Assembly: GCA_032334055.1 (NCBI GenBank)
Contig: JAUOZS010000001.1
Span: 1,710,501-1,774,500, forward strand
Direction: 5' to 3'
Length of the DNA: 64,000 nt
Origin: Selenomonadales bacterium 4137-cl
GTDB lineage: Bacteria; Bacillota; Negativicutes; Sporomusales; UBA7701
Shown here: piece after piece, positions 1-64,000 of the stretch
Layout of the letters: every line of letters starts with the position of its first letter
How positions within the stretch are numbered: position 1 is the first letter of the stretch
Translations under genes and position numbers: made by a program
The notes under the pieces: model-generated
The model's database searches: none
Told to the model about the DNA's origin: nothing
Seen by the model: the letters and a program-made list of their open reading frames with translations, nothing else

Positions 1-245
1 AAAAGGCTCCGAAGGTTGACGCACTGTCGCCCGATAAGCCGCTTAACCTGAACGTTTACGGCATAAAGCCCTATCCCAAGCGGCTGCTGGAGGTGACATT
101 GTACCCCCAGGCTGCCGATGTAGCCCTGTTGCGGCGGGTGACTGTTTTTAAGCGTACAGGTTACCTTGGACCGGCGGTAAGCTATGACGCCGACCGTCGC
201 AGCAAGCTGAGAATCGGTGTCAGGCTATCAGTACCGCTCGACTGA
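1..245 (+). CDS. 3' end of an unidentified protein gene (partial)
   Basis: An open frame runs from the window edge (first full codon at position 3) to a TGA at 243-245, giving about 80 C-terminal residues. The peptide is basic and ends in alternating hydrophobic residues (RIGVRLSVPLD), which could be a final beta strand. I do not recognise the family. A terminator-like hairpin follows 18 bases later, which supports this being a genuine gene end. The N-terminus lies outside the window, so the function cannot be judged. Confidence 0.55.
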   Translation, partial: KAPKVDALSPDKPLNLNVYGIKPYPKRLLEVTLYPQAADVALLRRVTVFKRTGYLGPAVSYDADRRSKLRIGVRLSVPLD

Positions 246-262
246 ATGGCAAAAACAAAATG

Positions 263-299
263 AACACCGTTTCACGGCCGCGGACCGGAAACGGTGTTT
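263..299. terminator. Bidirectional intrinsic terminator
   Basis: An 11-bp perfect stem (AACACCGTTTC, 263-273, pairing with 288-298) lies between convergent genes. On the minus strand it is followed by a T-rich tract (TTTTGTTTTT), so it most clearly ends the minus-strand gene at 335-655. Confidence 0.75.
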
Positions 300-334
300 C
301 GTTTCGCTTTAATATACTGCGCCAGAAAGCCTGT

Positions 335-655
335 TTAGGTTGCGCAGGCGGTCGGGGTGCGCGTGAGGTCGGTGCCGATGACTTCAATGAGTATATTGTC
401 CGCTGCCGTCAAGCTCGCGGCCGGTACAGCCAGCATATAATTGCCGTCGCAGCCGGAGTAGGTATGCCCCAGGATTGTCGAAGTCGTATCGTTGGTGACA
501 CGCACAAGGGCGCCTACAACCGGAGTGACCCCGTCAAGAATCTGGCCGTATACAGCTACGTCGTCATACCCGTTACTTGTCCCTCCGAGGGTGATTTCGC
601 TGTTGGTAATGGATGCGGGGACCGGGGTGCTGGCGGAGTTGAGAATATAAAACAT
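335..655 (-). CDS. Small CnaB/carboxypeptidase-regulatory-like domain protein (paralog A)
   Basis: A 106-residue protein with a strong AAGGAGGTGATACG ribosome site before ATG 655. It has no signal peptide or membrane segment. The core pattern (GQILDGVTPVVGALVRV, then HTYSGCDGNYML) is that of a carboxypeptidase-regulatory-like / CnaB beta-sandwich: a short hinge, a 'GA.V.V' strand and a 'T...G.Y' strand. It is clearly homologous to the protein at 1345-1662 and more distantly to the one at 753-1256, so three related genes lie in tandem. The family is unnamed to me; a surface or spore-layer structural role is only a guess. Confidence 0.75.
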   Translation of the reverse strand: MFYILNSASTPVPASITNSEITLGGTSNGYDDVAVYGQILDGVTPVVGALVRVTNDTTSTILGHTYSGCDGNYMLAVPAASLTAADNILIEVIGTDLTRTPTACAT

Positions 656-752
656 CGTATCACCTCCTTCATTCTCATTACATCATATGTTAGTTTACAG
701 AAAAAGGTTACGTATCAATCCGTGTTGACAATGAAAATGAGCGGAGGTTCTC

Positions 753-1256
753 TCAAGTCTGCGGGGTGTTGCAATCCGAGTGTTGACGGCTGTCATCCGG
801 ACCCACTACCTGGATCATGATTCGGTCGTTTGGAAAGAGCTTATCCCGCCGGAGGGGGAACATGTACCAGCCGTCGCGGCCGCTATAGGTGAAGCCCAAG
901 GTCTGCGGGTGCCAGCCGCTGCGCAGGAGCATTACCTTCACAAGCGCGCCGCTGGCCGTCGTGTCGGCGTCGTTGTCAAAAATCTGACCGGTAAGGACAA
1001 TTTGCTGGTCTGCCGGTATGTTCTCCGGCAGACCCCAAAGCATTATACTGCCTTCCCGTTGGACAAGAATATGTAAATTGATGGGCTCTTCGCCGGCGGA
1101 AAGAATTTGTGCGTCTCTGAGGGTGATGGTCTTACGGGTGAAACGGATAAGGGTGCCGGTGATAATAAAGCCGCCGATTGTGCCGAGCATTATCCTCATG
1201 TGCATATGTTTCGCCAAAAAGGATCGCAATTCGTTCCTCCGCCGTGAATCTTTCAT
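753..1256 (-). CDS. CnaB-like domain protein with N-terminal hydrophobic segment (paralog B)
   Basis: A 167-residue protein. ATG 1256 is preceded by AAAGGTGAC; an in-frame GTG lies three codons upstream. Residues about 15-40 are basic then hydrophobic (MRIMLGTIGGFIITGTLIRF), like a single membrane anchor. The C-terminal half repeats the fold of its neighbours (GQIFDN, GALVKVMLL, FTYSGRDGWYMF, IMIQVVG). It sits between the two shorter paralogs on the same strand and may anchor a complex with them. Function unknown. Confidence 0.7.
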   Translation of the reverse strand: MKDSRRRNELRSFLAKHMHMRIMLGTIGGFIITGTLIRFTRKTITLRDAQILSAGEEPINLHILVQREGSIMLWGLPENIPADQQIVLTGQIFDNDADTTASGALVKVMLLRSGWHPQTLGFTYSGRDGWYMFPLRRDKLFPNDRIMIQVVGPDDSRQHSDCNTPQT

Positions 1257-1283
1257 TTGCGTCACCTTTGATCTTAATCTATG

Positions 1284-1330
1284 TAAAGCTTCGCTTCGAC
1301 TCCGCCTATATGGGGGGGCATCACGAAGCT
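1284..1330. repeat. Dispersed hairpin repeat, copy C
   Basis: Contains AAGCTTCG ... CGAAGCTT inverted arms around a loop with TTCGCTTCGA and TATATG followed by GGCATC. The loop words recur at 29408-29450 and 39329-39370. It lies in the gap upstream of the gene at 753-1256. Confidence 0.4.
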
Positions 1331-1344
1331 TGCGCCACCGCGTT

Positions 1345-1662
1345 TCAAGAAATGCAGGCAGCAGGAGTGCGGTCGGAGCCGACTATTTCGATAAGAATCT
1401 CGTCGCCGGTTGTTATACTGCCGGCCGGGATGGCGAACATATAGTTGCCGTTGCAGCCCGAGTACGTGTGGCCCACGACCGTCGTTGCGGTAACGTTGGT
1501 TATGCGGACAAGGGCGCCGACCATCGGGGTTACTCCGTCGAGTATCTGGCCGTAGAGCGCTATGTCGTCAAAGCCGTTGCACGTGCCGTCGAGATGAATC
1601 TCATTATTGGCGATGACCGCCGGCACGGTGACGCTGGCTGAGTTGAGGATATGGAACACCAA
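1345..1662 (-). CDS. Small CnaB/carboxypeptidase-regulatory-like domain protein (paralog C)
   Basis: A 105-residue protein. A consensus AAGGAGGTGAACC site precedes TTG 1662, with GTG 1659 as an alternative start. It matches paralog A along its whole length (FHILNSASV, GQILDGVTPMVGALVRI, GHTYSGCNGNYMFAIPAG, ILIEIVGSDRTP). The two short paralogs end in a Cys-containing tail (PTACAT and PAACIS). The pairing suggests gene duplication. No export signal is visible. Unknown function. Confidence 0.72.
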   Translation of the reverse strand: MVFHILNSASVTVPAVIANNEIHLDGTCNGFDDIALYGQILDGVTPMVGALVRITNVTATTVVGHTYSGCNGNYMFAIPAGSITTGDEILIEIVGSDRTPAACIS

Positions 1663-1748
1663 GGTTCACCTCCTTGCTTTTTGGGGTTAATGCGCGGTAA
1701 ACCTCCCGCCTGCGTCAAGGTGCACGGTCGCCGCCGGGAAGAATCAGC

Positions 1749-2000
1749 TCATTTCTTCGCCGGCTGTTCGGCCAGATTGATATCGAGCCTGGAGACGGGA
1801 CGGCCGGGAGAGATGGTAATCTGTTTTTCGAACAAGACCTTGGGGGTCGAAAAATTTGTTCTGGCGCTAAGTTGCTCCACTGCCTGCTTGAGTTCGAGCA
1901 GGGACTTCGCGGTCTGCTTGAAGCACCGGAAGCTGAAGTATGCGGCGATCGCCGCCAACGGCAGCATTATTAACGAGCAAACTGTCAAAGCAGTCTCCAT
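1749..2000 (-). CDS. Small membrane protein with cytoplasmic coiled coil
   Basis: An 83-residue protein starting at ATG 2000, behind AAAGGAGAAAGG; upstream codons lack a ribosome site. One transmembrane helix (residues about 4-24) is followed by a heptad-like stretch (SLLELKQAVEQLSART) and a polar tail. The layout resembles small DUF948-like or phage-shock-type membrane proteins, but I do not recognise a specific family. It diverges from miaB. Confidence 0.6.
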   Translation of the reverse strand: METALTVCSLIMLPLAAIAAYFSFRCFKQTAKSLLELKQAVEQLSARTNFSTPKVLFEKQITISPGRPVSRLDINLAEQPAKK

Positions 2001-2148
2001 AATCCTTTCTCCTTTACGGATGGCTGATTGCCGAAAAGTCAAGGCGGCAACTCAAGCCGACACTTTCCTTGTGATTATCATATACACGGCGATAGCAAAA
2101 GGTTATAGGCGTCCTGTGTACAGTTCGAACGGCTTCGGTTCGGCTTCC

Positions 2149-2178
2149 TTGTTTTCCCGTCGGGATATAGGATATAAT
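2149..2178 (+). promoter_or_regulatory. Sigma-A-type promoter for miaB-mutS-mutL
   Basis: TTGTTT (2149-2154), an 18-base spacer and a perfect TATAAT (2173-2178), 22 bases upstream of the miaB start codon. Confidence 0.6.
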
Positions 2179-2199
2179 AGCCCCAGGAGTGATGACTGG

Positions 2200-3531
2200 G
2201 TGAACGACAACGGCAAACAGAAAAAATACCACACGATAACATACGGGTGCCAGATGAACGAGAACGATACCGAGCGCCTGGCCGGGCAGCTCAGAGCACT
2301 CGGCTACGAGGAGGCCGACCGCCCGGCCGACGCCGACGTGATTCTGATTAACACTTGCTGTGTCCGCGAGAGCGCCGAGAAAAAGATCCACGGCAAGATC
2401 GGCGAACTCAAGCGCCTGAAAGCGGGCAATCCAAACCTCATCATCGGGGTGGCAGGCTGTATGGCCCAGAAGGACCGGGACAAGCTGTTCAAACGCGCCC
2501 CCCATATTGACTTCGTCCTCGGCACCCACAATATCCACCAGCTTGGTGGGATAATCGCCGAGATCGGTCAGGCCCGCGGCCGGGTGCTGGCGGTGTGGGA
2601 CCAGGCCGAGCGACTCGCCCCCGGGGTGCCCACCATTCGTAAAAACAAGATCGCCGCCTGGCTGCCGATAATGTACGGCTGCAACAATTTTTGCACCTAC
2701 TGCATCGTGCCTTATGTCCGCGGCCGCGAACGCAGCCGTCCGCTCGAGGAAGTGGTGGGGGAGGCGGCCGAGCTCGCCGCCCAAGGGTTCCGTGAGATCA
2801 CCCTCCTCGGGCAGAACGTCAATTCCTACGGCAAGGATGAAGCAGGTCACGCCGATTTTGCCGACCTGCTGGCCGCCGTCGACGGGGTGGAGGGGATTGC
2901 CCGCATCCGTTATATGACGTCCCACCCGCGCGACATGAATGCCAAGGTGATAGATACCATCAGGCGCAGCCGCCACGTCTGCGAGCATTTCCACCTGCCC
3001 ATCCAGGCCGGCAGCGACGCCGTGCTGCAGGCGATGAACCGCGGCTACACCGCCGCCGCCTACCGCGAGCTGGTCGCCGAGATTCGCGCCGCCGTCCCCG
3101 GCGCCAGCCTTACCACCGATATCATTGTCGGCTTCCCCGGAGAGACGGACGAGATGTTCGCCGACACGCTCGCCCTTGTTGAAGAAGTCCGTTTCGACGC
3201 TGCGTATACCTTTTTGTACTCCCAGCGCTCCGGCACGCCGGCGGCGACGATGGCCGGGCAGATTCCTCTCGCGGTGAAAAAAGAACGCCTCAAACGCCTC
3301 ATGGACCTCCAGAACGACATCAGCCTGGACATCAACCGCGGGCTCGTCGGCACCGAGACCGAGGTGCTGGTGGAAGGGGAAAGCAAGAACGACGCGAATA
3401 AGATGATGGGACGAACCCGTGCCAATAAGATCGTCATCTGGGACAGGACAGGCAACGAGCAGACGGGAGATCTGGTGACGGTAACCATCGAAACTGCCCA
3501 GACCTGGGTCCTGAAGGGAAAACTTGCTTAG
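2200..3531 (+). CDS. miaB: tRNA-2-methylthio-N6-dimethylallyladenosine synthase MiaB
   Basis: A radical-SAM methylthiotransferase that adds the methylthio group to i6A37 of tRNAs reading UNN codons. The start is GTG 2200 behind AGGAGTGA, giving the usual length (443 residues); the open frame upstream is not conserved coding. The N-terminal UPF0004 domain shows its three cysteines (YGCQMNENDTERL, NTCCVRES, VAGCMAQ), the second iron-sulfur cluster. The radical SAM CxxxCxxC (CNNFCTYC) is near residue 160, and a TRAM domain ends the protein. Its substrate-making partner miaA lies about 5 kb downstream in the same cluster. Confidence 0.97.
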   Translation: MNDNGKQKKYHTITYGCQMNENDTERLAGQLRALGYEEADRPADADVILINTCCVRESAEKKIHGKIGELKRLKAGNPNLIIGVAGCMAQKDRDKLFKRAPHIDFVLGTHNIHQLGGIIAEIGQARGRVLAVWDQAERLAPGVPTIRKNKIAAWLPIMYGCNNFCTYCIVPYVRGRERSRPLEEVVGEAAELAAQGFREITLLGQNVNSYGKDEAGHADFADLLAAVDGVEGIARIRYMTSHPRDMNAKVIDTIRRSRHVCEHFHLPIQAGSDAVLQAMNRGYTAAAYRELVAEIRAAVPGASLTTDIIVGFPGETDEMFADTLALVEEVRFDAAYTFLYSQRSGTPAATMAGQIPLAVKKERLKRLMDLQNDISLDINRGLVGTETEVLVEGESKNDANKMMGRTRANKIVIWDRTGNEQTGDLVTVTIETAQTWVLKGKLA

Positions 3532-3600
3532 ACCGCGTACAAAGCCTTCAAAAGCGACGCTTTTCAAAACATCCTTGAAATAGGGCAGAGGAGAGACCGC

Positions 3601-6207
3601 ATGTCAGTCAGCTACACGCCGATGATGGAACAATACCGCGACATCAAGCGCCGCCACCCCGACAGCATTCTCTTTTTCCGTCTGGGCGACTTCTACGAGA
3701 TGTTTTTCGACGACGCTGAACTGGCGTCGCGCGAGCTTGAGATAACCCTCACCGGCCGCAACGCCGGCGCCGCCGAACGCGTTCCCATGTGCGGCGTGCC
3801 TTACCACGCCGCCGATAACTACATCGCCCGCCTCATCAGCAAAGGCTACCGCGTGGCCATTTGCGAACAGGTCGAAGACCCGGGCGCCAGCAAAGGCATC
3901 GTCCGCCGCGAGGTCATCCGCGTCGTTACACCCGGCACGGTGCTGACCGAGAACATGCTTGATAAGGGCAACAACTACCTTGTTCTGCTGCGCGAGGAGG
4001 ATGACGCGGTTTACCTGGCGGCCGCCGATGTCTCGACCGCCGAGTGCGTGTGGGCGGAATTCGCCGGCCCCCATCGGGTCGGCAATCTCTGCGACCAGCT
4101 TTTCCGTCTTGCTCCGGCCGAAGTCGTACTCGGCGGCAAGATCGGCTCGCTGGCCGACATCCAGGCGTTTACCGCCGCCAGGCTGCCGCGCTGCACTTAC
4201 AGCAGCCTGGTGGTCGACGACTACGCCGCGATCGCCGGGCTGCCCGGGCGCCACTTCGACGCCGACGAGCTGCCGGCCGCGCAGGGCGCAACCCTGGCGC
4301 TGGCTTTGCTGCTCCATTACCTCTACCAGACGGTCAAAAGCGATCTTTCCCATCTCAACCGGTTAACGAAATACGACGCCCGCGAACACCTCGCCCTCGA
4401 CGCGGCCACGCTCCGCAACCTCGAAATCACCGCCAACATGCGCGACGGCAGCCGCAAGGACACGCTGCTATCAGTGCTCGACCATACTAAAACCGCCATG
4501 GGCGGCCGCCTGCTGAAAAAATGGCTGGAATACCCCCTGGTCAACCCGGCCGCCATCACCGCCCGCCAGGACGCCGTCGGCGAACTGATCGCCAAGCCGC
4601 TCGTCCGTCAGGAGTTTCATCAGTCCCTGGCGGAGATCTACGATTTCGAGCGCATCCTCACCCGCATCGAAGTCGGCACCGCCAACGCCCGCGATCTCAT
4701 CGCCCTCAGGGCGTCGCTGACCGTGCTGCCGGCCGTAAAAGCCGGCCTCGCGCCCCTGGAGGCCAAACGCCTGTCCGCCATCGACCATGCCCTCGCCACT
4801 CACGGCGACGTCCGCGACCTTATCACCGCCGCCATCGGCGACAACCCGCCCCTGGCCGTGCGCGAGGGCGGCATGATCCGCGCCGGCTACGACCTAGAGC
4901 TCGACGAGCTGCGCGCCCTGGCCCGGGACAGCCGCCAGTTCGTCCAGGACCTTGAGGCCAGGGAGAGGGAGGCCACCGGCATCAAATCTCTGAAGGTCGG
5001 CTACAACAAGGTGTTCGGTTATTACATCGAGATAACCAACGCCAACGCCGCCAACGTGCCTGCCGCCTACACCCGTAAGCAGACGCTCGCCAACGCCGAG
5101 CGGTACATAACCCCGGAGCTGAAGGAATTTGAGATCAAAATCCTCGGCGCCCAGGAAAAGATCGTCGCCATCGAATACCACATTTTCTGCCGGATACGCG
5201 AATATGTGAAGGTGCGCATCGGCGAAATCCAGCAAACCGCCCGCCTGGTAGCCGAGCTCGACGCCCTGGCTTCGCTGGCCGAAGCTGCGGTCCGCGGCGG
5301 TTATACGCGGCCGGCTCTCAATAACGCCCGCGAGATCGTTATCCGCGACGGCCGCCACCCGGTCGTAGAGAAGCTGCTCAAACGCGAGCTGTTCGTGCCC
5401 AACGACACCGACCTCAACCATCGCGACTGCGAGATCATGATCATCACCGGCCCGAATATGGCGGGAAAATCGACCTACATGCGCCAGGTGGCCCTGCTCG
5501 TCCTCCTCGCCCAGACAGGCAGCTTCATCCCGGCCCGCGAGGCGTCCATCTGCCCCGTCGACCGCGTCTTCACGCGGGTGGGGGCGAGTGACGACTTGGC
5601 CACCGGCCAGAGTACCTTCATGGTGGAAATGAACGAAGTCGCCCACATCCTCCGCCACGCCACCGCAAACAGCCTCATTGTCCTCGACGAGATCGGCCGC
5701 GGCACCAGCACTTTCGACGGCATGAGCATCGCCCGCGCCGTAATCGAATACGGCAAGGACAAGGTCCGGGCCAAGACGCTGTTCGCAACCCATTACCACG
5801 AGCTCACCGAGCTTGAGGCGACGTCCCGGCGGATTAAAAACTTCTCGGTGGCCGTCAAGGAGCGGGGCAACGACGTCGTATTCCTCCGCCGCATCGTCCC
5901 CGGCGGCGCCGACAAGAGCTACGGCATCCATGTCGCCCAGTTGGCCGGTTTGCCGAAGAAGCTCGTCGAACGCGCCCAGGAAATCCTCGCCGAACTCGAA
6001 CACGGGCAGCGCCACATCCGGGCGGCGGCCGGCGAGGCAGCGGCAACGGCGGCCGCTGAACCTGCCGCCGAACAGCCCACCCTGTTCGCCTCCAGCCTCG
6101 CCGAGGAACTGGCTACTATCGACGTCATGACCCTCACGCCTCTTGAGGCGCTCAACATCCTTTATAAATTGCAGATTCAGGCCAAACAGGAGGCTGGCAG
6201 GCCATGA
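3601..6207 (+). CDS. mutS: DNA mismatch repair protein MutS
   Basis: An 868-residue mismatch-recognition ATPase with AGAGGAGAG before ATG 3601. The N-terminal mismatch-binding domain carries the Phe-x-Glu motif (GDFYEMFF, near residue 32). The core and clamp domains follow, then the ABC-type ATPase with Walker A (GPNMAGKST, near residue 617), the signature region and Walker B (LIVLDEIGRGTSTFDG). The C-terminal tail is Ala/Glu-rich. MutS overlaps mutL by 4 bases (ATGA), so the two are translationally coupled. Confidence 0.98.
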   Translation: MSVSYTPMMEQYRDIKRRHPDSILFFRLGDFYEMFFDDAELASRELEITLTGRNAGAAERVPMCGVPYHAADNYIARLISKGYRVAICEQVEDPGASKGIVRREVIRVVTPGTVLTENMLDKGNNYLVLLREEDDAVYLAAADVSTAECVWAEFAGPHRVGNLCDQLFRLAPAEVVLGGKIGSLADIQAFTAARLPRCTYSSLVVDDYAAIAGLPGRHFDADELPAAQGATLALALLLHYLYQTVKSDLSHLNRLTKYDAREHLALDAATLRNLEITANMRDGSRKDTLLSVLDHTKTAMGGRLLKKWLEYPLVNPAAITARQDAVGELIAKPLVRQEFHQSLAEIYDFERILTRIEVGTANARDLIALRASLTVLPAVKAGLAPLEAKRLSAIDHALATHGDVRDLITAAIGDNPPLAVREGGMIRAGYDLELDELRALARDSRQFVQDLEAREREATGIKSLKVGYNKVFGYYIEITNANAANVPAAYTRKQTLANAERYITPELKEFEIKILGAQEKIVAIEYHIFCRIREYVKVRIGEIQQTARLVAELDALASLAEAAVRGGYTRPALNNAREIVIRDGRHPVVEKLLKRELFVPNDTDLNHRDCEIMIITGPNMAGKSTYMRQVALLVLLAQTGSFIPAREASICPVDRVFTRVGASDDLATGQSTFMVEMNEVAHILRHATANSLIVLDEIGRGTSTFDGMSIARAVIEYGKDKVRAKTLFATHYHELTELEATSRRIKNFSVAVKERGNDVVFLRRIVPGGADKSYGIHVAQLAGLPKKLVERAQEILAELEHGQRHIRAAAGEAAATAAAEPAAEQPTLFASSLAEELATIDVMTLTPLEALNILYKLQIQAKQEAGRP

Positions 6208-8021
6208 CCCAGCCCGTTATCCGCATTCTCGACGAAAACACCGCCAACAAGATCGCCGCCGGTGAAGTGGTCGAACGCCCCGCTTCGGTCGTCAAGGAGC
6301 TGGTCGAAAACGCCCTTGACGCCTACAGCCGCAATATCGAGGTAACGATCGCCGACGGCGGCGTGAGCTTCATCCGCGTTGCCGACGACGGGGTGGGGAT
6401 GAGCCGCGCCGACGCCGAATTGGCTATCCTCCGCCACGCCACCAGCAAAATCGGCGCCGCCGAAGATCTCTACAGCGTCCATTCTCTGGGCTTCCGGGGC
6501 GAGGCGCTGCCCAGCATCGCCGCGGTGTCGCGCTTTTCCCTCACCACCAGGCCGCATGACGCCGACTTCGCCACCTATGTCGAGGTCACCGGCGGCGTCG
6601 TCAGCGACGTAAGGGAAGCGGGCGGGGGAGCAGGCACGGTCGTAACCGTCGCCGACCTGTTCTTCAACACTCCGGCCCGCCGCAAATTTCTCAAATCGCC
6701 GGCTACCGAGAGCGGCCACATCCACGACGTCCTCGGCAAGCTCGCTTTGTCCCACCCCGAAGTTTCTTTCCGGCTGGTCAACAACGACCGCCTCGTCCTC
6801 GCCACGCCGGGACAGGGCGATGTGCTCGCCGCCATCGCCAGCCTCTACGGCCCCAAGGCCGGCGCCGAGCTGCTGCCGGTCAGCCATGAGGAGGAAGGGC
6901 TGGCGGTGAGGGGCTACGTCGCCAAGCCCACCCTACTCAAAAGCAGTCGCCAGTGGCAGACCTTCATCGTCAACGCCCGCGTCGTCTCCAGCCGCCTGAT
7001 CGCCAAGGCGCTCGACAACGCCTACCACTCGCTGCTGCCTAAAAGCGGCTACCCGCTGGCCGTGCTTAACATCATCCTGCCGGCCGACACTGTCGACGTC
7101 AACGTCCACCCCCAGAAGAGCGAGATCAAGTTCAGCGACGAAAGCAAGCTCTTCCGGGCCGTCTACCGGGCGGTGAGCGCCGCTCTGACCGCCGCCCGGC
7201 CTGAGGAGGCGGCCGGCGCGCCAGCCTTCTCCTGGCCGCGCGCCGAGCACCGTCACACCCCCGCCGGTCAGCAAGGCTACGCCGGCAACAGTTATTCCCC
7301 GCGGCCGGACGGCCCGGCGGCCCAGCAGCCTATGTGGCGGGAGACGCCGCTGCCTTTCGCCGCCGCCCGCGAAGCGATCCGTCAGGAGGAGGCGCTGGCC
7401 GGAGCGGACGCCGCCCCATTAGAAGAGGAAGTTGCGCCGGCAGCCGCCGGAATGAGCCTCGTACCGCTCGGACAGGTGGATGAGTGTTACATCGTCGCCC
7501 GCGGCGAGGGTGGCGGCCTCTATATCATCGACCAGCACGCCGCCCACGAACGCATCCTCTACGAGCGCCTCAGCGCCGCCAGCGGCCGCATCCCCGTACA
7601 GACACTGCTCGTGCCGGTCTTCGTCGATCTTGACCCCCGAGAAGCCCTGCTGGTCGGCGAAAACCAGTCCGTATTCCACGACCTCGGCTTCACCCTTGAG
7701 CAGGTAGGCCCATCCGCCTTCCGCATCACCGAGATGCCTACCGACGTGCCGCCCGGCGAAGCCCGCGACTTTCTCCACGACATCCTCGTTCTCCTCGAAG
7801 GCCGCGCCAGCCCCAACGCCGCCGAACTCCGCCACGCCTGCCTCCAGACCGCCGCCTGCCGTGCCGCCGTAAAAGCTGGCGACAGCCTTTCGATGCGCCA
7901 GATCGTGGCTCTCCTGCAGGAACTGGCCGCGACCTCGCTCCCTTACACCTGCCCCCACGGCCGGCCGGCCATCGTGCGCTTCGGGCCCGACGACCTGGCC
8001 AAACTGTTTAAACGTACATAG
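6204..8021 (+). CDS. mutL: DNA mismatch repair endonuclease MutL
   Basis: A 605-residue protein with an N-terminal GHKL ATPase (ENALDA, DDGVGM, GFRGEALPSI) and a C-terminal dimerisation/endonuclease domain. The endonuclease motif DQHAAHERILYE is intact near residue 442, and the companion ACLQTAACRAAVK and CPHGRP motifs are present. This is therefore the nicking type of MutL expected in bacteria without MutH. The linker (about residues 330-415) is Ala/Pro-rich. It overlaps mutS by 4 bases. Confidence 0.98.
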   Translation: MTQPVIRILDENTANKIAAGEVVERPASVVKELVENALDAYSRNIEVTIADGGVSFIRVADDGVGMSRADAELAILRHATSKIGAAEDLYSVHSLGFRGEALPSIAAVSRFSLTTRPHDADFATYVEVTGGVVSDVREAGGGAGTVVTVADLFFNTPARRKFLKSPATESGHIHDVLGKLALSHPEVSFRLVNNDRLVLATPGQGDVLAAIASLYGPKAGAELLPVSHEEEGLAVRGYVAKPTLLKSSRQWQTFIVNARVVSSRLIAKALDNAYHSLLPKSGYPLAVLNIILPADTVDVNVHPQKSEIKFSDESKLFRAVYRAVSAALTAARPEEAAGAPAFSWPRAEHRHTPAGQQGYAGNSYSPRPDGPAAQQPMWRETPLPFAAAREAIRQEEALAGADAAPLEEEVAPAAAGMSLVPLGQVDECYIVARGEGGGLYIIDQHAAHERILYERLSAASGRIPVQTLLVPVFVDLDPREALLVGENQSVFHDLGFTLEQVGPSAFRITEMPTDVPPGEARDFLHDILVLLEGRASPNAAELRHACLQTAACRAAVKAGDSLSMRQIVALLQELAATSLPYTCPHGRPAIVRFGPDDLAKLFKRT

Positions 8022-8029
8022 GTGACGCC

Positions 8030-8815
8030 ATGAACCTGATCGTTACGACCATTCACAAACCCACCCCCACTGTGGCCGAGCAAGCCGAAGAGCTGGCGGA
8101 GCGCCTGGCTGCGCCGTTCGTCGAGCGCGGCCGGAGTTCGCTGGGGTCCCTGTGTGCCGAGCATGACGCCGACACCGTGCTGGTTGCCGCCAAAGGCGGC
8201 CCGGTCGTACACACCGCGGGCGGGGAGTACTTTTTTCATCTCAGCATGGCCGAGCTGCGTATAAATAATCTCAAAGATGGAAAGCCTGACCATATGATAT
8301 CCGCCATGGGGCTCGCGCGTGGCATGAGCGTCCTTGACTGCACTCTCGGCCTGGCCACCGACGCCGTCGTAGCCAGCTTCGCCGCCGGGGAGGAGGGGAG
8401 GGTGGTCGGCCTCGAGGCGTCGCCCCTCATCGCCGCCATCACCGGCTATGGCCTGGCGGGATTTGCCAGCGGCAGACCCGATGTAGACGCCGCCCTCCGC
8501 CGCATCGAAGTTATCCGCGCCGATTATAACGCTTACCTGGCGAACCTGCCGGACGCCTCGTTCGATGTCGTCTATTTCGACCCGATGTTCCGCGCCCCGG
8601 TTGCCGCCAGTTCCAGCCTGCGTCCCATCCGCACCCTGGCCGACCCGCGCCCGGTCGGACCCGAAGCCGTTGCCGCCGCCCTACGGGTCGCCAAGCGCAG
8701 GGTTGTCCTTAAGGAAGCCAGGGGCAGCGGCGAATTCGCCCGCCTGGGATTCGCCACCGTCGTCGGCGGCAAATATAGCAGCATCCATTATGGCATTCTG
8801 GAAGCGGGGTGCTGA
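8030..8815 (+). CDS. Class I SAM-dependent methyltransferase, RsmJ-like
   Basis: A 261-residue protein 8 bases after mutL. Motif I (SVLDCTLGLATDA), an acidic motif II (VVGLEASP) and the catalytic-type DVVYFDPMF place it in the family of RsmJ, the 16S rRNA G1516 N2-methyltransferase. The C-terminal KRRVVLKEARG strand also fits. The N-terminal 75 residues differ from the Escherichia coli enzyme, so rRNA specificity is inferred, not shown. It sits between mutL and miaA with almost no gaps and is surely in the same transcript. Confidence 0.75.
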   Translation: MNLIVTTIHKPTPTVAEQAEELAERLAAPFVERGRSSLGSLCAEHDADTVLVAAKGGPVVHTAGGEYFFHLSMAELRINNLKDGKPDHMISAMGLARGMSVLDCTLGLATDAVVASFAAGEEGRVVGLEASPLIAAITGYGLAGFASGRPDVDAALRRIEVIRADYNAYLANLPDASFDVVYFDPMFRAPVAASSSLRPIRTLADPRPVGPEAVAAALRVAKRRVVLKEARGSGEFARLGFATVVGGKYSSIHYGILEAGC

Positions 8816-8817
8816 CT

Positions 8818-9765
8818 GTGGAACGCCTCATCGCCATCGTCGGCCCAACCGCCGTCGGCAAAACCCGCCTCGCCATCGATCTCGCTCTCCGGCTGGACAC
8901 CGAGATAATCTCCGGCGACGCCCTGCAGGTCTATCGCGGCCTCGATATCGGCACCGCCAAGCCCGACGCCGCCGAACGCCGCGGCGTCCGCCACCATCTC
9001 ATCGATCTTCTCGGCCCCCGGGAAGAGTTCAGCGTCGCCGATTTCAAGGCCCGCGCCGCCGACCTTATCGCCGCCATCAACGCCCGCGGCCGCATTCCCA
9101 TCCTCGCCGGCGGCACAGGTCTTTATGTCCGCTCCCTGCTTGAGGATTACCGCTTCAACGCCGCCCCGGGCAGCGAGGAAATCCGCCGTCGTCTGGCCGG
9201 CCTGGCGGAAAGCCGCGGCAGCGCCCACCTCCACCGTCTCCTGCAGGCCACCGACCCGGAAACGGCCGCCCGCCTGCATCCCAACGACACCCGCCGCGTA
9301 ATCCGCGCCCTGGAAAGCATCGAACTTAGCGGCGAGCAGATCTCGCAATCCAGGAACGCCGCGCCGGTGTATGACTGCCTGGTTATCGGTCTTACCATGG
9401 AACGCGCGAAGCTCTACGAGCGCATCAACCGGCGGGTGGACGACATGGTCGCCGCCGGACTGGTGACTGAGGTGGCGGGGTTGCTCGCGTCTGGCGTTCC
9501 GCCGGCCGCCCGCTCACTACAGGCTATCGGCTACAAGGAGCTTGTGGACCATCTCGCCGGCCGCGCCGACCTAGCCGCTTCGGTCGAGAAGATCAAGCAG
9601 GCGACCCGTAATTTCGCCAAACGCCAATACACCTGGTTCCGCCGCATGCCGTACATTCACTGGGTCGACGTTGACAAATTCGTAGAATATGATACAATGT
9701 TGGCATATATTTACAGTCTGATAGCAGGAAAGTTCCTGCCCGGCGAGAAATATAACCAAAGATAG
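8818..9765 (+). CDS. miaA: tRNA dimethylallyltransferase MiaA
   Basis: Transfers dimethylallyl to A37 of tRNA, making the substrate for MiaB. P-loop GPTAVGKT lies near residue 10, followed by the substrate-binding GDALQVYRGLDIGTAKP and LAGGTGLYVRSLL. GTG 8818 was preferred because VERLIAIVGPTAVGKT matches the normal family start; GTG 8809, overlapping the methyltransferase stop, is an alternative. The protein is 315 residues, normal length. hfq follows 42 bases later, a common arrangement. Confidence 0.96.
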   Translation: MERLIAIVGPTAVGKTRLAIDLALRLDTEIISGDALQVYRGLDIGTAKPDAAERRGVRHHLIDLLGPREEFSVADFKARAADLIAAINARGRIPILAGGTGLYVRSLLEDYRFNAAPGSEEIRRRLAGLAESRGSAHLHRLLQATDPETAARLHPNDTRRVIRALESIELSGEQISQSRNAAPVYDCLVIGLTMERAKLYERINRRVDDMVAAGLVTEVAGLLASGVPPAARSLQAIGYKELVDHLAGRADLAASVEKIKQATRNFAKRQYTWFRRMPYIHWVDVDKFVEYDTMLAYIYSLIAGKFLPGEKYNQR

Positions 9766-9807
9766 GTCGCTCGCTTACAGAAAAAAATTTTTCGGAGGGG
9801 TTTCTCT

Positions 9808-10068
9808 ATGACGACAACGAAAGTAATCAACCTGCAGGACAGCTTTCTTAACCAGGTCCGTAAAGAAAATGTGCCTGTCATCATTTATTTGGTCAACGGC
9901 TTCCAACTGCGCGGCTCGGTGAAGGGCTTCGACAACTTTACCGTCATCATGGAGAACGAAGGCAAACAGCAGTTGGTTTACAAGCACGCTATCTCGACCA
10001 TTACGCCCTTCCGGCCCCTGAACTCAAACCTCCACGAGCGGCGCGAGGAACCTAAAACCGAAAAGTAA
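9808..10068 (+). CDS. hfq: RNA chaperone Hfq
   Basis: An 86-residue Sm-like protein that binds U-rich small RNAs and mRNAs as a hexamer. The Sm1 motif ([15 protein letters not shown]) and the Sm2 YKHAIST motif are intact. A strong GGAGGGG precedes ATG 9808. The tail after the Sm core is short and charged, as in Firmicutes. It closes the miaB-to-hfq cluster and is followed by a terminator. Confidence 0.97.
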
Positions 10069-10074
10069 ACGGAA

Positions 10075-10106
10075 AACCCGGGCAGATTAAGCCCGGGTTA
10101 TTTTTT
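10075..10106 (+). terminator. Intrinsic terminator after hfq
   Basis: The 9-bp stem AACCCGGGC (10075-10083) pairs with 10091-10099 and is followed by ATTTTTTG, an ideal Rho-independent terminator. Confidence 0.92.
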
Positions 10107-10187
10107 GTAGCGGGATGTTGGGGGCGAGAGAAGAAAGTTAGTGTCTGAGGGGCCGCCCGCGGATTGGATTTTTCCCGCCTTCCTTTT

Positions 10188-10217
10188 TTCACACGAAGCC
10201 TTCACAAGGCATATAAT
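10188..10217 (+). promoter_or_regulatory. Candidate sigma-E-like promoter of spoVK
   Basis: The -10-like CATATAAT (10210-10217) matches the sigma-E consensus CATACAAT at 7 of 8 positions. It has a weak -35-like TTCACAC/TCACACG (10188-10195) at about 14-15 bases. TATAAT also fits sigma-A, so the sigma factor cannot be settled by eye. spoVK is sigma-E-controlled in Bacillus subtilis. Confidence 0.45.
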
Positions 10218-10249
10218 GATTATCACCGAACGGTAGGCGGGGTGAACAT

Positions 10250-10816
10250 ATGCCGTATCTATGGCCCAAGGACGTGCTGGCGGCGGTCGAAACGGGAGAA
10301 CTGCCGCCGGTGGAGGCGTGCAGGCTCCTGCGGGAAATGGACACTGTCGCAGCGCCGGCGGCCCGCGCCGATAACGGCGCCGCCCAGCAACGGGTGGAGG
10401 AAATCCTGCGGGAGCTCGACGCTCTTATCGGGTTGCGCGAAGTCAAAAAGCTCGTTAGAGAGATATACGCCTTCATCGAGATCCAAAAATGGCGGCAAAA
10501 AGAGCGGCTCGCGACCGAACCGCTCGTCATGCACATGATTTTCAAGGGCAACCCAGGCACCGGCAAGACGACCGTGGCCAGGATCATGGGGAAGATTTTC
10601 CGGTCGCTTGGCGTTCTGAGCCGCGGCCACCTCATCGAGGTCGAACGCGCAGACCTCGTCGGCGAGTATATCGGCCACACCGCCCAGAAAACCAGGGAGC
10701 AGCTCAAAAAGGCCTATGGAGGCATCCTCTTCATCGATGAAGCCTATTCGCTGGCCCGCGGCGGCGAAAAGGATTTTGGTAAAGAGGCAATTGATTGCAT
10801 GGTGAAATCACAGTAA
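10250..10816 (+). pseudogene. spoVK: spoVK, 5' half (gene interrupted by an excisable element)
   Basis: The N-terminal 186 codons of the stage V sporulation AAA+ ATPase SpoVK, then two element-derived codons and a stop. GGCGGGGTG precedes ATG 10250. Walker A (GNPGTGKTT, near residue 100) and Walker B (LFIDEAYSL) are intact, but the sequence breaks off right after KEAIDCMVK. Sensor 1, the arginine finger and the lid are missing, so the truncated product should be inactive. The missing part is at 15363-15767. Joining the two halves at the shared TGGT/AAAT bases gives CMVKYMEDHKDELVLILAGY, the expected SpoVK sequence, and a 317-residue protein (the Bacillus subtilis homolog is about 320). Nothing else in either half is degraded. 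It is typed as pseudogene only because it is split in this form. Confidence 0.93.
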
Positions 10817-10822
10817 TAAAAT
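10796..10822. other. attL: left junction of the spoVK element
   Basis: spoVK sequence ends at GCATGGT. From there element sequence GAAATC is followed by ACAGTAATAA (10810-10819), which is the near-perfect inverse of TTACTACTGT (15353-15362) at the other end. The bases TGGT-R-AAAT (10800-10808) are shared with attR (15364-15372). Confidence 0.8.
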
Positions 10823-10830
10823 GATATAAA

Positions 10831-10860
10831 AACGGCCGCTTAGCAGCGACCGTTTTTTAG
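10831..10860. terminator. Bidirectional terminator at the left end of the element
   Basis: AACGGCCGCT (10831-10840) pairs imperfectly with AGCGACCGTT (10845-10854), with T-runs on both outer sides. It would stop transcripts of the truncated spoVK on one strand and of the exonuclease gene on the other. Confidence 0.7.
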
Positions 10861-11715
10861 TTCGAAAAATAGCTTGTAAATATGTTTGCACGGCAGCTTC
10901 CTGCCCTGGAAGTCGGCGCAGGTGCAGGTACCGAGCGTCACGGCGTAGCCGTTGACCGTCCCGGTAGCCGTCGAACGGTCGACGGCGGCGTCGCAGATAT
11001 CGCCGGCCCGCTGCTGGCGCTTGATTTGCTCAGGGCGGTTGTGGATGCGCTCATCCCAGGGACCGAAGGCGGGGATGGTGACCGCTCCTTCGCGGAGTTT
11101 GTCGTGGCCGTCGGGGTAGATGCGTCCGCGGGTGATATTCAGCGCCTCGTGAAGAGCTCCGAAGCTCGCCGCCTTCTTTTCCCGGCATGCCATCAGGGCC
11201 ACCTGCGCGCACACGTTGGCGTCCTCGCCGGCGTCATGGTGGCGGAAAACGATGCCGTGGCGTTCGGCCAGGGCCGCCAGTCCGTAACGTTTCCAGCCAG
11301 GCCAGGTCCGCTGAGCGATGACTTTGGTACAGGAATATTCGGCGTTCAGACGGGGGATGCGGTAGAGGTCAAGGGACTGGATAAGAACATTGATGTCGAA
11401 CTCGGCGTTGTGGGCGATGATAATCCGCCCCTCAAGCAGCGGCCTGAGTTCGGGCCACAATTCGCCGAACTCGGGCTTGTCGGCCGCCATATCGGCGGTT
11501 ATGCCGTGAATTCTGACGAACCCGGGATCAAAAATTAGTTGGGGAGGGCGAACCAGCCAGGATGGGTTCGCCACCACCCGGCCGTCGGCCACGAAGGCCA
11601 GCCCCACGGCGCAGATACTGGTCCATTCCCGGTTGGCGGTTTCGAAATCGAGGGCGACGAAGTCGTACTCCTGCGGCAGTGAAGAGCAATTGTCAGCGGC
11701 GGGCGTCATTTGCAT
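10840..11715 (-). CDS. DEDDh 3'-5' exonuclease with C-terminal SWIM zinc finger
   Basis: A 291-residue cargo protein of the spoVK element. The N-terminal domain is a DnaQ-like exonuclease: DFET (DxE, near residue 23), HNAEFDINVL and the terminal HDAGEDA supply the four acids and the His of the DEDDh site. The C-terminus has CTCADFQGRKLPCKH, the CxC-x9-CxH signature of a SWIM zinc finger. It most resembles stand-alone polymerase-III-epsilon-type exonucleases; the SWIM fusion is less usual. AAAGGAACG precedes ATG 11715, with ATG 11709 as an alternative. It probably trims DNA or RNA ends. A link to excision is not shown. Confidence 0.85.
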   Translation of the reverse strand: MQMTPAADNCSSLPQEYDFVALDFETANREWTSICAVGLAFVADGRVVANPSWLVRPPQLIFDPGFVRIHGITADMAADKPEFGELWPELRPLLEGRIIIAHNAEFDINVLIQSLDLYRIPRLNAEYSCTKVIAQRTWPGWKRYGLAALAERHGIVFRHHDAGEDANVCAQVALMACREKKAASFGALHEALNITRGRIYPDGHDKLREGAVTIPAFGPWDERIHNRPEQIKRQQRAGDICDAAVDRSTATGTVNGYAVTLGTCTCADFQGRKLPCKHIYKLFFELKNGRC

Positions 11716-11733
11716 CGTTCCTTTGCTGTTTCC

Positions 11734-12495
11734 TTATTTCTTCGCTTTTGCGAGATCGGTTGTGCCGAAGCGCTCGACCGCACGGGTCAGATAGGCGGCA
11801 ACCGCCTCGTCTTTGTCCGTGCCGGGCTGGTATGTGTCAGTGGCAATGAACTGCCAAGAGCCGCCTTCCTTGGCGAGCGTGAATTTCATCAGCGCATACT
11901 GCATATTGCCTGAGACGGCCATGCTGTTTACCCGCTGCCGGCTATAGAGACAGATGCCTTCGATGGTTTTGTCGCCGGGACGGGGGCCGGAGCTGTTTAC
12001 GGCTTCGACGTAATGCAGGGTGTAGCTGCCCCAACCTGCCAGCCATGCGTCGAACTGCTCGCGCGACAGCCTGAGAGCCATTTTGTCTACCGACCGCAGC
12101 TTGACGATATCTTTTTCGTTGAAGGCTTCCATGCGCAGCAGCAGCAGGCGAACAGCCTCCCATTCCTCGGGACTTACGTACTTCTCAGCCCTGGTTATCT
12201 GCTTAACCTCAAACGCCGCGCCGTACATGCGGCTGCCGACAAGATCCGGGCGCAACCTGCCCTCGACGACGACCGCGAGGTCGTTTTTCTGGTAAGCGCG
12301 CGGCAGTTTCCTGATCGGATGATATTGCTTGCCTTCGTCGCTGAGGAGCCCGTAGGTGCCCAGAGACTCCACCCAACGCACCTTGCCCTTGAAGCGAAAC
12401 AGCGGTTGCTTATCGTCGGCCGCCGCGGACACCGCCGGCAGCAGCGCTGTAAGCGCCGCAACCGTGATGAGAATGATAAGGGTCTTTGCTCTCAT
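11734..12495 (-). CDS. Exported protein of unknown function
   Basis: A 253-residue cargo protein with TTAGGAGG before ATG 12495. A classical signal peptide (basic start, a hydrophobic run of about 15 residues, AVSAAAD cleavage site) sends it out of the cytoplasm. No lipobox is seen. The mature part has a small beta-rich region (FRFKGKVRWVESLGTYGLLS) and a C-terminal domain ending QFIATDTYQPG. I do not recognise the family. It follows the DUF2271 gene by 10 bases, so the two form an operon and may act together. Confidence 0.72.
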   Translation of the reverse strand: MRAKTLIILITVAALTALLPAVSAAADDKQPLFRFKGKVRWVESLGTYGLLSDEGKQYHPIRKLPRAYQKNDLAVVVEGRLRPDLVGSRMYGAAFEVKQITRAEKYVSPEEWEAVRLLLLRMEAFNEKDIVKLRSVDKMALRLSREQFDAWLAGWGSYTLHYVEAVNSSGPRPGDKTIEGICLYSRQRVNSMAVSGNMQYALMKFTLAKEGGSWQFIATDTYQPGTDKDEAVAAYLTRAVERFGTTDLAKAKK

Positions 12496-12505
12496 TATTA
12501 GCCTC

Positions 12506-13096
12506 CTAACGTCCTGTGGCCGTAGCCGGCGCGAATGATGCCGACACCTTGTCTATCATCGGCGCGCCCTCCCCGACCCCAGGCGGCAGATAGCTGACGA
12601 CGGCCTGCGAGGAGGAGGGGCGGTCGCCGATCGCTATTTCGCCTTCCCACAGGATTTCCTTCGCCCAGAACAGCGTGCCTTCCACCTTATAGGCATAACT
12701 GCCCGGCGCCACCGGCCGCCCGGCGCTGTCGGTGCAGTCCCAGACGAGTGTATGCGGCCCTGGCTGCTGGGTCGCGCTGGTGACGGCGTCCACTGTCGCG
12801 GTCGGCGGACCTCCCACGCCTGCAGCCTTCCGCCACAGCGGCAGGCACTCGGGCCGCCGCTCATAGCCGCCCCTGCCGGTGAAGCGGGTGACCAAAAGTG
12901 TTTTGATATATTTGCCGTCGCTGTCCTCGACCCACACCGCCATTTGGTTGCTGGCAATTGTCGGCATGCGTTGCAGCTCGTAACTGATCGTCACCGCGCC
13001 GGGCGCCTGGTCGGCGACGCCGGCGGCGAAAGCAGCGGCGGCCGTTGCCGCCAGAATAATGAGCGCCAGAAGTATTATCCGTCTCTCCGGTCGCAT
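12506..13096 (-). CDS. DUF2271 family exported protein (FlgD-like Ig fold)
   Basis: A 196-residue protein. ATG 13096 is well spaced behind AAGGAG; ATG 13102 is too close. After a signal peptide (residues about 5-25) come the DUF2271 hallmarks: ASNQMAVWVEDSDGKYIKTL, TGRGGYERRPECLPLW, and a VWDCTDSAGRPVAPGSYAY strand pair as in FlgD-type Ig domains. Members of this family are periplasmic and often sit near flavin or heme proteins. None is visible here. It is the first gene of a two-gene unit inside the spoVK element. Confidence 0.78.
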   Translation of the reverse strand: MRPERRIILLALIILAATAAAAFAAGVADQAPGAVTISYELQRMPTIASNQMAVWVEDSDGKYIKTLLVTRFTGRGGYERRPECLPLWRKAAGVGGPPTATVDAVTSATQQPGPHTLVWDCTDSAGRPVAPGSYAYKVEGTLFWAKEILWEGEIAIGDRPSSSQAVVSYLPPGVGEGAPMIDKVSASFAPATATGR

Positions 13097-13181
13097 GATC
13101 ATGCTCCTTATTGCTCGAATCTCCTCTAGCCTTCGACGCTGGCCGCCGAAATCCTGTAGGCTGCCGGCAACTCACCGGCAA

Positions 13182-13206
13182 ACAAAAATCCCCCGGAACG
13201 GGGGAT
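13182..13206 (-). terminator. Terminator after the zinc-ribbon gene
   Basis: On the minus strand ATCCCCC (13200-13206 side) pairs with GGGGGAT (13188-13194 side) and is followed by TTTTGTTT. Confidence 0.7.
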
Positions 13207-13231
13207 ATGGGGATGATGCAACAACATGAGG

Positions 13232-13381
13232 CTAACGGTTCTGTTCCTTCGACTGTGGCAGGTTGTTTTTCAGTTCGATCGACTTCTGGCAGGACGGGCA
13301 TGTGACGGAGTTGTGCCGTTTCTGGATCTCTTCCACCGTCAGCTTGATCGGGTTACGGCACTCAGGACAGTTGAACTTCAC
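13232..13381 (-). CDS. Small zinc-ribbon protein
   Basis: A 49-residue protein with GTG 13381 behind GGGAGG. The two CxxC pairs (CPECRN and CPSCQK, 25 residues apart) form a treble-clef or ribbon zinc site like those of small MJ0042-type ribbons. It lies just downstream of the recombinase on the same strand. It could be a regulator or accessory factor of the element, but nothing in the sequence proves a role. Confidence 0.65.
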   Translation of the reverse strand: MKFNCPECRNPIKLTVEEIQKRHNSVTCPSCQKSIELKNNLPQSKEQNR

Positions 13382-13473
13382 AAAAAAACCTCCCTGGTCA
13401 GGTGATAAAGATAGCATTCGCCGTCACCGGCGAAATACCTACGCTAGAATATTGGAACTATTTTTCCCTGCAT

Positions 13474-15006
13474 TTATAAAAACTTCAGTTCGATGCTTAT
13501 TTCCGGCCGGCTGCCACGCGCTTTCGTCGAATCCCGCCTTTCCACCACCGCTTTCTCCAGTACCGCCCGCACGGCTGCCCGTTTTTCCTCGTAGGGCAGG
13601 TCGCCGGCGGCGAAATTCTGCTGTAAGGCGGCCACAAGTTCGGAAGGGGAGAGGAAGGGGGAGGCGGCGGCAAGTTCGGCGCGGATTTTTTTCTTGTTCT
13701 GCTCGATGTCGTGCAGACGGGTACGGATGTCGGCCAATTGGCGCTCGGCATCCTCGTCGCTTACCATCTGCTGACGGTACCAGCGCAGCAGCATCTCCCG
13801 CTGCTTGACAAGCCTCGTCTCGTTGTCGGCCAGGCGTTCGAGGGCTGTCTGAAGGTTCTGAGCACCCGCCTGACTCGGCCGGGCGACGAGATACTGCTTG
13901 ATTTGCTTGGGGTTGGCACTCAACTGCAGTAGATGGTCGAAAACCGCCTTATCGAGTGCTTCGGTGGGAATGCGCCGGGCGGCGCAGCGTTCCTGGCCGG
14001 AATATATGTACGTGTTGCTGCGCTGACTGACGCAAACATAGTAGCTTCTCGGCTCCGTCGCCTTACCGGCGTAGGCGATTGTCATCTTCCGCCCGCACCT
14101 GGCGCAATAGACGAGGCCGTTTAAAAGCTGTTCGTGTTTGAGATTGCGCTTGGACAGCGACTTATTCTCCTTGAGCTGGCGCAGGGCCGCCTCCCACGTG
14201 GCGGAGTCGACGATCGCCGGCACCGGCACCTCGATCCATTCAGCCTCTGGTCTGAGCTCCCTGACCCGCTTATTCTGACCGACCTTCTGGTACTTGTAGC
14301 GCATGGCCACGTGGGTGCCTTTGTAGAGCGGATTGGTCAGCAGCCGGTATACGGCTGACACGATCCACGGCTTTTTCAGGCGAGGGGAGGGTATCCCCTG
14401 TTCGTTGAGGCGCTTGCAAATCGTAGCTGTGCCGACTTTCTCCGTCACCAGCCAGTCGTACATCCGTCGGACAATCTCCGCCTCGGGCTCGTTTATGGCA
14501 TAGTTGCTCACCTTGCGGTCGAAAGTGTAGCCGAACGGCTTGGCGTCGGCGATGATTTTGCCCTTGGCCGCCTTGCCGCGTTTGCCGCGCAGCGACCGTT
14601 CCTTGATTTTCTCTTTCTCGTAGTCGGCGATCGCGCCGCGGATGGAATAAAACAGCTTCCCCTCGGCAGACTGCTCGAAGGAAACCGACACAAAAACCAG
14701 TTCCGCTCCGGCACGCTCGATCTCTTCGGTAATGATCAACTGATGAGCGAGATTACGGGCCAAGCGGTCCGGGTCGAAAACAATGACATAAGCGAATTCG
14801 TGTCCGGCCAGCCGGCCGCGCAGCTTATCGAGCGCCGGACGGTCGATGAATTCGCCGCTATAGCCGTCGTCGACAAACTCCTCCGCAGCTTTTGTGCCCA
14901 GTTCACCGGCCCGGCGCCGGCATTCCTCAAGCTGGGTGTCGAGGGAATAACCCTTTTCCGCCTGCTCGGCGGTGCTCACCCTTGCATATATCGCCGCCTT
15001 GGTCAT
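13474..15006 (-). CDS. Large serine recombinase of the spoVK element
   Basis: A 510-residue site-specific recombinase with GGGAGG before ATG 15006. The N-terminal resolvase domain has the nucleophile Ser11 (YARVSTAEQ) and conserved arginines (FDPDRLARN). A Recombinase domain follows (KPFGYTFDR, PSPRLKKPW), then a zinc beta-ribbon (CARCGRKMTIAYAG ... CVSQRS ... CAARR) and a C-terminal coiled coil (about residues 370-460). This is the same architecture as SpoIVCA, the skin excisionase. The gene appears fully intact and points inward from the right att site. It is the likely enzyme for integration and excision. Excision usually also needs a directionality factor. Confidence 0.95.
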   Translation of the reverse strand: MTKAAIYARVSTAEQAEKGYSLDTQLEECRRRAGELGTKAAEEFVDDGYSGEFIDRPALDKLRGRLAGHEFAYVIVFDPDRLARNLAHQLIITEEIERAGAELVFVSVSFEQSAEGKLFYSIRGAIADYEKEKIKERSLRGKRGKAAKGKIIADAKPFGYTFDRKVSNYAINEPEAEIVRRMYDWLVTEKVGTATICKRLNEQGIPSPRLKKPWIVSAVYRLLTNPLYKGTHVAMRYKYQKVGQNKRVRELRPEAEWIEVPVPAIVDSATWEAALRQLKENKSLSKRNLKHEQLLNGLVYCARCGRKMTIAYAGKATEPRSYYVCVSQRSNTYIYSGQERCAARRIPTEALDKAVFDHLLQLSANPKQIKQYLVARPSQAGAQNLQTALERLADNETRLVKQREMLLRWYRQQMVSDEDAERQLADIRTRLHDIEQNKKKIRAELAAASPFLSPSELVAALQQNFAAGDLPYEEKRAAVRAVLEKAVVERRDSTKARGSRPEISIELKFL

Positions 15007-15091
15007 AATGGTCCTCCCGCGATTGTTTATCTTTGCTGCAATAGTTCAATACCGCCACGTCATTTCCTGCCTGTCCGGCGGTGAAAAGGGG

Positions 15092-15121
15092 GAATACCGC
15101 CGGGACGCCGCCTCATATAAT
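15092..15121 (+). promoter_or_regulatory. Candidate sigma-E-like promoter inside the element
   Basis: GAATACC (15092-15098), 15 bases, CATATAAT (15114-15121). The -10 octamer is identical to that upstream of spoVK (10210-10217), and the -35 matches five of seven positions of the sigma-E pattern KMATATT. It points at the small ORF and on toward the 3' half of spoVK. TATAAT would also suit sigma-A. Confidence 0.35.
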
Positions 15122-15138
15122 GCGACGAGGTGGTCGAT

Positions 15139-15321
15139 ATGGTCCGCGAAAAGGAACGCTCCGCCGTCAAACAGGCCGTGATCATCATCATCCGCCATAC
15201 GGGCGAATGGGATCCGGCCCGCCACGCACTTTCCTTTCTCAGGCCGCTGATCGAAGGTGAGAGCCGGCGCCTGACGACGCTGCCCCCCCAGCCGCCCGGC
15301 AGCGGTCCGCCGCCCGGGTAA
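15139..15321 (+). CDS. Small basic ORF next to attR, candidate recombination directionality factor
   Basis: A 60-residue ORF from ATG 15139 with GAGGTGG five bases upstream; GTG 15130 is an alternative. The N-terminal half is charged then hydrophobic (VKQAVIIIIRHTG), the middle basic, and the tail Pro/Gly-rich (LPPQPPGSGPPPG). No family is recognised. It is divergent from the recombinase and lies between it and the att site, where accessory recombination factors are often found. In SP-beta the factor SprB is of similar size (about 58 residues). The assignment rests on position and size only, and the coding status itself is uncertain. Confidence 0.4.
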   Translation: MVREKERSAVKQAVIIIIRHTGEWDPARHALSFLRPLIEGESRRLTTLPPQPPGSGPPPG

Positions 15322-15352
15322 CCGCGCCGCTTGAGCGTCCTTGGATTTTTTG

Positions 15353-15378
15353 TTACTACTGTTTGGTAAAATACATGG
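15353..15378. other. attR: right junction of the spoVK element
   Basis: The element arm TTACTACTGT (15353-15362) is followed by T-TGGT-A-AAAT and then spoVK sequence from TACATGGAAG. With the left end it would rebuild an attP with 10-bp inverted arms (one mismatch) around an 11-base centre. Confidence 0.8.
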
Positions 15379-15767
15379 AAGACCATAAGGATGAGCTTGT
15401 TCTTATCTTGGCCGGCTACCAACGGGAAATGGAACAGTTCCTCCAGACTAACCCCGGTCTCCGTTCCCGCTTTCCCATCCACATCGATTTCCCCGACTAC
15501 TCCCAGGAGGAATTGCTGGCGATCGCCGAGCAGCTGTGCGCCAGACGCCAGTATCAGCTTACCGTGCAGACACGGTTGGCCCTCCTGAGAATGCTCACCC
15601 CTCCCGCCAAGCGCGACGACGACAATTTCGGCAATGCCCGCACGGTGCGCAACATCATCGAAAAAGCTCTCCGGCGCCAGGCGGTCCGCCTGGTGGCCAA
15701 GGCCAGCATAACCCGCGAAGAGCTTATGGCCATCGAGCCGTGCGACCTCCCGGAGGTGGAAGGATGA
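15363..15767 (+). pseudogene. spoVK: spoVK, 3' half (interrupted by the element)
   Basis: An open frame encoding the C-terminal 131 residues of SpoVK. It opens with KYMEDHKDELVLILAGY (sensor 1 region), then NPGLRSRFPIHIDFPDY with the arginine finger, and a lid domain with NARTVRNIIEKALRRQA. The nominal TTG 15363 has no ribosome site, so this half is unlikely to be made alone. It is fully conserved and becomes the tail of SpoVK only when joined to 10250-10807. Its stop overlaps the start of the next gene (ATGA), so excision would also couple the GTPase gene to spoVK translation. Confidence 0.93.
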
Positions 15768-16369
15768 AAGAATTCGCCGTCGTCGGCCGCCCTAATTCCG
15801 GCAAGACCCTTTTTACCCTCAACTTCGCCGCCTATCTCGGTTGCAAGACGGTCGACATTACCTTCCGCGCTCCGGACGGCCTGCTCGACTGCCGCCACTA
15901 TGTCGTCAACGAGGCGCGGCGGGAGCTGTGCGGGCCTATGACGCATAAAACCCGCGCCGTCCAGTCGGTGGTATTAAAGGTGCCTGTAGGAAAAACAGCC
16001 GTCAGCTTCAAGCTTTCCGACACCTGCGGCGTTAGCGAGCAGATCCACGGCGAGGAAGGAATCCGTCGCGGCATGGCCCAAACGCTCAGTCTTGTCCGTT
16101 CGACCGACTTCATTATCCATGTCGTCGATGTCGCCCTGGCCACGGACGCCTTCTTCGGCGGCAGCGCCAATATCGACCGGGAAATTTACAACTACGGCGT
16201 CAGTCGCAACCGCTACATCCTGCTCGCCAATAAGACCGACCTGCCCAGGGCGCGCGAAAACCTCGCCCCCCTCACAGCTGCCTTCCATCAGGCCGTCGTT
16301 CTGCCGGTATCAGCCCTCTACAGCACCGGCTTCGGAGAGGTGAAAGCCTATGTGGCCGCCAATGTCTGA
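15764..16369 (+). CDS. Small Era/TrmE-like GTPase in the spoVK operon
   Basis: A 201-residue protein starting at ATG 15764 inside the spoVK stop (4-base overlap). G1 is GRPNSGKT (residues 8-15), G3-like DTCGVSEQIHGEEG follows and G4 is NKTDLP near residue 156. It is a compact one-domain GTPase without KH or other tail. It overlaps the UbiA-like gene by 20 bases. Its place in the spoVK transcript suggests a role in spore formation; in the unexcised form it would need another promoter. The exact function is unknown. Confidence 0.8.
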   Translation: MKEFAVVGRPNSGKTLFTLNFAAYLGCKTVDITFRAPDGLLDCRHYVVNEARRELCGPMTHKTRAVQSVVLKVPVGKTAVSFKLSDTCGVSEQIHGEEGIRRGMAQTLSLVRSTDFIIHVVDVALATDAFFGGSANIDREIYNYGVSRNRYILLANKTDLPRARENLAPLTAAFHQAVVLPVSALYSTGFGEVKAYVAANV

Positions 16370-16940
16370 CGGGGTCACCACCGCCACGCTCGCCGCAACC
16401 CTCTGTTCACTGGCTATAAAACTCACCGACGACTGGCTCGACCGTGACAGGGACGCCGCCGTCGGCCGCGTCAACTGGTCGGCAAAACTCGGGGTCGGCG
16501 CTATGGTATATGCGGCGCTTTTTCTTGCCCTGGCCGCGGGCATAAACGCTTCGGTCAGCCTGGCCCTCTTTTTCGCCAGTTACGTCGTAGGCATGTTCAC
16601 CGACCTCGGTCGCCGCCTCCCCAGCCGCCTGACGGGCTGGCAGGAGTCACTGCTTGTGATGGCGGCCGGTACAGCTCTCTGCGGCTGGCGGACGATGCTG
16701 TTCGCCGCCCTGTTCGTCTCCGCCGTCCAGCTTATCGACGACTGCGTCGACCGAGCCGGTGACCGCCTTGCCGGCCAGCGCAACTTCGCCTGCCGGTTCG
16801 GAGCGGCGGAATGCCTCCTCGGCGGCCTCGCCCTCCTGCTGGCTTCCTGGTGGCTGGACGCCGGGCTGTTCGTCCCCGTGTTCGCCGGCGTAGCCGCCGT
16901 CTACTTCCTTGACCTGCGACTCAAGGAGGTGATGAGATGA
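16350..16940 (+). CDS. UbiA-like polytopic membrane protein with two Asp-rich motifs
   Basis: A 196-residue, mostly hydrophobic protein with about six membrane helices. GGAGAGGTG precedes ATG 16350, inside the GTPase gene. Two similar acidic motifs, DDWLDRDRD (residues 27-35) and DDCVDRAGD (130-138), match the DDxxDxxxD pairs that bind Mg-diphosphate in UbiA prenyltransferases. The protein is about 100 residues shorter than typical UbiA enzymes, so it may be a minimal or divergent member. The overlap on both sides points to an obligate operon with the GTPase and spoVK. Confidence 0.65.
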   Translation: MWPPMSDGVTTATLAATLCSLAIKLTDDWLDRDRDAAVGRVNWSAKLGVGAMVYAALFLALAAGINASVSLALFFASYVVGMFTDLGRRLPSRLTGWQESLLVMAAGTALCGWRTMLFAALFVSAVQLIDDCVDRAGDRLAGQRNFACRFGAAECLLGGLALLLASWWLDAGLFVPVFAGVAAVYFLDLRLKEVMR

Positions 16941-17161
16941 TTATCGATTACCTCCTGTTCGCCTTGGGAGCTTTTCTGTTCGGCTACTTGCTAGGCAAAC
17001 GCCTGGGAAGGGAAGAGGGCAGGGAGGAGGGCAAAGCCCTTGTACCCCTGCTCCTCAGGGAGCAGTCCTTCGCCCAGGGATACTGCGCGCTCTGCCACGC
17101 CGCCCGCCTGCCGGCGATAGAGCGGTCAGAAAACGCCCAGCGGGGCTTCTCAACACTTTAA
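16937..17161 (+). CDS. Small membrane-anchored protein
   Basis: A 74-residue protein whose ATG 16937 overlaps the upstream stop by 4 bases. One N-terminal helix (YLLFALGAFLFGYLLG) is followed by a charged stretch (KRLGREEGREEGK) and a CALCHAA motif. Unknown family. Last gene of the spoVK operon, ahead of a terminator. Confidence 0.7.
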   Translation: MIIDYLLFALGAFLFGYLLGKRLGREEGREEGKALVPLLLREQSFAQGYCALCHAARLPAIERSENAQRGFSTL

Positions 17162-17172
17162 TTTGGCACTTC

Positions 17173-17206
17173 AAAGAGGCGGTCGCGCCTCTTTCGCCTT
17201 TTTTTG
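17173..17206 (+). terminator. Intrinsic terminator of the spoVK operon
   Basis: Stem AAAGAGGC (17173-17180) pairs with GCCTCTTT (17187-17194); CGCCTTTTTTTG follows. Confidence 0.88.
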
Positions 17207-17261
17207 CAGGAAATAACGGCGATTGAACAAAATAAAGAGAGTTGGAGAAAGGATGATTTGA

Positions 17262-19071
17262 TTGCCGGACGTACAAGGAAATCTCAGCGGCATCCGCAAG
17301 AGCACGCGGGAGATACTGGAAAGCCTTTATAAAGTCGAAATCCCCGCCGGTGAGGCGATAACCGCCGATCTCGCCGCCCTCATGGCCCGTCTCACCGCCC
17401 AGCTCGGCCGCGAGCTTGCCGTCTATCTTAACCGGCGCGGTCAGGTTGTCAGCGTCGCCGTCGGCGACACCCGCACCGTCAGCCTGCCGGAAACGGCCGG
17501 CCGCCGCGCCGCCCACCGCCTGAGCGGCATCCGCTGCATCCATACCCACCCCACCGGCGACAGCGAGCTAAGCGCCCTCGACCTGACCTCGCTCAAGGAA
17601 ATGCGCTTCGACCTCATGGCCGCCCTCGGCGTCGACGAGCGCGCCTCAGTCGGTCAGGTCAGCTTCGCCTACATTTCCGGCTGGGAAGGGGAGGGGGAGG
17701 CGGCGATAGACACCGTCGGCCCCTTGTCACTCGACGATTTCGTCGCCATGGATCTCGCCTATCTGACCGGCCAGATCGACCGGCGCCTGGAAGAGCGCGG
17801 CAAATCCATAAGCCTGGCCGAAAAGGAACAGGCCATTTTGGTGGGGGTCGAGAGTCAGTCCGGCTGGGATGTGGCCGATTCGCTGGAGGAACTCGCCCAG
17901 CTGGCCGAAACGGCCGGCGCGACGGTTGTCGGTAAAATGTGGCAGAAGCGCGACCGCCCCGATGCCGCCCTGTTCGTCGGCCGCGGCAAAGTGCTGGAGA
18001 TTGCCGCCGCCCGGCAGGAGAAAGGCGCCAACCTCGTCATCTTCGACGACGAACTCTCGCCCGCCCAGCAGCGCAATCTCGAACAGTCCCTAGGCACCAA
18101 GGTGCTTGATCGCACCGCCCTCATCCTCGACATCTTCGCGCAGCGGGCCCGCACCCACGAAGGCAAGCTGCAGGTCGAACTCGCGCAATTGAAGTATAAC
18201 CTGCCGCGCTTAGGCGGCCAGGGCCTCGTCCTTTCCCGGCTGGGAGGCGGCATCGGCACCCGCGGCCCCGGAGAAACCAAGCTTGAGGTCGACCGCCGCC
18301 GCATCCGCGAACGGATAGCCGACATCGAACGGGAAATCCGGCTTATCCGCCGCCATCGGGAGCTCCACCGCCAGCGGCGCCAGGACGCGCGCATCCCCGG
18401 TGTCGCTCTCGTCGGCTACACCAACGCCGGCAAATCCACTCTTTTGAACGCTCTTACCGCGGCCGACGTCCTGGCCGAGGACAAGCTTTTCGCCACCCTC
18501 GATCCCACGACCCGCAAGATAACCCTACCCGGCGGCCAGGAAGCGCTGCTCACCGACACCGTCGGCTTCATCCAAAAGCTGCCTCATCAACTCGTGGCCG
18601 CCTTCCGCGCCACCCTCGAAGAAGTGGTTCAGGCCGAACTTCTGCTGCACGTCATTGACGCCAGCCATCCCCTTCATCAGGAGCAGAGCGACGCCGTGTT
18701 CCGTGTCCTCGGCGAGCTCGGGGCCGCCGACAAGCCCGTCATCCCCGTCTTTAACAAGGTCGACCGCCTCGACAACCCCCATCTTAAAGAGCGTCTGCTG
18801 CGCACTCCCGACAGCGTCGCGGTCTCCGCTCTCGGCGGCGAAGGTATCGCCGCCCTGCTCGACCGCATCCGCGCCTTCCTGCGTCGCCGGAGCGTGGACG
18901 CCGTTCTCCTCATACCCTACAGCGACAGCGGCGTGCTCGCCCGACTCTATGACCTCGGCGCCGTGAACGCCGCCGAATACACCGACGGAGGCATCCGCGT
19001 CAGTATCGCCCTTCCTCCCGAAGAAGCCGCCGTATTCCAACAATACTTAGTGACTGATGAGGTGCCGACAG

Positions 19072-19079
<8 letters not shown>
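17262..19079 (+). CDS. hflX: GTPase HflX with N-terminal JAMM-like domain
   Basis: A 605-residue protein; TTG 17262 follows GAGAAAGGATG. The C-terminal two thirds is HflX: the glycine-rich hinge (GGIGTRGPGETKLEVDRRR), P-loop GYTNAGKST near residue 385, DTVGFIQKLPHQLV and NKVD. HflX is a ribosome-splitting GTPase induced by stress. The N-terminal 180 residues are an extra domain. HTHPTGDSELSALD (residues about 93-106) fits the metalloprotease JAMM pattern HxHP-x6-SxxD, with a possible upstream Glu in RELAVYL. Standard HflX proteins are about 430 residues, so this is the long form. Confidence 0.93.
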
Positions 19080-22111
<3,032 letters not shown>

Positions 22112-22139
22112 TACCGATTATTTTATGGGAGGAATACGG

Positions 22140-22886
22140 ATGAAAAAAAGTGTCGACATTCTCGGTTTGCCGGTAATCAGCATCAGCGAAGGCCTTGAGC
22201 TCGGTACGGCCAAAAGCCTCGTTATCAACCCTGCCCAAGGCGCGGTCGCCGCGCTCGTCATCGACGACGGGAAATGGTATCTGGGCGCCAAGCTGTTGCC
22301 CTTCACCACCGTAACGGGTCTGGGCGAATCAGCGATTACCGTCGAAAGCGCGAGCAACATAGTGCCGGTCAGCGGCGCCCCTGATCTTGAAAAGCTTCTT
22401 GCCGCAGCCGTCACCGTCATCGGCGCCAAGGTACTCACCAAGGCGGGCCGTATGCAAGGCAAGATAACCGAAATTGCCGTCGATGCCGCCGGAAAGATCG
22501 TAAGTTGCGAAGTTGAAGAAGCTGACGGCAGTATTACTCATATTCCCACCCAGCGGGTCTTTACCTTCGCCAAAGACGTCGTCATTGTCGCCGACGGCGA
22601 CGCGCCCGCGCCTGCCGCCAAACCTGCTGAAACGCCTGCCGCCGCCCCTGCTCCCGCCGCCGCTCCGGCTCCGGCGCCTGCCGCTCCCGCGCCGGCCGCT
22701 GACGACGATTCCGCAAAAAAGTTTGACGACAAGCAGCGCAAATACCTTCTCGGCAAGAAGTCCAACCGCCGCATCGAGACAGATAACGGCGTGGTTATCG
22801 TCGAGCAAGGCGGCGAAATTACCGAAGAAGTAATCCAGAAAGCCAAGTTGGCAGGAAAGTTCGTCGAGCTTTCCATGAGCATCTAG
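22140..22886 (+). CDS. PRC-barrel domain protein
   Basis: A 248-residue protein with TGGGAGG before ATG 22140. The N-terminal half holds two PRC-barrel units (DILGLPVISISEGLELGTAKSL; then GKITEIAVDAAGKIVSCEV). An Ala/Pro linker (residues about 160-195) leads to a conserved C-terminal piece (KKFDDKQRKYLLGKKSNRR, then GGEITEEVIQKA). PRC barrels are small beta folds in RNA-processing and photosynthetic proteins. The specific function here is unknown. It sits 28 bases after the repeat protein, likely co-transcribed. Confidence 0.85.
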   Translation: MKKSVDILGLPVISISEGLELGTAKSLVINPAQGAVAALVIDDGKWYLGAKLLPFTTVTGLGESAITVESASNIVPVSGAPDLEKLLAAAVTVIGAKVLTKAGRMQGKITEIAVDAAGKIVSCEVEEADGSITHIPTQRVFTFAKDVVIVADGDAPAPAAKPAETPAAAPAPAAAPAPAPAAPAPAADDDSAKKFDDKQRKYLLGKKSNRRIETDNGVVIVEQGGEITEEVIQKAKLAGKFVELSMSI

Positions 22887-22898
22887 AAAAAGACCTTC

Positions 22899-22920
22899 CC
22901 CCGCGTCGCGGGGGTTTCCT
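22899..22920 (+). terminator. Possible terminator after the PRC-barrel gene
   Basis: CCCCCGC (22899-22905) pairs with GCGGGGG (22909-22915) and is followed by TTTCCTC, a weak T-tract. Confidence 0.5.
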
Positions 22921-22956
22921 CTCTCTACATCCTCCTTGACGATTGGAAGTGCCGCC

Positions 22957-24333
22957 GTGCAGCCAACGACATCAAAGCCTGTCGCCAAAAACATCATAAT
23001 CTTCCTTGGCGTCATCGTACTTTTCAGTGTCATAGGCACCGTGACGCTCAACACCGCCTTCACCGTCACCGATGACGTCTATGGCGGCGTACGTGTCGGC
23101 GATATCGATGTCGGCGGCTTAACCTTGCCGGCTGCGGAGCAAAAGATTGCCGACGCCTTTAACGCGTGGACGAAACACGAGCCTATAACCCTGATCTATA
23201 ACGACAAGCGCTGGACAATAGCTGCCGGAGAAATTGACCTTTCCATCGATGCCGCCGCCCTGGCCAAAAAGGCATACGCGGTCGGTCGGACGGGCAATAT
23301 ATTCCAACAGCTGCAGGAAAGATATCTGGCGATAAATCGCGGTCACACCGTCCCGCTGGCGGTAGGGTATAGCGACGACAAGCTCCGCGCAAGAATTGCC
23401 GCGATCGCCGCCACTGTCGACCGTGACCCGCGCAACGCCTCTCTCAAGGTAGTGGCCAACTTCAGCGTTTCCAAGGAGCCGGATGCTGTCGGCCTCAAGG
23501 TCGATATCGACAAAACTCAGGCCGACATCGCCGTCAAGCTTAACACCAAAATCCCCTTCGTACTGCCGCTGACCGTCGCCAAACTCGCACCGGCGATCAC
23601 CGCCCGCGACCTCGAAGGCATCGACGGCGTCATCGGCTCCTACACAACCCAGTTTAGCCCCGAAGAAAAAAACCGCTCCGCAAACATTTTAATAGCAGCC
23701 AGCAACCTTGACGACACCATCGTCAGACAGGGAGAAGTTTTTTCCTTCAACGCCATCGTCGGCCCCCGCCTGGCCAAAAACGGCTACAAAATAGCGCCCG
23801 TATTCATCAACGGCAAACTTGTTCCCGACTGGGGCGGAGGCGTTTGCCAGGTGAGCAGCACCCTTTACAACGCCGCGCTGCTGGCCGATTTAAAGATTGA
23901 GGAACGTACCCCGCATTTCCGGCCCCCGGGATATGTGCCGCTCGGTTTGGACGCCACCGTCGCCGACAATTACCTTGACTTCAGGTTTCGCAATACCTCG
24001 GGCCACAACATTTACATCCTCAGCGACGTCGCCGGCGATCAGGTCAACATCCATATCCTCGGCCGCTTGAAGTCCAACCCGCCGGAAATTCACATCGTTT
24101 CCGCCGATAAAAAGGTCTGGGAACCGAACACGGTCGTCAAGCAGGACCCCGACCTGGATCTCGGCAAAGAAGTAGTCGAAGTGGAAGGGCAGAAGGGGTT
24201 TCATATCAGCGCCTATCGCGTCAAGTACGCCGCCGGCCGCGAGATCGGTCGCGAGCTGATCTCCACCGACGAATACCAGCCCGAAGACCGGGTGGTTCGG
24301 GTCGGCACCAAAACTCCGGCCCCGAAAAAGTGA
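22957..24333 (+). CDS. VanW family protein with C-terminal G5 domain
   Basis: A 458-residue protein. GTG 22957 lies behind GGAAG; TTG 22936 is possible but has no ribosome site. One N-terminal membrane helix (residues about 15-37) anchors an extracytoplasmic region with a peptidoglycan-binding-4-type domain (to about 230). Then comes VanW, with its signature stretches GEVFSFNAIVGPR and GGGVCQVSSTLYNAAL. The last 55 residues fit a G5 domain (YRVKYAAGREIGRELIS, ending VVRVGTKT). VanW proteins are cell-wall associated and of unclear activity. Confidence 0.9.
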   Translation: MQPTTSKPVAKNIIIFLGVIVLFSVIGTVTLNTAFTVTDDVYGGVRVGDIDVGGLTLPAAEQKIADAFNAWTKHEPITLIYNDKRWTIAAGEIDLSIDAAALAKKAYAVGRTGNIFQQLQERYLAINRGHTVPLAVGYSDDKLRARIAAIAATVDRDPRNASLKVVANFSVSKEPDAVGLKVDIDKTQADIAVKLNTKIPFVLPLTVAKLAPAITARDLEGIDGVIGSYTTQFSPEEKNRSANILIAASNLDDTIVRQGEVFSFNAIVGPRLAKNGYKIAPVFINGKLVPDWGGGVCQVSSTLYNAALLADLKIEERTPHFRPPGYVPLGLDATVADNYLDFRFRNTSGHNIYILSDVAGDQVNIHILGRLKSNPPEIHIVSADKKVWEPNTVVKQDPDLDLGKEVVEVEGQKGFHISAYRVKYAAGREIGRELISTDEYQPEDRVVRVGTKTPAPKK

Positions 24334-24351
24334 ACCCCCTTTACCAGTCAT

Positions 24352-24380
24352 AAAAACGGCGTACAGCCGTTTTTATTTTT
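24352..24380 (+). terminator. Intrinsic terminator after the VanW gene
   Basis: AAAAACGGC (24352-24360) pairs with GCCGTTTTT (24366-24374); ATTTTT follows. Confidence 0.88.
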
Positions 24381-24449
24381 CCCGGCGAAAGGATGAGCAA
24401 GCGACAGCGCCGAATTATGGTACAGACAAGCCATGACGGGGGAAAAAGC

Positions 24450-25568
24450 ATGTCTGATGCAATCAGCCTGATAATCGGCCAACCGCTCCAGATAAAGACT
24501 CTGACCCCGCAAGCCACCAAACCGTACACCTCGCGGATCGTCGCCGAAACGCCCCACACCGTTACCGTGAGCATCCCCTACGACCAAGGACGGATAATGC
24601 TCCTGCCGGTGGGCAGCCGCCTGGAAATAACCATTAAACAGGGACTGCGCGATTACGTTTTCAACAGCGAAATCATCTCCCGCGACCTGGGAGAGACCAA
24701 AACCTACACTCTGATGCGCCCCCAGGCCATATCGCGTACAACTTCCCGCACCCTTAAAGAAGGCATGTCCAGGGTCATCGCCGTCACCAGCGGCAAAGGC
24801 GGCGTCGGCAAAACCACCTTCACCATCAACCTGGCTATCGCCCTGGCGGCGCAAAACAAAAGGGTATTCATCATCGACGCCGACCTTGGTACCGCCAATG
24901 TCGACGTTTTGTTGCGCCTCAGCGCAAAATACAACATCACCCACCTTCTGGCAGGCGATAAAAGCCTCCTCGACATTGCCGTGCCCGCGCCCGGCAACAT
25001 CGCCGTAATCCCCGGCGGTTCCGGTTTCCAGGCCCTGACCCAGATGACCGAGGCTCAGTTTGGCCGTCTCATCGCCAGCTTTAACCAACTCGACGGCCTG
25101 GCCGATCTGATTCTCCTCGACACCGGGGCAGGCATCTCCCGCGACGTTTCTAACTTCCTTTTAGCCGCCGACGAAACCATAATCGTCACAACCCCGGAAC
25201 CCCATGCCATAACCGATGCGTACGCCATCATCAAAGTCACCCACAGCCTCGCCTGCCAAACCAAGCAGATGCTGGTCGTCAACCGGGCTGAAAACCGTCA
25301 GGAAGCTGAAATTGCGGCCAACCGGCTGCTAGGAACGGTTAACCGCTACCTTGGCAAGGAGATCGAATACATCGGCTACATCGAAGACGACCCTCTCGTC
25401 AGCAAAAGCCTCAAACAACAGCAGCCTTTCCTGTTATCCGCCCCTCAGTCCGTTCCGTCCCGCAATGTCAGTTCAATCGCCGCCCGCCTCTTAAACAAGC
25501 CCGCGCCTGCGTCGTCGGGAATGTCGGGGTTTCTCGGAAAAATGCTCTCCCTGATGAAAGGGAGGTAA
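24450..25568 (+). CDS. YcgR-N/PilZN-like domain fused to a MinD/FlhG-type ATPase
   Basis: A 372-residue protein from ATG 24450, with GGGGG six bases upstream; ATG 24393 is a longer alternative. Residues about 1-100 (IGQPLQIKTLTP, VSIPYDQGRIMLLPVGSRLEI) resemble the N-terminal barrel of YcgR-type proteins that pairs with PilZ domains. From residue 112 a deviant Walker A (SGKGGVGKTTFTINLA) starts a ParA/MinD ATPase with DADLGTANVD and LLDTGAGIS. It is closest to FlhG/YlxH, which set flagellar number and place. No PilZ domain or flagellar gene is present, so a cargo-positioning role is inferred. Confidence 0.82.
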   Translation: MSDAISLIIGQPLQIKTLTPQATKPYTSRIVAETPHTVTVSIPYDQGRIMLLPVGSRLEITIKQGLRDYVFNSEIISRDLGETKTYTLMRPQAISRTTSRTLKEGMSRVIAVTSGKGGVGKTTFTINLAIALAAQNKRVFIIDADLGTANVDVLLRLSAKYNITHLLAGDKSLLDIAVPAPGNIAVIPGGSGFQALTQMTEAQFGRLIASFNQLDGLADLILLDTGAGISRDVSNFLLAADETIIVTTPEPHAITDAYAIIKVTHSLACQTKQMLVVNRAENRQEAEIAANRLLGTVNRYLGKEIEYIGYIEDDPLVSKSLKQQQPFLLSAPQSVPSRNVSSIAARLLNKPAPASSGMSGFLGKMLSLMKGR

Positions 25569-25593
25569 GAATAATTTACATAATATATTACGC

Positions 25594-25635
25594 ACATAAA
25601 ATAAAGAGGGCTTTGAAGCCCTCTTTATTTTATGT
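25594..25635. terminator. Bidirectional terminator between minD-like gene and lexA
   Basis: A perfect 18-bp stem (25594-25611 with 25618-25635) around a 6-base loop, with A/T-rich flanks on both sides, serves both convergent genes. Confidence 0.95.
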
Positions 25636-25636
25636 C

Positions 25637-26257
25637 TCAGTGTATTTTGCGGAAGACGCCGATAACCTTGCCGAGGATGGTAACCTCGCGGGAAATGATC
25701 GGCTCCAGGTAATCGTTCTCCGGCTGTAACCGGACATGGTCCTTTTCGCGGAAAAACCGTTTGACGGTGGCCTCGTCATCCCCGACCATGGCGACGACGA
25801 TTTCCCCGTTGCGGGCGGTATCCTGGTCCCGCACCAGCACATAGTCGCCGTCGAGGATACCGGCGTTGATCATGCTATCGCCGCGCACGGCCAGCATAAA
25901 CACGTTTTCCCGCCCCACAAGCTCGGTTGGCAGGGGATAGGTCTCCTCGATGTTTTCCATCGCCAGGATGGGCTGACCTGCCGTAACCCTACCCACAAGC
26001 GGCACAGGCGTCAACGCCTTCTGCCGCCAGGGAGTCTCATCGAGAACATCGATCGCCCGCGGCTTAGTGGGGTCGCGGCGGATAAAACCGAGCTCCTCGA
26101 GCTTTGCCAGGTGGCTGTGGACGGTGGAACTGGAACTTAGTCCGACCGCCTCGCCGATCTCCCTTACCGACGGCGGATAACCCTTGGCCCGCAACATATC
26201 TTTGATGTAGGCTAAAATCTGCTTTTGCCGCGAACTCAAGAAGCGTTCCTTGCTCAT
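25637..26257 (-). CDS. lexA: SOS repressor LexA
   Basis: A 206-residue repressor. ATG 26257 was chosen because GGGAG precedes it; seven upstream codons lack support. The N-terminal winged helix ([24 protein letters not shown]) binds SOS boxes. The C-terminal S24 domain shows the self-cleavage Ala-Gly bond (RVTAGQP), the nucleophile Ser ([10 protein letters not shown]) and the catalytic Lys (ATVKRF). DNA damage and RecA filaments trigger cleavage. Three candidate SOS boxes lie in the divergent region shared with the yneA-like gene, so LexA should repress both. Confidence 0.97.
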
Positions 26258-26328
26258 AAGCTCATCTCCCGCCTCCAAATTTACGTAACCTTATCGATAT
26301 CAATTATAACAGCTATTGGTAGAAAACG

Positions 26329-26342
26329 CAAACGTCTGTTCG
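26329..26342. promoter_or_regulatory. Candidate LexA box proximal to lexA
   Basis: CAAACGTCTGTTCG agrees with CGAACRNRYGTTYG at 12 of 14 positions and lies about 70 bases before the lexA start, suited to autoregulation. Confidence 0.6.
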
Positions 26343-26361
26343 GATTTTTTCCACAAACCCC

Positions 26362-26409
26362 TTGACCGAACATATGTACTATGGTATTATTAACTCGAAC
26401 ATATATTCG
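26362..26409 (+). promoter_or_regulatory. SOS promoter of the yneA-like gene with two LexA boxes
   Basis: TTGACC (26362-26367), a 17-base spacer and TATTAT (26385-26390) form a strong promoter. CGAACATATGTACT (26367-26380) covers the spacer and CGAACATATATTCG (26396-26409) covers the start region. LexA bound there would block transcription. Confidence 0.85.
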
Positions 26410-26420
26410 GGAGGCGCAGC

Positions 26421-26717
26421 ATGATGACGCGTAAAATCAACACGGAATCTCTCATCAAAATAGGCATGGTCGTCCTGTTCCTGTTTTACGCCTGGTCAGC
26501 CGGTGCCGGAGTAGACGCCAGCAGTCGTTCCGTCGAGGGCAGTTATCGTCTTGTGCAGGTTGCCGGGGGAGACACCGTCTGGTCTATAGCCGCCAGCGCC
26601 GCAGGCGAAAAGGACGACATCCGCAACATCGTCGTGGCAATAAAGAAGGCCAATAACCTCGATAACAATGTCCGGATCCATCCCGGTCAGGTGCTCAAAG
26701 TGCCGGTTAAAAATTAA
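26421..26717 (+). CDS. yneA: YneA-like SOS cell-division inhibitor (TM plus LysM)
   Basis: A 98-residue protein with GGGAGG before ATG 26421. One N-terminal helix (GMVVLFLFYAWSAGAG) is followed by a LysM domain (VQVAGGDTVWSIAASAAG, ending HPGQVLKVPV). This layout, the place divergent from lexA and the LexA boxes are those of YneA, which halts division during SOS by acting outside the membrane at the septum. Sequence identity to Bacillus YneA cannot be measured here, so the name rests on architecture and context. Confidence 0.85.
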   Translation: MMTRKINTESLIKIGMVVLFLFYAWSAGAGVDASSRSVEGSYRLVQVAGGDTVWSIAASAAGEKDDIRNIVVAIKKANNLDNNVRIHPGQVLKVPVKN

Positions 26718-26918
26718 AGGCCGCGAGTCACGGCTGAAAGCGCGGCGAAAAATCGACAAAAAACCGGCGTTTAGAAATTTATTTTACATTTTTACACAAA
26801 TATGTAAATAATGACAAATTTCGCAGCAGGAATCCGACATATCACCGCGAATATACGGATTTTGGAAACGGCTTCGATGATATGTGCCTGTTTTCAGATT
26901 TTTTGCAACGGTGATTTG

Positions 26919-28382
26919 ATGTTTCAATCTTTTCCTTTGGCCCGACGAGCGTATCTGCTTATGGTGATCTTTATTTCCGTACCTTTCGCTTTACTCGCTT
27001 TCCAGCACGCCCAGTACGCCAAGCAGCACCTCCTCAATGAAAAACAGAAAACCCTGCTCACCATCGCCACCATCCTGGAGCAGCGATTTCCCGGTTCGTT
27101 TCGCATTCCCGGCAACGAATCGAGAGGGCTTACAGTAGACGCCAGGCGACACATACTGTATGAAAAGCTCCAGCCAACCCTCCGCGAAGTCGCCATAGAC
27201 TGGCCTGGTTACGGCTTTGGCTACTATGACAGGGATCTGCACATCGTCGCCCTCATTCCCGAAAACCCACGCCTTTTGGGAGCTAAGGCTACAGATGAAG
27301 CGCTTAGGGTATACAAAAGCAGGCACACCGAGACGGTTTACATCGGCAACAGTTTCATGCAGGACAGCGACGCCATCCTTAGCGTCAACTACCCGCTGTA
27401 CCACCGCGGTGAAATCATCGGCCACATTTGGGTAAACGTCAAAGGCCATGATATCCGGGCGGCCTATTACGCAGAGCTGGGAAAAACCCTCGGCGTGCTG
27501 GTGATCATCCTTTTGATCATCCTTGCCGGTGTTTGGTGGCTTAGCTGGAACAACAACTACTCGTTGACAATGCTTGCCGAACATATTAAACAAGGTGGAG
27601 AAGAGGAGGAATATTTCCGCGAATTCCCACAAATAAAGCCGTTGCTCGACACCGTGACCGATCTTAGAAACCGCCTCAGCAACGAATACGCAGCCCAGGC
27701 TCGGGTCGAGGCGGAAATCGCCCGCTTCGACCGCCTCAACTTGATCGGCGAGATGGCTACCGGCGTAGTCCATGAAATACGAAACCCTATGACAGTCATC
27801 AGGGGTTACGTCCAACGGATGATGCTCAAGGCTGACCAGTCCCAGACTGCGCAATACGCGGTAATCATTGAGGAAATCGATCACATGAATGAAACGATGA
27901 CCGCATTTTTATCTCTGGCCAAAAACCGGCGAGTAGAGATAGGGTTACATAACATCAATGGCATAATCGAAAATATTATGCCATTGATCGAAGCTGACGC
28001 CAATAAAGCCGGAGTCCATGTGGATTTTCGTCCTGCCGAGCAACCACTCATGGTCTACGCCGACGACAAAGAGATCCGCCAACTGGTACTAAACCTGGCC
28101 CGTAATGCTATCGAGGCGACGCCGTCCAGGGGAGCGATGTCGGTCCGCACAGCATTAAACGAGAAAGCCGTCTGCCTTACCGTCACCGATACCGGCGAAG
28201 GAATCGCCCCCTGGAACCTTGAGAAAATATTCGACCCGTTTTTTACAACCAAAGATGCGGGCACCGGTTTGGGACTGGCTATCTGCAAAAGTATCATCGA
28301 CAGGCATCACGGCCGCATAGACGTTCAATCCCAACGCGGCCGCGGCACTGTTTTCACTGTCGAGCTGCCCGTTGTAGCCTGA
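26919..28382 (+). CDS. Membrane sensor histidine kinase, possibly a sporulation kinase
   Basis: A 487-residue kinase. ATG 26919 follows CGGTGATTTG; the frame is open further upstream but without a ribosome site. Two helices (residues about 9-28 and 190-212) flank an extracytoplasmic Cache-like sensor (about 160 residues). The H-box is [18 protein letters not shown] and the ATPase has N (NLARNAIEA), G1 (DTGEGI), F and G2 ([12 protein letters not shown]) boxes. The HExRNPxTxxxG H-box resembles KinA/KinB-type phosphorelay kinases. No response regulator is adjacent (orphan), as is usual for sporulation kinases. The signal is unknown. Confidence 0.85.
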
Positions 28383-28461
28383 TAAAATATTATTTTGCAT
28401 CTTTCTTGTTAGTTGGCCTGACCAGAGGCCAAATTTTTCTTCTTTCATTACGTCCGATAAT

Positions 28462-28596
28462 ATCTATTATGTTAAGTAACGATGAGTGGGGGGAAATTTG
28501 GGCATGAGTTTCCTCGAACAATGGGCGCAGGCGCTGGCAAGGGTACTGCGTAGCACTCCCCTCGCCAACGGCTGCTGTTACTTAGACATAATAGAT
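28462..28596. repeat. Inverted repeat with 19/20-base arms
   Basis: ATCTATTATGTTAAGTAAC (28462-28480) is the inverse complement, with one insertion and one mismatch, of 28577-28596. About 96 bases lie between the arms, partly covered by a small ORF. It could be the remains of a miniature mobile element or a large hairpin. Confidence 0.7.
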
Positions 28597-28701
28597 GTTA
28601 TGCGACAGGCGTGGACGTTCCCCTACTGTATGATGCCACCGCTGGCGCGTTGGCTGTGGACGATTTACCTCTTTCATTCGCATGGATTGAATAAATCTTG
28701 A
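28504..28701 (+). CDS. Doubtful small ORF across the inverted repeat
   Basis: A 65-codon frame from ATG 28504, with a GGGGGG run 14-19 bases upstream. The product is hydrophobic with several Cys and Trp (YCMMPPLARWLWTIYLF) and resembles no family I know. Part of it is encoded by the right arm of the inverted repeat, which argues against a conserved gene. Confidence 0.25.
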   Translation: MSFLEQWAQALARVLRSTPLANGCCYLDIIDVMRQAWTFPYCMMPPLARWLWTIYLFHSHGLNKS

Positions 28702-28790
28702 AATGCCTAGGTGCGAACGTACAAGCCCCTCATAAAAAATGGCTTAAAACGGCTCGTAGGAGGTCGGATTTCTTGTCCACGTAAATTTTC

Positions 28791-29219
28791 CTATGCAAAT
28801 ATCTTTTTCAGATATTGTGTGACCAGTTTCACTTCGGTAAGATAACCATATGTACTTATAGCAATTGCAATAGCAAATATGATAAGGAATTGTGGTACTA
28901 CCTTGCCAAAAATTCCTGGGATAATCGTAATAAACATAAATAAAACCAAAAATGCAATTAGATAAAAAATGCGAGGACGCATAGATATATCAATTAATGA
29001 ACCTTCCCCATGCTCACTAATCGTACCGCTAACACGTACAATGTACATGTCTCTAAAAATAGGTTCGTCTCTTCGATTGATATAAAACGAGGAACCATCT
29101 ACTTTACCCACGAAAAATTTCGGCGTTGATTTATCGGAAGTAATATGTTTTTGTATAATGGATAATGCTTCTTGGGGCTTTTTGTTTGAAACAATTGCGA
29201 TTTTATGGGTAGTAAACAT
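28791..29219 (-). CDS. Low-GC two-helix membrane protein
   Basis: A 142-residue protein with GGAGGTGAG before ATG 29219. The N-terminal soluble part (ALSIIQKHITSDKSTPKFFVGKV is one long stretch, KFFVGKV a strand) is followed by two helices near residues 88-130. It is AT-rich compared with all neighbours, a sign of recent transfer. Unknown family. It sits in a gene-poor, repeat-bearing patch. Confidence 0.65.
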   Translation of the reverse strand: MFTTHKIAIVSNKKPQEALSIIQKHITSDKSTPKFFVGKVDGSSFYINRRDEPIFRDMYIVRVSGTISEHGEGSLIDISMRPRIFYLIAFLVLFMFITIIPGIFGKVVPQFLIIFAIAIAISTYGYLTEVKLVTQYLKKIFA

Positions 29220-29407
29220 AGGTACACGTCTCACCTCCACAGTTCTCTCACATCTTTGCTATATGTAAATTATACCATAAAATGCCATTTATAGGTTAAA
29301 TCCAAATTCTCATCCCCCTTCCGCTCCACTAAGTTACGCATTTCACATGTATGCTCACTCATGCTCTGCCGCACGTTTGGGGGAATACTGACGAAGAATT
29401 AGTGACA

Positions 29408-29450
29408 CTCCCCGCGCTCCGCTTCGCTATGTGCGGGGCATCTTACGGGG
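29408..29450. repeat. Dispersed hairpin repeat, copy A
   Basis: CCCCGC (29410-29415) pairs with GCGGGG (29433-29438) around CTCCGCTTCGCTATGT and is followed by GCATCTTA. The ordered words match the copy at 39329-39370 over most of 38 bases. Confidence 0.55.
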
Positions 29451-29569
29451 GTACGTTTAGCCTAGTGCAGTACTTAATAAGCATTATCACTAGCCCCCCT
29501 CCCCTTCCGCTTGCGCGGTGTAGTAAAAGTATTGAAAGGGGTTGGCGGCATGACACTCACACTGATGTA

Positions 29570-29597
29570 GGAAGGGAAGGCTTACGCCTCCCCTTCC
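29570..29597 (-). terminator. Hairpin downstream of the SHOCT gene
   Basis: GGAAGGGAAGGC (29570-29581) pairs, with one mismatch, with GCCTCCCCTTCC (29586-29597) around TTAC. It lacks a T-run on the minus strand, so terminator function is uncertain. Confidence 0.4.
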
Positions 29598-29621
29598 TTG
29601 TCGTCATTCGGAAATTCATAA

Positions 29622-29879
29622 TCAGTGATGGATTTGGATGTCTTTTTTCATCTGCTCAAACTCTTCCCGGGTAATTTCGCCTTTGGCGTAGCGCTCTTTC
29701 AAAATTTCGAGAGCTTTGCCGGACTCCGGTGCCAGTCGATTAGGGTGGCTCGACCACGACAGTTTACGTACCAAAACGATGCCACCCCAAATGAGCAAAC
29801 CCCAAAACAGAAGCATCGGTAACATCATGAATATGCCGCCTCCAAACCAGCCTCCGGGACCGCCGAACCAATCGCACAT
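29622..29879 (-). CDS. SHOCT domain membrane protein
   Basis: An 85-residue protein. The Gly/Trp-rich start (GGPGGWFGGGIFMMLP) runs into a membrane helix (LLFWGLLIWGGIVLV). It ends in a SHOCT domain (ALEILKERYAKGEITREEFEQM), a short C-terminal oligomerisation motif. It follows the sensor kinase by one base and is probably the last gene of the two-component operon, perhaps a small envelope partner. Confidence 0.85.
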   Translation of the reverse strand: MCDWFGGPGGWFGGGIFMMLPMLLFWGLLIWGGIVLVRKLSWSSHPNRLAPESGKALEILKERYAKGEITREEFEQMKKDIQIHH

Positions 29880-29880
29880 G

Positions 29881-31797
29881 TTATTTCACCTCTCGTTTTC
29901 CGTTTTTGATAATGGGAAATCTGATTGTAAAGGTCGTACCATCGCCACAGGCGCTGGTCACTTCAACGGTTGCGCCGTGGAGCTCGATAATCTGTCTAGC
30001 AATCGCCAGCCCCAGGCCGGTGCCGCCGCTGGAACGGGATTTATCTGCTTTGTAGAACCGCTCCCATATATGCGGCAAGTCTTCTACGGGAATACCCGCC
30101 CCAGTGTCGGCAACGGATAAGGAAACGCCGTCGTCGCCGGCAATCAGCCGAGCGGCTATTTGCCCCCCTGGCTGCGTAAACTTCAGGGCATTGTCCATCA
30201 GGATAAGCACCAGTTGCGTCAACCGGTCGCCATCGCCCTGAACGGAGGGAACGCTTGGATCAATCTGAATAACTACGGTTACTCCTTTTTCTTCACTTTT
30301 CTGCTTCAACAAAGTGCTGACATTATCGACCACTTCCGCCAGGGATACTTGCTCTATTTCCAGGCCTGCACCGTTCGCCTGCAGCTGGCTTAGATCCAAT
30401 AGCTCAGCGATCAATTTCTCCAAGCGCAGAATTTCGTCGCCCATGACCCGGTGGTATTTCCTTACCTGTCCGCAGTCGGTGACAGTACCGTCCTGCAGCG
30501 CCTGGTTATAACCGCGCATGATGGTTAGCGGCGTCCGTAGTTCATGGGATACGTTGGCGACAAAATCCCGGCGCATTTTATCGGCCAGTTCCATCCGCCG
30601 GACGTATTCACCCAGGTCATGGGCCAGGGAATTGAGGGACTGACCCAGATCGCCCACTTCGTCGCTGGTCGTTACCGTTATTCGCTGGTCGTAATTGCCC
30701 CCGGCCAGGGCAGCGGCTGTTTCCCGCATGGCCCTGAGCGGCCGCGCGATGCCTCTTGCCATATAGGCGGCCAGGACGACGGCAAACAGGATGGCCACTA
30801 CTCCGGCGTAGCTAAGATATTTATAGATATGCTGCAAAAAGTTGTCGATTTCCTCAATCGGCGCGTTAATCATCACCGTGCCGTTCACCGTGCCATTCTG
30901 GCGTATTAACGGCACAGCTACGATAAGCATATTTTCCTCGTAATAGGGATGATAATACGTTTTGGCCCAGGTCTGGCCGTAGTTGGCTCGCACAGCCTGA
31001 ATGATCTCACTCATCCCTTTTATATCAGCCAAGCCGATTGCGGGATTCGGTTGTTCCCCTTTTTGCGCCCCTTGGCCCAAGTCAAGCGTAATCGATGGCT
31101 GCCCTTTGTCCGCCATAATCTTGAGCGCTGGGCCTTCGGCGGTGGCCTGCGCAACACCAGGCGCAGCGCTCCGAGATTGTTGCACTTGCTGACTGTTCTG
31201 TACTTCGGGGCGTCCCATAATATTCTGCCTGTCTGATCGCCAACCGCCCATCATTCCGTGATGACCGCCACTAGGCTGTTCGCTATCCGAATCGACGGAC
31301 CGAGGCGACACCCCGGACTGCCCGCCGCTTGGGCTATTTGGGTTCAGTTGCCCAGGCCGGCCTGCTTGCCGGTTATGCTGCCAGCCGGGCGACATCATGC
31401 CGCCGGATTCGCCCGGAACATCACAGTCCCATCGTTCTTGAGGCATGGGGCTTGGTTTGACGACCGACGCCGGACGACGGGTGACTTGGCCGTCGTCCGG
31501 CCGTTCCTCGGACACGGTAATAAGGTTGAGGTCTTTATCTACCGCCCAGACCCTGGCATCCAGGAAACTGTCCACGCTGTTAACGAAATTGTGAAGCTGG
31601 CCATGGGTAATGCGCCCGTCGTAGTAAGCATTGACCATCCGCGCCATTTCATAGGCTTTATCCGTCAGTTCGTGCTGCTTGCGAGCGACAAAGTAATCGC
31701 GGATGAGCATCGATCCGCCGGCGCCGATCCCGGCAGGCCCCAGGACAACCAGAGCCATAAACGCAGCCAACAGCTTGTATTGCAGCGAGATCCTCAT
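29881..31797 (-). CDS. Sensor histidine kinase with Met/His/Gln-rich sensor loop
   Basis: A 638-residue kinase with GAGGTGCGACC before ATG 31797; the start overlaps the regulator stop (ATGA). Helix 1 is near residues 10-32. An extracytoplasmic domain of about 290 residues contains a low-complexity stretch rich in Gly, Met, His, Gln and Ser (such as GGHHGMMGGWRSDRQ). Helix 2 (residues about 322-345), HAMP, HisKA (VANVSHELRTPLTIMRGY) and a HATPase with [12 protein letters not shown] follow. The loop could chelate soft metals. With heavy-metal efflux genes next door, a metal signal is a reasonable inference. Confidence 0.9.
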   Translation of the reverse strand: MRISLQYKLLAAFMALVVLGPAGIGAGGSMLIRDYFVARKQHELTDKAYEMARMVNAYYDGRITHGQLHNFVNSVDSFLDARVWAVDKDLNLITVSEERPDDGQVTRRPASVVKPSPMPQERWDCDVPGESGGMMSPGWQHNRQAGRPGQLNPNSPSGGQSGVSPRSVDSDSEQPSGGHHGMMGGWRSDRQNIMGRPEVQNSQQVQQSRSAAPGVAQATAEGPALKIMADKGQPSITLDLGQGAQKGEQPNPAIGLADIKGMSEIIQAVRANYGQTWAKTYYHPYYEENMLIVAVPLIRQNGTVNGTVMINAPIEEIDNFLQHIYKYLSYAGVVAILFAVVLAAYMARGIARPLRAMRETAAALAGGNYDQRITVTTSDEVGDLGQSLNSLAHDLGEYVRRMELADKMRRDFVANVSHELRTPLTIMRGYNQALQDGTVTDCGQVRKYHRVMGDEILRLEKLIAELLDLSQLQANGAGLEIEQVSLAEVVDNVSTLLKQKSEEKGVTVVIQIDPSVPSVQGDGDRLTQLVLILMDNALKFTQPGGQIAARLIAGDDGVSLSVADTGAGIPVEDLPHIWERFYKADKSRSSGGTGLGLAIARQIIELHGATVEVTSACGDGTTFTIRFPIIKNGKREVK

Positions 31798-32489
31798 GGT
31801 CGCACCTCGAACTTGTAGCCGATGCCCCAGACGGTTTTTATATCCCAGGGCGTATCCGGCCCGGCGCCCAATTTCTTGCGGAGCCGTTTGACGTGCGTGT
31901 CGACCGTGCGGGTGTCGCCGGAGTAGCTGTAATCCCACACCAGCTCCAGCATCTGTTCGCGGGATAATACTTTACCCGGATGGGAGGTAAGCAGCCATAG
32001 CACCTCAAGCTCCTTGTTGGCTAGCGCCACCGGGTGGCCGAAGGCGATCACGCTGTGTTCGGCCATATTGATAGCGAGGCTGGGCAGATTAACGACATCA
32101 GCGGCGGCGTATTGTTGCGGGGCGGCAGTCCGCCGGAGTACGGCTTTGGCACGAGCCACGATTTCTTTGGGGTTAAATGGCTTTGCCACATAATCGTCCG
32201 CGCCGGTTTCAAGCCCCAGGATACGGTCATCGTCTTCACTGCGGGAAGTCAGGATGATGATGGGCACATTCGAGAACTTGCGGATTTGCCGGCATACCTC
32301 GATGCCGTCGAGCACAGGCATCATGATGTCTAGAATGATGATGTCCGGCTTAACCTGCTGCACAGAAAGAAGCGCCGAAGCACCATCGGCAGCTTCGGCC
32401 ACGGCAAACCCGTCCTGGGTAAAGTAAAGGGATAGCAATTCCCGGATTTGAGCTTCATCGTCCACTATCAGCACTGTTTTGTCGGTCAT
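31794..32489 (-). CDS. OmpR-family response regulator
   Basis: A 231-residue regulator. ATG 32489 has GAGGTGAGC upstream. The receiver domain has VDDEAQ, phospho-acceptor Asp in ILDIMMP, and KPF; the C-terminal winged helix has SREQMLELVWDY and RTVDTHVKRLRKKLG. It is translationally coupled to the kinase gene, so the two are partners. The DUF2680 gene just upstream on the same strand is a likely target or operon member. Confidence 0.95.
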   Translation of the reverse strand: MTDKTVLIVDDEAQIRELLSLYFTQDGFAVAEAADGASALLSVQQVKPDIIILDIMMPVLDGIEVCRQIRKFSNVPIIILTSRSEDDDRILGLETGADDYVAKPFNPKEIVARAKAVLRRTAAPQQYAAADVVNLPSLAINMAEHSVIAFGHPVALANKELEVLWLLTSHPGKVLSREQMLELVWDYSYSGDTRTVDTHVKRLRKKLGAGPDTPWDIKTVWGIGYKFEVRP

Positions 32490-32592
32490 CGTCAGCTCAC
32501 CTCTTGTCCAGGTCCTCCCCTTTACTATACCACAGGCTTTCACGGGGTTGAAACAGCGTACTTATTCCAGCCTGCAGGCTGTGTCTGCCGAC

Positions 32593-32982
32593 CTACCAGC
32601 GGCCCCCTCCGCCACCATGGCCCATGCCATGACCGCCTGACATCCCGTAGCCACCCATCATCCCCATGGGGCCGTGACCGTAAGCGCTGTCGGCGATGTG
32701 CTGCTGCATCCAGGAAATTTGCTGATCGGCCTGAGACTGGGTTATCCAACCCCATTCGACCTGTTTCTGCAGGACTTGTTTTCTTTGGTCGAGCGACTGC
32801 TGCTGCCAGGCGGCAATCTGGGCCTTTTGGTCGTCGGTCAGGTTATTGTAGTTTTGGCCGTAATTTGGGCAATACCAATTCCCCCCCGACTGTGCCGGGT
32901 CTTGAGCCGGAGCGGCAACGACCAAGCCGCTGAAAGAAACCACTACCAGAACAACGGCGACGAATAAACTTGTTTTCTTCAT
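32593..32982 (-). CDS. Exported DUF2680-type protein with Met/His/Gly-rich tail
   Basis: A 129-residue protein with AAAGGAGATG before ATG 32982. A signal peptide (residues 1-24) leads to a helical middle (NLTDDQKAQIAAWQQQSLDQ, then QVEWGWITQSQADQQI) of the DUF2680/YckD kind. The tail from about residue 102 is rich in Gly, Met and His (GHGPMGMMGGYGMSGGHG). The middle recalls Spy/CpxP-like stress proteins; the tail could bind copper or another soft metal. It lies about 100 bases upstream of the two-component system. Confidence 0.82.
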   Translation of the reverse strand: MKKTSLFVAVVLVVVSFSGLVVAAPAQDPAQSGGNWYCPNYGQNYNNLTDDQKAQIAAWQQQSLDQRKQVLQKQVEWGWITQSQADQQISWMQQHIADSAYGHGPMGMMGGYGMSGGHGMGHGGGGGRW

Positions 32983-33092
32983 CAATATCATCTCCTTTGA
33001 TTTCGCTGATTTCAGTATAAATGGTATTTGCGGCATAAGTTTGGCTGAATTAGGAACAAAGTAGGAACTCTTGGGCTTTGCCGGGGAAAGCG

Positions 33093-33124
33093 GCGAAAGC
33101 TCCCGGTATGCAGGGAGCTTTCGC
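33093..33124 (-). terminator. Strong hairpin after the metal-efflux operon
   Basis: A 12-bp perfect stem (GCGAAAGCTCCC, 33093-33104, with 33113-33124). The T-tract is poor, so it may be a terminator or an mRNA-stabilising hairpin. Confidence 0.55.
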
Positions 33125-33155
33125 TTGGCGATGGAACCCGAGCCATATGCCGGCT

Positions 33156-33464
33156 CTAGCTCTGCTGTAAACCGTAGAGAACCAGCTTCTTCCCGAAAAG
33201 GGTGCCTTCTACGTCGATTCTGGGCGAGGCCTGTTCCAAAATTGCCCGGATGCTTTCGTGGACGAACAGGTCAATGTTCATCCGGCTGATTTTCCGGTAT
33301 TCCCCTGATGCTTCCTGGGGTGTGCCGAGCTTCACGGCAGGTATCTCCACGACGCTTTCGCCGCAGCAGCTGCAGCCGGTTTCCCGCCGGTCCAGCCGCA
33401 GCGTGACCGCTGCGCCTTTGTTGCGGATATAGTCCAGGGCTCTAGGTGTAATGTCGAAATTCAT
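33156..33464 (-). CDS. Small CC/Se-motif-type protein in the metal operon
   Basis: A 102-residue cytoplasmic protein whose ATG 33464 overlaps the ATPase stop (ATGA). It starts with FDITPRALDYIRNKG and TLRLDRRETGCSCCGESVVE. The Cys cluster resembles the CC/Se motif family, in which one Cys may be selenocysteine; here all are Cys. It could handle the metal or an Fe-S-like ligand for the pump. Family naming is from memory and moderate in confidence. Confidence 0.7.
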   Translation of the reverse strand: MNFDITPRALDYIRNKGAAVTLRLDRRETGCSCCGESVVEIPAVKLGTPQEASGEYRKISRMNIDLFVHESIRAILEQASPRIDVEGTLFGKKLVLYGLQQS

Positions 33465-35989
33465 ATTCCGGTCCCGTTCCCTACCGCTTTTATCTTCCGC
33501 ATCAGCCGCATGCCGTTGAGCGTGACCAGGATGGACGCACCCATGTCGGCGAACACTGCCAGCCACAGGTTGACCATGCCCAAGAAGGTAGCTATTACGA
33601 AGATGACCTTTACAATGATAGAGAAGCTGATATTCTGCTTGATAATGGCCACTGTCTTGCGGCTGAGCTTAATGGCATAGGCCAGCTTGCCCAGATCGTC
33701 GGCCATCAGAGCTATATCCGCCGTTTCAAGCGCCGTGTCCGAGCCGGCCACGCCCATCGCCACGCCCACCGTGGCGGCTGCTAGCGCCGGCGCGTCGTTC
33801 ACGCCGTCGCCGACCATCACGACATTACCGTATTCCCGGGCGATGCTCTTTACGGCCGCTACCTTATCCTCCGGTAAAAGCTCGCTGTAAAAAGAGTCAA
33901 GCTCAAGCCGTCCGGCGATTGACCCGGCCACACGGTTGTTATCTCCTGTCAGCATGGCTATATGACGCATACCGGAAGCGCGGAGCGACTTAATGGCATC
34001 CTTGCTGTTCTCGCGCAGCGTGTCGGCCACGGCAATCATTCCGTAGAGAGAATCCTTTGCACCCATGAGCATGACCGTCCTGCCTTGCTGTTCAAGTTCG
34101 GCCAGTCTGGGTTCATACTGGGCGAGACCATGACCGAGTTCCTCGAATAAACGGAGATTGCCGATATATATCGTCTTTCCGTCCAGGTCGGCCTGGGCCC
34201 CCCTCCCCACCAACGCTTTGAAGTTTTCCACTTGTTTTAGACTTATGCCTTGTGCTTTAGTGACAATAGCCTTGGCCAGCGGATGCTCCGACCATTTCTC
34301 GATGGCCGCCGCCAGGGCTAAGAACTCCGCTTCGCTCATGCCGTTAGCAGGCAGGATATCAGTTACAGCCGGGCGGCCATGGGTCAGTGTCCCGGTCTTG
34401 TCGAAGGCCATCGCCTTTATGCCGCCCATTTGTTCAAGATAAGCGCCGCCCTTTATCAGCACACCGCGCCGCGAGGCATTGCCAATGGCGGAAACGATGG
34501 ATACCGGTGTTGAGATGACCAAGGCACAGGGACACGATATAACGAGCAGCACAAGTCCTTTGTAAAACCAGGGGGCAAACGGCTGGCCGAAGGCAAGCCA
34601 AGGTACTACCATGACACCGAGAGCGGCTAGCAGTACGGCCGGGGTATAATATTTGGCGAATACATCGACGAACTGCTGCGACGGAGCCTTCTGGGCCTGC
34701 GCTTCCTCCACCAGGTGCATGATTTTCGCCAGCGTCGAGTCGGCGGCTACTTTCGTAACCTCGATCTCCAGCACACCGTGCTCGTTGACCGTGCCGGCGT
34801 AGACACTGTCGCCCGCAGTCTTCTCCACCGGAACGGACTCGCCGGTGATGGTGGCCTGGTTGACCGCCGACGCGCCGCTCTTGACGACGCCGTCCATGGC
34901 GATCCGTTCGCCGGGTTTCACGATAATGGTATCGCCTAATACGATGTCCTCGACGAGCATCTGCAGTTCCTGCCCGTCCCGCCGCACAAGGGCTTCCGGC
35001 GGAGCGAGTTCCATCAAAGCCCGGATGGACTGGCGCGTTTTATCCATGGTGTAGGTTTGCAGAGTGTTGCCGAATGAGAAGAGAAACGCCACTGTTGCGG
35101 CTTCGCCCCATTCACCAATAATGGCTGCGCCGATCACGGCGAAGGTCATAAGAAAATTCATGTCAAACGTCCATGACCTGAGCCCGTAAAGGCCGGTTTT
35201 GGCCGAGTTGTAGCCGCCGATGACTGCAGTCAGGGCAAACAGAGGTATCAGGACCTGTTCGCTTGTTCCGACCCATTCGAGAACGGTGGCGACCAGCAGC
35301 AGTGCGCCGGACACCATGGTCGCAATGGTTCTGGTGTTTTTCCACCAGGCTGCTTTGGCTTGCAACGTACGGGCCGCCTTATCTTCCCGTTCGGCTTTGT
35401 AACCGGCCTGTTCCACCAACCTGAGGATGGCGGAGTCGGACAGAGTATGCTCCACGGTCATTTTGCCGGCGCCGAAGTTGACGGTGGCCAGCCGGATTCC
35501 CGGCGTGGCGGCCAGTTTTTTTTCCAGCTTGGCGGCGCAGTCGCCGCAGTCGAGACCCGAAACGCGATAGACAGTCCGATGGAACCCATGATGGTCCTGG
35601 GCCGCCTTGATGAGCGTCGCCTGATAGCCGAACCCGCTGACCGCCTTAACAAGGTCGGCCGGCTGCACGACAGATCCGTCATAGGTAACTTTCATCTTTG
35701 CGGCGGCAAAGTTCACCTTGGCGTCGATTACGCCTTTGATTCTATTTATGCCTTTTTCAAGTTTCGCGGCGCAGTCGCCGCAATCCAGACCATCCAGATC
35801 AAAAGTGCTGTTTATCTGATGCGCTCCGTCGACGGTTGCCGCAGTTTCCGCAGCCATAACAGCCATTTCGCCCGAACAGCAGCATCCACCGCTACATCCC
35901 GTGGCCATCGGCGGCGGGGCGATAACAGCGGCAGTTCCCGTACCGCAGCAGCCATCCTGGCAGGCTGTGACTATTTTTTCTTTTGCCAT
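33461..35989 (-). CDS. Heavy-metal translocating P1B-type ATPase (Cd/Zn/Pb type)
   Basis: An 842-residue pump; TAGGAG precedes ATG 35989. The Cys-rich leader (CQDGCCG, CSGGCCCSGE) is followed by two HMA domains, both with GLDCGDCAAKLEK. Then come the membrane helices with the CPC metal site (SCPCALVIST), DKTGTLT with the phosphorylated Asp, the SEHPLAKAI nucleotide-binding motif and GDGVNDAPALAAATVG. CPC with acidic HMA sites fits the CadA/ZntA class exporting Cd, Zn or Pb. It is co-transcribed with the upstream CadC-like repressor (10-base gap). Confidence 0.94.
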   Translation of the reverse strand: MAKEKIVTACQDGCCGTGTAAVIAPPPMATGCSGGCCCSGEMAVMAAETAATVDGAHQINSTFDLDGLDCGDCAAKLEKGINRIKGVIDAKVNFAAAKMKVTYDGSVVQPADLVKAVSGFGYQATLIKAAQDHHGFHRTVYRVSGLDCGDCAAKLEKKLAATPGIRLATVNFGAGKMTVEHTLSDSAILRLVEQAGYKAEREDKAARTLQAKAAWWKNTRTIATMVSGALLLVATVLEWVGTSEQVLIPLFALTAVIGGYNSAKTGLYGLRSWTFDMNFLMTFAVIGAAIIGEWGEAATVAFLFSFGNTLQTYTMDKTRQSIRALMELAPPEALVRRDGQELQMLVEDIVLGDTIIVKPGERIAMDGVVKSGASAVNQATITGESVPVEKTAGDSVYAGTVNEHGVLEIEVTKVAADSTLAKIMHLVEEAQAQKAPSQQFVDVFAKYYTPAVLLAALGVMVVPWLAFGQPFAPWFYKGLVLLVISCPCALVISTPVSIVSAIGNASRRGVLIKGGAYLEQMGGIKAMAFDKTGTLTHGRPAVTDILPANGMSEAEFLALAAAIEKWSEHPLAKAIVTKAQGISLKQVENFKALVGRGAQADLDGKTIYIGNLRLFEELGHGLAQYEPRLAELEQQGRTVMLMGAKDSLYGMIAVADTLRENSKDAIKSLRASGMRHIAMLTGDNNRVAGSIAGRLELDSFYSELLPEDKVAAVKSIAREYGNVVMVGDGVNDAPALAAATVGVAMGVAGSDTALETADIALMADDLGKLAYAIKLSRKTVAIIKQNISFSIIVKVIFVIATFLGMVNLWLAVFADMGASILVTLNGMRLMRKIKAVGNGTGI

Positions 35990-35999
35990 GTTTAAACTC

Positions 36000-36362
36000 C
36001 TATCTATGTGCTATATGCTCGATGCCTTGGGAAAGCAGCAGCGAGATATGGTCATCGTCGAGCGAGTACCAGACCATTTTCCCCTCCTTGCGGTATTTGA
36101 CCAGCCGGGTGCTTCGCAGCAGCCGGAGTTGGTGCGAAACCGCCGACTGGCTCATCTGGACCACGGCGGCGATATCGCACACGCATAGCTCTCGTTTGGA
36201 CAGCGCGTGCAGAATCTTAATCCTGGTGGGGTCACCCAGCATCTTGAATATTTCGGCCAGTTGATGAACGGCCTCTTCGGAAAGCATCTCCGCCTTGGCC
36301 AGGCAGATGTTCTGGGGGTGTTCACACAGTTGTTCGCAGACATCGCACTCTTGCTCTTTCAA
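36000..36362 (-). CDS. ArsR/SmtB-family metal repressor, CadC-like
   Basis: A 120-residue repressor. TTG 36362 was chosen because GGTGGTGA lies upstream and the start QECDVCEQLCEHPQ then matches the N-terminal Cys arm of CadC; the frame is open further upstream. The winged helix has the metal-site helix ELCVCDIAAVV, the ELCVC motif that binds Cd/Pb, and the recognition helix SQSAVSHQLRLLRS. It should release DNA on binding Cd, Pb or Zn and so open the efflux operon. Confidence 0.9.
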   Translation of the reverse strand: MKEQECDVCEQLCEHPQNICLAKAEMLSEEAVHQLAEIFKMLGDPTRIKILHALSKRELCVCDIAAVVQMSQSAVSHQLRLLRSTRLVKYRKEGKMVWYSLDDDHISLLLSQGIEHIAHR

Positions 36363-36377
36363 AGTATCACCACCAAC

Positions 36378-36399
36378 ATATGAATAACTGTTCACGCAT
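36378..36399. promoter_or_regulatory. Possible operator for the CadC-like repressor
   Basis: ATATGAATAACTGTTCACGCAT is an imperfect dyad of the general SmtB/ArsR kind (TGAA ... TTCA) just upstream of the repressor gene. The arms match only partly. Confidence 0.35.
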
Positions 36400-36434
36400 A
36401 AATTATATGCCACCTCTGCCGCGTTGGTCAATAT

Positions 36435-36743
36435 CTATTTAGCGGTTTTTTCAAACCGCCGGGCGTAGGCCCGGTTCTCCTCCACGCGAACTACCTTATA
36501 CCATTGGCCGTCCCCGGTCAGGTATTCGTCGCCGACGCTCACGACCACGGTCGAGACAAAGGCCAGAGGTTTATCTCCGGCCTCTTCAATGATGATATAG
36601 TAGTCGTATGGTTTTTCCTGACCCTCCATAGGTTTGCGCTCTGGCGTCAGGGAGGAGACGTAGTAGCCGATGGCTAATCCAAATAGTATAAGAACTATTG
36701 CCGCCCAAAAGATATACTTTGCCCCCCTGCTCGCGAAGACCAT
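36435..36743 (-). CDS. Small single-helix membrane protein with stalk recognition domain
   Basis: A 102-residue protein; ATG 36743 follows GGGAGGGAC. One helix (YIFWAAIVLILFGLAIGYYVSS region) lies near residues 10-30. The soluble C-terminal part (FVSTVVVSVGDEYLTGDGQWYKVVRVEEN) forms strands. It resembles small SipL/SPOCS-free 'stage' proteins only loosely; the family is not recognised. It is upstream of the CadC-like gene on the same strand. Confidence 0.65.
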   Translation of the reverse strand: MVFASRGAKYIFWAAIVLILFGLAIGYYVSSLTPERKPMEGQEKPYDYYIIIEEAGDKPLAFVSTVVVSVGDEYLTGDGQWYKVVRVEENRAYARRFEKTAK

Positions 36744-36987
36744 ACACGTCCCTCCCTGTCGAGCATGATTCAATTTTTGCCGACGCGTTCCCGGCGACCG
36801 CTGCCTTAATGGGTGTTTGACGGCTGCCTGATATTACTGTTTCCCTGTCAAGCGAATCTTAGCATACGTTATCAAGGGGCTGGTGCGAATCGCTTTGCCT
36901 TCACCCGGGCGCCAGTTGCTGATTCTTTCCGCCTCCAGAGGTCATTTGCCCGGAATGTAAGCAATACTAAATAAGAGAGGTGAGACA

Positions 36988-37911
36988 ATGCACCAGCATA
37001 ACCGCGGTCATACCGGGAGGCAAAACAGAAAAGGGCTATTGATATCGTTCATTTTGACCGCGACTATCATGGTCGTGGAGTTTGTCGGCGGCATGATCAC
37101 CAACAGCCTGGCCCTCATTTCGGACGCCGGCCACATGCTGAGCGACGCCGGCGCACTGCTGCTGAGCCTTTTGGCGGTCTCGTACGCCGCCAGGCCCCCA
37201 AGCCCCAGCAAGACTTTCGGGTTTTACCGCTTCGAGATTCTGGCGGCATTGCTCAACGGCGCCACGCTTTTCCTCATCGCCGGCATTATCATGTGGGAGG
37301 CTTACCACCGGATATGGCAGCCGCCTGCCGTCCAGAGCGGAACGATGGTCATCATCGCCGCCATCGGCCTCTTGACTAATTTAACGAGCGCGTGGGCGCT
37401 CACCCACCACGGTGACACCGGCAACGTCAACGTCCGCAGCGCCTACCTGCACATTCTGGGAGATGCGCTGGGCTCGGTGGGAGCGATAACCGCCGGGGCG
37501 TTGATTTACTTTTTCCAGTGGAACTGGGCCGATCCTCTCGTAAGCGTCGTCGTCGGTTTACTCATCCTAAGGAGCGCATGGCATGTAATGGAGGAGGCGC
37601 TCCGTGTACTGATGGAAGGAACGCCGCCGACCATCGACTGGGAAGATGTCAAAGGCACGCTGATGAAAATCCCCAACGTCAAAGATGTCCATGACCTTCA
37701 TATCTGGTCGCTTACCTCCGGGGTCGATTCCCTAACCTGTCATTTACTCGTGGAACCGGGCAAAGATCCCCAGCAAATCCTGAAGACTTCCGTCAAGATA
37801 ATCGCGGAAAAATTCCAGATTGAGCATACTACGATCCAGGTAGAGACCGAGGATTTTAATCATGGGGTTTGTTCCGCATCTGCCTGCATGCTTTCCAGAA
37901 GCAGGATGTAA
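36988..37911 (+). CDS. Cation diffusion facilitator family metal exporter
   Basis: A 307-residue CDF transporter with AGAGGTGAG before ATG 36988. Six helices carry the zinc-site motifs HMLSD (in SDAGHMLSDAGALL) and HILGD (in SAYLHILGDALGSVG). A His-rich start (MHQHNRGH) and a cytoplasmic dimer domain (VKDVHDLHIWSL) fit the CzcD/ZitB group, which exports Zn, Cd or Co in exchange for protons. It is divergent from the metal-ATPase operon. Confidence 0.93.
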   Translation: MHQHNRGHTGRQNRKGLLISFILTATIMVVEFVGGMITNSLALISDAGHMLSDAGALLLSLLAVSYAARPPSPSKTFGFYRFEILAALLNGATLFLIAGIIMWEAYHRIWQPPAVQSGTMVIIAAIGLLTNLTSAWALTHHGDTGNVNVRSAYLHILGDALGSVGAITAGALIYFFQWNWADPLVSVVVGLLILRSAWHVMEEALRVLMEGTPPTIDWEDVKGTLMKIPNVKDVHDLHIWSLTSGVDSLTCHLLVEPGKDPQQILKTSVKIIAEKFQIEHTTIQVETEDFNHGVCSASACMLSRSRM

Positions 37912-37927
37912 AGGCATAGAGGAAAAA

Positions 37928-37955
37928 GAGAAGTCGCGATGAATCGCGGCTTCTC
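37928..37955 (+). terminator. Hairpin after the CDF gene
   Basis: GAGAAGTCGCGAT pairs with ATCGCGGCTTCTC (one mismatch) around a 2-base gap. It is strong, but no T-run follows. Confidence 0.5.
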
Positions 37956-38021
37956 TCGTGTCTGCTTGGTCTGGTGGTGCACGCCAAACTTCTCTCGCAC
38001 CTCCTTGGTATTTGTTCCAGC

Positions 38022-38050
38022 TTTATTTAGCTGGCCCGGTGTATTATAAT
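38022..38050 (+). promoter_or_regulatory. Promoter of the DUF881 gene
   Basis: TTTATT (38022-38027), 17 bases, TATAAT (38045-38050), 32 bases before the start codon. The -35 is poor, the -10 perfect. Confidence 0.5.
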
Positions 38051-38082
38051 AAGCCGTAAAGTCTACTTCGAAGCGAGGAAAC

Positions 38083-38766
38083 ATGGTGATTAAGCAGGGC
38101 AAAGGCGCGATAACGCTGGTGTGCGTGGTGCTGGGCATAATGCTAGCGGTGCAGTTCCGCACAACACAGAATATTAGCTCCTCTGTCCGTCAGCTGCGGG
38201 CTGAGGATCTTGTCAAGCAGCTCGGCCAGGTTGAAAATGAGCGTGACGCTCTCCTAAACGAAATACGCCAATTGAAAGAAGCCTTGGGCGGTGGATCTAC
38301 CTCTGCTCAGCTTGCCAGCATTAACGCCAGGGCGGGGTTTATACCATTAGACGGCCCCGGAGTAATCGTCACCATGGACGACAGTAAAGTGCCCGGAGTT
38401 CCGGGAAAGAATCCGCTCCTGTTTGTGATCCGAGACGAAGATATACTGAAAATCCTCAACGAACTTTGGGCGGCTGGCGCTGAGGCGATATCCATTAACG
38501 GTCAGCGCCTGGTTGCTTCATCGGAAGTCCGCACCGCTGGCAACGCTATTCTCGTCAACGGCACCTCCATCGCTTCGCCTTTCGTAGTCAGTGCCATCGG
38601 CGAGCCGGAGACTCTCGAAAACTCACTGAAGCTGCGGGGTGGCGTAATAGAAACGCTCCAGATATGGGGAATCCAGATTTCGGTGAAGAGAGAGGCCAGC
38701 GTCCGGGTCCCCGCATATAAAGGCATATTTAAGTTCGAACATGCCAAGCCTCAGGAAGAGAAGTAG
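38083..38766 (+). CDS. DUF881 family protein (YlxW/YlxX-like)
   Basis: A 227-residue protein with GAGG before ATG 38083. An N-terminal helix (residues about 9-25) is followed by a coiled coil (VKQLGQVENERDALLNEIRQL). Then comes the DUF881 domain with GPGVIVTMDDSK, VIRDEDILKILNELWAAGAEAISINGQ (in two parts) and the C-terminal GGVIETLQIWGIQISV. In Firmicutes such genes lie near division or sigma-G loci; the role is unknown. Confidence 0.88.
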   Translation: MVIKQGKGAITLVCVVLGIMLAVQFRTTQNISSSVRQLRAEDLVKQLGQVENERDALLNEIRQLKEALGGGSTSAQLASINARAGFIPLDGPGVIVTMDDSKVPGVPGKNPLLFVIRDEDILKILNELWAAGAEAISINGQRLVASSEVRTAGNAILVNGTSIASPFVVSAIGEPETLENSLKLRGGVIETLQIWGIQISVKREASVRVPAYKGIFKFEHAKPQEEK

Positions 38767-38800
38767 CCGGCACTCCTGCAATTTCTTCATAGGCAATTTT

Positions 38801-38834
38801 AAAGAGCAAACAGTCCGTCTGTTTGCTCTTTTTG
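38801..38834. terminator. Terminator after the DUF881 gene
   Basis: The 13-bp stem AAAGAGCAAACAG (38801-38813) pairs with 38819-38831 and runs into TTTTT. Confidence 0.92.
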
Positions 38835-38838
38835 ACGC

Positions 38839-39300
38839 TTATGGCAGATACCCCTGTAGGTCGGTCGGAAAGCCGTTGACGCGGACCTCGAAGTGAAGGT
38901 TGGGCCGTCGGCTTCATCCTTTTGTGATTCCAGGTCGTCGAGCATCGAGCGCTTACCCTGGTAGCGGGAGGCCACCGGCATCCTTTTTTCAACCGCAACC
39001 TTCCTCAGTTCCTGTATCGCCACGACAGCCCGTTCCAGCTCCTTCTTCTGGGCGATCGACTCTCGTTCAGCCATGGTTTTGGCGATAAGCTCAGCGTCAG
39101 GCTGAAGGATGCGCCGCAGAAAGTCGTATCGAGTGGAGAAGTCGGAGAGATCAGACGCGCCGACGAGAATGTCGAAGTAGCTTACCTGCCCGTACATGTA
39201 AAAGTCGCGCATTCTTTTGTTAAGCATCTGGGTATGGCTGTCCGGACCCTTTTCGGTTTTTTCCAACAGCTGGTGGTTTCCTTGATCTGCCTCTGAGTAG
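38839..39300 (-). pseudogene. Remnant of a murein-hydrolase activator / M23 peptidase gene
   Basis: On the minus strand a coiled-coil region of the EnvC/PcsB type is readable (KRMRDFYMYGQVSYFDILV, then SDFSTRYDFLRRIL). The frame then jumps: 38839-38900 in another frame reads PNLHFEVRVNGFPTDLQGYLP and a stop, the normal end of an M23 catalytic domain. The middle of the catalytic domain is missing and the N-terminal signal is gone, so it is a decayed gene. The upstream edge meets dispersed repeat copy B. Confidence 0.8.
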
Positions 39301-39328
39301 TCACACGCCTGCTCTCGACGGAAAGAAG

Positions 39329-39370
39329 CTCCCCGCGCTTCGCTTCGATATATGCAAGGCATCTTAGGAC
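39329..39370. repeat. Dispersed hairpin repeat, copy B
   Basis: CCCCGCGCTTCGCTTCGATA followed by TATGCAAGGCATCTTAGG matches the copy at 29408-29450 and in part 1284-1330. It adjoins the broken end of the M23 pseudogene. Confidence 0.55.
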
Positions 39371-39505
39371 TTGAGTCTTAGAAAAATGAGGAGTTTAATT
39401 CTGGAAATCGATTATCAAATACAGATATACTGTTAATAATAGGAGCTTACGACAATGGAGTAAGTTTTCTGCTGGTGAAATTTGTATCTGCCGGAGGATC
39501 GCGGT

Positions 39506-40048
39506 GTGAGTTACCAACTTGGCTACTTAGACATCTTCAAAGCACAATTGCCTGTTCTGCTTATTACATTCTTAATAATCGGTCTTTTAACAGCCATCGT
39601 CGGAACAGCAACGAAAAACGAAGACCATAAATATTTATTAAAACCGAAATGGATTTTTGCTGGATTATCCTTACCATCCATATTACTACTGTCTGTCCTG
39701 GTTTTAACGCAGGTGAATAGCGGATGGACCTTGGAAAGCAATGGTCAACTACAAATAAAGGCTTATGCAACAAGGACCATCAAAATAGACAATATTAAGG
39801 TCGAACTTTCGGATAGCAGGGGGCAATGGTATCCTGTTCATCGCAAGCACGGATATGGTACTAATGATTTAGCAACAGGGTGGTTCACCCTCAGAAACGG
39901 TATCGAAGCGTTAGCTTTCCTTCATTTAGCATCCCCACAAATTGTTCATATAATAGCTGATGGTCAACACTACATACTGGCTCATCCTGGAGTTGAATGC
40001 CTATACTCCGAGTTATTAAATCGTGGTGCATCAGTGATGCCTCGCTAA
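39506..40048 (+). CDS. Two-helix membrane protein with PH-like extracytoplasmic domain
   Basis: A 180-residue protein. GTG 39506 follows GGAGGATCGCG; TTG 39482 is a poorer start. Two helices (residues about 15-35 and 50-70) precede a beta-rich C-terminal domain (LQIKAYATRTIKIDNIKVELS, split around the middle). The pattern resembles bacterial PH-like domains in YdbT/DUF-type membrane proteins, but the match is weak. Its base composition is more AT-rich than its neighbours, suggesting acquisition. Confidence 0.6.
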   Translation: MSYQLGYLDIFKAQLPVLLITFLIIGLLTAIVGTATKNEDHKYLLKPKWIFAGLSLPSILLLSVLVLTQVNSGWTLESNGQLQIKAYATRTIKIDNIKVELSDSRGQWYPVHRKHGYGTNDLATGWFTLRNGIEALAFLHLASPQIVHIIADGQHYILAHPGVECLYSELLNRGASVMPR

Positions 40049-40340
40049 TTTCAAATGTCGCCAAGTAGTCTCCCCCTCCCCTTTCGCCTTGTGGTATAGA
40101 TGCTTCTGTTTGCTTGCATATCACTCTTTGCCTCCACGACGAAGAAGCGGCGTCCTGGTTGGCGGGCATAACGCTCGCCCGATTCGCGTGGAGCTAAAGA
40201 AGTACTCTTTTGCTATCCAATAGGCGGGCTGACCGCTGCCACCTATTAGTCCAGCGCCTTCTTGTATACTACCACAGCAGGAGGATTATGGCGCCCACTA
40301 GCAGAATATGTAAGTTAGAATAAACTAAGGAGGTGCCGCT
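40049..40340. other. Gene-free stretch
   Basis: No frame with a start and ribosome site was seen in this 290-bp gap. It ends with the strong AAGGAGGTG site belonging to the broken small ORF at 40342. Confidence 0.5.
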
Positions 40341-40341
40341 A

Positions 40342-40520
40342 ATGAGAATATAAACACATATCCACACGATTATTACGACAGAGTCAACAGGCTGTGCAAC
40401 CATCTGGAAAGCCGCGGTTTGGACCAATTTACGAAAGCGCGATATCTGAAGGAACTCGAAGCTCTGCTGAACGAAAGAATGAAGGTCGTAAAAACTGAAA
40501 GACTGCGCAGGAATGGGTAG
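40342..40520 (+). pseudogene. Small helical ORF with a frameshift at its start
   Basis: A consensus AAGGAGGTG sits 6 bases before ATG 40342, but that frame ends after three codons (MRI, stop). One base back, the frame from 40341 reads a protein-like 60-residue helix (NTYPHDYYDRVNRLCNHLE, then FTKARYLKELEALLNERMK) to TAG 40520. A one-base change near the start, or a non-standard start, would join them. A terminator follows at 40542. It may be a recently broken gene or a sequencing error. Confidence 0.55.
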
Positions 40521-40541
40521 CTTAGCATTATATATCAACCC

Positions 40542-40570
40542 GGGCATATCGCATGATATGCCCCTTTTGT
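40542..40570 (+). terminator. Terminator after the small ORF
   Basis: GGGCATATC (40542-40550) pairs with GATATGCCC (40555-40563); CCTTTTGTTT follows. Confidence 0.75.
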
Positions 40571-40628
40571 TTGCCCGGCATTTTCCCGCGTGGGCGTATT
40601 TTTCGTCCTGCGGCTGACCACAATAATA

Positions 40629-40847
40629 ATGCAAATCTGGCCGAAGGATGTGGTCGTCTTGTCCATCAAGTCCTCCGATAAGTCGAATTCCACCCGCCAC
40701 CTGTACGAATTCGCCGCAGAAGTCGCCAATTTTGGCAGTCTCACCGACAAAATGCGGGCGGCCGAAGACAGTACCGACGCCACCGCCGCGAAAAACGCCG
40801 CCGCGAAATGGAAGCAGAGCCGTGGACAGACAGATCCCCTGGTTTAG
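40629..40847 (+). CDS. Small protein of unknown function
   Basis: A 72-residue frame from ATG 40629; the ribosome site is weak. The product reads like a real soluble protein (MQIWPKDVVVLSIKSSDKS, then HLYEFAAEVANFGSLTDKMR) with an Ala/Lys-rich end. No family recognised. It overlaps the next small ORF by 26 bases. It lies just upstream of the spore-coat pair. Confidence 0.45.
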   Translation: MQIWPKDVVVLSIKSSDKSNSTRHLYEFAAEVANFGSLTDKMRAAEDSTDATAAKNAAAKWKQSRGQTDPLV

Positions 40848-40959
40848 CAACGATATCTACGAATCCGACCTCGCGGCGGACGATGAAATGGCGGTGGAAC
40901 CAGAAGTCCAGTCGGATGAGGAAGACAACTTTTGGGGTAACATGATCTTCCCTATTTGA
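40822..40959 (+). CDS. Very small acidic protein
   Basis: A 45-residue frame from GTG 40822, with GGAAG upstream. The sequence is highly acidic (DDEMAVEPEVQSDEEDNFW) and ends NMIFPI. It is followed by a terminator at 40966, which supports a gene end here. Unknown; possibly a small spore protein given the coat genes downstream. Confidence 0.4.
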   Translation: MDRQIPWFSNDIYESDLAADDEMAVEPEVQSDEEDNFWGNMIFPI

Positions 40960-40965
40960 CCGGCA

Positions 40966-41000
40966 AAATACGCGTCGCGCCGTGAGGGGCGCGCGTATTT
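40966..41000 (+). terminator. Terminator before the coat genes
   Basis: AAATACGCG (40966-40974) pairs with CGCGTATTT (40992-41000) with further GC pairs inside; TATTC follows. Confidence 0.75.
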
Positions 41001-41072
41001 TATTCTCCCGGAATGCATAGTCAGGCGCTCCGGCAGGCATATTACAGGTAGCAATTTTCGGAGGTGACCGCA

Positions 41073-41303
41073 ATGCCCCAACCCGTCAGCCTTTCCTCCA
41101 AGGAAAGGGCTTACTTGCAGGACGCCCTGCAAATGGAAAATCTCTGCATCGCCAAATGCGGGGTTTATGCCGACCAGTGCAACAACCAGGCCATGAAATC
41201 ACTGCTCTTTGACGTCGCCCGCAACAAGCGGCAGCACGCCAACCGTCTCAAACAGCTCCTCGGCCGGCAGTCCGCTCCCCCCGCCGGTCGACAATACCAA
41301 TAA
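41073..41303 (+). CDS. Small CotF-like spore-coat protein
   Basis: A 76-residue protein with GGAGGTGACC before ATG 41073. The helix pair (YLQDALQMENLCIAKCGVYAD, read in two pieces, and SLLFDVARNKRQHANRLKQLL) is the four-helix-like pattern of the Coat_F family. Cysteines sit in the first helix. It is paired with a second coat gene 14 bases downstream, so both probably form one mother-cell operon. Confidence 0.72.
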   Translation: MPQPVSLSSKERAYLQDALQMENLCIAKCGVYADQCNNQAMKSLLFDVARNKRQHANRLKQLLGRQSAPPAGRQYQ

Positions 41304-41317
41304 CAGAGGTGATGTCG

Positions 41318-41803
41318 ATGCCAAACCGTCCCCCTTCCAAAGCCAACCGTAACCGCCTATCCGACCGCGATATGCTCCTGGACCTACTCGTCACGGAAAA
41401 GTACATGTCACACCTATATGATCACGCCATTATGGAAGCAGCCGGCGACACCGTCCGCGACACCTTTGTCGCCCTTCAACACGACGAGCACGACACTGCG
41501 CAGATCCTATTCGACTTCATGCACCAGCACGGCTGGTACACAACCGGCGCCAACCGCCAAAAATCCGGCCGTCGACTGCAGGAAGGCCAGCCATTGTCAG
41601 GCGGACGTCCGCAAAAGGTCGCGCAGGGAGGCCCGCAACAACCCAGGTTCGACAGCAGCTACGCCGTCGCCAGCGGCACGCGCCGCCTCGGGCAGAACTT
41701 CGGGAAAAACCGCGGCCATGGTCAGGGCAACAGGCAACCAGCCTGGAACGGCCGAAACGAGCAACGGTACTACGAACACAATCCTGAATGGGATTACCAA
41801 TAG
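41318..41803 (+). CDS. CotF family spore-coat protein
   Basis: A 161-residue protein from ATG 41318 behind AGAGGTGAT; ATG 41312 is an alternative. The first 80 residues form the Coat_F domain (LSDRDMLLDLLVTEKYMSHL, then FVALQHDEHDTAQILFDFMHQHGWY). The second half is a Gly/Gln/Asn/Arg-rich tail ending in Tyr-rich NEQRYYEHNPEWDYQ, typical of coat proteins that cross-link or self-assemble. A mother-cell sigma factor probably controls it, but I could not pick out a promoter. Confidence 0.87.
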   Translation: MPNRPPSKANRNRLSDRDMLLDLLVTEKYMSHLYDHAIMEAAGDTVRDTFVALQHDEHDTAQILFDFMHQHGWYTTGANRQKSGRRLQEGQPLSGGRPQKVAQGGPQQPRFDSSYAVASGTRRLGQNFGKNRGHGQGNRQPAWNGRNEQRYYEHNPEWDYQ

Positions 41804-41806
41804 CGC

Positions 41807-41833
41807 AAAAACCAGGACATAGTCCTGGTTTTT
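41807..41833. terminator. Bidirectional terminator
   Basis: AAAAACCAGGAC (41807-41818) pairs perfectly with GTCCTGGTTTTT (41822-41833) between convergent genes. Confidence 0.92.
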
Positions 41834-41860
41834 GTTCGCAATCAAAGTAGCGGCCGGACG

Positions 41861-42865
41861 CTAAAATGCTACCTCCAGCGCATCCAGCACCCTTTGGATT
41901 GGCGTGAACATCGTCGCCTGCTCCGAACCCGCGAACAGTAGTCCGACAGCGAAGTTATCCTCGCTCAGCACCAGCGATCCGCTGTCTCCCGGCAAACTCA
42001 TCGGGCCGGCCAGCAACTGGTCGGCGAACACACCGTACTCGCCGTAATTCATCTCCACCCTGAGCGTCACATCAGTGGCAAGAATAATACTCGAGGTCAA
42101 ACCGGAACTCCGGCCGCTCTTTTTTACCGGCATCCCTATCTCGGTTTCCCTGACGCCTTGCACGTCACCCACTTCGAAAACATCGGCCGCCACAGCGTCG
42201 GCCGCCACTGGGGCAGCTACTGCGCAGTCGACCATATTGGGGGTTTCGTTGTCGCGCCAAACCTGCACCCGGTACTGTGGCTTAAAAGCGCCGATAAACT
42301 TATTCACCAGCGCTTCGAAGGTTCTGGCTATCCGGCATAGGGGTGGAACGGCCTGGCTATGAAGCGGTACGAAACGCTGCAGATGGCCGATCACGGACGT
42401 ATCCCGGCTGCCGCCGTCGTAAAGGGCCGGTTGCAGGATGGCGTCACCGGCCTCCGCCCGCCCGTCCGCGCCGTTCGTCAGGTTGGCAAGCACATGGTTG
42501 TTGGATAGGATGAGCGACTCACCCGTGGCACGGTCGCGAACCAGCGCTCCGAACGTTCCCGCCGAAACCTTGTAATGGCCGATACTTATTCCCGGACGGG
42601 CCGGACGGTGCTCTCCCGTGCGCTCGGTGCCGAGCAGGCGGATGTCGCCCACCTCAATCACGTCGCTCACCGCGCCGGCTACTCGCTTCGGCACCAACGC
42701 CGCCCTGGCGAGGTCGCTACGGGGATACTTCTTCCTCACCAGGACAACAACCGCCTCCTGGCCGGTGCTTTCCCCCCTCACCATTTTTATCCCCCGGCCG
42801 ACGCCGACAACGTTATCAATCAGGACCAGTTCCCTGTAAAGGGCCGGCCAATCAATCTCTTTCAC
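41861..42865 (-). CDS. Trypsin-like (chymotrypsin-fold) serine protease homolog
   Basis: A 334-residue protein; GTG 42865 follows GGGAGGTGAGG. The catalytic triad is readable as His in SNNHVLAN, Asp in MVDCAVA and Ser in PGDSGSLV. There is no signal peptide and a long insert between His and Asp. Similar cytoplasmic proteases of this Nal1-like type occur in Firmicutes with unknown substrates. The first 60 residues (NVVGVGRGIKMVRG) may form a regulatory domain. Confidence 0.8.
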   Translation of the reverse strand: MKEIDWPALYRELVLIDNVVGVGRGIKMVRGESTGQEAVVVLVRKKYPRSDLARAALVPKRVAGAVSDVIEVGDIRLLGTERTGEHRPARPGISIGHYKVSAGTFGALVRDRATGESLILSNNHVLANLTNGADGRAEAGDAILQPALYDGGSRDTSVIGHLQRFVPLHSQAVPPLCRIARTFEALVNKFIGAFKPQYRVQVWRDNETPNMVDCAVAAPVAADAVAADVFEVGDVQGVRETEIGMPVKKSGRSSGLTSSIILATDVTLRVEMNYGEYGVFADQLLAGPMSLPGDSGSLVLSEDNFAVGLLFAGSEQATMFTPIQRVLDALEVAF

Positions 42866-42924
42866 CGCCTCACCTCCCGAACATCTAGTTTATGATATGC
42901 GGATACGGTAAAGGCGGCAACTTG

Positions 42925-43860
42925 CTAGCCTTTCGTCAGTCTGCCGATTTCCCCGATCAACTCCCACGCCGCCTTGGCGCCGCGGGCAATGCACTGCGCC
43001 ATGTAGCCGTTCTGCTTGAAGCCGATATCGAAGACTTCGGGGCGAATCACTATGTCGGCGTACCTGACGCCTTTCAGCAACGTCACCTCGCGGTTCATTA
43101 TATCGATGCACTGGAGAACGATCTCGCTCACTGTCCGCAAATCCTCGTTCGGCTGCCCGGAATACCCCAGATCGACCGCAATTATGACCTCCGCCCCCAT
43201 ATGATGCAGGATATCGGTCGGCAGATTATTCTTTACCGCTCCGTCTACAAGCAGCAGCCCGCGGTACTTCTTGGGGGAAAAAATCCCCGGCACGGAAATG
43301 CTGGCCCGTACCGCCTCGCTCAGCGGCGCGGCGGTAAAATACCTGGCGTTCAATATTTCCCGCCAGCCTTCGCGGGGGCTCACGAAAAAAACGGTATCCC
43401 CGGAAATAGCGTCGACCGCCGTTACCGCCAACGGTATCCGCGTGTCTTTGAATGTCTTCCGTTGCACCAGGCCGGCCAGGTAGCGCTCGATTTTGTCGCC
43501 CTTTACGATGCCACCGGGAAGTACCGACCAGAAGCGCGCCCGGTTGCCGAACAGCCACTTGACCCCCTGCTTGAATAGCTCCCCCACGGTAAGCTTAAGG
43601 TCGATGAGTTCACCCGCCTTCAAGGTCGCCGCCATCGATTCGAGTTCGCGGGCCTGGTAGCCGCAGGCGTACAGCGTGGCGATGACCGCCCCTGCGCTGG
43701 TGCCTGCAATCATATCGACGGGAATATTGTTTTCGGCCAGCACCCGGAGCACCCCGATGTGGGCCGCGCCCCTCACCCCGCCGCCGCTGAGAGCCACTCC
43801 CACCTTAGGCCGACGGCCGTATCCCCGCCCGTTAACCTTTACTACTATCCTCTCCCCCAC
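42925..43860 (-). CDS. Patatin-like phospholipase (RssA type)
   Basis: A 311-residue lipid hydrolase. GTG 43860 has AGAGGAGG upstream. The oxyanion loop (SGGGVRGAAHIGVL), nucleophile motif GTSAG and the Asp of LLVDGAVKNNLP form the patatin Ser-Asp dyad. No membrane segment. Such proteins cleave phospholipids or lysophospholipids; the physiological substrate is unknown. The protease gene follows on the same strand, 59 bases away. Confidence 0.92.
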   Translation of the reverse strand: MGERIVVKVNGRGYGRRPKVGVALSGGGVRGAAHIGVLRVLAENNIPVDMIAGTSAGAVIATLYACGYQARELESMAATLKAGELIDLKLTVGELFKQGVKWLFGNRARFWSVLPGGIVKGDKIERYLAGLVQRKTFKDTRIPLAVTAVDAISGDTVFFVSPREGWREILNARYFTAAPLSEAVRASISVPGIFSPKKYRGLLLVDGAVKNNLPTDILHHMGAEVIIAVDLGYSGQPNEDLRTVSEIVLQCIDIMNREVTLLKGVRYADIVIRPEVFDIGFKQNGYMAQCIARGAKAAWELIGEIGRLTKG

Positions 43861-43914
43861 CGTCCGCACCTCCTCTTAATATCGTATGAAAGACGTCCGA
43901 ATCGGTGAGAAATA

Positions 43915-43940
43915 GAAAAACCGCTTACCATCGTAAGCGG
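43915..43940 (-). terminator. Terminator after the methyltransferase gene
   Basis: On the minus strand CCGCTTAC pairs with GTAAGCGG (43921-43928 with 43933-43940) and is followed by TTTTTCT. Confidence 0.85.
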
Positions 43941-43947
43941 CCATTGA

Positions 43948-44661
43948 TCAGGCTTTTTCCGCCAGTATAATCATCCGGGGGTCCTCAGGGCCGTAAGGGC
44001 GAGCGTCGAAGGCTCCGTACTTGGCCTTGACGGTCAGCGAACAGCTCGCCAGCAGCGTCGTCATCTCCTCCAGTGAATAGGCGCGCAAGACGAAATCGTT
44101 CTGAAGCTTGGCCCCGGTCACCTGATTGAGGAGCACCCTTTTCATCATTGCCACTCCGCGTTGCAGCTCAACCTTGTACGAAAGCACATATTCACCGCTG
44201 GGGTGGCGCCAGTAGCGGTTGAGATTATTACGCCCCATCCAGTCGCGGTTGAGGAGGTCGATCAAAAACAATCCGCCGGGACGCAGCGCCGACGCCACCT
44301 TCCCCAGCACGGCCGCATTCTCTTCATCGGAAAAATAGCCGAAAGCGGCGAACATATTGATAACCGCGTCAAACTCGCCATCGTAATCGAGCTCGCGCAT
44401 ATCAAGCAGCCGGAAATTGACTTCCGCGCCCTCCTCGGCGGCCTTCTGTCCGGCGATCGACAGGAAAGCTTCGGTCGCATCGACGCCGGTCACCCGGTAA
44501 CCACGCTTCGCCAATTCGATGGCGTGGCGGCCGTAGCCGCAATATAGATCGAGGATAGCCGACCCGCCCGGCAACCCAAGCACCTCGGCGATGAAGCCGA
44601 CTTCCTGGGCGGTCCCGGCCGGCGAATAAAATTTCCCGTCGCCGAAGAAATCATTCTTCAT
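43948..44661 (-). CDS. SAM-dependent methyltransferase
   Basis: A 237-residue class I methyltransferase; ATG 44661 is chosen over ATG 44682 because GGTGAT lies nearby. Motif I is AILDLYCGYGRHAIELAKRG, motif II VTGVDATEAF, and the motif IV region is DAVINMFAAFGYF. The rest resembles small-molecule methyltransferases of the Methyltransf_25/UbiE type. Substrate unknown. It is a single gene with its own terminator. Confidence 0.85.
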   Translation of the reverse strand: MKNDFFGDGKFYSPAGTAQEVGFIAEVLGLPGGSAILDLYCGYGRHAIELAKRGYRVTGVDATEAFLSIAGQKAAEEGAEVNFRLLDMRELDYDGEFDAVINMFAAFGYFSDEENAAVLGKVASALRPGGLFLIDLLNRDWMGRNNLNRYWRHPSGEYVLSYKVELQRGVAMMKRVLLNQVTGAKLQNDFVLRAYSLEEMTTLLASCSLTVKAKYGAFDARPYGPEDPRMIILAEKA

Positions 44662-44720
44662 CGCGTTCACATCACCATCCATAACACTATCGTCCTTATT
44701 GTACCGCAGGCAGACACCCT

Positions 44721-46217
44721 TTAGCCGAAGATTTCCCGCGGCCGGCCGGTCCCGCCTTGTTTGACCGGGTATGTCATCACACAGTTCCTGGTAGTCCGTT
44801 TAGCGAGATACAATGCTGCGTCGGCGTGTTCCAACAGTTCGCTGTCCGAGCTGGCGTCAAAGGGAAACCCGGAAACGCCGATACTCACCGTCAGAGTCTT
44901 GCCGGGCTGTTTCTCGCAGCCCGCAAACTGCTGACACGCGATCATTGTCCGCAGCCGTTCAGCAAAGGAACACGCATCCGTGAGATTAGTCTCCGGCAAC
45001 AACACGATAAATTCCTCGCCGCCGTAACGAACGGCAAAATCCACATCGCGACACGCCTGACGCATGATCGCCGCCACCTGGCGGAGAACCTCGTTGCCCA
45101 GGCTGTGGCCGTTGTTATCGTTGTAACGCTTGAAATGATCTATATCGATCAGAATGAGTGACAACGGCCGGGAATATCGGACCGCCCGCTTGAACTCATG
45201 GTCCAGCAGGCTGAGGAAGTAACGGTAATTGTAAAGCCCGGTGAGACCGTCGGTAACGGCCTGAACCTCCACCCGCGCCACGTGCTTGGCGTGGGCGATA
45301 GCAAGCGCCACCTGACCGGCCAGCGAACCGATCAGATCGCGGTCATAACGGTGCAGCGGACGTTCGGCGGTTGTTTCAACATCCAGCACGCCGATCACCT
45401 TATCGGCGCAAATCAACGGTACGGCCAGTTCGCTCACGCCGTTGCCGATCGCCGGAATATAGCGCGGGTCTTTGGACACGTCGGGCACAAAGACCATCTC
45501 GCGGGTTATGACTGCGTGCCAGGTGATACCTTTGCCATACGGGAGGCGAACATTGGGCGGATAACCGCGGCTGGCCTTCATCACAAGTTCCTGGCGCTCT
45601 TCGTCGAGAAGCAGCACGGCAGCGCAGGCATAGCCGAGTTCGCCGGTTATTCCGGCCACGATCTCGTCCAGCACCTCGTCCTCATCAGCCGTACGCTGAC
45701 CGACGGAGGTTATGCGGTACAGCGCCGACAACTTCTTGTGCGCCTGGTCGAGATCCATCAGCCGAAAATCCAGTTTCGACATCGCCGCCAGCAAATCGCG
45801 GTTAGCAGCTGCATTCTGCTGGGAAACGGCGGAAAACTCCTCTTCAAGACAAACAGACTCGGTGACATCCAGAACACACACTACCATGGTGCCGTCAGCG
45901 TCGGGCAGGATACTCCAGGAAAGGTACTTCGTCAAACCACGCACCGACTCGTGTTGAAAACGGGCCACACGGGCTGGTTGCCCCGTCCTTGCGGCTGCTT
46001 CGCACGCAGCGAGCAGCGGGCCGGCGGCTTTCCCGAACAACAGGCGGAGCAGCCTTGCGAAGTTTTTGCCTTTGGCGAACATCCAAGCCGCATCCTTACG
46101 GCGGCTGGAGATTATCTGCGAAACGTCACCGTTTCCATCCACGGTCAGCGCCGTAGCCGGCACGGCGTCGAGCAAGACGGACAGCATGGAGTGGTAACCT
46201 GTATGGTCTGAAGCCAT
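44721..46217 (-). CDS. GAF-GGDEF diguanylate cyclase
   Basis: A 498-residue protein; ATG 46217 follows AAAGGAAGGGTG. A PAS-like N-terminal part (MLSVLLDAVPATALTVDGNG) and a short coiled coil lead to a GAF sensor (residues about 180-325). A GGDEF domain follows, with an intact RYGGEEF active site and the RxxD inhibitory site (RDVD) five residues before it. It should make cyclic di-GMP from GTP in the cytoplasm under product inhibition. The upstream terminator of the neighbouring operon has been broken by an IS, so read-through into this gene is possible. Confidence 0.93.
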   Translation of the reverse strand: MASDHTGYHSMLSVLLDAVPATALTVDGNGDVSQIISSRRKDAAWMFAKGKNFARLLRLLFGKAAGPLLAACEAAARTGQPARVARFQHESVRGLTKYLSWSILPDADGTMVVCVLDVTESVCLEEEFSAVSQQNAAANRDLLAAMSKLDFRLMDLDQAHKKLSALYRITSVGQRTADEDEVLDEIVAGITGELGYACAAVLLLDEERQELVMKASRGYPPNVRLPYGKGITWHAVITREMVFVPDVSKDPRYIPAIGNGVSELAVPLICADKVIGVLDVETTAERPLHRYDRDLIGSLAGQVALAIAHAKHVARVEVQAVTDGLTGLYNYRYFLSLLDHEFKRAVRYSRPLSLILIDIDHFKRYNDNNGHSLGNEVLRQVAAIMRQACRDVDFAVRYGGEEFIVLLPETNLTDACSFAERLRTMIACQQFAGCEKQPGKTLTVSIGVSGFPFDASSDSELLEHADAALYLAKRTTRNCVMTYPVKQGGTGRPREIFG

Positions 46218-46293
46218 ATCACCCTTCCTTTGCGGACAAGCATTACGCCTACATTCGCTGACTTTCGAGGAAAATCCTGCCTGAGAAAACGAA

Positions 46294-46311
46294 AAAGCCG
46301 TCCCCTCAGGG
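46294..46311 (-). terminator. Left half of an IS-split terminator
   Basis: AAAGCCGTCCC, loop CTCA, then GGG. The matching arm GGGACGGCTTT is now at 47594-47604, beyond the IS. Removing the IS and one copy of GGG rebuilds a perfect 11-bp terminator. Confidence 0.85.
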
Positions 46312-46370
46312 TGCACTGAACCCCGGCCAATGGACACAGATAAAAAGCCCTATCGTAGGATTAGATGAGA

Positions 46371-47225
46371 TTACGCAAACTGGCGTCGTTTTTCGAGCGG
46401 CGTCAGTTTTGTTTTGAGTTGAATACGCTCGTGGTTGTAGAAAAAAATGTAGTTATCAATAAGCTGACGCGCCTGATCGACCGTCTTTGGCTTATGCCGC
46501 CGGATACACTCGGTCTTAAGGATGCTGAAGAAGTTTTCTGCCGGCGCGTTGTCATAGCAGTTTCCCCGCCTTGACATGGACGGAGTAATGCCGTAATTTT
46601 GAGTTAGGGTGAAATATGCCTGGGAAGTGTATTGAAACCCCTGGTCACTGTGGAGGTGCAACTCTGCAGTGACCGCTTCTTTTGCCTTGGCTTGCCGAAC
46701 GGTTCGCAGAACCAGGTTGACCGACTGCTCGGTTCCAGTCTGGTAGGCGACAATACTGTTGTCAAACAGGTCGCGAATCATGGATAGATACAAGGTTCCC
46801 TGCGGCGTCTGGATATAGGAAACATCCGTTACCCATTTCTGATTAGGTTTGATGGCTGTGAAATCGCGGCCGAGGATATTCGGATACCGGTGCAGTTGAC
46901 CGCTCATCTGCCGGTACTTTTTTCTGCGCCGGATTTGCGCCAGCAACCCGTACTTGTTCATGATGCGCAGCACCGCCTTATGGTTTTTCTTAATGCCTCG
47001 CCTCTCAAGCCATATCCCCACACGCCTATAACCGTAAGTTCCATTAGTCTGCCGCTGGCATTTTTGAATCAAGGCGGCCAACTTCTCCTCGGCGGATGAC
47101 CGGTCTTTCCGTTTGAGATACGCGTAGTAGCCGCTTCTTGATACCTCAAAGAAATTACACATGACCGCAACCGGATGCTTGCCGGCATTTTGCGCTATGG
47201 CTATGTACTTAACCTGTGCTCTCAC
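46371..47225 (-). CDS. IS3-family transposase OrfB (DDE integrase)
   Basis: A 284-residue rve-type transposase. The catalytic triad is Asp in WVTDVSYI, Asp in HSDQGFQY and Glu in APAENFFS, with the usual DD(35)E spacing. An HTH_21 domain (HPVAVMCNFFEVSRSGYYAY) comes first. GTG 47225 overlaps the orfA stop by four bases (GTGA). It therefore looks like coupled re-initiation; I found no convincing slippery site for a fused OrfAB. Confidence 0.95.
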   Translation of the reverse strand: MRAQVKYIAIAQNAGKHPVAVMCNFFEVSRSGYYAYLKRKDRSSAEEKLAALIQKCQRQTNGTYGYRRVGIWLERRGIKKNHKAVLRIMNKYGLLAQIRRRKKYRQMSGQLHRYPNILGRDFTAIKPNQKWVTDVSYIQTPQGTLYLSMIRDLFDNSIVAYQTGTEQSVNLVLRTVRQAKAKEAVTAELHLHSDQGFQYTSQAYFTLTQNYGITPSMSRRGNCYDNAPAENFFSILKTECIRRHKPKTVDQARQLIDNYIFFYNHERIQLKTKLTPLEKRRQFA

Positions 47226-47518
47226 ATCCTTCCAGCAGCGTGAAGAAAAGACCGGTATAGTTCCACTTCTCTTTCAAGTTCCCGTATCCGCAGCTCCATC
47301 GCGTGGTGTGCAGTTATCGGGCTTTTTCTGGGGCGGCCTTTCTTCTTGGGGGATGCCGGAAGGGTGGTCTGTCTCCGATTGTACCGGTTAATCCAGTTCT
47401 TGATTTGTACTTTTTCAAGACCCAAGGCATCTGCTATCTCCCGCCTGGTTCTTCCATCTTGTCGCATTTGCAGGATAATCCGCTCAGCCGATTGCATATC
47501 TGTCCATTTCCGTGACAT
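47222..47518 (-). CDS. IS3-family transposase OrfA (helix-turn-helix)
   Basis: A 98-residue DNA-binding subunit. The HTH (RTRREIADALGLEKVQIKNW) recognises the IS ends and the C-terminal leucine-zipper-like helix (MELRIRELEREVELYRSFL) links to OrfB. It shows normal length and no damage. Confidence 0.92.
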   Translation of the reverse strand: MSRKWTDMQSAERIILQMRQDGRTRREIADALGLEKVQIKNWINRYNRRQTTLPASPKKKGRPRKSPITAHHAMELRIRELEREVELYRSFLHAAGRM

Positions 47519-47593
47519 ACAAAACCTCCTATCGTAGTTATCCTACAACAGGAGGCTTTTTTGCTCAATGTCCGTTTTTTCGGGTTCAGTTCA

Positions 47594-47604
47594 GGGACGG
47601 CTTT
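47594..47604 (-). terminator. Right arm of the IS-split terminator
   Basis: GGGACGGCTTT, the arm that once paired with 46294-46304. It lies 18 bases after the end of the oxidoreductase operon. Confidence 0.85.
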
Positions 47605-47621
47605 AGGCTGCGATAAGAGGC

Positions 47622-48161
47622 TTACTTACCTTCCACGAGCGCCGCGCCGCGCTTGATAGCCTGTTCGTTGATTGCCAGCAGTTCAGGCTTCTTGGCAAAC
47701 ATCTTGGCGAACGCCTTGAGGACTGATTCCTGGCTCACCGCCTTGGTAGCGGCGATAAGCACTCCCAGCACCACCATATTGGCCACTTTGGCGTTGCCCA
47801 GCTCGCCGGCGATATCGTTGGACGGCACAAGGAAGACGTTCACGTCGCTACGCTTGGCGCCCTGGTCGATAAGCGAGCTGTTGATGATCAGGTTGCCGCC
47901 AGCCTGTAATGCCGGTTCGAATTTATCTAGCGAAGGCAGATTCATGGCCACGACCGTCGTCGGCTCGCTGACGATCGGCGCACCCACCGGCTCATCGGAA
48001 ATGATCACCGAGCAGTTGGCAGTTCCGCCCCGCATCTCCGGGCCATAGGAAGGAATCCAGGACACATGCTTGTTCTCCAGCATCCCGGCGTAGGTCATCA
48101 ATTGCCCCATCAGCATGACGCCCTGACCGCCAAAGCCGGCCATAACGATTTCATGGGTCAT
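47622..48161 (-). CDS. 2-oxoacid:ferredoxin oxidoreductase, gamma subunit
   Basis: A 179-residue subunit with the POR gamma signature GFGGQGVMLMGQLM and SYGPEMRGGTANC. Its start overlaps the beta gene (ATGA). With the alpha, beta and ferredoxin subunits it oxidatively decarboxylates a 2-oxoacid (2-oxoglutarate or branched-chain) with CoA and ferredoxin. The four-gene order matches KorDABC/VorDBAC type enzymes; which oxoacid is used cannot be told by eye. Confidence 0.93.
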   Translation of the reverse strand: MTHEIVMAGFGGQGVMLMGQLMTYAGMLENKHVSWIPSYGPEMRGGTANCSVIISDEPVGAPIVSEPTTVVAMNLPSLDKFEPALQAGGNLIINSSLIDQGAKRSDVNVFLVPSNDIAGELGNAKVANMVVLGVLIAATKAVSQESVLKAFAKMFAKKPELLAINEQAIKRGAALVEGK

Positions 48162-48910
48162 TTCGCCACCCCCTCAGGTGTTTTGAATACCCCCAGCGGG
48201 TAATACGGCATCATATTCTTCTCCATCCAGGTAACCGCCTCCAGCGGCGACATCCCCCAGTTGGTCGGGCAGGTCGACAGAACTTCGACGATCGCGAACC
48301 CGAGGCCGCTTAACTGAATCTCGAACGCCTTCTTGATGGCAGCCTTGGCCTTGGCCATATTCGCGGGATTATTGACCGCCACCCTGGCGATATACTTAGC
48401 CCCATCTAGCGTCGCCAGCATCTCGCATACCTTGATCGGCATACCGACCAGATCCACCTTGCGTCCGTAAGGAGAAGTAGTCGTAACCTGGTCAGGCAGC
48501 GAGGTCGGCGCCATCTGGCCGCCCGTCATTCCGTAGATGGCGTTGTTGACGAATACGGTCGTTATCTTTTCGCCCCGCGCGGCGGCGTGGACAATTTCGG
48601 CGCAGCCGATCGATGCGAGGTCGCCGTCACCCTGGTAAGTGAATACGACATTATCGGGATGAACGCGCTTAACGCCCGTAGCTACCGCCGGCGCCCGGCC
48701 GTGAGCCGCCTCCTGGCAATCAAAATTGAAGTAATCGTAAGCGAGAACCGAACAGCCTACAGGCACTACGCCGACAGTGCGGTCGCGGACCTTCAGCTCG
48801 TCGATAACCTCGGCCACCAGCCGATGGATAATGCCGTGGTGACAGCCGGGGCAATAATGGAACGAGACGTCCCGCAAAGACTCCGGCCTGGCAAATGCTA
48901 TCTCCGCCAT
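48158..48910 (-). CDS. 2-oxoacid:ferredoxin oxidoreductase, beta subunit (TPP)
   Basis: A 250-residue TPP-binding subunit. YCPGCHHGIIHRLVAEV is the family start, and the TPP/Mg motif is GDGDLASIGCAEIVHAAARG with NNAIYGMTGGQMAPTS. A GAGGAGG site precedes ATG 48910, immediately after the alpha-subunit stop. Here pyruvate-type oxidation is less likely because beta and alpha subunits are of the Kor/Vor length. Confidence 0.93.
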   Translation of the reverse strand: MAEIAFARPESLRDVSFHYCPGCHHGIIHRLVAEVIDELKVRDRTVGVVPVGCSVLAYDYFNFDCQEAAHGRAPAVATGVKRVHPDNVVFTYQGDGDLASIGCAEIVHAAARGEKITTVFVNNAIYGMTGGQMAPTSLPDQVTTTSPYGRKVDLVGMPIKVCEMLATLDGAKYIARVAVNNPANMAKAKAAIKKAFEIQLSGLGFAIVEVLSTCPTNWGMSPLEAVTWMEKNMMPYYPLGVFKTPEGVAK

Positions 48911-49978
48911 TTATTTGTCCTCCTCGCCCAGCATAATCTTTTTCACAATGCCGAACACCTCTTTCGGGCTGCAGATCATGCCGCCCGTCCGGCCATAGTA
49001 ATAGACCGGTTTGGCTCCGGTGACCGACAGGCGCACGTCCTCGACCATCTGGCCGGCGCTCAGTTCGACCGCCAGGAACCCTCTGGCCGTCTTGGCGAGT
49101 CGACCCAGTTCCTCGTACGGGAACGGCCAAGCGGTGATCGGCCGGAACAGGCCGACTTTAAGACCAACGGCACGGGCCATATCCACCGCCGACTGGGCGA
49201 CGCGGGAGGTGATGCCGTACGCCACCAGCACCAGTTCGGCGTCCTCGGTGCGGTACTCTTCCGAGCGGCGTTCATTATCCTTGATGGTCTTATATTTCAT
49301 CTGCAAGTGATAATTATGCTTCTCAAGATCCGGCGCCTGGATATGGAGCGAGTTGATTACATTCGGCTCCTTGCGGCCTTTAAGACCGGTCGACGCCCAC
49401 GGCTTGGCCGGAGCTTCAGCCGCCTTGTCCGGGAAGGCCACCGGCTCCATCATCTGGCCGAGCGCACCGTCGCCCAGGATCATGACCGGGTTACGATACT
49501 TATCAGCCAACTCGAACGCCAGCACGGTGCAGTCAACCAACTCCTGCACGGAGTTAGGAACAAGCACGATATTGCGGTAATCGCCATGGCCGCCGCCTTT
49601 GGTCGCCTGGAAATAATCGCACTGACCGGGCTGAATGCTGCCCAGTCCGGGGCCGCCGCGGGCCATGTTGACGATGACGCAGGGCAGCTCCGCCCCGGCG
49701 ATATAGGAGATCCCCTCCTGCTTAAGGCTGATGCCGGGGCTGGAGGACGAGGTCATAACCCTTGCGCCGGCGCCGGCTGCGCCATAAACCATGTTGATGG
49801 CGGCGACTTCGCTTTCGGCCTGCAGAAAAACGCCATTCACCTGCGGCAGGCGCTTGGCCATGTATTCGATAAGCTCGCTCTGCGGGGTAATGGGGTAACC
49901 GAAATAATGACGGCAGCCGGCTACAACAGCCGCCTCACCGATTGCCTCATTGCCCTTCATCAGGATTTTTTCCGCCAC
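48911..49978 (-). CDS. 2-oxoacid:ferredoxin oxidoreductase, alpha subunit (VorB/KorA-like)
   Basis: A 355-residue subunit. GTG 49978 is spaced correctly behind AGGGAG; GTG 49987 is too near. The family run GNEAIGEAAVVAGCRHYFGY, PITPQSELIEYMAKRLP and SSSPGISLKQEGISY binds the oxoacid and pyrimidine side of TPP. The closing region (GRTGGMICSPKEVFGIV) is typical of VorB. It interacts with the beta subunit across the active site. Confidence 0.93.
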   Translation of the reverse strand: MAEKILMKGNEAIGEAAVVAGCRHYFGYPITPQSELIEYMAKRLPQVNGVFLQAESEVAAINMVYGAAGAGARVMTSSSSPGISLKQEGISYIAGAELPCVIVNMARGGPGLGSIQPGQCDYFQATKGGGHGDYRNIVLVPNSVQELVDCTVLAFELADKYRNPVMILGDGALGQMMEPVAFPDKAAEAPAKPWASTGLKGRKEPNVINSLHIQAPDLEKHNYHLQMKYKTIKDNERRSEEYRTEDAELVLVAYGITSRVAQSAVDMARAVGLKVGLFRPITAWPFPYEELGRLAKTARGFLAVELSAGQMVEDVRLSVTGAKPVYYYGRTGGMICSPKEVFGIVKKIMLGEEDK

Positions 49979-49995
49979 ATTATTCACTCCCTTGC

Positions 49996-50199
49996 CTATT
50001 TATGGATTTCAATTACTACATCCGGACATGTCCGGGCGCACAGCATACAGCCGATGCACTGGGATTCGTCGCTGCAGGTAGCCGGACGGTAACCTTTACT
50101 GTTAAAGCGATTGGCGATAACCACGATTTTCTTCGGGCAGACCACCGTACATAGCTCGCACCCTTTGCACCTTTCCTCGTTAAACACAGGTTTCGGCAC
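49996..50199 (-). CDS. 2-oxoacid:ferredoxin oxidoreductase, 4Fe-4S delta subunit
   Basis: A 67-residue ferredoxin-like subunit; GTG 50199 follows AAGGAGG. Two 4Fe-4S sites are visible: CKGCELCTVVCP and CIGCMLCARTCP. It passes electrons from TPP chemistry to free ferredoxin. First structural gene of the operon, 38 bases after the IclR gene. Confidence 0.95.
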   Translation of the reverse strand: MPKPVFNEERCKGCELCTVVCPKKIVVIANRFNSKGYRPATCSDESQCIGCMLCARTCPDVVIEIHK

Positions 50200-50237
50200 T
50201 TCAATTCCTCCTTATCCATAATCTAATGCCTTAATGG

Positions 50238-51032
50238 TCAAACCGGTTGATAACCCAAACGGCGGGCGATCTTCCCGGACTTCTCCCTCAAAATTCTCAC
50301 CAGCGTCTCGTAACGCTGGGTCTCGAGCGCCGAACTGGCGCTCGACACCGACAAAGCGGCCGCGACTTTACCTAACGCATCGTGGACAGGGACGGCAATA
50401 CAAGTAACCCCTTCGATCGTCTCATTACAGCCCACCGCGAAGCCCTGTTCTCTGACCTGGGCAAGCTCCCCCATTAGCGCATCCCGGTCGGTCAGCGTAT
50501 ACGGCGTAAACTGCTCAACCCCGCGCTGCAGCACTTCGCTGACAATCGCCGGCGGCGCATTGGCCAACAGCACTTTACCGATCGCCGTACTGTGCAGCGT
50601 GATGGAAAAATCGAACTTCGGTATAATGAAGAACGGTCGCTGCGGCTCGACCTTATCGATGATAATGAGTTCCGTCCCCGACAGTACCGCCAACAAGGCG
50701 ATTTCCTGCGTCTCGTTGGCCAGTTCCGCCATCAGCGGGCGGGCGATCTCCCTGATGTCAAGCTGCTCGGCGCACGCCTCGCCCAGACGGATAAGCCCGT
50801 AACCGAGAGTATAGCGGCCTGAATCCGTCTGACGGACAAAACCGCGAAGCATCAACGTCTGCAGCAGGCTGTGAATCGTGCTCTTCTGGACTCCCAGTTC
50901 CTTGGCGAGCTCGGTCACGCCCATGTCGCGGCGGTGCCGGCCCAGAAGCAGCAGAAGCTCGACAGCCCGGTCCACCGATGCGATGATATATTGCGAACCA
51001 GTTTTATCCAGGCAAACCACCTTCGTTTCCAT
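50238..51032 (-). CDS. IclR-family transcriptional regulator
   Basis: A 264-residue regulator with an N-terminal winged helix (MGVTELAKELGVQKSTIHSLL) and a C-terminal ligand-binding domain (ELIIIDKVEPQRPFFI, LHSTAIGKVLLA, GCNETIEGVTCIAVPV). It is the first gene upstream of the oxidoreductase operon on the same strand and probably controls it in response to a small acid. ATG 51032 directly abuts a five-codon leader ORF (see findings), and a short dyad around 51037-51049 (CGAACGATGTTC) may be its operator. Confidence 0.9.
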   Translation of the reverse strand: METKVVCLDKTGSQYIIASVDRAVELLLLLGRHRRDMGVTELAKELGVQKSTIHSLLQTLMLRGFVRQTDSGRYTLGYGLIRLGEACAEQLDIREIARPLMAELANETQEIALLAVLSGTELIIIDKVEPQRPFFIIPKFDFSITLHSTAIGKVLLANAPPAIVSEVLQRGVEQFTPYTLTDRDALMGELAQVREQGFAVGCNETIEGVTCIAVPVHDALGKVAAALSVSSASSALETQRYETLVRILREKSGKIARRLGYQPV

Positions 51033-51251
51033 CTAGCGAACGATGTTCATTTTTTCCTCTTTTAGTATATTCGCAGGGTGCGGGGCAAATCCTGCCCGCT
51101 TTATCCCGCGCTGCGCATGAATACAAAATACTGAAAAAGTATGCTCATAACGAACATTTGTCACTCAAATGCATATTATTTCCGATAAAAAGTGTTAAAT
51201 ACCCTGACGGTGAAAGCGACGCCCGCTGGGTTGTAAACCATGCCGGACAAA

Positions 51252-51283
51252 GAAAAAAAGACCCGCGATTTAATCGCAGGTCT
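51252..51283 (-). terminator. Terminator after the DUF4264 gene
   Basis: On the minus strand GACCTGCGATT pairs with AATCGCGGGTC (one mismatch) and runs into TTTTTTTC. It overlaps the last codons of the gene. Confidence 0.9.
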
Positions 51284-51470
51284 CCTTGCTGTCTGTGCGG
51301 TAAACGGTCATCGTCATCTTGTCGCCGGCTTTACTGACCCCGAAGACATAGCCTTCCCTCTTGAGCGCCTTATTGAGGAAATCGACCACGTCCACCAGTC
51401 CGGCGGCGGCGGGAAAGGCTCTGGCGGCGATCATTTCCAGCGTTTTACCGCCGGCGTTCTCCCCGTCCAT
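51270..51470 (-). CDS. DUF4264 (YpmA-like) protein
   Basis: A 66-residue protein from ATG 51470; the ribosome site is weak. The core VDVVDFLNKALKREGYVFGV and MTVYRTD match the small YpmA/DUF4264 family found across spore-formers. Function unknown. It lies 7 bases after pduL and ends the aminotransferase operon. Confidence 0.75.
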   Translation of the reverse strand: MDGENAGGKTLEMIAARAFPAAAGLVDVVDFLNKALKREGYVFGVSKAGDKMTMTVYRTDSKETCD

Positions 51471-51477
51471 TTGCGTC

Positions 51478-52056
51478 TTACCCGACTATTTCCGCAAAAT
51501 CGCCTGTCTTCGCGCCGCACGCGTTGCCCTCGTCGGTATCGACATGCATTTCCAACGCGAAGTTTTCGTGGACGCGCACCAGTACCTTGTCGAATATCAG
51601 GCAGCGCTCGGCGTCGCCAATCTTGACGGAAACGAACTGCTTATCTTTCACGCCGAACTCGGCCGCGTCGGCAGGCGTCATGTGAATATGGCGGCAGGCG
51701 GCGATAACGCCGGTACCGAGCTTAACTTCCCCTTTGGGACCGACGAGCGTCAGTCCGGGTGCGTCGCGGTGATCTCCCGAATCCCGCACCGGAACCTTCA
51801 GTCCCAGCTTCATGGCGTCGGTGAGCGCCAGTTCCACCTGAGTATTAGGCCGTACCGGCCCGAGGATGCGCACCTGCTTGAAACTGCCTTTCTCGGTCAC
51901 CAGATCGACCCGTTCCTCACAGGCGTACTGGCCCGGTTGCCCGAGGTCCTTGAACGGGTGAAGCTGGTGGCCTTTACCGAACAGGATGTCGAGATGCTCC
52001 TGGCTGATATGGAGATGGCGGGCTGAAATACCTACCGTAATCTTAGGTTTGGCCAT
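51478..52056 (-). CDS. pduL: Phosphate propanoyltransferase PduL (phosphotransacylase)
   Basis: A 192-residue PduL that exchanges CoA and phosphate on acetyl or propionyl groups. The two His-rich zinc motifs SARHLHIS and RHIHMT and the end motif HENFALEMHVDTDEGNA are intact. There is no N-terminal encapsulation peptide and no microcompartment gene nearby, so it is probably a cytosolic housekeeping phosphotransacetylase linking acyl-CoA to acetate or propionate formation. Confidence 0.93.
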   Translation of the reverse strand: MAKPKITVGISARHLHISQEHLDILFGKGHQLHPFKDLGQPGQYACEERVDLVTEKGSFKQVRILGPVRPNTQVELALTDAMKLGLKVPVRDSGDHRDAPGLTLVGPKGEVKLGTGVIAACRHIHMTPADAAEFGVKDKQFVSVKIGDAERCLIFDKVLVRVHENFALEMHVDTDEGNACGAKTGDFAEIVG

Positions 52057-52085
52057 TGTTCAGAAACACTCCTTGCAAGATTAAT

Positions 52086-52433
52086 CTATTCGATGATCTC
52101 CGAGAAATACACGACCGTGACCGTGTCGGTAAGGGTCAGGGGCTTGTCATAGATCGACCGCAGAAAGACGAGCAGATCGTCGACATTGGCCAGATCCGGA
52201 TTTTCTCCCTGCAGATCCTCGGCGGTAAGCTGGCAGATCGGCTTTACCAGCACCCGGTCGATGGCGGCGGTGTATATCTTCTTTTTCTGGGCGAAGCGCT
52301 TGCCAACCGTCACCCAGACTATATCACCCTCAGCATACTTGTGGGTCTTGTCCCCCAGCCTGATGGTGCAGGTTTTGCGCCGGCACACGAGCTGGCTGTG
52401 GTAGTTGGACGAGTAGAAGTTCAGCGCGCGCAT
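52086..52433 (-). CDS. ASCH-domain-like protein
   Basis: A 115-residue protein. The start FYSSNYHSQLVCRRKTCTIR with GDIVWVTVGKRF and KIYTAAIDRV fits the ASCH fold (PUA-like beta barrel), often RNA-binding. Between aminotransferase and pduL genes on one strand with short gaps, so co-transcribed. Its target is unknown. Confidence 0.75.
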   Translation of the reverse strand: MRALNFYSSNYHSQLVCRRKTCTIRLGDKTHKYAEGDIVWVTVGKRFAQKKKIYTAAIDRVLVKPICQLTAEDLQGENPDLANVDDLLVFLRSIYDKPLTLTDTVTVVYFSEIIE

Positions 52434-52460
52434 ATCACTTTTCCTCCCCTGTCGATTATC

Positions 52461-53624
52461 CTATCCCAGCCACTTGCGGATGCGGTCGACAGCCTCGCGA
52501 AGCCTATCCTGCGGCTGCACGAGCGCGATTCGCACATACCCTTCGCCATAGGGGCCGAACCCGACTCCGGGTACAACGACCACCCCGGCGTTTTCTATAA
52601 GACTGGCGGCGAAGGAGAACGAATCTTGCTTGGTCGGCACCGGCGCCCATACGTACATCGACGCTTTAGGACGGGTAACCTTCCAGCCCATGCTGTTGAA
52701 ACCGTCGACGACGATATCGCGGCGACGCGCATACTCGTCCGCCATGGCGGCCACGCAGTCCTGGGGCCCGGTCAGGGCAGCAACCGCGGCCTGCTGAATG
52801 GGCAGGAAGATGCCATAGTCGAAATTCGACTTCACGCGGCCGAGAAGCTCGATCGCCTGAGCGTTGCCGACAACAAAACCGACACGGCAGCCGGCCATGC
52901 AGAAACTCTTCGACATCGTGTGAAACTCTACCCCGATATCTTTCGCCCCAGGCAGGCTCAGGAAGCTGGGCGGCCGGTAACCGTCGAAGCACAGTTCGCT
53001 GTAAGCGAAATCGTGGCATACGAGGAATTTGTACCTTTTGGCCAGTTCCACCACCCGGCCGAAAAACTCCACTGTCGCGGTGGCAGCCAGCGGGTTATTG
53101 GGATAGTTGAGAATCATCATCTTGGCCCGCTTCAGGACGCTCTCCGGGATTGCGTCCAGGTCGGGCAGATAGTCGTTCTCAGGCGTCAGCGGCATCAGGT
53201 AGAGTTCGGCGTCGGCGGAGACCGGTCCGGCCGTATAGATGGGATAACCGGGGTCAGGCACCAGCACGACGTCGCCGGGATTGGCGAAGCACAGGGAAAT
53301 ATGGGCGAGCCCGTCCTGGGAACCGAGGAGGGAATGAACCTCGGTCGCCGGGTCGAGGGCGACGCCGAACTTGGACCCGTACCAGTCGGTAACCGCCTGC
53401 AGGAATTCCGGCGTGCCCTTGGAAAGCGCGTAGCCGTAATTCTTCGGGTCGGCGACGCCTTTCAGGAGCGCCTCCATTACGTGCGGCGCCGGCGGCACGT
53501 CCGGGCTGCCAAGGCTGAGGGTAATAACATCCTTGCCGGCGGCGACCGCCTTTTTGCGCATATCGTCCACCTGGGTGAAGATTGCCGACGACATGCCCTG
53601 CATACGTTTGGCCTGATCGAGCAT
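52461..53624 (-). CDS. PLP-dependent class I/II aminotransferase
   Basis: A 387-residue fold-type I aminotransferase. The Schiff-base Lys is in HTMSKSFCMAGCRVGF; NYPNNPLAATA and the C-terminal Arg in EGYVRIALVQP are conserved. It resembles LL-diaminopimelate, alanine or aromatic aminotransferases (Alr/DapL-like). The substrate cannot be read from the sequence. It heads a four-gene operon with the ASCH, PduL and DUF4264 genes. Confidence 0.9.
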   Translation of the reverse strand: MLDQAKRMQGMSSAIFTQVDDMRKKAVAAGKDVITLSLGSPDVPPAPHVMEALLKGVADPKNYGYALSKGTPEFLQAVTDWYGSKFGVALDPATEVHSLLGSQDGLAHISLCFANPGDVVLVPDPGYPIYTAGPVSADAELYLMPLTPENDYLPDLDAIPESVLKRAKMMILNYPNNPLAATATVEFFGRVVELAKRYKFLVCHDFAYSELCFDGYRPPSFLSLPGAKDIGVEFHTMSKSFCMAGCRVGFVVGNAQAIELLGRVKSNFDYGIFLPIQQAAVAALTGPQDCVAAMADEYARRRDIVVDGFNSMGWKVTRPKASMYVWAPVPTKQDSFSFAASLIENAGVVVVPGVGFGPYGEGYVRIALVQPQDRLREAVDRIRKWLG

Positions 53625-53751
53625 AATACCCCTCCCTATCTAGTGCGGTTGCCGAAAATACATCTGCATTATCCTCCGCGAGCGGCAACCTTTTCACGTT
53701 CCATACTGAATATCTTCTAAGCGAAATATTCCAGCCGGAGGGGCGGGATTC

Positions 53752-55149
53752 CTACCTGGCAGCCTTTTTATTTTGCACATATTCATGGATTTTAGCAGCG
53801 GCCTTCTTGCCGGCGCCCATCGCCAGAATGACGGTGGCAGCGCCAGTGACGATATCGCCGCCTGCGAACACGCCCGCCTTCGAGGTCGCGCCCGCTTCGT
53901 CGGCCACGATGTTACCCCGTTTATTAACCGCCAGGCCGGGAGTGGTGTCCTGTACCAGCGGATTGGGGCCCTGACCGATGGCCATTACCACCGTTTCCAC
54001 CTCAAGGACGTAGTTCGAGCCTTCGACAGGCACCGGCTTGCGCCGGCCCGACTCGTCCGGCTCGCCCAGCTCCATCTTGATGCACTCGATCCCTTTGACC
54101 CAGCCCTTGTCGTCGCCCAGCACCCGGACAGGGGCGGTCAGCAGACGAAACTCGACGCCCTCTTCCTTGGCGTGTTCGAGCTCCTCGTGCCTGGCCGGCA
54201 TCTCGTCCTCCGAGCGACGGTAAACGATATAGACCTTCTCGGCGCCAAGGCGGAGAGCCGTGCGGGCCGAGTCCATAGCTACATTGCCCGCCCCGATGAC
54301 GGCGACCCTGTTGCCCACCCGCACCGGCGTGCCGGTCTGCGGGAATTTGTAGGCTTTCATAAGATTGACGCGGGTCAGGAATTCGTTGGCGGAATACACG
54401 CCGTTGAGATTTTCGCCGGGAATGTCCATGAAGTGCGGCAAACCGGCCCCCGTGCCGATGAATACGGCGTCGAAGCCTTCCTCGTTCAGGAGTTCGTCGA
54501 TAGTGTAGCTTTTACCGATGACAGCGTTCACCTGGATATCGACCCCCAGCTTGCGCAGGGCGGCGATTTCCCGCTGAACAATGGCCTTCGGGAGACGGAA
54601 CTCGGGAATACCGTACATCAGCACCCCGCCGGGAGCATGGAGAGCTTCGAAAACGGTCACCTTGTAGCCGAGACGCGCCAGGTCGCCGGCGGTGGTCAGC
54701 CCGGCCGGGCCGGCGCCGATGACCGCCACCTTGCCGAGAACCTCGGCAGGCAGAGCGGCGCTTTCCTCGCGTTCCTTAGCCATAGCGCAGTCGGCGGCAA
54801 ACCGCTCCAGCCGGCCGATACCGACCGGCTCGCCCTTCTTGCCCATTATACAGAATTTCTCGCACTGGTCTTCCTGCGGGCAGACGCGACCGCAGACCGC
54901 CGGCAGGTTGTTTTTGGTCTTGATCTCGTCGATGGCGGCGTCAAAATCGCCGTCTTTGACGTGCTTGATAAATTTCGGAATATCGACCTCCACCGGGCAT
55001 CCCTGGCGGCAGGGGGCGGTTTTGCACTGCAGGCAGCGGGCGGCTTCGGCCCGCGCGGTCTCCGCCTCGTAGCCGAGAGCCACTTCGTTGAAATTGCGGC
55101 GCCGTTCCTCTGCGGCCTGCTCCGGCATCTTATGCTTTACTTGTTGCAT
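53752..55149 (-). CDS. NADPH-dependent glutamate synthase-type oxidoreductase (NfnB-like)
   Basis: A 465-residue GltD-type flavoprotein. ATG 55149 follows GGGAGC and overlaps the upstream gene by 13 bases. An N-terminal Fe-S domain (CLQCKTAPCRQGCPVEVDIP) precedes FAD (GAGPAGLTTAGDLARLG) and NADPH (GAGNVAMDSARTALRLGA) sites. Paired with the NAD-binding partner upstream it matches NfnB of NfnAB, which bifurcates electrons from NADPH between NAD and ferredoxin. The sequence cannot rule out the sulfide dehydrogenase role. Confidence 0.9.
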   Translation of the reverse strand: MQQVKHKMPEQAAEERRRNFNEVALGYEAETARAEAARCLQCKTAPCRQGCPVEVDIPKFIKHVKDGDFDAAIDEIKTKNNLPAVCGRVCPQEDQCEKFCIMGKKGEPVGIGRLERFAADCAMAKEREESAALPAEVLGKVAVIGAGPAGLTTAGDLARLGYKVTVFEALHAPGGVLMYGIPEFRLPKAIVQREIAALRKLGVDIQVNAVIGKSYTIDELLNEEGFDAVFIGTGAGLPHFMDIPGENLNGVYSANEFLTRVNLMKAYKFPQTGTPVRVGNRVAVIGAGNVAMDSARTALRLGAEKVYIVYRRSEDEMPARHEELEHAKEEGVEFRLLTAPVRVLGDDKGWVKGIECIKMELGEPDESGRRKPVPVEGSNYVLEVETVVMAIGQGPNPLVQDTTPGLAVNKRGNIVADEAGATSKAGVFAGGDIVTGAATVILAMGAGKKAAAKIHEYVQNKKAAR

Positions 55150-55973
55150 TTGCAGCTCCCTCCCCCGCACCGCTCCATCTTTTCGTGGTCGTGGTACATC
55201 CGCTGGCGGGCCATCAGCCCGTTGAAGTCGACCTGGTGGGCGTCGAATTCCGGGCCGTCGACACAAGCGAATTTGTTCTTTTCGCCGACGCTGACGCGGC
55301 AGCCGCCGCACATGCCGGTGCCGTCAACCATGATCGGGTTTAGGCTGACTACTGTGTGAATATTGTACGGCCGGGTGACGTCGGCGACGCTCCGCATCAT
55401 AATTACCGGGCCGATGGCCATAACGACGTCGATCTTTTCGCCGGCGTCGATCATCTCCTGCAGGGGGTGGATTACGAGGCCCTTGCGGCCTTTGCTGCCG
55501 TCGTCGGTGGTAATGATAAGCTCGTCGCTGACGGCGGCCATTTCCTTTTCAAGGATGAGAAGGTCGGCGTTTCTGGCGCCGATGATGGAAACCACCTTGT
55601 TGCCTGCTTGCTTGTAGGCGCGGGCAATCGGGTACACAGGAGCGACGCCGATGCCGCCGCCTACGCACACGACGGTGCCGAATTTATCGATATGGGTGGC
55701 TTTACCGAGCGGGCCGACGAGGTCAAGGAGCCCGTCGCCTTTGTTTAGTGTCCCGAGCTGGCGGGTCGTGTGGCCTACCTCCTGGAAAATCAACGTTATG
55801 GTTCCGGCCTCGCGGTCAAAATCGGCGATGGTCAGCGGAATGCGTTCGCCGTCCTCGTCAATGCGCAGGATGACGAACTGTCCGGGCTGACATTTCTTGG
55901 CGATCAGCGGCGCCGCGACGTCGAACAGCAGAACGCCGGGCGACAGCACCTCTTTCTTGACGATTTCGTACAA
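55137..55973 (-). CDS. Sulfide dehydrogenase/NfnA-like FAD/NAD-binding subunit
   Basis: A 278-residue subunit; TTG 55973 lies behind AGGAGG. A FAD-binding barrel (QFVILRIDEDGERIPLTIAD) is followed by an NAD domain (CVGGGIGVAPVYPIARAYK) and a C-terminal 2Fe-2S cluster (DGTGMCGGCRVSVGEK) of dihydroorotate dehydrogenase B-type. The pair overlaps, so the two subunits are made in step. Likely NfnA of an electron-bifurcating transhydrogenase. Confidence 0.9.
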   Translation of the reverse strand: MYEIVKKEVLSPGVLLFDVAAPLIAKKCQPGQFVILRIDEDGERIPLTIADFDREAGTITLIFQEVGHTTRQLGTLNKGDGLLDLVGPLGKATHIDKFGTVVCVGGGIGVAPVYPIARAYKQAGNKVVSIIGARNADLLILEKEMAAVSDELIITTDDGSKGRKGLVIHPLQEMIDAGEKIDVVMAIGPVIMMRSVADVTRPYNIHTVVSLNPIMVDGTGMCGGCRVSVGEKNKFACVDGPEFDAHQVDFNGLMARQRMYHDHEKMERCGGGSCKCNK

Positions 55974-56040
55974 TTCCCATACCTCCTAAACGTAACAATT
56001 TATCCATTAAATTCAATTATAGGTCAATAATTACCAATTC

Positions 56041-57333
56041 CTACGGTTTCCTACCCGATTCTACAAGCCGCAGGCCACGGGCGCCCGCTTCGCGTTTCAC
56101 CCGCTCCTCGTCGATGGTCGTCAGGCGGCCGGCATCGAGCAGCACCTTGCCGTCCACCATAACGGTATGAACATCGGCGGCGGCGGCGGAATAAACGAGG
56201 AGCGACAGACGGTCGTGGCGCGGATGCCAATGGCTCGCCGCCATGTCGACGATGGTGATGTCGGCCTTGAACCCGGGCGCCAGTTTGCCGGTCACCCCGC
56301 CCAGGCCCAGCGCCTCCGCCCCCATGGCGGTCGCCATGTCAACAGCCTGGCCCGCCGGCACCGCCAGCGGGTCGAGGGTGGCGACCTTGCTCAGGAGCGC
56401 CGCCAGCCGCATCTCCTCAACCATATCGAGATTGTTGTTGCTGGCCGCGCCATCGGTGCCGATGCCGACCGTCACTCCGGCCGCCAGCAGCGACGGCACC
56501 GGCGCCGCCCCGCTGGCCAGCTTCATGTTGCTGCCCGGATTGTGCGCCACCCGCACCTTCTTCTCTTTGAGAATGGCGATATCCTCGGCCGACAGGTGAA
56601 CGCAATGGGCGGCCAGCACGCCGAGGTCGAACAGCCCCAGCTCGTTCATCAGGGCGATGGGGGACTTGCCGTGCTCCTTGACGCACCCCGCCACCTCGCC
56701 GGTAGTCTCCGCCAGGTGGATATGGATCTCGGCCCCCAGCTTGGCGGCCAGGGCCGTAACTTTCTTGATATAATCGGGCGGGCAGGTATAGGGAGCATGC
56801 GGTCCCATCATCACCGTTATCCGCCCGTCGGCGCCGCCGTGCCAATCGCGGTAGAACGCCTCGCTCTCCGTCAGCGCCTGCGCGGCGGTCGGCGCCACCC
56901 CGGCCATGCCGCGCGACAAAGCCGCCCGGACGCCGCTCTCGGCCACCGCCCTGGCGACATCGTCCATGAAGAAGTACATATCGGCAAAAGCGGTCGTGCC
57001 GCTCCGGATCATCTCGGCAATCGCCAACAGCGTCCCCCAGTAGACATCATCGCCGGTCAGTCTGGCCTCGGCCGGCCAGATCTTGGTCTCCAGCCACTCC
57101 ATCAGCGCCATGTCGTCGGCATAACTGCGGAAGAGGGTCATCGCCGCATGGGTATGGGTATTCACAAACCCTGGCAGAATCAGCTTATCGGTGCAGTCGA
57201 TCACCCGGTCGGCCTGCCAGCCGGCGGCAACCTCCCCCACCCCGGCGATCACCGAGCCGTCGATAGCCACGTCGGCCTTGGTCACGCTGCCGTCGGCGTA
57301 AACCTCGCCGTTTTTCAGCAATATCCTCGCCAT
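56041..57333 (-). CDS. mtaD: 5'-methylthioadenosine/S-adenosylhomocysteine deaminase (MtaD type)
   Basis: A 430-residue amidohydrolase. ATG 57333 follows GGAAGGAG, and the stop of the aldolase gene shares one base with it (TGATG). Metal ligands are seen in NTHTHAAMTL, HIHLAET, AAHCVHL and GTDGAASNNNLDM. It deaminates MTA, SAH or 5'-deoxyadenosine to the inosyl forms. Here it stands beside enzymes that use the same compounds. The longer open frame upstream is antisense overlap, not coding. Confidence 0.92.
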   Translation of the reverse strand: MARILLKNGEVYADGSVTKADVAIDGSVIAGVGEVAAGWQADRVIDCTDKLILPGFVNTHTHAAMTLFRSYADDMALMEWLETKIWPAEARLTGDDVYWGTLLAIAEMIRSGTTAFADMYFFMDDVARAVAESGVRAALSRGMAGVAPTAAQALTESEAFYRDWHGGADGRITVMMGPHAPYTCPPDYIKKVTALAAKLGAEIHIHLAETTGEVAGCVKEHGKSPIALMNELGLFDLGVLAAHCVHLSAEDIAILKEKKVRVAHNPGSNMKLASGAAPVPSLLAAGVTVGIGTDGAASNNNLDMVEEMRLAALLSKVATLDPLAVPAGQAVDMATAMGAEALGLGGVTGKLAPGFKADITIVDMAASHWHPRHDRLSLLVYSAAAADVHTVMVDGKVLLDAGRLTTIDEERVKREAGARGLRLVESGRKP

Positions 57334-57998
57334 CACTCTTCTCCTTCCTGACGCCGCCGGTAATGCTCCACATAAAAGCGGCGCATCGCGGCGACATCCC
57401 CGTCGCTGAGTATCTGTGCCCCGCCCAGGAGGTTGGCGTATATGTAAATCTGGGCGCCCTTCTCGACAAGCTCGCAGGCTAAGAGCGCCTCGGCGGACGT
57501 CCGGCCGCAGCCTACCGCCCCGTGATTGGCCAGCAGCACCGCCTGCCGGTCGGCCAGCGCGGCCACGGCGTTCGCCGCCAGTTCCTCCGTCCCCGGCAGC
57601 GCGTAAGCGGCCACCTCGATCGTCCCGCCGGAAAGCTGCACCAGGTCCTCGATGACCGGCGGCAACGGGCGGCGGGCGGCGGCGCAGGCGCTGGCGAAAA
57701 TGCTGTGGGTATGGACGATGGCGCCGATATCGGGCCGGGCGGCGTAGATCGCCAGATGGAGGGGCACCTCGGTCGACGGCGTAAGCTCGCCGGCTGTCTG
57801 CTTGCCCTGTAGATCGACCACGGCAATGTCTTCGGGGCGCAGGTTCCGGTAGTCGCGGCCCGACGGCGTCACCGCCACCAGTTCCGTCCCCGGCACACGG
57901 ATGCTCACGTTCCCCCATGTACCGGCCACCAGGCCGCAATCTAGCATCGCCCGTCCCGTCCTCACTACCTCGGCCCTTACCGCCATTAGCTCGTTCAT
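57333..57998 (-). CDS. Class II aldolase (DHAP-shunt aldolase, Ald2-like)
   Basis: A 221-residue zinc aldolase of the FucA/AraD family. GNVSIRV, TPSG, ILVHTHS-type IVHTHSIFASA and ANHGAVGCG carry the substrate and metal residues. It is placed after mtnP, mtnA and ahcY. In the DHAP shunt this step cleaves 5-(methylthio)ribulose-1-phosphate or 5-deoxyribulose-1-phosphate to DHAP and an aldehyde. MtnB-type dehydratases share the fold, but no mtnW/X/D genes follow, which favours the aldolase. Confidence 0.85.
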   Translation of the reverse strand: MNELMAVRAEVVRTGRAMLDCGLVAGTWGNVSIRVPGTELVAVTPSGRDYRNLRPEDIAVVDLQGKQTAGELTPSTEVPLHLAIYAARPDIGAIVHTHSIFASACAAARRPLPPVIEDLVQLSGGTIEVAAYALPGTEELAANAVAALADRQAVLLANHGAVGCGRTSAEALLACELVEKGAQIYIYANLLGGAQILSDGDVAAMRRFYVEHYRRRQEGEE

Positions 57999-58025
57999 GC
58001 GCCGATCCCCTTTCCGTGATAACCC

Positions 58026-59279
58026 TTACGCTTTGTTAAGATAATCGGTCTGGACCGTCGACAGTTCGTCGATGGCGATGCCCATCGCCTTAAGCTTGAG
58101 GGACGCCACCTTGCGGTCCAGCTCGTAAGGCAGCTTGTAAACCTGTTTTTCCAGCTTCGCATGATTTTCGAGGATGTAAAGAACGGACAGCGCCTGGATG
58201 GCGAACGACAGGTCCATGATCTCGGTCGGGTGGCCGTCGCCGGCCGCCAGATTGACCAGCCGGCCCTCGCCCAGCAGGTACACCTTCTTGCCGTCCTCGA
58301 ACACGAACTCCTCGATATTCTTGCGCACTGTGCGACTGCTTACCGTCAGCTCTGCCAGATGCTCCTTGTTGATCTCCACATCGAAATGGCCGGCGTTGGC
58401 CATGATCGCCCCCGGCTTCATCGCCTTGAGGTGCTCGCGGCAAACAACGTCGCGGCAGCCGGTTACGGTAACGAAGAAGTCGCCCTTGGCGGCCGCGTCC
58501 AACATGTTCATCACCTGATAGCCGTCGAACAGCGCCTCGGCCGCTCTGATGGGGTCGACCTCGGTCACGATGACGTTGGCCCCCAGGCCCCTGGCCCGCA
58601 TCGCCACGCCCTTGCCGCACCAGCCGTACCCTGCCACCACCACCGTCTTGCCGGCCACCGTCAGGTTGGTCGTGCGCATGATGCCATCCCAGGTCGACTG
58701 GCCGGTGCCGTAGCGGTTATCGAACAGATACTTGCAGTACGCGTCGTTGACGGCGATCATCGGAAACTTCAGCTTGCCGGCCGCAGCCAGCGCCTTGAGC
58801 CGGTGGACGCCGGTCGTCGTCTCCTCCGAACCGCCGAGGATGTTAGCCGCCAGGTCGGCGCGCTCACCATGCAGCAGCGAAACCAGGTCGCCGCCGTCGT
58901 CAATGATGATGTCCGGCTTGGTGTCGAGCGCCTTATGGAGAAAATGCTCGTACTCCTCGGCGGTCGTGTTGTGCCAGGCGAACACCTTGACCCCTTGGCT
59001 GGCCAGCGCCGCCGCCACATCGTCCTGGGTCGAGAGCGGATTGGAGCCGGTAACGGCCACGCTCGCCCCCGCGTTCGCCAGCACCATGCCCAGATAAGCC
59101 GTCTTGGCCTCAAGGTGCATGGTTATGACCATCCGCTTGCCGGCCAGCGGCTTGGTCGCCGACAGCTCGGCGTTCAGCACGTTCAGCACCGGCATATGTT
59201 CTTTTACCCAATTGATCTTATCCATACCCTGGGGAGCGAGCTTGACGTCCCTGATGATCGATTCCATATTAATTGCCAC
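58026..59279 (-). CDS. ahcY: Adenosylhomocysteinase
   Basis: A 417-residue NAD-dependent enzyme splitting SAH into adenosine and homocysteine. NAD site: VAGYGWCGKGVAMRARGLGA. Substrate signatures include HLEAKTAYL, DDGGDLVSLLHG and NRYGTGQSTWDGIMR. It overlaps mtnA by 11 bases. The short form (without the extra loop of eukaryotic enzymes) is typical of anaerobic bacteria. Confidence 0.97.
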   Translation of the reverse strand: MAINMESIIRDVKLAPQGMDKINWVKEHMPVLNVLNAELSATKPLAGKRMVITMHLEAKTAYLGMVLANAGASVAVTGSNPLSTQDDVAAALASQGVKVFAWHNTTAEEYEHFLHKALDTKPDIIIDDGGDLVSLLHGERADLAANILGGSEETTTGVHRLKALAAAGKLKFPMIAVNDAYCKYLFDNRYGTGQSTWDGIMRTTNLTVAGKTVVVAGYGWCGKGVAMRARGLGANVIVTEVDPIRAAEALFDGYQVMNMLDAAAKGDFFVTVTGCRDVVCREHLKAMKPGAIMANAGHFDVEINKEHLAELTVSSRTVRKNIEEFVFEDGKKVYLLGEGRLVNLAAGDGHPTEIMDLSFAIQALSVLYILENHAKLEKQVYKLPYELDRKVASLKLKAMGIAIDELSTVQTDYLNKA

Positions 59280-60315
59280 CTTTCTTGTCGCGCAGCGCGG
59301 CGATTGCCTCCCGGTAGGGAGCCCGCAGCACGCCGTGTTCGGTTATGATAGCCGTCACCAACCGGTTGGGGGTGACGTCGAACGCCGGGTTGAAAACCTC
59401 GATGCCGTCAGGGGCGGTGCGCACGCCGCCGAGGCTGGTAACCTCGGCCGGGCCGCGCTCCTCGATGGGGATGTCCGCTCCGCTGTCGAGGGAAAAGTCA
59501 AAAGTGGATACTGGCGCTGCCACATAAAAGGGGATGCCGTGCTCCCTGGCCAGCACCGCCACCGAATAGGTGCCGATCTTATTCGCTACGTCGCCGTTGG
59601 CCGTTATCCGGTCGGCGCCTACGATGGCCGCCTGCACCATGCCCCGCTGCATCACCCAGCCGGCCATATTATCGGTGATCAGCGTCACCGGGATGCCCGC
59701 CTGGTGCAACTCCCAGGCCGTCAGCCTGGCCCCCTGCAGCAGCGGCCGCGTCTCATCGGCGAATACGCGGCTGATTCTCCCCTGCCGCCAGGCCTCGCCG
59801 ATAACCCCCAGAGCCGTGCCGAACGCCACCGTCGCCAGTGCGCCGGCGTTGCAGTGGGTCAGAACGGCGCTCCCCGGCGGAAAAAGCGCCGCGCCGTTTT
59901 CGGATATGCGGCGGTTGACGGCCTCGTCCTCGCGGGCGATGGCCACCGCCTCTTTCTCCAGCGCAGACATCACGGCCGCCGGCTCGGCGTCGCCGCTGCA
60001 GCGGTCTGCCGCCGCCAGCATCCGGTCGATAGCCCAGAAAAGGTTGACCGCCGTCGGCCGCGTACTCCGCAGTTCCTCGGCGACCTTAAGCAACGCGGAC
60101 CGGAAATCCCCCGGCCGCCCGACCAGTTCCCGCGCCCCGAGCACCAGGCCAAAAGCCGCCGCCGCCCCGATGGCCGGCGCACCCCGCACCTCCAGGCGGC
60201 GAATCGCCTCCGCCACCCGGCGCCAGTCGCGGCAGTCGATATACTCCGTGCTTCCCGGCAATGCCGTCTGATTCAGCAGTCTCAGGCAGTCTGTCTGCCA
60301 CGCCAGCGATCGCAC
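59269..60315 (-). CDS. mtnA: S-methyl-5-thioribose-1-phosphate isomerase
   Basis: A 348-residue isomerase converting MTR-1-P (or 5-deoxyribose-1-P) to the ribulose form. The catalytic Cys is in LTHCNAGALATVAFGTALG and Asp in VGADRITANGDVANKIGT. Starts at TTG 60324, TTG 60318 and GTG 60315 are all possible behind GAGGTGA; GTG 60315 or TTG 60318 have the better spacing. It lies 17 bases after mtnP. Confidence 0.95.
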   Translation of the reverse strand: MRSLAWQTDCLRLLNQTALPGSTEYIDCRDWRRVAEAIRRLEVRGAPAIGAAAAFGLVLGARELVGRPGDFRSALLKVAEELRSTRPTAVNLFWAIDRMLAAADRCSGDAEPAAVMSALEKEAVAIAREDEAVNRRISENGAALFPPGSAVLTHCNAGALATVAFGTALGVIGEAWRQGRISRVFADETRPLLQGARLTAWELHQAGIPVTLITDNMAGWVMQRGMVQAAIVGADRITANGDVANKIGTYSVAVLAREHGIPFYVAAPVSTFDFSLDSGADIPIEERGPAEVTSLGGVRTAPDGIEVFNPAFDVTPNRLVTAIITEHGVLRAPYREAIAALRDKKGGN

Positions 60316-60332
60316 CAAAAACAATCACCTCA

Positions 60333-61127
60333 CTATAATTTGAAGCCGCCGTACTCGGCCAGCGCCCGCCGGCACGCGCAGGGCGCCTCGGGATCGAGCC
60401 CCGCTATGGCCGCCATTACCAGCTTCTTGAAATTCTCCACATTGGTTCGCATGGCGTCGAGCACCTCGCCGTGAGTCAACGGCTGGGTAGAGATGCCGGC
60501 AGCGAAATTCGTCACCATCGACACCGTCGCATAGCACATCTCCGCCTCCCTGGCCAGTGTCACCTCCGGGACATTCGTCATGCCGACGATGTCGCCTCCC
60601 AGCAAGGCGTAAGCCTTAATCTCGGCGGGCGTCTCGAAGCGCGGCCCCTCGGTGCACACATAAGTGCCAAAGTTATGGCACGGGATGCCGTTTTCCGCAG
60701 CCGCCGCGTTGAGAACGGCCCTCAGCGCCGGGCAATACGGCTCGGTTACGTCGACATGTACGACCCCGCGGTCGCCGCCCTCATAGAATGTCGACACCCT
60801 GTTCTTGGTGAAATCGATGAACTGGTCGGTCAGCACGAAATGGCCCGGCGCCATCTCCCGTTTGAGAGATCCCACCGCCGTCGTGGCAATGATGCTCTGC
60901 ACGCCGATCTTCTTCATCGCCCAGATATTGGCGCGATAATTGATGAGATGCGGCGGAATCGAGTGCTTGCTGCCGTGGCGGGGGATAAAAGCCACCGCCT
61001 TGCCGGCGTACTCCCCCACCTTGTACTCCACCTCGCCGTATGGCGTGACCACCCTTTCCTCACGGACGTTGTCCAGAATGCGCGGGTCATAAAGCCCAGT
61101 ACCGCCGATAATCGCTATTCTCGCCAT
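60333..61127 (-). CDS. mtnP: S-methyl-5'-thioadenosine phosphorylase
   Basis: A 264-residue phosphorylase releasing adenine from MTA or 5'-deoxyadenosine. GGTGLYD, PRHGSKHSIPPHLINYRANI and CTEGPRFETPAEI are diagnostic, with GMTNVPEVTLARE. GGGGG precedes ATG 61127. First gene of the SAM-salvage operon, directly behind a good promoter. Confidence 0.96.
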   Translation of the reverse strand: MARIAIIGGTGLYDPRILDNVREERVVTPYGEVEYKVGEYAGKAVAFIPRHGSKHSIPPHLINYRANIWAMKKIGVQSIIATTAVGSLKREMAPGHFVLTDQFIDFTKNRVSTFYEGGDRGVVHVDVTEPYCPALRAVLNAAAAENGIPCHNFGTYVCTEGPRFETPAEIKAYALLGGDIVGMTNVPEVTLAREAEMCYATVSMVTNFAAGISTQPLTHGEVLDAMRTNVENFKKLVMAAIAGLDPEAPCACRRALAEYGGFKL

Positions 61128-61163
61128 TTCTTTACCCCCAGAATTAGCTGCTTTTCTCTCACT

Positions 61164-61191
61164 ATAATATGTACCGAATAATACTGGTCAA
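61164..61191 (-). promoter_or_regulatory. Promoter of the SAM-salvage operon
   Basis: On the minus strand TTGACC, 16 bases, TATTAT, about 37 bases before the mtnP start. The leader is too short for a SAM riboswitch. Confidence 0.75.
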
Positions 61192-61289
61192 CAATAGGTT
61201 GTCCAAAGTGTTATATATTGGACTTTATGTCCCAATTCTCCTTCCTTTAGTGCGAAGATAAAGCGCAAAAGTCCAGCGCCCGCCGGAAA

Positions 61290-61326
61290 ACGAAAATACG
61301 AAAAAGTCCCCGCTGTCGCGGGGACT
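61290..61326 (-). terminator. Terminator after the acetate transporter
   Basis: AGTCCCCGC pairs with GCGGGGACT (61305-61313 with 61318-61326); the minus strand continues TTTTCGTATTTT. Confidence 0.92.
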
Positions 61327-61339
61327 CCTGAAAACCATT

Positions 61340-61951
61340 TTATTTGAAAATCCCGAACGGTTTACCCATCGGCATGAACGGCTTGCCGAAGTGCGTGTTC
61401 AGCACAACCGCGCAGCAGGCGTAGAAGGTCACGAACGAAATCACCAGCTCGGTCCAGGCGGCGATAGCATGCGAAGCATGGGCGGCGATGCCGAACGCGT
61501 TCAGAGCCAGCGCGCCGAGCAACACGTCGATCAGCACCATGATGACGAAGATAACCTTGTTGACTTCCATCGCACCGACGGTCATCAAAACCGAGAAAAT
61601 GAAATAGCCCGTGAAAGCCCAACCGAGCTGTTGCACATCTGCGGCCCCGGCCAGAACCGTGCCGAAAACGCCCATCTTCATCAGCCAGGCGGTGGCGATC
61701 GCGTACCAAAAGAAAGCATACGCGCCAAACACGGTGGCGCCCCAGATATTATTATGGAAGAAATCGAAGATCGACGCCACGAGTTGGGCGGTTGCCCCCA
61801 GGAAGATTGCGTACACGATAACGAACGATAACCCCGTGGTCCACCCCAGTTTCTGCGATGCCGCCACCATCGTCACCATTGCCAGCCCGAAAAGTCCCAA
61901 CCCTGTCGGATTAGCGAGCACCACCTGGGTTTTCTGCGGCCCTTCTGCCAT
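61340..61951 (-). CDS. Acetate/succinate transporter, GPR1/FUN34/YaaH (SatP) family
   Basis: A 203-residue protein with six helices. It opens with the family signature NPTGLGLFGLAMVTM; GATVFGAYAFFWYAIA and the rest follow the SatP pattern. It exchanges short-chain acids such as acetate across the membrane. Near pduL and the ferredoxin-linked enzymes it fits an anaerobe that makes or takes up acetate. Confidence 0.93.
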   Translation of the reverse strand: MAEGPQKTQVVLANPTGLGLFGLAMVTMVAASQKLGWTTGLSFVIVYAIFLGATAQLVASIFDFFHNNIWGATVFGAYAFFWYAIATAWLMKMGVFGTVLAGAADVQQLGWAFTGYFIFSVLMTVGAMEVNKVIFVIMVLIDVLLGALALNAFGIAAHASHAIAAWTELVISFVTFYACCAVVLNTHFGKPFMPMGKPFGIFK

Positions 61952-62096
61952 TTTTTACACTCCTCCCCATAAATAAAAACAATACAACAAAATTAAACAC
62001 TTTATAAAGTAACATATACGGAGAGGCGCGTCAATCGGCCAAGTCGATATTTCAAAAACTTATAACAATATAATTTTTACTTTATATTTTCAAAAC

Positions 62097-62741
62097 CTAA
62101 TAATCCTTTATACCGCACAGCGCAACCAGCTCCGCCATATCCTCGATTACATGATCGGGGCCGGCGGCCGCCACATCTTTCCAGGGCACATACGTCCAGC
62201 GCACCGCCGCCGTTTTCACCGCCGCCGCCCTGGCGCTCATAATATCGTACGGGCTATCTCCCACCATCAGGCAATCGCCCGCAGGCAGGCCGAGAGCCGT
62301 CAACGCCCTCAGCACCGGTTCAGGGTGGGGCTTATGCTTCTGGCAATCCTCATGGCCGATCACCACCGGAAAATACTTGTCGAGATCGAACAACCGCAAG
62401 CCCCGCACCGACGTAACCCGCGTCTTGGAGGTCACCACCGCCAGCCTTACGCCTTCGTCGTAGAGCTTCCGCACGACCTCGACCACCCCGGTAAACACCT
62501 TCGCCAGTTCGTCATGGTAGCGGATGTTGTATTCGCGATAAGTCTTTATCATCGCCTCCGGGTCGTCCCCCATGAGGGCAAGCGCCTCGATCAGCGGCCT
62601 GCCGAAGGTCGACTTGACGAGCTCCATATCCGCGTCGCAGCCCCGGTGAGTCATGATGGTATGCTGGAACGATTTGAGGATCAGGTCGGTCGTGTCCAGC
62701 AACGTCCCGTCAAGATCAAACAGAATGCCTTTATAGCTCAT
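62097..62741 (-). CDS. HAD-family phosphatase, PpaX-like
   Basis: A 214-residue HAD hydrolase. Motif I FDLDGTLLDT holds the nucleophile; TSKTR, KPHPEPV and GDSPYDIMSA are motifs II to IV. The length and cap match PpaX, which hydrolyses pyrophosphate from HPr-serine dephosphorylation, or phosphoglycolate phosphatase. Which one is not clear. Confidence 0.88.
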   Translation of the reverse strand: MSYKGILFDLDGTLLDTTDLILKSFQHTIMTHRGCDADMELVKSTFGRPLIEALALMGDDPEAMIKTYREYNIRYHDELAKVFTGVVEVVRKLYDEGVRLAVVTSKTRVTSVRGLRLFDLDKYFPVVIGHEDCQKHKPHPEPVLRALTALGLPAGDCLMVGDSPYDIMSARAAAVKTAAVRWTYVPWKDVAAAGPDHVIEDMAELVALCGIKDY

Positions 62742-62861
62742 AGTATCCCCCCGTTATCCTTGGCCTGTCCACATTGACCAGAAATTAACGCCAGCCCTAC
62801 CAGTCGCCTGATAAAGCTGGCGTGATTCTTTTTCGCCTTCCGGTGCGACAAATCCTCTCGG

Positions 62862-63278
62862 CTAAAGATTTACCCCCACCAATCCTCCCAAAGCTCCGGC
62901 GGCTATCCCCGCGAACGCCTTGTTCGCCAAAACCAGCAACGATACCGGCTCCTGAGTCATTTCAAGCCCAACTCCGACCGAGATCAACACATACATAAAA
63001 CCCACAGCCATACCGACAAGCAGGCCCGCGCCACCCGCCCGCCGGGCGGCGAATGCGCTGCCGATGAAAATGCTCGTAACCGTGACCGCCACCATGATGT
63101 ACCGCAAATAACTCTCCACGAACAGGCTTTCCGTGGCCAGACTGACCACCGACAAGAACACTATTGCCACCAGCGACACAATCAAGCTGACCAGCACCCC
63201 TGCGCCGATCGCCATCACTGCCCCCGGCAGCCTTTGCGTCGGGACATTAACCCGTGTGCGTCTGGTCACCTTAGCCAC
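62862..63278 (-). CDS. TIGR04086 family membrane protein
   Basis: A 138-residue protein; GTG 63278 follows GAGGGGGG. A basic start (KVTRRTRVNVPTQRLP) leads to four helices. The layout and length match TIGR04086 proteins of spore-forming Firmicutes, of unknown function. Confidence 0.8.
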   Translation of the reverse strand: MAKVTRRTRVNVPTQRLPGAVMAIGAGVLVSLIVSLVAIVFLSVVSLATESLFVESYLRYIMVAVTVTSIFIGSAFAARRAGGAGLLVGMAVGFMYVLISVGVGLEMTQEPVSLLVLANKAFAGIAAGALGGLVGVNL

Positions 63279-63314
63279 AGTTTTCCCCCCTCAAGGGTTT
63301 TACTGTAATTTATG

Positions 63315-64000
63315 CTAAGTGGCCAGATTCCATTCCTCGATAAGCTTAATGATTCCGTAGTTCGTAAGATCGAAATGAATCGGCGTCACCGAAATTTTTC
63401 CCTTCTTGAGCGCCATGACGTCGGTGCCTTCCTCATTGCCGCTGTCCTTCAGGCTGCCGCCCATCCAGTAATAAATCCGGCCCCGCGGGTCCTGGCGGCG
63501 CTCGAAAGTATTCTCGTACTCGATTACCCCCAGCCTCGTCACCTCTACCCCGGTCAGACTGTCGGCCGGCAGCGGGGGTACGTTGACGTTCAACAGCGTA
63601 TCCGGCGGCAGCGTCCGCTCAGTCAGCGTCAACACGAGCTTGCGCGCGAACACCGCCGCCGGGCCGAAATCCGCCGGTTTGGAAGTGGCAAGCGACACCG
63701 CTATCGAAGGTATGCCATGGAGCGCGCCCTCGATCGCCGCGCTCACCGTCCCCGAATACAGCACATCAGTCCCCATGTTGGCACCCTGATTGATCCCCGA
63801 AACGACCACATCCGGCTTCGCCGGCAGCAGCGCCTCGACTGCCATCTTCACACAGTCGGTGGGCGTCCCGCCCACTCTCCATGCGCACAGTGGCGGATCT
63901 TCGATGCAAAACTGATCGACACGAATCGGGTGATGGACGGTGATCGACTGGCTGGTGGCGCTCCGCTCGCTGTCAGGAGCCACCACCGTCACGTCGCCGA
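63315..64000 (-). CDS. surE: 5'/3'-nucleotidase SurE (5' end outside the window)
   Basis: About 228 C-terminal residues of SurE, a metal-dependent nucleotidase. The frame continues past the window edge (GDVTVVAPDSERSATSQSIT is the normal interior). SGINQGANMGTDVLYSGTV and the GTPTDCVKMAVEALL segment are conserved. The N-terminal DD metal site is not in view. Confidence 0.95.
   Translation of the reverse strand, partial: GDVTVVAPDSERSATSQSITVHHPIRVDQFCIEDPPLCAWRVGGTPTDCVKMAVEALLPAKPDVVVSGINQGANMGTDVLYSGTVSAAIEGALHGIPSIAVSLATSKPADFGPAAVFARKLVLTLTERTLPPDTLLNVNVPPLPADSLTGVEVTRLGVIEYENTFERRQDPRGRIYYWMGGSLKDSGNEEGTDVMALKKGKISVTPIHFDLTNYGIIKLIEEWNLAT

Follow-up and report, generated by a model that had tools for sequence, protein, structure and literature searches.

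Only a handful of genes in spore-forming bacteria are known to undergo programmed DNA excision. SP-beta of Bacillus subtilis, with SprA and SprB, splits a mother-cell gene, spsM, which is rebuilt in sporulation as described in PMC4191935; vfbin (spoVFB), vrin (spoVR) and yin (yabG) are likewise described as splitting sporulation genes (PMC4191935, PMC10747680), and CD1234 of the Clostridioides difficile skin is described as driven by sigma-E and SpoIIID (PMC5025042). In the locus studied here the split gene is spoVK. No report of spoVK as host of such an element was found in the open-licence literature searched; within that literature, the remark to this effect in the earlier note on this DNA stands. 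The kind of system is already known (skin, SP-beta/spsM, vfbin, vrin, gin, yin); the novelty lies in the host gene, the recombinase/factor family and the non-phage cargo. Because 24 related genomes have the gene interrupted at the very same codons, spoVK is probably a new host that skin-like elements have used repeatedly.

Here, I argue that spoVK is very probably a developmentally rearranged gene, from which the element would be precisely excised in the sporulating mother cell, thereby restoring a SpoVK of 317 residues. The earlier note had proposed as much, and comparison with relatives supports it. Two of the three findings by which that note would have been refuted, another complete spoVK in the genome and a degraded recombinase in all relatives with the insertion, were looked for and neither turned up.

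The two halves of spoVK and their predicted joint

The window, that is, the whole stretch of 64 kb analysed, carries spoVK as two collinear halves, both matching TIGR02881 spore_V_K (model length 261):

10250..10803, plus strand: 5' half of spoVK, TIGR02881 positions 2-136
10802..10803, plus strand: centre dinucleotide GT of attL, putative crossover point
10804..15367, no strand: intervening element in spoVK, 4,564 bp
15366..15367, plus strand: centre dinucleotide GT of attR, putative crossover point
15368..15767, plus strand: 3' half of spoVK, TIGR02881 positions 133-261, stop at 15767

The 5' half begins with an ATG at 10250 and its frame stays open until 10816 (188 aa, the final two residues being encoded by the insert); frames and model matches together confirm the two intact, collinear halves first seen in the earlier note. 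Rejoining them in silico at the GT of both ends gives a single open frame of 317 residues, and each of ten adjacent core positions tried as the joint yields the identical open 317-aa frame with IDCMVK-YMEDHK. That note had set the joint at a shared TGGT-R-AAAT core; the 317 open residues stand, but GT alone is shared by the two ends across all relatives, hence an insert of 4,564 bp and a joint at 10803|15368, precisely the junction it had named. The joined protein matches TIGR02881 in one stretch (2-261) with 416.3 bits, slightly below the curated cut-off of 422.95; five uninterrupted relatives reach 410.9-429.5 bits, two of the five likewise falling below the cut-off. In its own genome, complete at 4.5 Mb in 3 contigs, spoVK is single-copy; no second spoVK was found there, the third match being 27% identical over a part of the protein, at E 2.6e-4.

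All 23 genomes having both element ends carry GT at both, and in all of them the reading frame is kept across the joint (by frame position). Put together, the inner ends make up an attP that is symmetric about GT, with a symmetry of 0.56 there vs 0.23-0.32 when the centre is shifted to ten other positions. A degenerate attP pattern modelled on Sporomusa-type ends, with which the excised circle was sought in viral contigs, gave no match there.

The halves might instead be separate cooperating proteins whose DNA is never joined, both being open and conserved. Against this, the split passes through the AAA domain of SpoVK; a poor ribosome-binding match (at most 3/6) precedes the first Met of the 3' half in 21/24 genomes, and five of the 24 lack any alternative start codon in the 30 codons upstream; and the length of the 5' tail ranges between 2 and 45 codons across 24 genomes. 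On the cut domain, the poor starts and the variable tails, the split-protein reading is rejected as having a negligible probability.

Relatives, recombinase and cargo

The split at identical codons is found in 25/380 genomes of the window's class, two of which are seen as a single half at a contig edge, and a split shared so widely is not chance. Relatives with this split include Sporomusa carbonis, S. acidovorans, S. ovata and Propionispora sp. 2/2-37, all culturable. In the window's own genus, the 5' half has a dN/dS of 0.026-0.096 and the 3' half one of 0.029-0.11 at dS 0.52-1.30, similar to six pairs of uninterrupted genes (0.026-0.10); the halves are under purifying selection there. Trees show lateral spread plus repeated gain or loss of the element, and 6/6 genomes sampled from the window's family keep the split. 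The element entered the spoVK site more than once, and in this family it is passed down by descent. Sporomusa ovata appears to have 290 kb between its two halves, which face opposite ways. A joined allele of the window's genus was not present among the best 120 of 7,586 SpoVK proteins (at most 79% identity to the window's joint); in the same 120, a set ranked against the window's joint and hence not exhaustive for other genomes, no protein exceeds 91% identity to the joint of a split relative.

The element encodes, besides a small open reading frame treated below, the following genes:

10840..11715, minus strand: cargo, RNase_T-type exonuclease with SWIM finger (Pfam), 291 aa, in 8/8 f1/f5 elements
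11734..12495, minus strand: cargo, exported-looking 253-aa protein with no Pfam match, in 8/8 f1/f5 elements
12506..13102, minus strand: cargo, DUF2271 / FlgD-Ig-like protein, 198 aa, in 5/8 f1/f5 elements
13232..13417, minus strand: cargo, small zinc-ribbon-like protein, 61 aa, with weak sub-cut-off Pfam matches, in 5/8 f1/f5 elements
13474..15006, minus strand: large serine recombinase, 510 aa, full length, with Resolvase, Recombinase and zinc-ribbon domains

With its full length and all three domains, the recombinase is as undamaged as the earlier note had read it. It matches solved structures of SprA (YokA) at E 2.5e-11, and the catalytic-serine motif RVST is found in 26/26 recombinases. 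An open ortholog (at least 50% identity to the window's recombinase) lies inside the insert in 25/25 genomes with a split spoVK, none being degraded; of 23 genomes with an unsplit spoVK, one (G131) carries this recombinase family, which counts against the developmental reading. Outside the class, its clade occurs in 0/384 genomes of other classes (even phylum sample, E 1e-150). A phage or plasmid source of the recombinase was considered and rejected: all 637 matching phage records fall below 60% identity (36.5% being the highest among 12 matches listed), as do the plasmid matches (33.5% the highest among 10 listed), and viral contigs gave one match at 27%.

The window's cargo has no PHROG structural match, hence no sign of phage structural or packaging genes, and Pfam finds no phage structural genes among 20 selected cargo proteins from 8 other spoVK elements. 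The elements, which go down to about 3 kb in size, look like minimal recombination units made of a recombinase and a putative small factor.

The earlier note had kept as its alternative a plain inactivating insertion. On that view a mobile element landed in spoVK of lineages that can do without the gene, leaving the halves as relics. In the genome as sequenced spoVK is indeed broken, sigK is split as well, by a 51-kb prophage-like skin, and sporulation is presumed for the strain. Yet over dS 0.5-1.3 the two halves show the evolution of intact genes, the recombinase is open wherever the split occurs, the attP half-sites are still matched and the frame over the joint survives in every genome with both ends; comparison with relatives thus speaks strongly against inactivation, which is very unlikely given the selection on the halves, the integrity of the recombinase and the symmetry of attP. 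As to other sporulation genes of this genome, spoIVA is present, and the gap between sigE and sigG holds metabolic-looking genes and no split gene.

The small open reading frame and promoter-like sites

Three further features concern expression:

10190..10218, plus strand: promoter-like site before spoVK (CAC, 17 nt, CATATAATG), predicted sigma-K/E type, identical arrangement in 6/6 family genomes
15094..15122, plus strand: promoter-like site before the small ORF (ATA, 17 nt, CATATAATG), predicted sigma-E type, arrangement kept in 5/5 genus genomes
15139..15321, plus strand: 60-aa protein beside the recombinase start, predicted recombination directionality factor

The mother-cell-type box CATATAATG occurs twice in the 64 kb, only before spoVK and before the small ORF. 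The ORF family adjoins the recombinase start in 18/18 non-Pelosinus elements (15 of the 18 built the profile) and is absent from Pelosinus-type ones. The 60-aa protein is likely a recombination directionality factor, a role assigned by position and promoter alone; its sequence shows no detectable relation to a known factor, the only match being a ribosomal protein at E 0.65, and no fold match was obtained with the predicted model, a single helix of pLDDT 71 that is uninformative.

CATA stands 23-34 nt upstream of the small-ORF start in 18/18 non-Pelosinus elements vs 109/1263 control ORFs; with the Pelosinus-type included, 18/23 ORFs have it in the tested window, the five Pelosinus-type ORFs having CATA outside it. 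A SpoIIID-like box precedes CATA by 15-16 nt in 9 elements, such a pair occurring in 1/1263 controls. The strict 10-base SpoIIID consensus was found before 3/18 small ORFs vs 7/284 controls, and the 8-base core RRACARNY, a shorter form chosen after the strict one, in 14/23 vs 49/1263 controls; the point for SpoIIID is weaker because the shorter core was picked afterwards, and what carries it is the constant distance of 15-16 nt from CATA seen in 9 elements. The window's genus lacks the SpoIIID-like box before its small ORF. Bacillus subtilis spoVK, a gene expressed in the mother cell, is described as having sigma-E and sigma-K promoters with SpoIIID (PMC517825); mother-cell expression is predicted for the split gene here.

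These sites also bear on a mobile element that excises occasionally in any cell, without a tie to sporulation, spoVK being restored only by chance or by reinfection-type dynamics. Lateral spread with repeated gain or loss would fit, a passenger needs no conjugation or phage genes, and the sporulation regulation of the element is a prediction; nevertheless, CATA-type and SpoIIID-like boxes precede the small ORF, and the element is kept, between constrained halves, throughout the sampled family. Occasional excision is therefore regarded as improbable.

Proposed rearrangement and comparison with known systems

For developmental rearrangement, I infer excision, its timing and the role of the factor as follows. 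During growth, the recombinase alone would keep the element integrated; in the mother cell, sigma-E, joined by SpoIIID where the element is of Sporomusa type or Pelosinus type, would switch on the small factor, which would redirect the recombinase towards excision between attL and attR at GT. The rejoined spoVK would then be read from its own sigma-E/K-type promoter, while the forespore would retain the element, which would therefore be inherited.

A broader joint reading, to which I give somewhat less than an even chance, sees spoVK in this class of bacteria as a lasting recombination lock on sporulation: two or more recombinase lineages, only distantly related, would have settled on the same codons, the lock would have persisted while the window's family radiated, the mother cell of the window's strain would make two sigma-E-triggered programmed excisions (51 kb from sigK, 4.6 kb from spoVK), and in Sporomusa ovata inversion would rebuild the gene. 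That yet another host gene is split in 25/380 genomes of a class other than Bacilli and Clostridia proper suggests frequent rearrangements of this sort in that class, kept by selection. Moreover, spoVK elements occur in culturable Sporomusa species, in which timing of sporulation vs mere passenger becomes testable.

Among known systems, the C. difficile skin (sigK; CD1231, CD1234) is alike in its split mother-cell gene, in the large serine recombinase within the insert and in the small factor gene; CD1234 is described as being under sigma-E and SpoIIID (PMC5025042), as predicted for spoVK elements. It differs in its host gene and in being prophage-like, whereas the spoVK element has non-phage cargo, and the small proteins of spoVK elements have no detectable relation to the known factors compared, CD1234 being left out of that comparison. 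The gin element of Bacillus cereus ATCC 10987 (gerE; GirC, GirX) is described as similarly non-prophage, in a mother-cell gene, with a serine recombinase and a small factor (PMC5595907); it has 28.6 kb and three recombinases, compared with 4.6 kb and one here, and differs in host gene and bacterial class. SP-beta is unlike in being an active phage with a distantly related recombinase and another host gene, and vfbin, vrin and yin also sit in host genes other than spoVK. Finally, yin has been described from one strain as unique to it; the spoVK split, by contrast, is found again and again, in 25/380 genomes of its class.

The two halves of spoVK and their joint

In Selenomonadales bacterium 4137-cl, spoVK is interrupted by a 4,564-bp element, arranged in the window as follows:

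9808-10068, gene which I take, from its sequence, to be that of Hfq, upstream of the spoVK 5' half
10250-10816, ORF of the spoVK 5' half
10840-12495 (-), exonuclease and 253-aa protein of the element
15139-15321 (+), ORF of 60 aa
ending at 15767, spoVK 3' half

The earlier note had described the halves as intact and collinear, giving an exact open frame when joined, and this holds: each half aligns to its own portion of the SpoVK model, and their joining yields a single open frame of 317 aa for a cross-over at any of ten adjacent positions. The split severs the AAA domain, the lid of which falls in the 3' half. With 416.3 bits against the SpoVK model (curated cut-off 422.95), the joined protein scores on a par with five uninterrupted relatives (410.9-429.5). 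A second complete spoVK elsewhere had been named as evidence against a rearranged gene; none was found in the organism's own genome (4.5 Mb in 3 contigs, completeness rated 100%).

Across the window's family (six genomes), dN/dS of the 5' half lies at 0.026-0.096. The 3' half gives 0.029-0.141, leaving aside 3 of 15 pairs with saturated synonymous sites, and the recombinase of the element 0.057-0.163, leaving aside 1 of 15 pairs, as compared with 0.026-0.10 for six pairs of genes without interruption. The ribosome-binding match upstream of the first methionine of the 3' half is poor in 21 of 24 genomes, in contrast to that of the own start of spoVK (4-5 of 6), and the tails of the 5' halves range from 2 to 45 codons. 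Therefore, selection could hardly act on the spoVK halves unless they were joined. A joined allele was not found among the best 120 of 7,586 SpoVK proteins.

Distribution of the split and history of the recombinase

A search of 60 genomes returned 18 split at the same residue, namely the own genome, all four others of its genus, one other of its family and 12 from five further families. In a search of the class (380 genomes), spoVK is, among the matches listed, split in 25, and 22 have an uninterrupted match.

Genomes with a split spoVK (G126 is known from the 3' half only and G130 from the 5' half only, at contig edges)
G000-G005, G009, G011, G014, G018, G022-G025, G031, G038, G049, G057, G125-G127, G129, G130, G132, G133

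In genome G006 spoVK has no insert but reads as two pieces that overlap and differ in frame (C240:25127-26075, L118), a frameshift or a sequencing error. The remaining matches listed, AAA proteins whose identity does not exceed 56% and mostly falls at 40-49%, were left out of the counts.

The halves lie on separate contigs in G022 and G038. In G024, which matches Sporomusa ovata DSM 2662 (assembly as deposited), they are 290 kb apart and in opposite orientation (C4:442892-443281(+) and 734633-735196(-); L126, L125), and the 3' side has cargo in common with G022; here, recombination between attL and attR, the two element ends, would produce an inversion rebuilding spoVK. The V-K-A-M-E codons of spoVK are also the exact point at which two contigs of genome G753 break (end of C74, start of C60; L161, L162), overlapping by 18 bases, possibly owing to a mixed population with and without an insert, possibly a mere assembly break.

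Orthologs of the recombinase with at least 50% identity are present in 26 of the 380 genomes, i.e. the 25 split ones and G131, beyond which the next-best recombinases of the class are at most 46% identical. The gene had been called undamaged in the window; in all 25 split genomes it is free of stops and is found either inside the insert or on the same contig as one of the halves. G131 encodes a recombinase of the same clade (C92:864-2393, L144; 50% identity) away from its spoVK, which is whole.

The recombinase tree comprises three groups: the window's family with family f5 (8 genomes), the family of Pelosinus-type elements, f12 (7), and a mix of f7, f16, f19 and f25 (10). On the SpoVK tree, some long rows of which are unsure, split versus whole requires 11 changes, at least 7 of them forced by well-supported branches, and in the window's family and f5 the two trees are concordant on the main groups. 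On account of this comparison, the history may be read as descent inside lineages combined with lateral acquisition by others and with losses.

Beyond the class, an even sample of the phylum (398 genomes; the matches listed and 14 lower-scoring genomes were followed) contains, among the matches listed, at least one further split spoVK, in G488 (C60:5637-82213; L159, L160), where a 75.7-kb stretch interrupts the gene at those same codons and the joint is open again. Its recombinase (28% identity to the window's) abuts the 3' half and comes just after a 62-aa ORF, which suggests an element of independent origin at this site.

Ends, cargo and a candidate switch

In all 23 genomes with both ends available, the only letters that left and right ends share in every case are GT, bases 1-2 of the valine codon in V-K; the bases after GT differ between the ends in several genomes. 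With the inner ends joined, attP averages 12.3 self-complementary positions out of 20, and symmetry is lower (6.5 of 20) at attB, the rejoined host site. Up to 14 positions, the symmetric fraction of attP is 0.56 when centred on GT versus 0.23-0.32 at ten shifted centres. A symmetric attP persisting in long-diverged elements presumably reflects the need of a serine recombinase whose overlap is GT, the predicted crossover point.

Element size was measurable in 20 of 25; the smallest, in G011, has about 2.9 kb and the largest, in G057, 23 kb. Besides the recombinase and the 60-aa ORF, the window's element encodes an exonuclease with a SWIM finger, an exported-looking protein of 253 aa, a DUF2271 protein and a zinc ribbon; the exonuclease and the 253-aa protein are kept in all eight elements of the window's family and f5. 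Twenty selected proteins from eight other elements included molybdopterin oxidoreductase, pyruvate:ferredoxin oxidoreductase, enolase, ThiG, transporters, chemotaxis proteins, RadC, restriction-type proteins, an IS66 transposase and two that matched no family; none of the twenty is a phage structural protein.

In each of the 18 non-Pelosinus elements, a profile of the 60-aa protein picks out a relative directly next to where the recombinase gene starts; 15 of these sequences had gone into the profile, and those of G022, G024 and G038 are new matches. The profile has no convincing match in the seven Pelosinus-type elements, five of which have a different 57-aa ORF in common. CATA lies 23-34 nt upstream of the start codon in 18/18 small ORFs, as compared with 109 of 1263 control ORFs having it between -40 and -18; the five Pelosinus-type ORFs have theirs further upstream (18/23 within that interval). 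In nine small ORFs a SpoIIID-like RRACARNY precedes CATA by 15-16 nt, and such a pair within 10-26 nt is found in 1 of 1263 control ORFs. The SpoIIID-like box is absent in the window's genus (5 genomes), where ATA, 17 nt and CATATA(A/C)T precede the small ORF in 5/5. Upstream of spoVK, CAC, 17 nt and CATATAATG occur in 6/6 family genomes; the 64-kb window has CATATAATG in just two places, ahead of spoVK and ahead of the small ORF, where 0.16 would be expected (two reached in 1 of 100 shuffles). For C. difficile, passages of PMC3789822 give sigma-E and sigma-K -10 boxes as alike, with ATA or AC at -35, and a passage of PMC5025042 places the published factor CD1234 under sigma-E and SpoIIID. For B. 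subtilis, passages of PMC517825 describe spoVK promoters of the sigma-E and sigma-K types, with SpoIIID. By inference, the directionality factor would be the 60-aa protein.

sigK and other host genes

The own genome also has sigK in two halves, 51 kb apart and outside the window (C1:2121548-2173742; L151, L152). The insert, whose two ends have an 11-base word in common and which carries another recombinase and genes for tail sheath, tape measure and tail fibre, is a prophage-like skin with contractile-tail genes. Of the 25 genomes with split spoVK, 18 show sigK as halves or as a single half, 6 have it whole, and in 1 it was not detected; spoIVA is above cut-off in 23, own included. A further family of large serine recombinases is located slightly downstream of sigE-sigG in G049 (C1:2345985-2347352), and similarly in other genomes, coming after a SpoIIR-like ORF in loci L154 and L153.

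The earlier note knew of no spoVK hosting such elements, and likewise the open-licence literature searched yielded no description of spoVK as a split gene; the main text of each of PMC5595907, PMC10747680, PMC13141910, PMC4191935 and PMC6957869 has a term count of 0 for spoVK. Host genes named in passages of four of these papers are sigK, spsM, spoVFB, spoVR, gerE and yabG (PMC5595907, PMC10747680, PMC4191935, PMC6957869).
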